From: Ectocarpus siliculosus | Taxonomy: Eukaryota; Sar; Phaeophyceae; Ectocarpales; Ectocarpaceae | NCBI GenBank assembly: GCA_000310025.1 | Contig: FN649742.1 | Span: 910,753-934,928 of the forward strand | Direction of reading: 5' to 3' | Length of the DNA stretch: 24,176 nucleotides | Part shown: positions 1 to 24,176 of the stretch, in pieces | Numbering within the stretch: the first letter of the stretch is position 1 | Layout: every line of letters begins with the position of its first letter | The notes under the pieces: model-generated | The model's database searches: none | The model's input: the letters and a program-made list of their open reading frames with translations, nothing else | What the model was told of the DNA's origin: nothing | Translations under genes and position numbers: made by a program

Positions 1-154
1 CGCCCGGCTCCGCCTCCTCTCATTCCGGGCGGACCGGCGCCCCTGCGTCCTCAGGGTTTCCAGCTTGTACCACCCGCACGTGACGTGAGAATGTAACTCG
101 GCCCTGGCGGCGCGACGGTTGTCCTTGAGGGCGCTCAGGTGTCCCTCTCTGCGC
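1..154 (-). CDS. Partial exon of a basic, probably coiled-coil protein (runs off the left edge)
   Basis: On the minus strand a 50-codon frame stays open to the window edge. It has about 84% G or C at third positions, far above the flanking sequence, which is my main evidence for coding. It begins after an acceptor ending AAACAG (AG at 156-155); a second AG at 150-149 would preserve the frame. One base at the exon start completes a codon from the previous exon. The peptide is rich in Arg, Ala and Glu (for example LSALKDNRRAARAEL, then TLRTQGRRSARNERRRSRA), with one CGWYKLE interruption. Composition and strand match the coiled-coil exon at 1234-1516, so both probably belong to one gene. That exon ends in phase 0 while this one needs phase 2, so at least one further exon should lie between them. 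The family is not recognised. Confidence 0.5.
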
Positions 155-170
155 CTGTTTTTGGTTGTTT

Positions 171-200
171 GGTCGTTGTCGTTGTCGTTGTCGTTGTTGT
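171..200. repeat. (GTTGTC)n-like microsatellite
   Basis: About four to five imperfect copies of a GTTGTC hexamer lie just upstream, in minus-strand terms, of the acceptor at 155-156. On the minus strand the tract reads as CAACGA repeats, so it is not the usual pyrimidine tract. Confidence 0.7.
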
Positions 201-1019
201 TTCCAAGGAGGTGGGGGTAACGCGGACAGAGGGGGCGGGTTAAGGGTGCATGCGTGTTCAAGGCGGATTCGGGTCGCGCCGAACCTAACGCATGAATGGT
301 GAGAGCCAGCACCAACAGTATTACATATCACCCCGGTAAATTGTGATCCTCAGCGGTTGCCCCCCCCCCGCGTCTGGTGTTGTGGACATGGACGTTGCGG
401 GGTGACCGCAGGGCACACCACGGAGTGCGTCGTGATGCCAAAACGCTCCCTATGCGGCAGACCGTTTTCAGCCATATGTGGAGGACCTTCGATACCACCT
501 ACGTCTTCCAGAAGAAGCAGAGAGCCGGCTGTAGTGCAACATGAAATGCCAACGGACCGTCATCAAACGCAACGACAACAGCAATGAGACCCTTCGATGC
601 CACGAAAAACACAGAACCTGACCGCCACCCCCCAACGCGCGCGCGCCGATAAGACAAGCTCTGTTTACCAAGACACTTTGTGTGAAACACGTACGCCCAT
701 GCTGAGTCGCGGCGAGAGAAGGAGAGCAATACGATTTCATCAATCTGCGAGACAGCCAACCCTTAATTGGACATCTTCGGGACGATTTTCGATTGGTCGC
801 CTCGATCGATCCCCTTTGAGGTCGCACAACAATTACGCCACACCTCAAGGTCGGGAAGGGATTAAAGCTGTGCTGTGTGTTTTTCAGGCGAAAGGACGCG
901 TACGCACGCACGCACACACCACGGAGTCTTTCTCATTTGCTGAGCCGGTTACCGTGGCCATAATACCAACACCAACCAAGAACCACGCAAGCACAACGCG
1001 AGAACAGGCGACACAACCA

Positions 1020-1232
1020 ACAAGCCAGCCAGCCAGCCAGCCAGCCAGTCTCTCTACCACTCAGCCAGCGAAACTGCCAGCTAGATAGCCAGCCACAAAG
1101 ACAATCGACCGACAGACAGACAGAACAAATAGACAGAACAGACAGGACAGACAGACAGAACATGCATATAGATTGACTGACAAACAAACTGACAGACAGA
1201 CGGACAGCCAGCCAGACAAACAGTCAGACAGA
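1020..1232. repeat. Compound microsatellite, (CCAG)n then degenerate (GACA)n
   Basis: Six or so uninterrupted CCAG units occupy about 1024-1047. A looser run of GACA/CAGA tetramers then extends to 1232, with interruptions. On the minus strand the run reads GTCT/CTGG and starts directly at the splice donor of the coiled-coil exon. Several long frames cross this tract only because a tetramer repeat rarely makes stops. Confidence 0.85.
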
Positions 1233-1233
1233 C

Positions 1234-1516
1234 CTGGTCCGCTTCGGCGACCAGCCCCGCCAGCTCCTCCTCGTCCATCCGCAGCCTCTCCCGTAGCCTC
1301 TCGTTCTCCCCCTCCACGTCCGTCAGGCACTCCCGCTCCCGCTGCGCCCGCTGCGCCGCCGCCGCCGCCCTGGCTTCGTCTCGGTCGTGTCCCGCACCCT
1401 CGACGGCCTCCTCGGATCGGTCGGCGGCCGACTGGAGCGCCGCCGCCCGCTCTCGAAATGCCTCCTTCTCGCGGAGAACCCGAGAGGCTTCCGACTTCGC
1501 TCGTTCCGACTCTCCC
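1234..1516 (-). CDS. Internal exon of a coiled-coil protein
   Basis: This 283-base minus-strand exon encodes 94 full codons of uninterrupted charged helix. It runs from GESERAKSEASRVLREKEAF through an Ala-rich middle (DEARAAAAAQRAQRERE) to ENERLRERLRMDEEELAGL and ends AEADQ. Leucines and alanines recur at heptad-like spacing, there are no prolines, and third positions are mostly G or C. The acceptor is TCTTTCGCAG (AG at 1518-1517) after a pyrimidine-rich stretch, and the donor is CAG|GTCTGT (GT at 1233-1232). The exon enters in phase 2 and leaves in phase 0. It probably supplies rod or scaffold sequence. Such helices are too generic to name a family, and neither the start nor the stop codon of this gene was found. 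Confidence 0.7.
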
Positions 1517-2006
1517 CTGCGAAAGAGGTTGTTCCGGAGGTCGGGGCAACGGGGGGGGGGAATGGGAGGTTGCGGGAAGACTGCTGCTGAGAGGGAAGGG
1601 TGTAAGGAGGAAACTGGTCCGTGCGCCTCCCCTCGCCTCCGCCCTCCGACGCCACCACCCACCCAACGACCGAAACGCGAGATCAGAAGAGACGGAAGGG
1701 GGAACACGAGCAACCCAAACCATCATGCGTTTTCTCGTCATCAACATCAAAGCTTGGTAGTTAGTTCAGTTGTTGGTGATGAGGATTGATTCCTTTGTTT
1801 CCTAAAAACAAATCGTATCCACAACAGCAATTACATTTGCTTAAAAACCAGCAAGTTGTCAAAAGACACTGCGCCGTGTTCCCGGTTACATTTTATGACA
1901 CACGACCTTACGGAGGGATTCTCCCCGATATCTTGTCGTTGACCCAGTAAAGAACTACAGGGGATGTATTGTAGTATGTTGGTTACCTATACAGATGTTT
2001 TTGTAC
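1517..2006. other. No recognised feature; presumed intron or flank
   Basis: Apart from a C-run near 1551-1560 (G-run on the plus strand), which serves as pyrimidine context for the minus-strand acceptor, I see nothing in this stretch. No convincing upstream coiled-coil exon was found. Base composition becomes A+T-richer from about 1760, up to the foldback element. Confidence 0.4.
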
Positions 2007-2664
2007 TTGTAGCACCAGCTGGTATCACTGATGTAGATCATCAGTGTATGGCCTAAAACAGACTCGAAATAGGTCCAGTATCCAGCCGTTTTTCCTCCAC
2101 TCACTGAAAAAGACTCCAACACATCCCGTTCGACTGTGGGTATATCTCGAACGGGTAGTCTTTCTGTGTTTGTGTTTATTTTTCCTAAAATCAGATATGG
2201 AACAAGCAATGCACATGCTTGAGGAGTTCGTGAATACGAGAGGGGGCTCAATCGCGATATCCCATACCATGGTACTCTCATATTCTCCATGCCACCGACA
2301 TCCAATGCCACGCTGCGTGACAGGATCGGCGTGACAAGCAATGTTGGATACAATGTTGGGTGTGAAGATTGGCTGCAGTAAATGTCTTGTGGAGCCATAT
2401 TAATAGTTCTTAGCGTGGTCTCGTTTTCGTCTTTTATTCTGTCAGTTGTTTCCCGCAGTTCTGCTGCGTGCGGAAAATACACTGGAATCCGTGAGCATTT
2501 CGTTCATTTCTTTGATGTCCCAAAAGCCCCGATGGATCCTATTGACATTATTTTTAATCCTGTCGTGACGAGGTTTGGCCCGAATCTTGCTTGGGCGGCT
2601 CGTTTGCTCTTCGGGCTGAAGAACCCGTGGATTCGTCGAAAACGACAACCTGCTCCACACAAAG
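2007..2664 (+). repeat. Left inverted arm of the foldback element
   Basis: This arm pairs with 2957-3607 read in reverse complement. The inner end is the block CGACAACCTGCTCCACACAA, whose complement begins the right arm. The arm carries a frame with the peptide FGPNLAWAARLLFGLK, mirrored on the other strand in the right arm. Of the arm differences I examined in that stretch, most change the amino acid (for example H/R, A/V, M/T, W/R), which argues against current protein selection. Confidence 0.8.
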
Positions 2665-2956
2665 AGAGTGCACATGTGTATCATAGTACAACTGTCCACG
2701 ACTCTCGCACAGTGTGGTGCTCGAGGGCGATGTGTGGCGAAGAATATGTAGCGTGGGGGCAAAAAAAAGAAAATAGATGGACGTCGATTTTTTGTTTGGT
2801 CTTGCGTGAGACTGAGGCGCGAATGAGAGACCCATTATTTGCAGCTGTTATTCATCTGTTATTTTGTAGCCCGTGCAATTTTCGCGAGGAGAACTAAACC
2901 GGTACGCGACACGCAGCTTAGAATTCGCTCCGAAACCCTTTGATATATATAAATAC

Positions 2957-3607
2957 TTTGTGTGGAGCAGGTTGTCGTTTTTCGACGAATCCGCGGGCTC
3001 TTCAGCCCGAAGAGCAAACGTGCCGCCCAAGCAAGATTCGGGCCAAACCTCGTCACGACAGGATTAAAAATAATGTCAATAGAATCCGTCGGGACTTTTG
3101 GAACATCAAAGAAACGAACGAAATGTTTCACGGATTCCAGTGTATTTTCCGCACGCAGCAGAACTGCGGGAAACAACTGACAGAAAAAAAGCCGAAAACG
3201 AGACCACTCTAAGAACTAAGGCTCCACAAGACATTTTGAAGGATACTGCAGCCAGTCTTCACACCCAACATTGTATCCAACATTGCTTGTCACGCAGCGT
3301 GGCATTGGATGTCGGTGGCATGGAGAATATGAGAGTACCATGGTGTGGGATATCGCGATTGAGCCCCCTCTCGTATTCACGAACTCCCCAAGCATGTGCA
3401 TTGCTTGTTGCATATCTGATTGTAGGAAAAATAAATACAAACAAACACAGAAAGACTACCCGTTCGAGACAAACCCACAGTCGAACGGGGATGTGTTGGA
3501 GTCTTTTTCAGTGAGTGGAGGAAAAACGGCTGGACACTGGACCTATTTCGAGTCTGTTTTAAGCCTTAACACTGATTACCTATATCAGTGATATCAGCTG
3601 GTGCTAA
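2957..3607 (-). repeat. Right inverted arm of the foldback element
   Basis: Reverse-complement copy of the left arm, starting at CTTTGTGTGGAGCAGG and ending at AGCTGGTGCTAA. Its slightly different length reflects small indels near the outer end, where the AATCAGTGTTAAGG region is rearranged relative to the left arm. Confidence 0.8.
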
Positions 3608-4199
3608 GTACGCGCATAAATTTACATTGATCCTCCCAGAAAATGACCTCCCCGCAGTCACACGCGTTGCACGCAACGTACGATATGGCCAGTAGGGAAA
3701 ATGGTCAGAAAAACCGTGCGATCGATCGAATGCGAGAAGAAAAAGACGCAACCGACATGAAGGCATAATGCGTACGCGAAGGCACAACAACGAAGAGCCT
3801 CACCGCAGATACTATTGTTACGCGATATTTCGTCTAGGGCTGCCGACATTTCAGCAGGTACTTACACGTCGTTCAAACCACAACCTATATACACGATCAG
3901 GAACGGTGCCCTGCGGGACTATTGCTTCGAATCTGAAACCCAGGTGTAACGCTATGCGCCGGCGTAAAATGAGTCCCTAAATGCAAGGACTTCCGTGACC
4001 AACACGAATAGATAGGCTGTTCCGCACGCGACACAAAGCAGTGAGCACCGTACACGTCGTCTTAAACCAACAACCAAATTTTGCCGTGCAGAATACCGCA
4101 TGGCGCGTGCCGGCTTTTGGTCAACGCCAATTTCGTGCACGGCGCGGCCTTAAAACAGGAAACCGGCGACCGTAACGGAAACATTGACCAAAGAAAAAG
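3608..4199. other. Gene-free interval downstream of the minus-strand YbjN-like gene
   Basis: It lies between the foldback element and the stop codon of the minus-strand YbjN-like gene, so its right part is presumably that gene's 3' untranslated region. I see no repeat, splice-bounded frame or structured RNA in it. Confidence 0.4.
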
Positions 4200-4469
4200 T
4201 CACTGCAGGGTCGTACGCACGATCTCCGCGAGGAGGCCATCGGAGGAGCCGCCTCCTCGGTGTCCGGCAATTTCCATCGCCCTCTCTGCGCTGACGTTTT
4301 CGTCCCTAATGGCAATGAAGGCCTTTAGGTAGCGGAGGCCGCACGAGAAGTGGTAGTCCAAGAAGGTGGCGAGGATGGGCTTGATGTCCTTCGCCTCTCC
4401 GAACTCCGCCGTCGTCTTGTACCGCACCTCCCCGTCGTTCATGTCAAGGTCGACGCTTCCCACAGCCAC
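4200..4469 (-). CDS. YbjN-like protein 1, last exon (exon B)
   Basis: This is the 89-codon terminal exon of the left YbjN-like gene, ending CTG CAG TGA. It opens after a GCGCGCGAGCAG acceptor (AG at 4471-4470) in phase 0. The first residues are VAVGSVDLDMNDGEVRYKT, then AEFGEAKDI and GLRYLKAFIAI, and the tail is Gly/Ser-rich. YbjN-family proteins typically carry a block of the form G-x-x-x-L-D-x-x-D-G-x-[IV]-R-[YF]-K-T, followed by a helix with a YLP/YLK-type core. The match is by memory of the family pattern. The role of these proteins in algae is unsettled; bacterial members are described as stress or motility regulators. An ATG at 4484-4482 would allow an unspliced start (MAREQ...), but the paralog at 12795-13088 begins at the aligned position directly after its own acceptor, which favours splicing. 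Confidence 0.72.
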   Translation of the reverse strand: MAVGSVDLDMNDGEVRYKTTAEFGEAKDIKPILATFLDYHFSCGLRYLKAFIAIRDENVSAERAMEIAGHRGGGSSDGLLAEIVRTTLQ

Positions 4470-6223
4470 CTGCTCGCGCGCCATGTCAATTTTCTCATCA
4501 GAGGGGAGTTTTCTTGTCGAAGAGAGGGACAGAGAGAGACTGCCGTTTGTTGTGTGCGGCAGAATTTGGATTTTAGTTGCAAGGTTGGCATTGTTTCTGG
4601 GACAACGGGGTCACGATAGACTTCGCTTTTGTTCTCTCCCTCTGGATCTCTCCGTTGAGAAATAACGCATAGGGTTACCGTACGTAGCGAGTGAGGCCGC
4701 GAGTGCTTACGAAGAGGGCCGCTTACTAAGAGGGCCATGGAAGGATAACAGTGGTCGGCCAACGCAGGTGGCCACGAAGCAGTGTCTTTTCCCGCCCAAC
4801 CTTCCCTTTTCTTTCGAAGTTGGGGGAAAGGAATTGGAAGGGTCCCATGCGTTCTGTAGTAATAGGATGTCTAGAGTAGTGGCACACCAGGAAACTAGGG
4901 GGTGTTGGTGAATGGCAGACGTCCATTTGGGGGCTTGGCCATGACAGACTCCAGTGTGCCTTTACGCGGCAACCGCATTTCAGGCTACATGTGATTCGAT
5001 AGTTGTAGGGTTGGTATTGGTTCTGTTGATGGGGCGAACGGTGACAAACACGGTGTGGAACGTAAAATTTTGCACAGACACAGTTCACAGTTTACAGGTT
5101 GCATTGCCATGCAAATCGTGCCCACAACACAACATGCCGATGCTGCCATGTACACATAAGTCTTTTGTTCCCGGCACGCACGTACCTCCCAGTTGAGGAG
5201 CGTCACAAAAAGGAGCGTTTGCGCCAACTTGCTCGAGGGCATTGTCTTCCATTCAGGCTGCGAAAGTATGTGTACCTGGAAACAACAGCAGCAAAGGGGG
5301 GAGAACATTGCCGACATATAAAGGCGTGTCATGCAACCAAGCGGCCAGAACACCATGCGGCTGAAATCCCTTGCAGTGGTACGCCATGTGTCCACGATTA
5401 TCATTGACGAAAGGACCAAATCGTATCGTGCCCCGCAAGAAGAAAGACCAATCCAATACATACATGATACATGGGCTATCGATAGTCGGGTCGTCCCCCC
5501 TTGCGAATCACGTGGAATTTGCGGAATCAAAAGTGGTCAAAATACGTACACCAAAGTTTCGAGGAAGTTCTCCTTTGACACCTTGGGAAACATGGCTATT
5601 GGTCTTTGAATGAAGGCTTGTTGCTCAATGGTCCGTATTGTAGATTGTGGGTGTCAGCCCGTAAGAAGCGAAACAAGTGGTCGACTAGGTTCTTTTGGGC
5701 ATACTCGTGAGCCACACATTCTGTGACGTCCGCGCTACGGGTTGGGCGAGATGATGATACAACCTACTGGCGCGTAAGTAACACTTACTTCTGATCGTTT
5801 CGACTTGAGGCATGTGATGAACTCACACGAGATACAAACCCGCCCGTGATGTCTACAGCTATTGGGCCTGTCTACATATCAGCGCATTGCCTCTCGAGAG
5901 AAAAGAGGACACTTCTTGAATTCCATGTACGGTAATACCCCAAGGCTCGTCTCAGTTGCATCTCGACGGCTTGTACGTATCGCGGCATCAATAATCATGC
6001 TCACAACGCAAGGATGGGTTGCTATACATCCCTCACATCACCGCGGGCATTTCGACGAGTAGCTCCTCGACAACCCCAAGTGCAATGGGGGCACGAAGAA
6101 TATCCCTCCATCCCCTCTCCCCCTTAAGCACGCGTAAAGTAGCCATATTTCGTAGAAGGTTACGCAAGGCACATGGTATCGTTGAGTGGGACATTGGCGG
6201 AAGCAGCACTGGGTCCTGCGTAC
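4470..6223 (-). other. Intron of YbjN-like gene 1 (1754 bp)
   Basis: Inferred intron with donor ATG|GTACGC (GT at 6223-6222) and acceptor GAGCAG. Near its 3' end a CT-rich run (about 4520-4545 in plus coordinates) and CTGATGAG/ATTGAC motifs could serve as pyrimidine tract and branch site. Several frames of 60-180 codons lie inside on both strands, but none has coding-like third positions or recognisable sequence. I see no mobile element in it. Confidence 0.5.
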
Positions 6224-6349
6224 CATGTTTCCTTTCTGGTTGATGTTCACACTGAAGTGCGCGCTCCAGCCATCGACACCAACATCGAACACCAGCGTCT
6301 CCCAGTCGCTGTTCCCGCGCCCAACTCGCCGCGCGAAGTTCGCGATACC
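6224..6349 (-). CDS. YbjN-like protein 1, exon A
   Basis: A 126-base exon of exactly 42 codons, phase 0 at both ends, opening after TTTTTCCGCAG (AG at 6351-6350) and closing at ATG|GTACGC. It begins GIANFARRVGRGNSDWETL and ends HFSVNINQKGNM, the alternating hydrophobic pattern expected of the first strands of a YbjN-type fold. About 74% of third positions are G or C. A second frame is also open here and continues to a stop near 6033 (GYRELRAASWA...), but its third-position G+C is near 50%, so I prefer the first. The aligned exon of the plus-strand paralog (11509-11658) also opens with Gly in phase 0 and ends with an F-x-[VI]-x-x-x-[IV]-x-Q-like stretch, which supports the call. Confidence 0.62.
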
Positions 6350-6589
6350 CTGCGGAAAAATAAACCACACGATAGAAAGCAGCCCGAGCAAAACAAAACG
6401 AAACACGTGGCAAAAACAAAATGAACAACTGGGACAACAACGCATCGCGCTTATACATGGCAAGTTTGCCGGCGTATGCCGAGTGAGTGTCGCAGGTGTG
6501 ACCGACCGTGTAACCGCTAACCTACGGGAGGCGAGCGTTCTCGGTACACTCCGGCCAATGACCGGATTTCCGTGGCTTGAGCATCATAC

Positions 6590-6629
6590 CTGAGGCCAAC
6601 ACGTCCAACCTCGGCTGTTTTCGACCCAT
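6590..6629 (-). CDS. Tentative first coding exon of YbjN-like gene 1
   Basis: An ATG at 6629-6627 opens a short frame, MGRKQPRLDVLAS plus one base, ending at a good donor CTCAG|GTATGA (GT at 6589-6588). It resembles the first exon of the paralog (MDSKQYEKQCKR plus one base, also phase 1) in size, phase and the shared K-Q. The next recognised exon (6349) needs phase 0, so a small exon of length 2 mod 3 must be missing, or this start is wrong. Direct joining to 6349 would instead use the alternative frame that ends at 6033. Confidence 0.3.
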
Positions 6630-8024
6630 ATTCTGTACGAAGGTTTCAATCAACTGAACCAATTATCGACGGTATGGCTCATTTTACGATTGATTGTAAA
6701 ACCCCGTTGTGTTGTGGTCAGGTGATGTTTGCTGCTTAACTCCTGGTTTTTCCCCAGGAACTAGGAAAACTTGGAATTCACGCCGTTTGACTGGACGCTT
6801 AATTAAATGAATGCGTTTGGCGTCTTCTCAGGCGCTCGTCTCACAGGGCTGGGTGACCTTTGATCCATCAGATGATACAATAGTTCTTCGGGCGCTGTCG
6901 TGGTGTGGGTGTTGTTTCTTTGACGTCAAGCTCCCGACAACCCAGCCAGGACAAAAACATAAATTCGGTGCTCACGGATAAATGCAATGGTTTGACAATG
7001 ACGCATGAAGATGTTAGGCCCCAACTCGCTCCTCCTGCAGAACGGCCGTTCAAAAAGAATCAATACCCACAAAGCTGGTTCATGACAGCACAATGCATAC
7101 GGGCGCTAGTGACCGAAACTGGCCAGCTTGCGACCCTACCCCTAGCCACACAAACGCTCCTACAGCAGGTAACGAGTGCTCTTGCGCTCTATGTAACGAC
7201 AAAGCTGTACCTCGCTTGAGCGCACAGCAGTCGCGACTCTCCAGTCTACCAAAGTAACCCCCACCCGCCTCTCACCTTGCTTCTGAGCACTGCATCGTAC
7301 GGAGACGATGCCAAGGGACGGAGATGCCGGTTGAATTCGGTGTTTATGGCCGAATTTGAGTGATGCACGGCAGGGCGAAAGAAAGCACGCGACGCATCAT
7401 TTGGTTGGAGAAATCAACGAGCGAGAAAGTTTACATCACACGGGCATGAAAAGAGGGCATTGAATCATGTGTTCGACGCAAGCACGGAAATATGTTGTGA
7501 TACTCGCTACGTGGGGCAGAGTTAGATCACTCCCCCGAGACTGCAGCCAGCGGGGTGGGTACGAAAAAGGATGCCGCTGTTCCAAACCTGCCGGGAGTCT
7601 GTGGTTATACGGTTCAGTGATCGGGTGTTTAAATGATTCTTCCTTGTCTCTGGCACCGTGGTTCCTACGCCGAGCGCTCATGATGCGGCTATAACATGTG
7701 TGGCGCCTGTCGCCCCTTTGCCCGTGTACAGCCACCCATGACTTGTAGTTCGTGTTGTGTTTCGTACGCGATCTATAGTTCATCACTTGAAACAAGACCT
7801 CTGCTATATTGTCCAGGCGATCGAGGTTTAGAATCCATCGGTGCCCAAAGTTAACACAATTTAATAATACTTGGGACATGAGTGATACATGGGATCGCAC
7901 ACGCACGCAGCAATAGCCCCGAAGTGTCGGGGGATACGAGTGCGCGGGGGGTTAGCAAGCGTAGGCAGGAAGACCTCGTGGCGAGACATTTATTACGCTT
8001 GCACATTTGTTATGCTTGCACTCA

Positions 8025-8166
8025 CCTTTCCTCTTTCTCTCTCTCTTTCTGTTGTTTTCATCGTTCCCGTTTCTACAGTAGTTCCTTTTTCCTTTTTCCT
8101 TTTTCCTTTTCCTTCTCCCTTTCCCCTTTGCCCCTTTTACTGCTTTTGCCTTTTCCTTCTTCCTCG
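8025..8166 (+). repeat. Long pyrimidine tract with TTTTTCC units
   Basis: Nearly 140 bases of C and T with few interruptions. The core, about 8085-8110, has several tandem TTTTTCC units. The complement is polypurine. Such tracts can adopt triplex structure and impede polymerases; here the only direct observation is the strand asymmetry. Confidence 0.8.
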
Positions 8167-8589
8167 ATTATTTTTTCTGTCTTGTCTCTTTTCTGTGGGC
8201 CTTTTCCAAGCTTTTCGTATTGATTGGCATTCTTTTTTAGTTTTTTCAACTCGATACTTCTGTGTATGTTAAGGGATTTGAATGTGTAGGAAACATGTTG
8301 GTATCTTGACCAAGCTTGGCCACCACAGCAAATTGCCCTTCTTCCATTTGGTACTGTTTGTGTACGCCTCTTCGTCTTTCTTCTCATGCACTATTTAGTA
8401 TATATCGCACCATAAATGCGTGGATTATGACCACGGGCTAGATTTTCCGATGGGCCATTATGCCATTATAGGAGTGCGAGAATCAACAAACAGCAACACA
8501 TCGTCATCGTCCACCTGTTGTGTTTGCACCCCAAAATTTTGCGGAAAGAACAGTTCCTTCTTCTCCGGAACTCTCACAGGGCCTGTTAT

Positions 8590-8760
8590 CATATGTACTG
8601 CTGTATGCATATCTACGTGTCAAAGGGTCATGAGGGTAGCATACCTACCCACTGAATCATTGGAGGGGGCGATCGGCTACCTGCTGTATCAACAGGTAAA
8701 TACAGGTCATATGTATTGTGAGAGGGTTACGAGGGTGCTGCGATACCAAAACCACGGGCT
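8590..8760 (+). repeat. Imperfect tandem duplication (~115 bp period)
   Basis: The stretch beginning TCATATGTACTG and continuing to GGGTCATGAGGGTAGC then ATACC recurs about 115 bases later as TCATATGTATTG to GGGTTACGAGGGTGCTGCGATACC. The copies differ by several substitutions and an internal deletion. A donor-like CAACAG|GTAAAT lies between them. Confidence 0.4.
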
Positions 8761-9871
8761 CGATCGGCCGCACAGACAGATACAATGCCAGGACCGTTCC
8801 CAGGAAAATTCTTGGGAGAATGAGAATTTTCGCTGATGGTCTACAGCAGTACAGAGTAGTATATGCTACAGAGCAGCAGTCTAGGCCTAGGCCTAGGCTC
8901 GACAATTGGTTTAGTCGTTTGCTTCACGCTGTATCGAAGACTTAGACTTCACCAATAATCTATATATTACGCATGTGCGCAGAGGGATAGCTGCATTCTT
9001 GTCTTCCCAGTGTTCCTGTAGGTGTCAGAAGGTTCCCAGTGAGACGTTGTAGACAAGGCGATCGGCCGTGTAGACTACAGGTCAGACTTGCTTCAGCATA
9101 TGGTACAATATATTGTTTCAGTTATTTCAGAAAACCTGAGCAACAACAATCTATGTGTGAGCAAAAGGACATGTTGTAATGGAGCGGAGAAACCGGCAGC
9201 ACACGATGCTTCCCTCCGCAGGGAGCACGGCAGCAAGAAGAGTGTTTCTCGTTTCTCCAAAACTCCCACAGCAGCAGGTGCTGGGGTGGCGACCAACGTG
9301 GCTGCCGCTGCAAAATAAGCAACTGATTTGTGCCCATCGGATAAAGTACCGTCCTAGCCCTCTTGTGAACAAACTCGATTCCTTGGTCACAGCAGCCGTA
9401 TCTCAAGCCGATGTGTTCAACATTTCACTATGTCACGACTGCTATATGCTCGTTGTCCGGAAGGTGCCTTGGGTAAAATAAATGCGTCGGGCAACCAGGC
9501 ACCCAACCACATACAAAGCTCGTACCTTCTTCGCATTGTGTCTTGTAACTCGCCATCTTGGTTAGCTGTGCTGCAACAGGATGTCACCCGACAGCGATGA
9601 GAGCGGTACTAGTGAAAATTCAGTCCTGGGTCCTCTGGGTAGAGAGTAGAGAGCAGCTGTGGTTGAAGTGTTGAAGTGGCAGTGCGGGGGGAGGGGTTTG
9701 ACACTCTGCAGAGGGGCAGGGGATGAAAGCGGGAAAATCCCTCCGCATAAATTTTGTACCAGCTGAAACCCACAGAGAGCTACATAGCTCGCTCGCTCAG
9801 TTCGCTCAAAGCAGCAGCGGCAAACTTTCAAGAGCCGGCTTTCATTATTTTGCTGCGAGCATAACATCGCC

Positions 9872-9908
9872 ATGGACTCCAAACAATACGAGAAACAATG
9901 CAAGCGAG
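9872..9908 (+). CDS. YbjN-like protein 2, first coding exon
   Basis: The ATG sits in a favourable context (ATCGCCATGG) and opens MDSKQYEKQCKR plus one base. The exon closes at a consensus donor GCGAG|GTGAGT (GT at 9909-9910), leaving phase 1. Twelve codons alone prove little, but start context, donor strength and phase fit a model running 9872-9908, 10475-10491, 11509-11658, 12795-13088. That model yields 165 residues, a reasonable size for a YbjN-domain protein. Confidence 0.45.
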
Positions 9909-10029
9909 GTGAGTCTGTTCCAAACACACGCCAACCACTTTCGTGATTTGGGAGGGTTGCTCCAGCAACCAACCTCAACAACCTTGTACACAGCTTGATA
10001 CACGCAGGAATAAAATAATGCAGGTTGGT

Positions 10030-10125
10030 TTTGTCCGCCGTTGCAGGGCAGACAGTGATCCCTATCCCCCGTCTCTCTGCAGACACAGCAGCTGGTCTAG
10101 CGACTGAGCTACACCGATGCATGTA
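10030..10125 (-). mobile_element. tRNA-like sequence, possible SINE, inside the first intron of YbjN-like gene 2
   Basis: On the minus strand, 10113-10094 reads TGTAGCTCAGTCGCTAGACC, a close match to the tRNA D-arm / RNA polymerase III A box. It is followed by CTGC-TGTGTCT-GCAG, a 4-bp stem with a 7-base loop placed like an anticodon arm. The expected B box is degenerate (GGGATCACTGTC in place of GGTTCGANTCC). It cannot be a functional tRNA. I see no poly(A) tail or clear target duplication. Confidence 0.35.
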
Positions 10126-10474
10126 GTGGCAGGTCTCTCGGGGAGGGACACACAGAGTACCTCCTATTTTTTTCTCCTATAACGAAGAGGAGAAAGAGCC
10201 GCCCGAGGAAAATTCTCGGAAGGTTCTCACGTAGCAAGTTATGAGACTAGAGACCATAGGACTCCCCCGATCTGTGGACCGGTCCTTGACGTCAACCCTA
10301 CAGAGCCAAGCATCCACGCATATGTGAAACCGAAACTGGTTTCGAGGTGTGCGTTCCCAAAAAACACACCTGCGAATGATTGCTGTTGTGTCTATATTAA
10401 CGCATTCGCATCTGTTTCTCTCCCGCTCGCGCCAACGTCGACGACCTCATGTTCGTGCGGGTGTTGCCCATCAG

Positions 10475-10491
10475 TCATCGCCCAAACAGCG
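10475..10491 (+). CDS. YbjN-like protein 2, possible 17-base microexon
   Basis: Seventeen bases between GCCCATCAG and GCG|GTGAGT convert phase 1 to phase 0, as the model needs, and add V-I-A-Q-T-A. Upstream are a TATTAAC branch-site-like motif and a pyrimidine run (about 10410-10426). The same donor could instead close a 188-base exon opening at 10304 after CCCTACAG. It has the same frame and length class, but it reads a Cys- and Thr-rich peptide that looks like intron. I prefer the microexon; both remain possible. Confidence 0.35.
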
Positions 10492-11508
10492 GTGAGTGAA
10501 GACGATCTTGTGTAGCACTTCAAATAGATACGTGCCTCGTATTTCAGAAAGACGCCGTTAGGCGTTTCCAGCTACAGCAGTAGAATGAATGGCTTGTGTG
10601 CATGCTCCATGTGCTGCAAGAAGCTTCCATGTTGACTGGGTGGGCACTTCTGCGAAAACGGCGGTTTGTCAACGAGTGTCAGCCCGACATGTCGTGTTCG
10701 TGTACGGCATGGAGTTTTAGCCACAGCTGCGAAAAGGAATGCTGGAAACTCGATTGCTACTTGTTTTGAGCGTATAGCGGAAACGATGGAACCAGATATT
10801 TCTTTTATCGACGGTACACGTATACTACTGTAGCTTTTCTCACGTACTCACGCCCGCGGCCGCCGGAACATACATCCGAAAACAGGAAGCATAACTTCAG
10901 AAGAAGAGAAGAATAGCCTCCCCACACCATTTATGACCACGTACAGGACACAGCAGCTCGTTGCCCGTACCTGCGTGAGAACACGGAGGTCAGGAAGGCG
11001 CAAACGCCAATTTTTTTTCTCTCTCTCTCCCGTTGGTCAGACTTGAGAACAAGGGCTGAGTGACAAAACGAATCGCGGCCTCTGTCGCACACCACAATGT
11101 ACCTGATGAAAGCCCTATTAGGCAATGCTACCGGAAACCAAATTATACGTACATCGCGACTGTACCAGTGTTTTTCCACTCTGGTTCGGGAGAAATGTCT
11201 GCTTAATCTTTTTCATCTCGCTGTCTGTGTGTTTGACCTCATGACACATAACCCTAACCCTTGTCCTACGGGCAGAGAGGCAAAATGGATGACATGGTGT
11301 GTCGATGCCTGTATCGACCCCGAAGTTCGTAAAAAAAACATTCTTTCCCATGACGTTCTGACCCAGGTTAATGCCCTCGAGGGTGGGTGGGTGTGCGTGG
11401 TCTTTCGTGGGCACACTATATGTGCCATTACAGTTTACAGATACCCCCGCCCACAGTTGTTACGTCGCTCATCCAGCGTGTTGAGATCGTTGCCTAATTT
11501 GGAAGCAG
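10492..11508 (+). other. Intron of YbjN-like gene 2 (1017 bp)
   Basis: It runs from GTGAGTG to TTTGGAAGCAG. A 144-codon frame crosses most of it (11097-11531), but the peptide is rich in Cys, Trp and His with no motif, and it overlaps the exon A acceptor. I treat it as intronic. Confidence 0.45.
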
Positions 11509-11658
11509 GGTTCCGTGGAATCCGTGTTTGAAGACCGCCCTGATGGAGCAAGCAGCATGTCGTTCAAAACGATGGTCAACATGGCTGCCGTCGGCACACG
11601 TACGTACGACCCGGTCCAGTTCAAGTTCACATTTCATATCAAGCAGCCACTTCGTCAG
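11509..11658 (+). CDS. YbjN-like protein 2, exon A
   Basis: A 150-base exon of exactly 50 codons, phase 0 at both ends, opening after GGAAGCAG (AG at 11507-11508) and closing at CGTCAG|GTATGA. The peptide starts GSVESVFEDRPDGASSM and ends QFKFTFHIKQPLRQ. It aligns with exon A of the left gene: Gly at the start, a Ser-rich turn, then a hydrophobic strand ending in an F-x-x-x-I-x-Q-type motif. The right copy is eight residues longer in the middle. An ATG at 11557 lies inside, so an alternative start there is possible. Confidence 0.6.
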
Positions 11659-12174
11659 GTATGAAGAGTAGTTGAGGATTGCTCCTCTTCTATATTTCGA
11701 TATCCATCCACACACCTTGACAGACCTTCGACCGAAAGCTTCATGAAGACAAAGACTGGCATCGCGTTGCACCCGCTGTACTGGTCGCAGGGGCCAAGTT
11801 GTTTTGTTTTTTCACTAGGCACTGCATGCTGTGTGCGTAGCATGCAGAGCATAGTAGCAGGAGCATACCGCGCTACAATTGTTTTGATCTAGCCTCAGTT
11901 GGTTACGACATGGTCCGTGAAGCGGCTAGAGTAGTAGCGAGGGTACGGTAGCTTAATGATGGGAGTACTTTCGTGTGCATCCAGGATTTTGGCATAGGAG
12001 GATATACCTTAATTTAGCGGCTTGAATTACCCACCAGACCTACGTCGCGAGGTTCGTACGCAACGGTGCCAACATGGTATGGACTCAAGGGGTGACGACT
12101 TATTTGCCGTCTCAATTGGCCGTTTCCTGTTGCCTTCCGGTGCATACCCTAGTAGTAATCGTTTGCTTTTTTAG

Positions 12175-12358
12175 GATGACAAGACGACAATAGTATCTAG
12201 CCCAGAACCAGAGCAAACTACTGCATATCAACAGTATATGACACGAAGTGCATCCCGACCCTCGATGACAGGTGATAATATATTCGAAACCTCAATGGTC
12301 CCTGCCTACTCGGCAAATCCATGCCGTCCGACAATTCGTCTCGCAGGCCAATCACAGG
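12175..12358 (+). other. Possible cassette exon within the YbjN-like gene 2 intron
   Basis: It opens after a strong acceptor TTGCTTTTTTAG and closes at CACAGG|GTGAGT. In the phase left by exon A it reads 61 stop-free codons, Ser/Thr-rich (DDKTTIVSSPEPEQTTAYQQ...). It ends in phase 1 whereas exon B needs phase 0, so inclusion would shift the B exon out of frame. It is therefore either a regulatory (frame-breaking) exon, an alternative 3' end, or a coincidence. Confidence 0.3.
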
Positions 12359-12517
12359 GTGAGTCCAATTTCGACCTCTTTTTGCTGCACCCACGGTTTG
12401 ATCTCGACGCTAATATTGCTGAGTGCTTTTGGCTCATGGCACCAGGAGCACGAGACCACAACGCAGCAACACAGAGTCGTGCTCCAGGCAACACTCACAA
12501 TCCGAATTTTCCACCCC

Positions 12518-12543
12518 AACTGACTTGTGAAACCGATACTACC
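12518..12543 (+). repeat. 26-bp direct repeat, copy 1
   Basis: The 26 bases starting AACTGACTTGTGAAACC and ending ACTACC recur exactly at 12754-12779, 236 bases downstream. An AG acceptor-like site follows at CGCCTCTCAG (near 12580). Confidence 0.9.
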
Positions 12544-12753
12544 ACCCCCTGGCCACGAACGCCCGATGGCGCCTCTCAGAGTAGAGCTATGACTTTTAGT
12601 GTTACCAAACACCTCTCGTTGTCGCGCCCGAGACTGACTGGCCGCTCGCAAGACTTGCTGTTCCACCATCCTCTCCAAGGGGGCGCTGAAACAAACCAAG
12701 GCGACGCGTGCTTCGCCATGACAACAACTTCCTCGTTCTTTGGGCTGTTTGTT

Positions 12754-12779
12754 AACTGACTTGTGAAACCGATACTACC
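12754..12779 (+). repeat. 26-bp direct repeat, copy 2
   Basis: Exact second copy, ending 15 bases before the exon B acceptor. Its AACTGAC could be the branch site of the intron. The 210 bases between the copies have no terminal inverted repeat that I can see. Confidence 0.9.
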
Positions 12780-12794
12780 CACAAACCCGCGCAG

Positions 12795-13088
12795 TTGAAC
12801 GTTGGCACCCTCGAGGTCGACGACAGCGCTGACGTCTCCGTCTCCTTTAAGACGGCGGCAGAGTTCGGAGGCATCAACGACATCACGCCCGTGCTCACGT
12901 CCTTCATGAAGGCGCACGCCGGCGTTGGTTTGGACTGCTTCCGTGCGCTTACAGCAATTAAGTATGCGGACGTCGATGTCACCCACGCCCTGGGCATGAT
13001 CGGCATGGTCGGCCCTACGGGTGAAATGAGCACGCAAGCTGACGATAAGCTCTCGGCGATGCTGTCTGTGTTGTCAGCTCCCGCCTGA
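12795..13088 (+). CDS. YbjN-like protein 2, last exon (exon B)
   Basis: A 97-codon terminal exon after CCGCGCAG (AG at 12793-12794), phase 0, ending GCC TGA. It opens LNVGTLEVDDSADVSVSFKT, then AEFGGINDITPVL, then GLDCFRALTAIKY, and ends in a Met/Ser/Ala-rich tail (LSAMLSVLSAPA). It aligns along its length with 4469-4200: V-G, K-T, A-E-F-G, D-I, P, L, F, G-L, A-I and a late M-x-x-x-G are shared, roughly a third of positions, with one-residue gaps. The D-G-E-V-R-Y block typical of the family is altered to A-D-V-S-V-S, so this is the more diverged copy. Third positions are mostly G or C. The product is probably soluble. Confidence 0.72.
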   Translation: MNVGTLEVDDSADVSVSFKTAAEFGGINDITPVLTSFMKAHAGVGLDCFRALTAIKYADVDVTHALGMIGMVGPTGEMSTQADDKLSAMLSVLSAPA

Positions 13089-14835
13089 TGAGGTAATAGC
13101 GGAGGCTAAGGGCGGCATGTGTATGTGTGTACTGGGCTTACAGTAGTTGTGGCGAGACACACACGCATACAGTCAAAGGTGTCGGAAATCGCGCTTGCCG
13201 TCTCGGCATGCAGTTTGCGTGGAGGGCAGTAGCTCCGGCGTAGAATCGTCCGTGTTATCAATTCGCTGTGTATTGTTTTATTTTTGGTGGTAAATTTACT
13301 GGTTGCGGCGAATACGGATGGATGCGGTTGTTGCGTTTGGACCCCATCATCAAGCACACGACGAGTTGTAGGGTGAAGCCCACGAGTTGTAGGTTGATGA
13401 AACCATCGCGGGCTTCTTAATTATGTCGAACCAGTATCACGTCCTTCGATGATGAAGGCTTCGCACGTGGTTTGTTTTTGACATAATAACTCTCGAATGG
13501 CCCAATGAGGATCCAATATCCAATATGTATTTTTTTTTCTCTGCCTCCGCAAAGCCAACAACTGTTGGCATCATCGTGGATTCGAGCATGACGAAAATGT
13601 TGGAGGTGTGTACATGGGTGGTTAGACGGTCCTTTTGTCTGAGAACTGCAGCAGTACTGCTGTGTAACCTCGTGAGCTTCTAACGATACCCCTCACGAAA
13701 GCTCGACACTTCAAATTTCAGCCAAAAAATTGAGTACGTGTTATTTGGGTAGTTGGCGGATCGGAGTAGTAGATGAGAGGGTGAGAAGAATATGGTCGAC
13801 TGCTAGCTAGCTGTGGTTCGCCCTTGAGCTTCTTCGCAACACTGCTGATGCTGTACATATATTGCGCGAGACCGTGCGAGACCATGCCCGCGACAGCGGA
13901 CAGCAGCCCATTTAGTAATTAATTAGCGAACGCTTGTACCACGCTCAAGGTCGAATGGATGTGTTGAGGTATTGCACTACTCTCCACGCCATCAAAATGA
14001 TACGCCCAACGGCTAACAGACAGACCAAAAAAAAATGTACTTGAACGTAGCGAGAATCCAAAAATGTGCGTTCATCTCAGAGATGGATTCGTTGGGTCAT
14101 ACTACAACAGACTTTTGGAGTACATTGTCATATGCATAGGAGAAAAACAAAACAAAATGTATGTATACTTGTAGTGTATGCATCACCACAGCAGCAGTAG
14201 TCTGCCGTGAAGCCTATGACACAAGATAACACGCCCCCTGGACCAATTTTCGAAGCACGAATACCCCACGACGAAGAGGATGCAGAAATGAATTTTGTAC
14301 ATTTTCGGAATGCTCTCGACGAGACAGCTTCAACGATACCGTTTTCGGCGCTGTGACTCGTTCTGCTGTTGAGAAATCGAGATTTGAAAATCGGTTCAGG
14401 GGGTGTGTTATCTTGTGTTCATTCGGTAGTCTACCTTGTATCCCGGCCGTCGATGTAATTCGCATTTTTTACAGGACCTCGCCTCAAGCCTTGTTCTAGT
14501 CGCGATTTCCAGTCATCGTTGATCCCACGGTCGATGGCGCGATCGCACATGGCACCTTGGGACATGCACATGGCATCGGCTGAAGTAGGAAGACGAGCTG
14601 AAGAACCAAATGCGGCGGAACTGGGAAGAAAGCTTAAGCTTTGAAGCTTTTGTTGTGGTTCCGCCGCATGGCAGCAGTCCCGTCCTCGACGCCCCCACCT
14701 TGTTCCCTGTTCTCGATCTACACTTCTTACATCTTCACGCACGAACGGCGCTGCCACAGCACCGAAGGCACGGGACAGCAGAGAGTGGGGAAGACGAGCC
14801 GGGTTCGTCACTGAGGCGAATACAAGCCTTTAGAT
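13089..14835. other. Gene-free interval between YbjN-like gene 2 and the membrane-protein gene
   Basis: The left part should be the 3' untranslated region of YbjN-like gene 2. A 12-base ACGAGTTGTAGG repeats twice near 13360-13395. At 14462-14475 ATTTTTTACAG resembles a splice acceptor and could begin a 5' untranslated exon of the next gene, leading to its ATG at 14836. AAGCTT palindromes cluster near 14630-14650. No coding exon is evident. Confidence 0.35.
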
Positions 14836-14840
14836 ATGAG
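14836..14840 (+). CDS. Cys-rich membrane protein, start codon exon (ATG AG)
   Basis: The ATG is followed by AG and then a donor GTGCAA. Two spare bases match the single base contributed by the next exon (AG|A = Arg), which gives MRHKARVGTPQIAR followed by a hydrophobic run, a textbook signal peptide. The 105-base intron (14841-14945) is a multiple of three and stop-free, so unspliced transcripts would encode the same protein with 35 extra, mostly basic residues before the hydrophobic core. Confidence 0.45.
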
Positions 14841-14945
14841 GTGCAAGCTTTTTCGTATTGGGCAAGGAGATTCCTTTTTGCGCAGCTCGGAGGACGTTGA
14901 TCAAGGAGCCCGTCGCCTCCGCCTCCGCCGCCGCCTCCGCCGCAG

Positions 14946-15195
14946 ACATAAAGCCCGCGTTGGTACCCCCCAGATCGCCAGGGTGGTGCTGGCGGTAGTC
15001 GTCAGCTGTGTACTGCTCGGCGGAGGGTTAGCCGAGAATTGCTGTTCCGGGCCGGATGCTGAGGTCGAATGCGTCGAATCCGGGGTGGACTACCTAGGAG
15101 AGGTATGCAATCTGAGGAAAAGCTATCCGTTGTGTGTGTGCTACTGCTGTGGGTGCATGGCATCCTTGAAGTTTCGCTACGAAGTGTGCTCACAG
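14946..15195 (+). CDS. Cys-rich membrane protein, signal peptide and first half of ectodomain
   Basis: This exon opens after a (CCGCCT)n-type pyrimidine-rich tract ending GCCGCAG and closes at CTCACAG|GTACCA, phase 0. Residues 3-31 of the model form a signal peptide: basic start, hydrophobic VVLAVVVSCVLLGGGLA, likely cleavage before E-N-C-C. Ten cysteines follow, as CC, four single cysteines, a CCG-x-C cluster (CVCYCCGC) and a final C before S-Q. If the donor at 15196 is ignored, a stop (TGA 15205-15207) ends the frame three residues later, giving a small secreted Cys-rich peptide. I see no known disulfide-domain signature. Confidence 0.55.
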
Positions 15196-15622
15196 GTACC
15201 ATGGTGAAAGCGCTCTTCCAAATCTCAGAGGTTGCTGTAATGGCTTGTGTTCGGGCAGTACCAATAAACGTTGCCCCCGGATGTTATTTTCACGGACCCC
15301 CTCAGCATACATGGAGCGTACACACACGTGGATGAGGCTGACTCTTATGGCAAGCGAAAGTTGGCCCGACGGATTTTTTTGGACTGGAATACCCCCACCC
15401 CCCCTGATTTGCCACGGATTCGAGCAAGAGATAGACCTCTCACCACATCACCACAGAGTTCTCCCTCCATGATGGTCGGATCGTCACCAGAACTTGAAGG
15501 CTGTACGCACCACACCTATAGGCGTCTTTGAAGCTAGTGGTGACTGCTGTGGGGTCTCTGTGTGCTGAGAAATGTCAATCCATGTGAGCAAAAGTAAGAA
15601 TCCGTATGGAGAATCCGTAGGA

Positions 15623-15661
15623 GATGCTATACGATAGTTGGCGAAACTATCGTATAGCATC
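15623..15661 (+). repeat. 39-nt hairpin module, 17-bp stem with 5-nt loop
   Basis: GATGCTATACGATAGTT, GGCGA, then the complement of the first 17 bases. This module ends the left palindrome arm. A partial direct copy (starting GTTGGCGAAAC) follows at 15664-15688. Confidence 0.9.
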
Positions 15662-15702
15662 TAGTTGGCGAAACTATCGTATAGCATCTGTATATCATCT
15701 CT

Positions 15703-15741
15703 GATGCTATACGATAGTTTCGCCAACTATCGTATAGCATC
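15703..15741 (-). repeat. 39-nt hairpin module, inverted copy
   Basis: Same 17-bp stem, with the loop in reverse complement (TCGCC). It starts the right palindrome arm. Confidence 0.9.
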
Positions 15742-16105
15742 TCCTACGGATTCTCCATACGGATTCTTACTTTTGCTCACATGGATTGACATTTCTCAGC
15801 ACACAGAGACCCCACAGCAGTCACCACTAGCTTCAAAGACGCCTATAGGTGTGGTGCGTACAGCCTTCAAGTTCTGGTGACGATCCGACCATCATGGAGG
15901 GAGAACTCTGTGGTGATGTGGTGAGAGGTCTGTCTCTTGGTCGAATCCGTGGCAAATGAGGGGGGTGGGGGTATGCCAGCCCAAAAAAATCCGTCGGGCC
16001 AACTTTCGGTTGCCATAAGAGTCAGCCTGTGAGGAAAACAACAAAAAAAATGACGAGCGACCAACGAACTAACCGCTGAGGCATTGGCTACTGCTGTGGT
16101 AGTTA

Positions 16106-16902
16106 GGGTCGGTCTTAACGAAGAAATCAGATCTCGAAATCACGTTCAGATTTGGTTAAAAGACTGGAAGATCCACAGAACTCTTTCGTTGATTGGCTGA
16201 AATGTTATGGAACTCGTCGAATCTTTAGGACTTATAACAGGACGACCCAAAACCAAATCGGGATTTGAAAAAAGGTGAAATCATTTAATCGGATCCCGAT
16301 TTGGGTGAACAGCGTCCATAGTTGCGGGACCAAGGTCTACTCGCATACACGGCGCGCGCCCACCTACCCCCATCCACACGAACTCCATCCACCGCCGAGC
16401 ACAGAGGAAAGAAAGAGCACAAAAAGCCAACCCAAAGGGAGGGTGACTGCGCATCGTTGTTGCACGTGACTGGTCCCGAAAAAAAACGTGTGTGGGATGT
16501 GTTGGTCTGTGGGGCAATCTCCCGTGGGTTGCCGAACTTCAAATGCACAGACGAATTGGCGGCTTTCCGTCGGACGAGGGTCGATTCAAAGTGTCACATG
16601 CATAGACATCGTGTCAGTACCGCACAGAGGCATGTACGCGTTTGGTGTGTGCTTCTCGGGAGCGATAGCTCCCCATGTGGTGTGGCCACGTCATAACAGT
16701 ACGTCACAACAGCAATCTGGCAGTTGGCAAGCGACGGACCTCTCGGGTTGTTCGTCGTGGACTGCAGAGATTCGTTTCCATTTGGCAGATCTCTCGTTAA
16801 GACACACAGGCCATTTCTGTCCGGATTTGGGTAGATCCGACTCTTTGATTCTTATATCGAAATTGTGATTTCGAGATCTGATTTCTTCGTTAAGAACGAC
16901 CC
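16106..16902. mobile_element. 797-bp MITE with 38-bp terminal inverted repeats and TTA target duplication (PIF/Harbinger-like)
   Basis: The termini GGGTCGGTCTTAACGAAGAA... (16106-16143) and their complement (16865-16902) pair over 38 bases with one mismatch. TTA lies directly outside both ends (16103-16105 and 16903-16905) in the same orientation, so it is a duplication and not part of the inverted repeat. A 3-bp TWA target site with G-rich termini is the usual mark of the PIF/Harbinger superfamily. The interior frames (16322-16696, 16488-16868) have no transposase motif, so the element is non-autonomous. Confidence 0.82.
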
Positions 16903-17106
16903 TTACGGTATGCATACCTGCGTTAGGTTATCTCGGACCGCCCCCGAGTAGAGCATATCAATGATACACACGCGGGGGCGCACTGCTGCACAGCTGTTTG
17001 AACTGAACTTGAATGTAATTACCTACAGTTAGGCTTGTGTACCATAGCCAATCCACCGGCTTTTACCTTGCACCTCCGTATTTACCAAGGGTTTACTTGG
17101 TAATTT

Positions 17107-17270
17107 TTCCGCCGTTGAATATTACTGCCGTGGTGGGCGGTCCCGGTAATCCACCGTTTTACCGTCGTTTTATTGTTTTACCGCCTCCGCCAATAGCGAT
17201 ACCGCCGAAAAACGCGTTACCGCCTACCGCCAAAACACTTCCGCCATGTAGGTACGTTACCGCCGAACGA
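17107..17270 (+). repeat. Degenerate TTACCGCC-rich sequence
   Basis: ACCGCC or a one-base variant recurs about ten times at irregular spacing (TTACCGCC, ATACCGCC, CTACCGCC, TTTCCGCC). It is probably a decayed short tandem repeat, directly upstream of the tRNA-like stretch. Confidence 0.5.
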
Positions 17271-17271
17271 T

Positions 17272-17356
17272 TTGCTGAGTGAGTAGAGGTCTAGCCTCGA
17301 CTGCTCTACAACCAGCGTGAATCAGGAGTTCGAGTCCACGTGTGGACGTACTTTTT
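17272..17356 (+). mobile_element. tRNA-like sequence with A and B boxes, possible SINE head
   Basis: TTGCTGAGTGAGTAGAGG resembles an A box. GTTCGAGTCC at 17328-17337 is a near-perfect B box about 50 bases downstream, and TTTTT at 17352-17356 could end a polymerase III transcript. The T-stem does not pair beyond one or two bases, so it is not a functional tRNA. No tail or target duplication was identified. Confidence 0.42.
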
Positions 17357-17984
17357 CCGGCCATTTCTTTTCATGAAGTATGTGTTCTTTGGTTCGGGTT
17401 TGTTTCCGGGAGAACCATTGAATATATTGAGTGGACAGGGCAGCGTTTTAGCTAGGGGCTAATTTGGGATATTCGGCCTGATTTTGGGAGAAAAGCACTC
17501 CAAAATTGTGAATAACACGTGTATTTCACCTGTTGTTTATCGTTAAACAGTCTCAGGGAGGGTGACAAGTGGAATTTACCACTCGAACACTCGCCTGACA
17601 GCCAAAACAAGGGCCCAAAAACATTTCTCGCCTTCGGCCGCGCTAAAAAACGTGCGCCCAAAATTTTTCGAGTGCGGAAAGCCGCACCCGGGCCTTCGGC
17701 CTACCCAAGGAATGTTCCGAGAACTGGTATTCCGACATGGAGACCATTACACTCGACCAAGTTGTTAGCACTACTGACAAGAAAATGCGCCGTTGAGATC
17801 TGTCTCTTCCGCAGTCTTTGGCCGCTTGCCGAGGTTAGACGCGTAGACGCGGAAGAGCCTTCGACTCTCCTCCCTCTGCCCTCTGGTCGCTACTTCTCTC
17901 CTCGTTTACATATCAAGGAACGAAACAAGCCACCCCTGTGAATACTAATTACTGCAACGGCACCGGCCTCTGGCTCTGACAGGA
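17357..17984. other. Unassigned intronic sequence with small hairpins
   Basis: A 140-codon plus-strand frame (17519-17941) crosses it but has no motif. Short GC hairpins occur (for example GTGCGG-AAAG-CCGCAC near 17671), and CTTCGGCC appears twice within about 70 bases. I do not call a gene. Confidence 0.3.
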
Positions 17985-18528
17985 GAACCCACCCCTTGCT
18001 CTCGTGCTTCTTCTTGAGAACGCGTTTGGCGATGGGATGGAGGTACTTGCAGCCCGGATAGGGGGCATGGTGATTCCTTCCGCTCTGGAGCACAGGTGGA
18101 CCCGCCCTCGTCGGAGGTGCGCGCCTTCTTCGTGACCCCCTGCTGTGCCGCACGGTTACCGGGCTGCCGCATCGACTTCAGCTTCGATGTTTCCGCTTGA
18201 AGGTTTTTGATGGCCGCAGTGTTGGAAGATACCGTGTTTTGCAAGTTGTTGACTTCTTCAACTCGCAAAACAAGGTATCTAAGGTATCTTTCAACACTGC
18301 GATCATAAAAAAAAACTTCCAGCGCAAATAGCGAACCTGAAGTCGATGTGGCAGCCTGGTAACCGTGCGGCACAGCAAGGAGTCGCGAAGAAGGCTTGCA
18401 CTCCGATAAGGGCGGTTCTACGTGCCTCTGCTCCAGAGCAGAAGGAATAACCATGCCCCTTATCCGGGCTGCTAATACCGCCATCCCATCGCCAAATAGA
18501 AGGAAGCACGAGAGCAAGGGATGGGTTC
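17985..18528. repeat. 544-bp degenerate palindrome (foldback)
   Basis: The arms 17985-18248 and 18259-18528 are inverted copies around a 10-base loop (TTGACTTCTT). Outer ends match as GAACCCA-CCCTTGCTCTCGTGCTTC, and inner ends as CGCAGTGTTG and GTTTTGC-AGTTG. Many substitutions and several indels separate the arms, so the inversion is older than the one at 15335-16028. A 199-codon minus-strand frame spans it (17945-18544) with a heptad-like middle (VEEVNNLQNTVSSNTAAIKN). I regard this as mostly a by-product of the fold, although an ancestral arm may have been coding. Confidence 0.8.
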
Positions 18529-18585
18529 GTAATCCTATCATCAAGGGATGACGGGGTCCTTCACGGGAGCGTTCGCCCGCAGGGA

Positions 18586-18610
18586 GACAGACAGACAGAC
18601 AGACAGACAG
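18586..18610 (+). repeat. (GACA)6 microsatellite
   Basis: Six perfect GACA/CAGA units follow the palindrome. The same tetramer family occurs in the compound tract at 1020-1232. Confidence 0.9.
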
Positions 18611-19442
18611 GCCGGTAGTACACCATTAGCTGAGGAACTCAGGTAGCACAGGATGCCCGAGTGAAACCAGCCCCGTGTATGCATCACGGTATGTAGAAAA
18701 TCGAGGGAATCATTTTCTCCTCGGGTTAAAGGAGGTGGATCGAAGTCCGACGAGATTCTAGCAGTAATCCTGAGACCCCGGTAGCAGATTCTATCCTGGC
18801 ATCGTTGGATAGTCGGCCAAGTAGCAGAGCAGCGGACAAAAGGAAAAAAAAAACGCACTCGTGCGTCGGTTCCCAGGATAGCCCCGCATTCCCAGGTTAG
18901 CCGCGCAAGCTGAATTTGTGCCGACTAGCGTGCCATTTAATCGAAACACGTAAGTATGTGCCTCTGTTTTCTGTGCATCTATAATAGTAGTAGCTCATCT
19001 ATGCGGCGTATTCACAACACCCGAATGAATGAAAATCGTCCTCCAAGAGTGTGCGAATTCCTGCCAGAGTTAGTAACCTGTGTCTGACCTCACCATCGAC
19101 TATCAGCGTCTTTCATTAAATCGCATCCGAACCTCCAAATTTACCATTGCTTTCGACAAAGTCAACTATTACCACTGTGGCAAGCACTGCGGGTCGGTGA
19201 CTGCGAGCTGTGCCGCAAGTGATCCGCCCGCTCACGCCAGCGAGTGGCATGTAGAAGGCCCGTTTCTTCACCAAGCACCAAGTGGCCTCCCCAGTGGTTC
19301 TCGGAACGCTTGTAAGGCTCGGTGCTCCTCATGCCTTGGATGTGTCCTCGTGGATCCTACTAGGTATTTAAGGTGCTCTTTCACACGAAGGATATCCAGG
19401 TCGTGAGCTAGTTCACCCATATCTTACAGAGCAGCATCGAGC
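18611..19442. other. Intronic interval without a supported gene
   Basis: The only noteworthy frame is 19080-19406 (GTG start, peptide with YYHCGKHCG). It is followed by an unrelated Cys-rich stretch and has no convincing acceptor or donor. Nothing else is visible. Confidence 0.3.
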
Positions 19443-19965
19443 ATGCCTTCAGATCAGCATGGAGCAAACATCCTCAGATCACCGATGTCCTTCAGGTCAG
19501 CATGGAGAAAATATACTCAGATCAGGTGTCTGTGTCCTTCACCATTCACATCACCTCTGGTAGACATACGCGATCACGTATGTCCTTCAGATCAGAATGG
19601 AGAAAATATACTCAGATCACCTGTCTGTGTCCTTCACATCACCTCGGGTAGACATACCCCGATCACGTATGTCCTTTAGATCAGCATGGAGAAAATATAC
19701 ATCAGCATGGAGCAAATGTACTCAGATCACCTATGTCCTTCAGATTACTAGGGAGCAAACATACTCAGATCATTTACCTGTGTCTTCCAGGTCACCTAGG
19801 AGCAAACATACCCCGACCACCTATTTTCTTCAGATCACCTCGGGCAGATATACCCCGGTCACCTGTGTCCTTCAGGTCAGCATGGAGCAAACATACTCAG
19901 ACCACGTATGCTTGTGTATTTCAGATCACCTCACGGCAAGCATACACAGATCACCTGCGTCCAAT
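19443..19965 (+). repeat. Minisatellite, about 11 units of 42-48 bp, two alternating unit types
   Basis: Each unit runs roughly CTTCAGATCAGCATGGAG, a variable AAA/ATA segment, then CTCAGATCACC and TATGTC. Type A units carry AGCATGGAGMAAA. Type B units carry CACCTCGGGYAGACATACCCC. Units 2-5 alternate A-B-A-B, giving a ~92 bp higher-order period. One unit is internally duplicated (near 19680-19735). All three frames stay open for long stretches because unit lengths vary, so the frames here are not genes. Confidence 0.88.
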
Positions 19966-20504
19966 CGACAACCCCTCTAAAGAAATATCAATAGCTCGAT
20001 CTGTAGGGGTCTGATCTGTTTTATGTGTGAAGTGGTGGGTGTGCTTTCGTGACAATGCAAACAAATGAGGTAAACGTAAAGTGACGTGTCCTTACCGCCA
20101 TCGAACAGTAGTTCTCTACGGCCGACCAGACCTTCTTATTTAGCACGATACTGCTGTTACCGTTCACCGGCGGAAATCCTGCTTGTGCACACGCTCGGTT
20201 GGTAGTTGGGTTCATTCGGCCAGCCTCTCAATCACCGCCTGTCTTGCACAGCGAATACACAAGTGCATCGTGCCAATGTTACTCTACCTTCTGCACCCCG
20301 CGGGTGGCACCCGAAATGGAATTCTCCCGTGTGCGCCCCGTTAATTTTTCGTCCCAACAAGAGGGCGAGATGCGTTGCCAGGATCGGGGCAAGTCTTCTT
20401 GCTTGCACCTCGCTCAACTCCCGCCCCCCCCCTGTGCGTTTCTTCGTCTGCCTCGAACATGACGCGCGAAGAGATACTACTGCATGCACGTGGAGTCCCC
20501 GCAG

Positions 20505-20744
20505 ACGCGGGCGTGCGTGTCGTGCATCCCCTCCCGCAGCAGCAGCACCAAGTGCGCCTACTGCTGCGGAACCCCCAATGCGGAGTGCGACCTGGAGTGG
20601 TCCTGGGGCGCGGTCCTCGCCACGCTTTCCGTGTCGGCGGTGTTCGCGACCTGCTCAGGCATCCTCGCCTTGGCGGAGAAACGACGAAAGCGCAAAGGGA
20701 TTTCTCTGGCGAGAGCGTGGTCGATCCCGCAGGGGATGCCCGTG
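20505..20744 (+). CDS. Cys-rich membrane protein, second ectodomain half and transmembrane helix
   Basis: A 240-base exon of exactly 80 codons, phase 0 at both ends, from CCCCGCAG to CCCGTG|GTAAGT. It encodes TRACVSCIPSRSSSTKCAYC, six ectodomain cysteines in all including a CCG, and then a hydrophobic span (model residues about 119-143, with GAVLATLSVSAVFATC at its core). EKRRKRK follows as the stop-transfer signal. Ecto-outside, basic-inside topology agrees with the signal peptide exon. An in-frame ATG at 20484 could start a shorter gene (MHVESPQ...) if the 5.3 kb intron is wrong. Third positions are strongly G/C-rich. Confidence 0.65.
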
Positions 20745-21028
20745 GTAAGTGCATGGAGTGCTTTCTCGGATAGGAAGCGGGGCTCGGTGGGGGGGGGAGG
20801 GGGGTTCCGCTACGCACGATCCCACCCTCCGCCGCGTGAGTACAGCTTGCATGGTATTTTCCGTGGAGTTTCGTGGAATCGTATTCACGGATCGTCTTTC
20901 GATGCTCTCGTCCCCCCTCCCCATCCGAAGCCACCATGTTTACCTCCCACCCCCACCCCCGGCAATACGTTGGTACTATCGCGTGCTATGCATACGTCTA
21001 CCCTGCGGCTCTCTCTCTCTCTCTCAAG

Positions 21029-21176
21029 CTTCGAGCAACGGTGACAGATCTATCGGACGCTGTCAGAGGAAGGGCGTCGATCTGGAGCGCGGAAGGCTTG
21101 AACGGCGCTGATGTTGGCGATGATGACCTGCTTGAGCACGTCGGGTTGTTGGAGGAGATCCCGAACGACTCGATAT
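21029..21176 (+). CDS. Cys-rich membrane protein, acidic cytoplasmic exon
   Basis: It opens after (CT)n-CAAG (AG at 21027-21028), an excellent pyrimidine-tract acceptor, in phase 0, and closes at CGATAT|GTGAGA in phase 1. It reads LRATVTDLSDAVRGRASIWS, then ADVGDDDLLEHVGLLEEIPN, an acidic juxtamembrane segment. The antisense strand is also open here (stop at 21050-21052) with protein-like sequence (DLLQQPDVLKQVIIANISAV), but it lacks a pyrimidine-rich acceptor. I prefer the plus strand because its phases link the flanking exons. Confidence 0.45.
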
Positions 21177-21645
21177 GTGAGAGAGGGGCCTGCCAGGCTG
21201 CCCACCTGTTGTTGTACGTTCGACGGCCTTTCTCTTGGGTTTGATAGCGCACGTTCTCCGTGGAGAGCTGTTGTGGTTACCTCTAAGTCAGGGACGACTC
21301 CGACATGCAAAACCCGAGTAATGCAGCGCGTACATGCAGCCTGTTGGCCCGGCCTGTTCTTTTCCTACCCGCTCCAGAGTTGCCGTTAAACGATGCCGCA
21401 TATTCGCGTGCGGTCTCATGACGTCACGCCCTCGCCCTCCCCTCACACTCCGGTACAACAGCTGCGGTGACACATAGACAAGGCGATTTTTAGCCTTGTT
21501 GCAAGAACGGCAAGCCCACAAGGCTTTTTTGGTTTGGTTCGGAGACGGTGACACCATGGTTTTGAGCACGAGGAAGGTTTCTACTTAACGCTTGCACTTT
21601 GTACCCCTCCCCCCCCCCCGCGCGCGCGCTCTACTTTGGAACAAG

Positions 21646-22121
21646 ACGGAGCGCTCGTGCAGCAGCGCGACTCCGACATCCCCGTGGCCAAGTTGGCCGA
21701 GGACAACTGGGTCACGGCCATGGCGTTTGCTGGCGGCCAACCCAACCCAGACTCCGACCCTGTCACGTACGGCAGCACCAGCACTACCACCGCCAGCACT
21801 AGCAGGCGCGAGGGAGCGGGTCCAGAGGGCCAAGAAGAAGAAGAACATACTTGGTCGGTTTCGAGGTGGAGATCCGCGCGTGCGACCGCGAGACAGGCGC
21901 GACGCCTCAACAGCAGCGGTGGTGGCAGTCGTAGCGGTAGAGCTGGTGACGGCGTTGTGTCGCCCGCTGACCCTACCACCTTGGCATATATTAGTACGCC
22001 GGCGGCGGGTCCAACCCCCAGCGGAGGGGAAGGCGTAGCGAGGGGGCGGGCGAGTAGGTGGGAACCCCCACCGCCTGTTGCTGTCTTAGGTGACGACCTA
22101 GAGACGCCGGGGGGGCGGTAG
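21646..22121 (+). CDS. Cys-rich membrane protein, last exon (cytoplasmic tail)
   Basis: It opens after a long C/GC-rich tract and GGAACAAG (AG at 21644-21645), phase 1, so the joined codon is T|AC (Tyr), and ends at TAG 22119-22121. The peptide starts GALVQQRDSDIPVAKLAEDN and continues with a Ser/Thr run (TYGSTSTTTASTS), an EEEE patch, a Gly/Arg/Ser-rich low-complexity part and a WEPPPPVAVLGDDLE end. The first ~45 codons look well ordered; the rest is probably disordered and could hide another intron. The complete model (14836-14840, 14946-15195, 20505-20744, 21029-21176, 21646-22121) is 1119 bases and 372 residues. Confidence 0.5.
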
Positions 22122-22308
22122 GACGGAGGGCCGAGCTAGTGAGTATCAACTGAGCACCGTGTAAGTTATGGCCACAGTGTGTGTCGCACTGCATGTAGAT
22201 ATTCATAGTCTAGATGGAGACGACACGGTTGAGAGTTGATCTAGCAAGGTTTAGAGGTGAAGTTCATTTGTGTGTCTCTTGGCCTGGGATTTTGTTTTGT
22301 TGGCGTAG

Positions 22309-22412
22309 GACAGCAACAGCAGCGGTGGCAAAATCACAGTGTAAGGACACCCAGAGCCAGTTTCTTTAGTCCAGTAAATGCATTTGGGATTTGCTTGTGT
22401 AATGTTTTTTTT
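22309..22412 (+). repeat. Diverged direct repeat, copy 1
   Basis: GACAGCAACA, a gap, AAGGACACC, GAGCCAGTTTC, then TTTGGGATTTGCT-GTGT and a T-run occur in this order. The same order recurs 153 bases downstream. The T-run is followed by TTTTGTT-GAA-AACAAAA, a 7-bp hairpin. Confidence 0.75.
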
Positions 22413-22474
22413 TGTCATTTTTGTTGAAAACAAAAACGAGCTTAGCTTTTTGTACAAACCGGTTCTCCATCCGA

Positions 22475-22566
22475 GACAGCAACATGATCGAGTAGAAGGA
22501 CACCGAGCCAGTTTCCAAAGGCCAACACGGGCGTTTGGGATTTGCTGGTGTTTGTAGTTTTTTTGT
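22475..22566 (+). repeat. Diverged direct repeat, copy 2
   Basis: Second copy with the same block order. After its T-run comes GTTTC-AA-GAAAC, a 5-bp hairpin in the equivalent place. Function unknown. Confidence 0.75.
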
Positions 22567-23191
22567 TTCAAGAAACCGGTCGTCTGTCTGTTTTTAGAGA
22601 CAAACGCTAGGTCAAATCTAGATCTAACCTCGAGTAGAGTGTGACCCCGTTCTTGCCATCGGCGCTGGAATCAGGAGAAAGACAAAAAATGGGCTTCAGA
22701 TTTCCCAAAGGGCAATGTATAGACGGCCGTGTGGGCGCAATTAGGTGCACCACTTAGATACAACAGATTCGCGATTCGTGTGCAACGTCAAGCGTAGAAA
22801 TTACTACCCCGAGACCGACGGAGTAACGTTAGGTTGTGGCAATGATGTTTGTTGTGCTTGCTCGTCTCGCCTGCCTTGGAACTTGGCACATGTAGTGTGT
22901 AGTGTGTGCGGAGAGTCGGGGGGGGGAGGGAGACAAAGAGATGTGAGGGTGTGAGGGCGGTGCGCCGTGGTCGATAGTCGAACAAGTACAAGTCTGTGTG
23001 CGTGTGAGTGTACCCCAGTTATTCTGGGTGAAGTCTACACACCTGTCGGCGTTTTTGTCTCACGTCAGACGGGAGGAATGTCACACGGGAGTTTTGTTGG
23101 GGTTTTTGTTTTATTTCCTCCCGGCGAGATGATAAACGATGAGACGTTCGCGAAATGGCGGGCGTTGCGGGGGAACGTTCCTCGGAACAAG

Positions 23192-24073
23192 CTATTCAGA
23201 AATCCAAGCCACGTGCTTCGGATAACTGCTGGCTTTTCGTAGATACGCGTCGCGCCAGAGCAATCTTTTTGCGGCACTGAGGTGTGTGAGGTATCGCGTT
23301 TCCTTGTTGTTTCCTTTTCCTGCGGTGTACAGGGGTGGGTGGGGAGACTGAATGGCTCGAAACCAAAAGCGGTAGAAGAACATCTGCCGAGGACGACGAC
23401 TGTGCCTCGGAACACTTGGGCTATCGTGCGACAGGACCGGGCCGCGTCTACGAACTACCTGGCAGTCGGCCCACCGCCGGCCGTGTTCATGCCACGAAAA
23501 AATGTAGGGCAATGGTCTTAGCCTCTCCTTATCTGCTACGATAGTGGCACGAGGGGCACGGGCGACATCCTGTCCGAGTGGGTGTTCGATTTGAGCGCCT
23601 CTACCGTACTTGTAATTCCCACGCAACACGGGAGACGACACTTTTCGTCGTCCCGCATTGTCGATACGGGAGCCCCCTTCACTAATACCGACGTCGCGTG
23701 TAGCGCTCCTTTGACCGCACACGCAGAGGAACCATCTTGTTACCGCCACACACCATGCCGGTTCTTGAAGAAACGCATGTCTACGGAGAACAGTAAGCAC
23801 ACGGACATTGGCTGGGCAGTTTTTTTGTGTGCGTTTCGACATTCGACACGACGACCCATGTCGGAAACGAATCTTGCTCCGTGAAGCAAGTAGTGAGGAG
23901 CACCAACCACTTGTGCCACGTGACTTCGATTTTACTGTTATGGATCTGTCTAGCAAGAACTTATTTTGCTCGTTGAAGCAATGATGATGATGAGCATGTA
24001 TCTCGCAGCCGTGCACCGGTCGGTGTTTGGATGCGCCAAAAAAAAGTCCCCAACACAACTTGCCACAGAACAA
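23192..24073 (-). CDS. Unrecognised 293-codon open frame
   Basis: This is the longest stop-free ATG frame in the window and it is not repetitive. The product would be basic, with many Arg, His, Cys and Trp residues (for example CRMSKRTQKNCPANVRVLTV and RRGPVLSHDSPSVPRHSRR), no domain, signal peptide or membrane segment that I recognise, and an atypical composition for a folded protein. The opposite strand has a moderately protein-like stretch over 23540-23800 (GTGDILSEWVFDLSASTVL), so this frame could be the antisense shadow of an unresolved plus-strand exon. I list it because the length is hard to get by chance. Confidence 0.25.
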   Translation of the reverse strand: MFCGKLCWGLFFGASKHRPVHGCEIHAHHHHCFNEQNKFLLDRSITVKSKSRGTSGWCSSLLASRSKIRFRHGSSCRMSKRTQKNCPANVRVLTVLRRHAFLQEPAWCVAVTRWFLCVCGQRSATRDVGISEGGSRIDNAGRRKVSSPVLRGNYKYGRGAQIEHPLGQDVARAPRATIVADKERLRPLPYIFSWHEHGRRWADCQVVRRRGPVLSHDSPSVPRHSRRPRQMFFYRFWFRAIQSPHPPLYTAGKGNNKETRYLTHLSAAKRLLWRDAYLRKASSYPKHVAWISE

Positions 24074-24176
24074 ACAAAAACAACATCACAGCCTGCGAGC
24101 GCGCCGAAGTGCCCCACCGTCCCACCGCCCGTAAACGTGTGAAGCTCTCCACATACATCATGGCACCACATCACCC

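Follow-up and report, generated by a model that had tools for sequence, protein, structure and literature searches.

Does the forward strand of Ectocarpus siliculosus contig FN649742.1 encode, between positions 14836 and 22121 of the 24,176-nt stretch analysed here (the window), a single-pass membrane protein of no recognised family, and do the Cys-rich blocks on either side of a putative 5.3-kb intron belong to one gene? The answer we favour, at a probability of about 0.5, is a real + strand gene for an orphan single-pass membrane protein, most likely starting with the signal-peptide exon at 14836, which would make the product type I.

Exon layout and reading frames

The first-pass annotation joined five + strand exons into one reading frame of 372 residues, 16 of them ectodomain cysteines (10 + 6), and this arithmetic was reproduced. 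Re-analysis of sequence and hydropathy likewise recovered the hydrophobic N-terminal core, the single helix and the EKRRKRK segment described there. The features, with what each rests on, are:

14836..14840, + strand: proposed 5-nt first exon ATGAG, uncertain (scores of donor 14841 and acceptor 14945)
14946..15195, + strand: putative signal-peptide and Cys-rich exon (over 14947-15195 the claimed frame ranks first of six, 5.7 bits)
14983..15033, + strand: putative signal peptide, hydrophobic core and GLA end (Kyte-Doolittle; cleavage site judged by eye)
15196..20504, + strand: long putative intron, 5.3 kb, both boundaries uncertain (splice scores, repeat content)
20394..20471, + strand: pyrimidine-rich stretch, possible 3' splice region (first AG for 78 nt)
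20505..20744, + strand: exon with juxtamembrane 6-Cys cluster, membrane helix and basic patch (best of six frames, 13.3 bits)
20604..20675, + strand: predicted transmembrane helix (19-residue hydropathy of 1.94; a low-confidence model has a helix too)
20676..20696, + strand: EKRRKRK stop-transfer, tail predicted cytosolic by the positive-inside rule (sequence)
21029..21176, + strand: tail exon, mildly acidic, with EHVGLL (best of six frames, 10.6 bits)
21646..22121, + strand: last exon, with the stop and a tail containing S/T, G and P (best of six frames, 16.6 bits)

Kyte-Doolittle hydropathy peaks in the putative signal peptide, at 2.34 for the 19 residues starting at residue 12; this peptide was called by hydropathy, and its exon is putatively joined to the rest; the predicted helix and KRRKRK are both present, and a basic patch of this kind marks the cytosolic side of the membrane. 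In the tail, previously described as acidic and then Ser/Thr- and Pro-rich, a mildly acidic segment is followed by a part containing S, T, G and P, with a proline content of 11 in the last 112 residues, and a YGAL motif spans the junction of the 21029-21176 exon with the last exon. Single-sequence structure models were poor (pLDDT 46 and 40).

Codon and splice-site scores throughout derive from generic matrices, not trained on the source organism. By the codon model, the claimed frame is the best of six over 14947-15195, 20505-20744 (where the runner-up, a minus frame, reaches 10.5 bits), 21029-21175 and 21648-22118; it is not the best in 14836-14944, and over the Cys-rich part 15103-15195 it ranks second (-2.3 versus -1.4). 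We regard 20505-22121, with its Cys cluster, helix, KRRKRK and long tail, as a well-supported coding region, and the earlier reading as a type I, or N-out single-pass, Cys-rich membrane protein of no recognised family fits this part of the locus, though not the upstream join or the exact ectodomain. The 14946-15195 exon contributes 10 ectodomain cysteines if it ends at 15195 and 3 if it ends at 15102; the left edge of the helix exon is ambiguous (20472, 20505, 20540-20546, or a start at 20484), and unspliced 14836-15195 also reads in frame, giving a 407-aa model. Because the ectodomain count ranges from 6 to 17 depending on the gene model, the figure of 16 is not established.

The joint across the putative long intron

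Downstream, donor 20745 lies in the top 0.2% of GT dinucleotides, acceptor 21028 in the top 2.2% of AG and donor 21177 in the top 3.5% of GT, and acceptor 21645 gets a weak generic-matrix score (top 31%) and is the first AG for 69 nt. At the 5' end, donor 14841 scores -0.94 (top 15% of GT) and acceptor 14945 scores 2.6 (top 4% of AG). The sites originally chosen for the long intron did not hold up as well, donor 15196 scoring -0.06 (top 10.6% of 1591 GT) versus 3.14 for the in-phase alternative at 15103, and acceptor 20504 reaching only the top 22% of 1460 AG. Agreement of phases is weak evidence in their favour, since the sites had been picked to fit. Donors 15103, 15196 and 15204 and acceptors 20471, 20504 and 20539-20545 are possible alternatives. 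The putative intron contains inverted-repeat (MITE-like) elements and a tandem array, and its 5.3 kb compares with published mean intron lengths of 530-1203 bp in brown algae; three repeat motifs of the window gave no match, two searched against viral contigs and one against genome contigs.

When ten models were scored by hand (intron cost 7), the one starting at 20484 came top with 37.2, partly because it has fewer introns to pay for, and nine joined models scored 24.9-33.3. At costs 5 and 7 the best model of a generic exon-chain finder ends with 20543-20744, 21029-21176 and 21646-22121; at cost 10 (score 31.2) the first of these three is replaced by 20484-20744. At cost 3 the finder overfits, with 17 exons. 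To retain 14836-15102 at costs 5 and 7 it has to add an exon at 18019, which lies in an inverted repeat, and its additional intronic exons (18019-18069 or 18019-18095, and 19564-19577 at cost 5) were rejected because they fall in the inverted repeat or the tandem array.

The strongest competing explanation, which we nevertheless consider unlikely, is that the locus holds two units: a short secreted Cys-rich peptide running from 14836 to the stop at 15205-15207, and a separate gene from the ATG at 20484 (294 aa), whose N-out helix would act as a reverse signal-anchor. The top rank of the 20484 start, both by hand at cost 7 and in the finder at cost 10, speaks for it, as do the weak donor at 15196, the 5.3 kb of repeat-containing DNA between the blocks and the dependence of the upstream exon on a repeat-borne one. 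Against it, a good in-phase donor is available at 15103, and the two halves are complementary, the one having a signal core and no helix, the other a helix and no signal. Moreover, 20394-20469 is 71% C+T and an AG-free run of 78 nt ends at 20471 (AG gaps of at least this length: 17/1459), as for an internal exon; such a run possibly marks the following exon as internal, but acceptor 20471 itself, in phase 0, has a poor matrix score (-5.57). The favoured single gene, with the signal-peptide exon as a plausible first exon, accommodates this run and the complementary halves.

Less probable again is that the gene has exactly the 372 residues and 16 cysteines first proposed, with the 5-nt first exon and the 15195/20505 joint. 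All its phases fit, its Cys count is even, and the 31 codons of 15103-15195 hold 7 Cys, a count seen in 18/9154 stop-free 31-codon + strand windows, 7 of these 18 overlapping the upstream Cys-rich exon itself. However, the model is the lowest of the ten hand-scored (24.9, versus 27.8 with an unspliced start, the 5-nt exon lowering the score), 15103-15195 lies outside its best frame, and neither donor 15196 nor acceptor 20504 was ever picked among the top finder models shown at the costs tried. This exact set of splice sites is probably incorrect, and the 16-Cys ectodomain is not favoured over those produced by other joints.

Coding signal against chance

Much less credible than either of these is the view that the exons are open frames arising by chance in repeat-rich DNA of balanced GC content (GC 51.6% and CpG o/e 0.99 in the window; four published GC values for brown-algal assemblies run from 48.7 to 56%). 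It draws on the modest coding score of the upstream block 14947-15195 (5.7 bits, its best window ranking 10th) and on the opposite strand, which also surpasses the shuffles. The + strand exon-chain scores, 39.9 at intron cost 7 and 31.2 at cost 10, stand against it: none of 60 shuffles reached them at either cost (maxima 19.3 and 12.7), and they are about twice those of the opposite strand (21.2 and 14.0), although the shuffles are a lenient null, because that strand exceeds their maxima too.

Two pattern tests, whose thresholds were fixed after the exons had been seen, each found one + strand match, at the claimed exon, and none in 60 dinucleotide shuffles on both strands: a hydrophobic core followed by at least 9 Cys, which also has one match on the - strand, and a Cys cluster with helix and basic patch. 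Cys density as such is not extreme, with at most 10 Cys per 55 codons here and also 10 in the best of 120 shuffled strands. A possible internal repeat, with CCSGPDAEVE / CCGTPNAECD as the best local match between the Cys-rich halves, was rejected; its score was equalled by 150/2000 Cys-fixed and 317/2000 full shuffles, and because so many reach it, the repeat was dropped as evidence. No Rfam family or tRNA was detected when the window was scanned.

Relatives and possible role

Searches of Pfam, NCBIfam, PHROGs and PDB sequences returned nothing at or above the curated cut-off where one exists. Viral contigs gave 27 pattern matches with exon 2 (the membrane-helix exon) and 24 with 14836-15195, and prokaryotic genome contigs 76 with the 372-aa protein, none of them confirmed; tblastn of the same protein against phages found no match. 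The tail exons entered these searches only as part of the 372-aa query. Absence of relatives says little on a eukaryotic gene, because the collections hold viruses, prokaryotes and phages.

The single lead is a set of sub-threshold matches to Pfam PF12191 (Fn14/TNFRSF12A). Three of seven constructs holding exon 2 sequence matched, all below the gathering cut-off of 24.9 bits: exon 2 itself (E 0.0038), the exon from 20472 (E 0.0022) and the 15102/20472 joint (E 0.0019), at 18.1, 18.8 and 19.0 bits, over profile positions 50/51/52-109 of 129. The 372-aa protein, its ectodomain with or without helix and the 15203/20540 joint gave no match. Among controls, the match appeared in 1/9 Cys-fixed shuffles of the ectodomain (E 0.18) and in 0/7 shuffles of the whole exon or of the ectodomain without fixed Cys; it persisted in 3/4 helix-only shuffles (E 0.0069-0.092).

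Fn14 is an animal protein. According to PMC3672086, this type I receptor has 102 residues, with six Cys in its ectodomain and a 28-residue tail. The locus resembles it in having a small Cys-rich region directly ahead of a single helix, followed by basic residues, and differs in its tail of about 220 residues and in Cys number and spacing. An Fn14-like TNF-receptor-type protein outside animals, with one small juxtamembrane Cys-rich module that clusters on ligand binding, would overlap the favoured explanation. The three matches and the outcome of the control shuffles hint at it, but four of the seven constructs lack a match, part of the matched stretch is lost if the exon starts at 20540 or later, four PDB sequence searches found no TNF receptor, and none of three TRAF-motif patterns occurs in the tail of the 372-aa model; we give it slightly less credence even than chance open frames. 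Faintest of all is the idea that a multicellular alga, evolved apart from animals, uses a minimal Fn14-like receptor made of one small juxtamembrane Cys-rich module and a kinase-free adaptor tail, its likeness to TNF receptors being due either to convergence or to distant kinship.

By these sub-threshold matches, Fn14 is a slightly better lead than Shisa, to which the protein had first been likened in architecture only. That general likeness stands: as described in PMC10531659, Shisa proteins have a signal peptide, an N-terminal Cys-rich domain, one helix and proline in the tail, features with candidate counterparts here (signal peptide and helix by hydropathy). The Shisa Cys order C*C*CC*C*CC*C (PMC10531659) is absent, as a strict pattern, from the 16-Cys ectodomain, the only joint scanned; neither [LP]PxY nor a C-terminal PDZ motif, found in some Shisa members, occurs in the 372-aa model, and Pfam gave no Shisa match in the sequences scanned. 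Membership was rejected on Cys order and tail motifs of the 372-aa model. Among the papers searched, we found no description of the protein and none joining Ectocarpus with Shisa. TNFR-like Cys-rich repeats are described outside animals in the CRINKLY4 plant receptor kinases (PMC4617170, PMC4979521), with seven crinkly repeats of motif C(X10)CWG, according to PMC4617170. Unlike these, the 372-aa protein lacks a CWG triplet, and a Pfam search admitting E values up to 10 returned no kinase for it.

An orphan type I receptor or adaptor is the most likely identity. On the favoured model, the last three exons would provide an external Cys-rich stretch, a single helix, the stop-transfer KRRKRK and then about 220 tail residues without recognised domain. 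At the cell surface, a disulphide-bonded ectodomain could then bind a ligand or partner, and the presumably kinase-free tail could recruit cytosolic proteins, so that the protein would act as a small receptor or adaptor. Should orthologs or transcripts be lacking, the locus would represent another lineage-specific Cys-rich membrane protein; a correct model and a conserved gene would make the product a candidate receptor or adaptor of the cell surface, in a lineage with little-known surface signalling.

Coding potential of the five-exon model

The first-pass annotation had joined five plus-strand exons (14836-22121) into a possible type I membrane protein with a 16-cysteine ectodomain, and this model was reproduced exactly: exons of 5, 250, 240, 148 and 476 nt yield 372 residues and a stop. 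Of its cysteines, one falls in the signal core, one in the helix and 16 in the stretch separating them. Hydropathy over 19 residues reaches 2.34 in the N-terminal hydrophobic core and 1.94 in the helix, both prominent, and EKRRKRK directly follows the helix. If the first intron (105 nt) is left unspliced, the frame is kept and the product has 407 residues.

Coding signal was scored under a generic codon model (assumed amino-acid frequencies, GC3 of 0.65). The claimed frame led all six in 14947-15195 (5.7 bits), 20505-20744 (13.3 bits; the runner-up, a minus frame, 10.5), 21029-21175 (10.6 bits) and 21648-22118 (16.6 bits), was not the best in 14836-14944 (-1.8 vs 10.4 for a minus frame) and came second in 15103-15195 (-2.3 vs -1.4). 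Among 80-codon stop-free windows on both strands (starts >240 nt apart), those over the downstream exons ranked 4th to 6th and one over the upstream exon 10th. A simple exon-chain finder reached 39.9 on the plus strand at an intron cost of 7 and 31.2 at a cost of 10; the highest scores among 60 shuffles at each cost were 19.3 and 12.7. Because the opposite strand (21.2 and 14.0) also surpassed them, the shuffles represent a lenient null. Region 20505-22121 very probably codes for protein, with more doubt over the upstream block.

The top finder score in the window (70.6) belongs to a minus-strand exon chain, 499-8061, which may represent two genes. It includes exon 1234-1516, rich in charged residues and the top coding window (37.7), and exon 4203-4512 (32.3 bits), a diverged paralogue of plus-strand exon 12795-13088 (27.2 bits; 36% over 74 aa, E 2.7e-12). 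Neither paralogous exon matched Pfam, NCBIfam or PHROGs; their sequence may resemble YbjN-like domains.

Possible connection of the upstream exon

Ten gene models were scored by hand (intron cost 7), and the exact first-pass model ranked last (24.9). Joined models scored 30.4-33.3 with donor 15103, 30.1-32.4 with 15204 and 24.9-27.8 with 15196, all below the 37.2 of a model starting at ATG 20484, the alternative which the first-pass annotation had itself set against its own. The finder also chose 20484 at cost 10; together, these outcomes make this start a live rival. At costs 5 and 7 the unconstrained finder kept 14836-15102, only via an exon at 18019 which falls within an inverted repeat, and the next exon began at 20543, not 20505; at cost 3 it overfitted (17 exons). 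The 16 ectodomain cysteines are one count among the ten models, the others being 6, 9, 10, 15 or 17.

The first-pass donor 15196 (CAG|GTACCA) scored -0.06 vs 3.14 for the same-phase donor 15103 (GAG|GTATGC), and the first-pass acceptor 20504 falls in the top 22% of AG in the window by a generic splice matrix; on this matrix it is surpassed by acceptors 20539-20545 (0.75-2.96), whereas 20471 (-5.57) lies below it. The latter, however, is in phase 0 and ends a 78-nt pyrimidine-rich, AG-free run; 17 of 1459 AG gaps are as long. Finder-favoured acceptors 21028 and 12794, the two long-gap sites examined, likewise end AG-free runs (98 and 94 nt).

Several long inverted repeats (arms of at most 269 nt, 98% complementary) look like MITE-type elements.

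Repeats in the window
2010-3606, inverted-repeat element, outside the long putative intron (15196-20504)
15335-16028, inverted-repeat element, within it
16102-16906, inverted-repeat element, within it
18025-18496, inverted-repeat element, within it
19453-19958, degenerate tandem array (43- and 95-nt periods), within it

The same putative intron holds a cysteine-rich plus-strand open frame, 19077-19406, a possible extra exon which matched neither Pfam nor NCBIfam and is absent from the finder's top models shown. The window has 51.6% GC and a CpG observed/expected ratio of 0.99; tRNA and Rfam scans of it gave no matches. In published brown-algal assemblies, GC ranges from 48.7 to 56% and introns average 530-1203 bp (PMC6507550, PMC6418280). 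Judged by its base composition, introns and repeats, the window would come from a brown alga.

Family resemblance and possible function

The likeness to Shisa, the animal cysteine-rich single-pass adaptors, is one of general architecture: the family pattern given in PMC10531659 does not fit the first-pass ectodomain, and none of the motifs tested occurs in the tail. Pfam returned no match for the 372-aa protein, for its 16-cysteine ectodomain with or without the helix, or for a 15203/20540 joint. Three of the seven constructs containing sequence of the 20505-20744 exon matched the TNFRSF12A (Fn14) domain below threshold: the exon alone (E 0.0038; 18.1 bits, cut-off 24.9), a version from 20472 (E 0.0022) and a 15102/20472 joint (E 0.0019). 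Matches persisted in 3/4 helix-only shuffles (E 0.0069-0.092), in 1/9 with cysteines fixed (E 0.18), and in none of three whole-exon or four free ectodomain shuffles. This likeness stems mainly from ectodomain residues, but it is sub-threshold and turned up among several proteins tested. No TNF receptor was retrieved in four sequence searches of PDB, and single-sequence AlphaFold models had pLDDT of 46 and 40. Membership in the Shisa or Fn14 family is not supported.

In the proposed mechanism, a disulphide-rich ectodomain would bind a partner, and clustering or co-association would bring the acidic, Ser/Thr-rich tail to cytosolic proteins. The tail carries EHVGLL and YGAL, which could serve endocytic sorting, though chance alone should yield motifs this short. 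An adaptor role of the Shisa or Fn14 type is possible for the protein.
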